Shown here one piece after another: positions 1 to 5,815 of a stretch of DNA of 5,815 bases. The DNA is from a bacterium (GTDB taxonomy: Bacteria > UBA9089 > CG2-30-40-21 > SBAY01). A program made the translations under genes and the position numbers. Position 1 is the stretch's first letter. Every line of letters begins with the position of its first letter. The notes under the pieces were generated by a model. That model did no database searches and had not been told where the DNA came from. It saw only the letters and a program-made list of their open reading frames with translations. The DNA lies in the NCBI GenBank assembly GCA_040757115.1, contig JBFLYA010000235.1:1-5815 (forward strand). The letters run 5' to 3'.

Positions 1-1
1 T

Positions 2-607
2 AATATATATTTAGCCATAGGGATATCAGAGTTTTACGGGCAAGATATAGAAGAGATTGGAAGTCCTGCTATTCCTATCGTAGTAAGAGAATTTGCTAAT
101 AGGAGAAATTGGAAGACAAGATTCTATTTAGGAAGCTTACTTGAAAGGTTGGTAGAAATCAGGGATAAAGAAGGATATTTTCTTAGACACAATACTCATA
201 CTGAATACAGTAACAATGTAGCTCAAGTTTTAGGGAAGATATTAGAGAATAAGAGGGAAAATATGTGGATAAGATGTGGAGCAGCAAAGGGGTTAATTGC
301 AGGAGGAGATAAGGCTATTGAACCTCTGGTAAGGGTATTAAGAACTATTCCTTTAGTAGATGATGAAAAGTCTAATCAAAAAGATAAGATGAGAAAGAAT
401 TTCTGTGGTAGGGAGCATTTCTGTCGTAGTGTATTGTATTCATTAGGAAATTTATTAGAAAACTCAGAGGATAAAAGATTAATAGAAGAGGCAATAGATG
501 CAATAAAGGATAAATTATATGATAAGAGCTTGAACTCGATGATGGGAATAAGTGTTATAGGTGCGTTGGGAGGGGGGTATTTAGTAAAAGAGCAAGAGAT
601 ATATTAA
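2..607 (+). CDS. HEAT-repeat protein, N-terminal part (5' partial, frameshifted)
   Basis: The frame is open from base 2, so the gene begins upstream of the window; a TTG at 149 would be an internal start and is not needed. It encodes amphipathic helix pairs typical of HEAT/PBS-lyase-like repeats, for example IRCGAAKGLIAGGDKAIEPL (about 262-321) and a further pair around SVLYSLGNLLENSEDKRL. HEAT arrays are alpha-solenoid protein-binding scaffolds; no catalytic residues are seen. The frame ends at a TAA (605-607) shortly after a six-G run at 572-577. Reading continues in the -1 frame as good HEAT sequence (RARDILIDALKNHEYG) into the ORF ending at 1326. I therefore take 2-607 and the next entry as one gene of at least 441 codons. 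It resembles the HEAT lipoprotein at 2711-4426: a W-x(2)-R helix pair followed by matching repeats. The single-base loss could be a true mutation, slippage or a sequencing error. Confidence 0.8.
   Translation, partial: NIYLAIGISEFYGQDIEEIGSPAIPIVVREFANRRNWKTRFYLGSLLERLVEIRDKEGYFLRHNTHTEYSNNVAQVLGKILENKRENMWIRCGAAKGLIAGGDKAIEPLVRVLRTIPLVDDEKSNQKDKMRKNFCGREHFCRSVLYSLGNLLENSEDKRLIEEAIDAIKDKLYDKSLNSMMGISVIGALGGGYLVKEQEIY
572..577 (+). other. G6 homopolymer at the frameshift point
   Basis: Six G bases (zero-frame codons GGG GGG) sit where HEAT coding potential moves from the first frame into the -1 frame. Adding one G gives a continuous product reading ...GALGGGVFSKRARDILIDAL..., which keeps the HEAT helix pattern. 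Without it the product ends 9 codons after the run. The tract is a plausible site for replication slippage, polymerase or ribosome slippage, or an assembly error. Confidence 0.75.
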
Positions 608-663
608 TAGATGCGTTAAAGAATCATGAATATGGACATATCAAAACACAAGTTCCAGGAGCT

Positions 664-1326
664 TTGGGATTTGTATATAATCGTATTACAGACGAGGATG
701 AAAAAGAGAGAATAGTGGATGCATTAATAGAGGCAGCCACAGGAGGTTCATTAGAGGTTGAAGGATTTAGTGGTATAATACCAGGTCATAGGAATATATT
801 TGCTATTGAGATCTTAGGTAAGATAAAGGCGAAAAAGGCGGTTGAACCATTGATAGAGGCGTTGAAGGATGAAAATGAACAGGTTCGAAGGGATACAGCA
901 AGAGCATTAGCTAATATAGGTGATAAAAGAGTAGTGGAACCACTAATAGAATCTTTTAGAAGAGAAGAAAGTTGGGGTTGTAAAAGAATTATCGCATGGC
1001 AATTAGCTAAATTAGATGATAAAAGAGTAATTGAACCATTAGAAGAAGCTTTATCTGACCCAAAGAATGAAAAGATTAAAGGAGACTTAGCACTTGCATT
1101 AGGCAACATTGGAGATAAAAAGACGGTTGATTTGTTAATAGAGGTATTGGATGATGCAATAAAGGATAAGGATGAAATGGTAACATATGGTTGTTCTTTT
1201 GCACTATGTAAAATAGGGGATGAAAAGGCAATTCCATATGTAGAAAAGGCATTAAGGGAAGGAACATGGGATTATCACAAGGATTGGGTAGCAAAAGAAT
1301 TAAAAAAATTAAAAGGCAAAGATTAA
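664..1326 (+). CDS. HEAT-repeat protein, C-terminal part (continuation of the gene at 2-607)
   Basis: This holds the C-terminal HEAT array. The unit is about 31-32 residues and reads GDKRVVEPLIES-type turn plus helix. Successive units are placed 93, 96 and 96 bases apart (Glu codon at 844 and 937; GAT codon at 922, 1018 and 1114). The family is the PBS-lyase HEAT-like repeat, usually a binding scaffold. The nominal start is a TTG at 664 with no convincing ribosome binding site. The frame is open and HEAT-like back to about 577, so I regard 664 as an artefact and the segment as the end of the upstream frameshifted gene. The stop is followed 40 bases later by the peptidase-like gene A, and a hairpin overlaps the stop codon. 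Most likely a protein interaction module co-expressed with gene A; whether a full-length protein is made depends on the frameshift. Confidence 0.82.
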   Translation: MGFVYNRITDEDEKERIVDALIEAATGGSLEVEGFSGIIPGHRNIFAIEILGKIKAKKAVEPLIEALKDENEQVRRDTARALANIGDKRVVEPLIESFRREESWGCKRIIAWQLAKLDDKRVIEPLEEALSDPKNEKIKGDLALALGNIGDKKTVDLLIEVLDDAIKDKDEMVTYGCSFALCKIGDEKAIPYVEKALREGTWDYHKDWVAKELKKLKGKD

Positions 1327-1345
1327 TAAATATTAATCCTTGCCT
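1314..1345. repeat. Inverted repeat / RNA hairpin across the HEAT stop codon
   Basis: Left arm AGGCAAAGATTAAT (1314-1327) and right arm ATTAATCCTTGCCT (1332-1345) pair over 14 positions with one A-C mismatch and a four-base loop (AAAT). The HEAT stop codon lies inside the left arm, and the stem ends 6 bases before the AGGAGG of gene A. On the + strand no T run follows, so it is not a classical terminator for the HEAT gene. In the other orientation a T-rich tract follows, as in an intrinsic terminator, but no minus-strand gene is seen to use it. It may stabilise or cleave-protect the mRNA, or couple translation of the two genes. Confidence 0.7.
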
Positions 1346-1351
1346 AAAAAG

Positions 1352-1357
1352 AGGAGG
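1352..1357 (+). promoter_or_regulatory. Shine-Dalgarno AGGAGG of gene A
   Basis: A perfect AGGAGG with 9 bases to the ATG at 1367. It fixes the start of gene A there rather than at the TTG at 1340, which would put the start codon inside the hairpin and place this site within the coding region. Confidence 0.85.
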
Positions 1358-1366
1358 ATATCAAAA

Positions 1367-2647
1367 ATGGTTAAAAAAGTATCTTTATTAGGGTTGATTG
1401 GGTTATTGTTAGTAGTAGGAACTTCTGGCTATGCAGAGGTAAAACCAACATGGGAAATAGGGGATGCGGTATTTAGGCCCTTGCGTTTACCTCTTGTTGG
1501 GGGCTTTGGACATACTGGAATATACTGTTGTAGTCAGTCGGATAACAATAAGGTTAGTATTGGCACTGAATCCCCTTATCCCATTCAGATTACGGATAGT
1601 GATCTTAAGCATTCAATGATTCAAGGAAATGAAAAGGAGCCACCTCCTCCTTATAAGCCAGTGGATTTTGTTCCTTTAGAGTATGTCCTCCATGGAATGA
1701 TGCCCTATGGTGCGTATAATAACGGGGGTTTAAGTGCTTACCAGCGGAGAAAGATTGTTGCAACCGCTTATTTACAAGCAGTGAAGGGAGATTGTGTGTA
1801 TGAAGAGAAGAATCCAAATAGAATAAAATATCCTGCAACTAATGAAAATGGATGGAGAGGTTCTTTTAGATGTGATGGGTTTGTAGAATATTGCTATGAG
1901 CAGGTTAAACCAGGAGGGTTCTTTACTGATAGTGATGAGAAAGAGTGTTGGTCGAAGTTGTTGGATTTAAAATATGCTTACGGGATATGGCCTAAATTTT
2001 ATCCAACCGCATTAATGAAAAAGATGAAGAAAGCAGAAGCCAACCTCCCTGAGATAAAGAAGACGGAACTGTATAAAGATGGAAAGCCCCTTCTAGAGAT
2101 ATTTCCTTGGAGTAAAGTCACAGGAGCAATTGAGATTAAAGTGAAGGTAATGGATGGAGCAAGTGGCTCTGGAATTGATCGAGTAGAATTCTATTATACT
2201 GACCAAATATTAATTAACTTAATTGATAAAAAAGATGAAGATAAAGATGATGAAGGGATAATGGAAGAATATAGTTGTAATTGGGATGTCAGTAGTATTT
2301 CTCAATATCCTATGTGGCGGGCCTACGCTCGAGTATATGATCGTGCAGGAAATATGAGTGAAGGGGAAAAATTTGTAATTGGTAATTCTTATGATATTAC
2401 TGATGGCTTTTTTGTTATCATCGACCATACACCACCCCAGGTAGCCAGTACCACTCCTTCAAATGGGGATACGAAGATATATCTTGGTAAAAAGATCAGA
2501 GTTACCTTCTCTGAAGAGATGGCGACGGAAACGATTAATTCGGATACAATCCTGGTTAATAATGGTGCTATTGTTGGCTCGGTAACTTATGCTGAAGATT
2601 TAAGGACGGCTTTTTTTGTGCCTGATGAGGCTTTAGAAACAGTGTAA
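1367..2647 (+). CDS. Secreted permuted NlpC/P60 (YiiX-like papain fold) protein with Ig-like domains, gene A
   Basis: A 426-residue exported protein. Residues 1-23 form a signal peptide (basic MVKK, hydrophobic core, cleavage likely after SGYA). Next comes GDAVF (32-36) and G-H-T-G-I-Y with His49, then FRCDGFVEYCYE with Cys169. In normal NlpC/P60 enzymes the Cys motif precedes the GD-x-x-F...H motif; here the order is reversed, as in the permuted YiiX/LRAT-type papain fold. That family contains hydrolases and acyltransferases acting on peptides, peptidoglycan or lipids; the substrate here is unknown. A likely third polar position is Gln86 (HSMIQ), where gene B has Glu. Residues about 232-345 are an Ig-like domain (GSGIDRVEFYY ... 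YDRAGN). Residues 357-426 begin a Big_5 domain (PPQVASTTPSNG, VTFSEEM) that stops about 25 residues short. The stop lies at the start of a sequence shared with gene B. It probably forms an operon with the upstream HEAT gene. Confidence 0.85.
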   Translation: MVKKVSLLGLIGLLLVVGTSGYAEVKPTWEIGDAVFRPLRLPLVGGFGHTGIYCCSQSDNNKVSIGTESPYPIQITDSDLKHSMIQGNEKEPPPPYKPVDFVPLEYVLHGMMPYGAYNNGGLSAYQRRKIVATAYLQAVKGDCVYEEKNPNRIKYPATNENGWRGSFRCDGFVEYCYEQVKPGGFFTDSDEKECWSKLLDLKYAYGIWPKFYPTALMKKMKKAEANLPEIKKTELYKDGKPLLEIFPWSKVTGAIEIKVKVMDGASGSGIDRVEFYYTDQILINLIDKKDEDKDDEGIMEEYSCNWDVSSISQYPMWRAYARVYDRAGNMSEGEKFVIGNSYDITDGFFVIIDHTPPQVASTTPSNGDTKIYLGKKIRVTFSEEMATETINSDTILVNNGAIVGSVTYAEDLRTAFFVPDEALETV

Positions 2648-2679
2648 GTAAGGGAAAATGGGAAATTTTTGTTGACTTG
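2642..2679 (+). repeat. Junction repeat, copy 1 (stop codon plus promoter region)
   Basis: From the last sense codon of gene A (GTG at 2642), 24 bases (2642-2665) are identical to 5676-5699 at the end of gene B. After an indel, a further 13 bases (2667-2679, ending GTTGACTTG) are identical to 5711-5723. This copy has two 8-base units, GGGAAAAT (2652-2659) and GGGAAATT (2660-2667), and five Ts before the G preceding the -35 box. The repeat supplies both the stop codon of the upstream gene and the promoter of the downstream gene. Confidence 0.85.
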
Positions 2680-2701
2680 ATTGATGATTAAGGAGTATAA
2701 T
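2672..2701 (+). promoter_or_regulatory. Sigma-70-type promoter of the HEAT lipoprotein gene
   Basis: -35 TTGACT (2672-2677), 18-base spacer, -10 TATAAT (2696-2701). A/T tracts just upstream could act as an UP element. A start site about 7 bases after the -10 would fall near 2708, only about 3 bases before the ATG at 2711, giving a nearly leaderless transcript. The same layout recurs at 5716-5744. Confidence 0.8.
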
Positions 2702-2710
2702 ATTTGTAAT

Positions 2711-4426
2711 ATGAAAAAAAGAGAATGGTTAGGGGTTAGTTTAATACTGGTAATTAGTTCTCTGATGCTTGGGTGTATCCAAGGAAGTAAGAAGTTAGAA
2801 GTTGGAAGTAGAGAGGTAAAGGAAGAAAAAGTAGTCCAATCTCAGGTAAAATTAGATACAAAAACACCAGCATCTAACAAAGAACAAATAAAGGTAGAGT
2901 CAGAAAAAACAGCTCAATATGTTGAGTCTGGATTATCAAAAGAAGAGAGAAAAAAGATTAGGAAGAGAATATTGGGAATTGTTGATAAATTTGAGAAACT
3001 TTCTACAAGTGAAATAATAGAAGAGCGGTTAAAGAAAGGTGTGCCAATACCAGAAGAAAAAGCAGAGAAAGAAGCAGTAGAAATAGAGCAAATGTTGAAC
3101 GAGCTGATAAGTCTTGGGAAAACAAATATCTCCCCTTTGATAGAAGTAATCAAAGATAAAAAGAGAAATGCAACATTTCGAGCGGGCTTAATACAAATAG
3201 TCGCCAGTCAGATAAAAGATAAAAGGATGATTAACCCTTTGATAGATATTGCTAAAGATATGAAAGAGGATATAGAGGTTCGCAATACAGCAGCCTCTGC
3301 GTTGAAAGAATGGTTTGGCGAAGAAGCACCTGAGGTTAAAGTTAGCGAAAAGGAGATAAAAAAGATTGAGCAGAAGGTGAGGAAGATAATTGATAGTATA
3401 GATAGGAAGTGTAAAATGATAGAGGAAGTGGGGAAGAAGAGGGACTATGATGATCCATTCTGTGACACAATGATATTGGATTTGATGATAGCAAGAGATA
3501 TAGAGAGCCTGACGACAATAAGTAGAGAAGGAGCACCATTCATGATAGAAGCAATGAAGGATAAAAATAGACATTGGTATTGTAGAATGCAGGTGTTTAT
3601 GATACTAATAATAGATAGTAAGGATAAGAGGGCAACTAAGCCAGCAATGGAGATATTAAGGGATAGAGGTGAAAATAGTAGGTTTCGAGGTGCGATAGTG
3701 TGTACATTATCTAGTAATGGTTTTGTTAAAACTGAAGATATACTGGGAGTATTAAAGGATGAGAGAGATGGTTGGGTTCGAACTGAAATAATAAGAGGGT
3801 TAGGGTTTCTAGGAGATGAAAAAGCGATAGAGTCATTAGTAGAGGCATTAGATGATAAGGATGAGTTAGTGGCAGTAACCGCTGTTCGGGGATTAGGAGA
3901 GATAGGTGGAGAAAAGGTAGTAGAGCCGTTAATAAATGCTTTAAAGAACAATAGACATGCGTTAGTTCGAGCAAATGCATCTAATGCTTTAGCTAATACG
4001 AAGAGTAAGCGGGTAATTAAGCCGTTGATAGAGAACTTAAAAAAAGGTGATATGTTTGCCGCTAAAGCTTTAGGGGAGTTAGGGAAAGAGATAACAGGTG
4101 AGGATAAAGATAGGATAGTGGAGGCGCTGATTAATAATGGATTAGAAATATACAAAAAGTATCCTGATTGGTTGACATGGAGTGCTGCTACCAATGCTTT
4201 GGGCGAGATAGGAGATAAAAGAGCAGTTGAGCCATTATTGGAAGCACTTCAAAGTGAAGCAGTAATTAAGAGGCATCCTGAGTGTATAATAGAAGCATTA
4301 GGTAAAATAGGTGATGAAAGAGCAATTGAACCTTTAGAAAAGGCATTAAAAGATGAAAGATATAAAAATGCAAAGAATAATTTAATTTATGTACTACAGA
4401 AACTTACAGGTAAAAAATACAAGTAA
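2711..4426 (+). CDS. HEAT-repeat lipoprotein
   Basis: A 571-residue predicted lipoprotein. The start at 2711 gives a compact signal sequence, MKKRE plus a hydrophobic stretch, ending in a lipobox L-M-L-G-C with Cys22 as the lipidated residue. In-frame starts at 2681/2684 only lengthen it and overlap the promoter. Residues about 23-110 are a Lys/Glu/Gln-rich linker. HEAT-like helices fill about 128-202, a charged helical segment follows, and a long HEAT array covers about 260-571. The array has clear units of 31 residues such as GDEKAIESLVEAL, GGEKVVEPLINAL, GDKRAVEPLLEAL and GDERAIEPLEKAL. HEAT arrays bind proteins; no enzymatic motif is visible. Membrane anchoring suggests a scaffold or partner on the envelope. 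It is a paralogue of the broken HEAT gene at 2-1326 and, like it, precedes a permuted NlpC/P60 gene. There is no ribosome binding site at a normal distance (AAGGAG ends 15 bases upstream), consistent with a leaderless mRNA. Confidence 0.87.
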   Translation: MKKREWLGVSLILVISSLMLGCIQGSKKLEVGSREVKEEKVVQSQVKLDTKTPASNKEQIKVESEKTAQYVESGLSKEERKKIRKRILGIVDKFEKLSTSEIIEERLKKGVPIPEEKAEKEAVEIEQMLNELISLGKTNISPLIEVIKDKKRNATFRAGLIQIVASQIKDKRMINPLIDIAKDMKEDIEVRNTAASALKEWFGEEAPEVKVSEKEIKKIEQKVRKIIDSIDRKCKMIEEVGKKRDYDDPFCDTMILDLMIARDIESLTTISREGAPFMIEAMKDKNRHWYCRMQVFMILIIDSKDKRATKPAMEILRDRGENSRFRGAIVCTLSSNGFVKTEDILGVLKDERDGWVRTEIIRGLGFLGDEKAIESLVEALDDKDELVAVTAVRGLGEIGGEKVVEPLINALKNNRHALVRANASNALANTKSKRVIKPLIENLKKGDMFAAKALGELGKEITGEDKDRIVEALINNGLEIYKKYPDWLTWSAATNALGEIGDKRAVEPLLEALQSEAVIKRHPECIIEALGKIGDERAIEPLEKALKDERYKNAKNNLIYVLQKLTGKKYK

Positions 4427-4432
4427 TTAATT

Positions 4433-4573
4433 TCTAATACTTTTGCAAAATGAAGGTTAGTCGTCATTGCGGGGAGCGAAACGACAGAGTAATCTTGCTG
4501 TCTTCTAACTACTGAGAGATTGCTTCACTATCGCTCGCAATGATAAATTATCCTATTTTGCATAAATCTAATA
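4433..4573. mobile_element. MITE-like palindromic element with target-site duplication
   Basis: The element body is 4440-4566 (127 bp). Its ends are CTTTTGCAAAAT (4440-4451) and the inverted TTTATGCAAAAT (4555-4566), matching at 10 of 12 positions. TCTAATA flanks it directly on both sides (4433-4439 and 4567-4573), as a 7-bp target duplication. Inside lies a second, GC-richer inverted repeat: TCATTGCGGGGAGCGAA (from 4464) against the complement of TCGCTCGCAATGA (4531-4543), extended by AATCT/AGATT. This core resembles a palindromic repeat I recall in many environmental bacterial genomes. There is no coding capacity, so any movement would need a transposase elsewhere. It sits in the HEAT-peptidase spacer. 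Removing it plus one duplication leaves a 38-base spacer, near the 40 bases in the other cassette. Confidence 0.78.
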
Positions 4574-4584
4574 ATTTCTTTAAA

Positions 4585-4590
4585 AGGAGG
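4585..4590 (+). promoter_or_regulatory. Shine-Dalgarno AGGAGG of gene B
   Basis: AGGAGG with 8 bases to the ATG at 4599, just outside the right duplication of the inserted element. It supports 4599 as the start and matches the arrangement in front of gene A. Confidence 0.85.
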
Positions 4591-4598
4591 TAAAAGAT

Positions 4599-5681
4599 AT
4601 GTATAAGTTAAGTAAAAGCAAGGTATTAGGATTAACCATCTTTGTAATATTAATAGCCAGAGGGGATTTGTTTGCCAAGACAATTCCAGATTGTGAGATA
4701 GGAGATGCTGTATTCAGATATAAGCAATACGAAGATATCTTAGGAGTAGGATTCCACCATGCCGGGATTTACTTTTGCTCACATTCTAAAGGTGATGAGG
4801 TCTATGTTCAAACAGAAGATCCATATTACATCAAAATTACAGGTTCTGACCTTCAACATAGTGTAATTGAGGCAGTTGGATATGGTGGTCCAATAAGTTG
4901 CCAACCATTTGTTGAAAGGTATATTATCTACCCCGGTGGGTATAAAGGGGCATATAATAGTGGTACTTTGGATGCTTACAAACGCAGGAAGATCATTGCC
5001 GCTGCATGGGAGCAGAAAGGGAAAAAATATGCTACTGGAAATCCAAGACATCCGTTCAATGAGAAACCAACAGACATTAAGTCTCCTGGCAACTCCTTTA
5101 GATGTGATGGCTTGGTAGAGTATTGTTATGAGGTAATACAATATCGAGGTATAGATAGTGGAGGGAATCCCTGTGATAATTATGGTTTCTTCTCATCATG
5201 GGAGGAGAAGAATTGTTGGTTTTTTGGAATACCGGGGATAATCCACGCTGTATCAGCTGCTTTCTTCGTTAAAAAAGATGCATTTTACCCTAAGGCATTA
5301 TTGGCAAGGATGAAAAAGGCATCAGGAAAGCAACTTAGTACTTCCCCTCAAATCTTTAGTTTTGATTTGTATAAAGATGGAAAAGAGATTGCAGAAGGTG
5401 GGTTGCTTAAAAAGAATGATGTCGTGACTGTCAAAACTTTTGTTACTGATGGAGATAAAGGCTCTGGTATCGATCGAGTAGAGCTTTATTATCAGGAAGT
5501 CTATGGACAATTACTTGGTAAAGGGACTCTTACTTTAATTACTACTTTAGATGATGATGAAGATATTGGAAAAGAATCCAGCTATGATTGGACTGTACCT
5601 TCAACTACTATTACATTTTTAGATTGTGAAGTATCTGCTGTGGCTTATGATAGAACAGGAAACACAATCAGAACGGTGTAA
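4599..5681 (+). CDS. Secreted permuted NlpC/P60 (YiiX-like papain fold) protein with one Ig-like domain, gene B
   Basis: A 360-residue paralogue of gene A. The signal peptide is residues 1-26, with cleavage likely after DLFA. The catalytic order is again His before Cys: GDAVF (35-39), F-H-H-A-G-I-Y with His54, HSVIEAVG with Glu91, and FRCDGLVEYCYE with Cys169. Glu91 matches the acidic third residue common in YiiX-like proteins, so B looks the more complete enzyme; A has Gln at this place. A conserved tail follows (FF...EK-x-C-W...FYP-x-A-L...MKKA), also seen in A, with a longer insertion in B containing an extra Cys. Several additional cysteines could form disulfides after export. Residues about 250-360 form an Ig-like domain (GSGIDRVELYY, acidic loop LDDDEDIG, YDRTGN) that ends directly at the stop; the Big_5 segment of A is absent. 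The stop is part of the junction repeat. The substrate is unknown. It is probably co-transcribed with the HEAT lipoprotein unless the inserted element interferes. Confidence 0.86.
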   Translation: MYKLSKSKVLGLTIFVILIARGDLFAKTIPDCEIGDAVFRYKQYEDILGVGFHHAGIYFCSHSKGDEVYVQTEDPYYIKITGSDLQHSVIEAVGYGGPISCQPFVERYIIYPGGYKGAYNSGTLDAYKRRKIIAAAWEQKGKKYATGNPRHPFNEKPTDIKSPGNSFRCDGLVEYCYEVIQYRGIDSGGNPCDNYGFFSSWEEKNCWFFGIPGIIHAVSAAFFVKKDAFYPKALLARMKKASGKQLSTSPQIFSFDLYKDGKEIAEGGLLKKNDVVTVKTFVTDGDKGSGIDRVELYYQEVYGQLLGKGTLTLITTLDDDEDIGKESSYDWTVPSTTITFLDCEVSAVAYDRTGNTIRTV

Positions 5682-5723
5682 GTAAGGGAAAATGGGAAAA
5701 AGGGAAATTTTTTTGTTGACTTG
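5676..5723 (+). repeat. Junction repeat, copy 2 (stop codon plus promoter region)
   Basis: Second copy of the sequence at 2642-2679. It starts at the last sense codon of gene B (GTG at 5676). It has three 8-base units, GGGAAAAT (5686-5693), GGGAAAAA (5694-5701) and GGGAAATT (5702-5709), where copy 1 has two. It has seven Ts instead of five, so it is 10 bases longer in total. It ends in the same GTTGACTTG. Confidence 0.85.
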
Positions 5724-5744
5724 TCTAAAATAAAAGAGTATAAT
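5716..5744 (+). promoter_or_regulatory. Sigma-70-type promoter of the third cassette
   Basis: -35 TTGACT (5716-5721), 17-base spacer, -10 TATAAT (5739-5744). The ATG of the next gene at 5754 is 9 bases after the -10, exactly the distance seen at 2701-2711. The bases before the -10 (GAGTATAAT) also match the first promoter, although the spacers otherwise differ. Confidence 0.82.
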
Positions 5745-5753
5745 GGTAATATC

Positions 5754-5815
5754 ATGGAATTAGTAATCAGTAAGCGGTTGTATTTAGTCTTTAGTGGATT
5801 ATTGATACTGTTGGT
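5754..5815 (+). CDS. Start of a third-cassette gene, probable exported protein (3' partial)
   Basis: ATG at 5754 opens a frame to the end of the window. It encodes a basic start (MELVISKR) followed by a hydrophobic stretch (LYLVFSGLLILL), which looks like a signal peptide. Position and promoter layout match the HEAT lipoprotein gene at 2711, so another HEAT-repeat lipoprotein is the best guess. No lipobox or HEAT unit is inside the window, so this rests on context only. No ribosome binding site is seen at a normal distance. Confidence 0.6.
   Translation, partial: MELVISKRLYLVFSGLLILL

Follow-up and report, generated by a model that had tools for sequence, protein, structure and literature searches.

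Half copies of a dispersed, probably MITE-like hairpin repeat cap two truncated paralogous genes

Two paralogous genes of a bacterial contig end in the same piece of DNA, which raises the questions of what this piece is, whether it closed both genes, and whether it also starts transcription of the genes that follow. The window, which is the entire contig C235 (5,815 nucleotides; source genome of 4.3 Mb in 462 contigs), carries genes A and B among HEAT-repeat lipoprotein genes (Table 1), and a search of it against Rfam gave no match. The 24 bases GTGTAAGTAAGGGAAAATGGGAAA are present at 2642 to 2665 and at 5676 to 5699, and alignment of the two sites from 2638 and 5672 gives 28 nt at 96% identity. 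In both genes, the shared bases begin at the last sense codon, GTG, and continue with the stop codon, TAA. The codons in front of them come from different domains, with gene A ending in the middle of Big_5 (Pfam PF13205; the match covers profile positions 1 to 74 of 105) and gene B ending with the Ig-like region that precedes Big_5. In these observations, the initial annotation of the locus was right. Its interpretation, which was a recombining or mobile junction module that truncates genes and restarts transcription, or gene conversion between cassette ends, is partly supported and proved only half right.

Table 1. Positions of genes, repeat arms, and promoters in the window
Feature	Coordinates	Strand	Remarks
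Gene A	1367..2647	+	426 aa, ends in mid Big_5; frame open 1340-2647; shorter than homologues
Left arm 1	2642..2665	+	L-type end GTGTAAGTAAGG...; half copy without right arm or outer tip; last codon GTG and stop TAA of gene A
Promoter TTGACT-N18-TATAAT of HEAT lipoprotein gene	2672..2701	+	Sigma-70-like; outside repeat
HEAT-repeat lipoprotein gene, between A and B	2711..4426	+	
Gene B	4599..5681	+	Paralogue of A, ~40% aa identity; ends one domain before A's end
Left arm 2	5676..5707	+	Prolonged by AAGGGAAA like other copies; half copy; last codon and stop of gene B
Promoter TTGACT-N17-TATAAT preceding next HEAT lipoprotein gene	5716..5744	+	Also in C249; in C299 without repeat

Homologues of gene A were aligned, as the initial annotation had proposed, and they pass the truncation point. 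Open frames of 1482 residues in G001 (same genus), 1457 residues in G002, and 2502 residues in G007 run straight through the position of A's stop and extend about 1,000 to 2,000 residues beyond the cap. The long gene of G007, which is 85% identical to gene B over the final 150 coding nucleotides, also reads through the stop point of B. Because the homologues continue past the cap, both A and B are truncated relative to them, as judged from the predicted frames. The region in G001 looks like the same locus without the cap, since its neighboring HEAT gene is 79 to 83% identical to the first HEAT gene of the window. The missing 3′ part of A was sought across the genome and does not lie behind another arm; only distant fragments were retrieved, on contigs C154 and C216.

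Two further features of the window were noted. The first HEAT gene is divided into two frames (2 to 607 and 664 to 1326, with the break at 567 to 664), and a frameshift within the run of G near 570 is the probable cause; both halves lie within one frame in G001 (L153, 1890 to 3203). The gap between the second HEAT gene and gene B contains, at 4443 to 4563, an inverted-repeat stretch, cgtcattgcggggagcgaaacgac ... gcttcactatcgctcgcaatgat, that resembles another MITE-type repeat and is presumably of a type familiar from other environmental bacteria.

The 24 bases are not confined to these two sites. The genome-wide search suggested in the initial annotation retrieved 24 copies with at most three mismatches in the source genome, and the reversed control retrieved 0. 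When the 110 bases around the A junction were used as the query against 18 relatives, 12 had a match that takes in the repeat, one of the 12 only in part, and the many short matches began almost always at one query base, the GTG. Of 41 genomes, 12 contain the degenerate pattern GTGTAANNAAGGRAAAANGG; these 12 all belong to the same phylum, and the 22 genomes outside the phylum have none. The control for this pattern gave a single match, in G017. A scan of named genome contigs at higher stringency returned 31 stretches, with records labeled WOR-3 and Ratteibacteria among them. Some of these record names look like mislabeled bins, because the same records are the relatives already found. The sampled copies are those that match the search patterns, and all fractions given here hold for this sample. 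The annotation had named as grounds for rejection a repeat that is absent elsewhere, together with homologues that end alike without it; neither is the case.

The dispersed copies and the reversed control at zero exclude chance. The reading by which the 24 bases would be a fortuitous likeness of purine-rich intergenic DNA with GGGAAAA runs draws on the GGGAAAA-like units of which the arm is made, and it meets an exact GTG boundary, control matches of zero, a distribution mostly within one lineage, paired L and R ends, and target duplications. Refuted by the controls, it retains practically no probability.

Complete copies of the repeat are inverted repeats of the form GTGTAA...TTACAC, in which 75 to 554 bp separate the facing ends. 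Their consensus is GTGTAARTAAGGGAAAAnGGGAAA ... TTTCCCnTTTTCCCTTYRTTACAC, and two end types are distinct, L (GTGTAARTAAGG) and R (GTGTAAYRAAGG). Six complete copies fold as long hairpins, with z values between -3.3 and -6.6 and no shuffled sequence folding as well, whereas the two stretches in the window form no hairpin (z of -1.2 and +1.8). A right arm or an outer tip was sought within the window without success. Since both copies there are left arms only, without a tip, they are remnants and not intact members. The pairs found in many genomes are thus short, multicopy, noncoding, and bounded by terminal inverted repeats, as MITEs are, and the window copies themselves do not have both ends.

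Beyond the arms, the outer tip GTAASCGTTCAG is found at 75 of 141 sampled ends (37 of 82 L ends and 38 of 59 R ends). Among 48 facing pairs with outer tips, 18 are flanked by a target duplication matching at 7 or more of 8 bp, compared with a mean of 0.9 and a maximum of 5 for shuffled flanks; no such duplication is visible at the half copies in the window. About half of the L ends are without the outer tip, the inner GTGTAA hairpin often standing by itself, and inspection by eye of the DNA directly flanking copies without the tip gave no obvious target duplication. Contig C277 contains a single degenerate IS66 transposase gene that has a GTAACCGTTCAGG tip on either side and no target duplication, and the search for an intact transposase bearing these ends gave none. 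Target duplications of 8 bp have been published for IS66 members (PMC3281130), and ISDge4, an element of the ISBst12 group, has the end GTAACTGCTCAGCA and an 8-bp repeat (PMC12898284). The outer tips, the 8-bp duplications, the likeness to ISDge4, and the IS66 remnant of C277 fit a family of MITEs with IS66-type (ISBst12-like) ends, the assignment to this transposase family being a deduction from the sequences. Like MITEs derived from IS66/ISBst12 elements, the repeat has outer tips resembling the ISDge4 end (PMC12898284) and 8-bp target duplications, and its complete copies are too short to encode a transposase. Unlike them, the copies in the window are half elements that have no outer tip, and the inner GTGTAA hairpin often lacks it too.

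The outer tip is also associated with other elements. At L011, L017, L121, L125, L126, and L183, elements of ~197 to 354 bp share this outer tip and have 8-bp duplications without a mismatch, with no GTGTAA beside the tip. The sequence TAAGCGTTCAGGTG is present at 221 places in the source genome with at most one mismatch, which makes it far commoner than the GTGTAA arm. It is often located ~108 to 121 bases from contig starts, and several MITE families with such tips seem to break the assembly.

Taken with the truncation of the host genes, the dispersal, hairpins, and target duplications of the repeat point with good probability to the 24 bases being the arm of a nonautonomous MITE-like element of this phylum, half copies of which cap A and B. 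An arm that lands within a gene or at its end would close that gene. The window shows no direct trace of insertion by transposition, since it has no outer tip, right arm, or target duplication.

The initial annotation also attributed to the repeat the promoter of the next cassette, and this part did not hold. The promoters lie 3′ of the 24 bases and outside them, the paralogous cassette in contig C299 has TTGACTTGATTTAGATGAAGGAGTATAATGG ahead of its HEAT lipoprotein gene and no repeat in front, and promoter-like sites are not enriched beside the repeat (6 of 165 sampled ends downstream versus 6 of 172 upstream). On this evidence, the predicted promoter is that of the downstream HEAT-repeat lipoprotein gene and is independent of the repeat. 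Because the C299 promoter does without the repeat and no enrichment of promoters is observed, the repeat would not restart transcription and has, by this comparison, been joined in front of a promoter that already existed. The same data bear on a reading of the repeat as a stop-plus-promoter or terminator module at cassette ends, selected for ending one gene and starting the next. Such a module would be consistent with the position of the repeat at A, at B, and in C249, where a stop lies immediately before it and a strong promoter immediately after it, and with the hairpins of complete copies near gene 3′ ends; given the promoter without repeat in C299, the equal counts on both sides of the sampled ends, and the window copies without a hairpin, it is highly improbable. 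What stands of the proposed junction module is therefore its mobile or recombining nature and the truncation of genes, in line with the dispersed copies, the homologues of A that run on, and the hybrid contig C249, and what falls is the restart of transcription.

The two junctions appear to differ in history. The A junction, with the same residues and the same base of the repeat, recurs in contig C249, and a short remnant of it is preserved downstream of a murB-like gene in another genus (G002, contig G002:C71). Because of these recurrences, the A junction is taken either to predate this species or to have moved between lineages. In C249 (L025), a short palindromic stretch, GGTCAGACC ... GGTCTGACCCCAATAGTTCC, immediately precedes the start of the A-type remnant and is apparently a further repeat beside the pseudogene.

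At the B junction, the uncapped gene of G007 reads ACGGTAAGTAAATTC and B reads ACGGTGTAAGTAAGGG, with GTAAGTAA common to both. This shared stretch suggests that B was truncated through microhomology recombination with an A-type junction at GTAAGTAA; B has two extra bases relative to G007, for which a simple crossover within GTAAGTAA does not account. Downstream of B, 144 nt match C249 at 98.6% identity, and in C249 an A-type end stands in front of this stretch. At the contig end, the last 127 nt of the window (5689 to 5815) are exactly identical to contig C249, which is the size of an assembler overlap, and therefore the sequence that follows B's junction is not certain.

An exchange between cassette ends, as the initial annotation envisaged, agrees with C249, where an A-type end adjoins B-type downstream DNA. 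A single cassette end, duplicated or spread by gene conversion, could be the whole explanation, with the 24 bases as a copied end and no mobile element involved. The 144-nt match and the A-type front of C249 favor this, as do the HEAT-A-HEAT-B-HEAT cassettes, which look duplicated. It would account for how the arm reached B, but not for the nature of the arm, and the same 24 bases are present at dozens of unrelated, cassette-free places in other genera and phyla. Owing to these dispersed copies, copying of a cassette end is refuted as a full explanation, in which role it is unlikely, and survives as one step of the history that includes the MITE-like arm. In that history, an ancestral A gene would have been joined to a left arm within Big_5, with loss of its 3′ part. 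The A junction, the promoter, and the HEAT gene may then have been copied together, giving rise to the arrangement in C249 and the remnant in the other genus. A long B gene would have recombined with an A-type junction at the 8-nt microhomology, which would have truncated B and placed the same arm and HEAT cassette behind it.

Stops are donated by the arm to other genes as well. The first bases of the arm contain stops in two of the three frames (GTG TAA; TGT AAG TAA), and among 165 sampled ends, 10 close a frame of at least 150 codons within the first ten bases of the arm. Eight gene families are represented, namely, A, B, SMC, GltB-like, HsdM-like, SbcD-like, and two others, with names given by reading of the sequences. 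The SMC arm is common to G000 and G001, and the SMC gene of G002 ends a few residues away without an arm. Because arms lie mostly just 3′ of genes, a tolerated position rather than targeting is the simplest reading of their placement. It is also conceivable, at fairly low probability, that the inner GTGTAA hairpin moves separately from the IS66-type tip, as a mobile unit in its own right. Such a unit would either favor gene 3′ ends or be placed there by selection, donate stops to conserved genes (SMC, HsdM, SbcD, and GltB-like), and have repeatedly reset C termini in the phylum.

Hairpins at gene 3′ ends, just after stop codons, are known from the REP/BIME palindromes. The repeat resembles these in lying directly behind stop codons and differs in its longer purine/pyrimidine arms, its GTGTAA...TTACAC ends, and its outer tip, which comes with a target duplication. 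The bacterial hairpin MITEs known to fuse with genes, among them the Correia/Neisseria elements, RUP, the Rickettsia palindromic elements, and ERIC/RU-1, resemble the present repeat in being short palindromes that lie mostly between genes and are sometimes joined to a host gene (PMC2229807). They have other sequences, and in the present repeat, it is the tip that stops the gene, in two of three frames, with no in-frame peptide added. A literature search found no description of this repeat, and the family is apparently undescribed so far. It represents a new family within a known kind of element, the MITE-like hairpins, with a tip that acts as a ready stop codon.

These results correct the reading of the repeat as a promoter carrier. 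The repeat family shapes the genomes of a poorly known candidate lineage, where it sits at many assembly breaks, and an element tip that is a stop in two of three frames gives a mobile hairpin a simple way to set the C terminus of a host protein.
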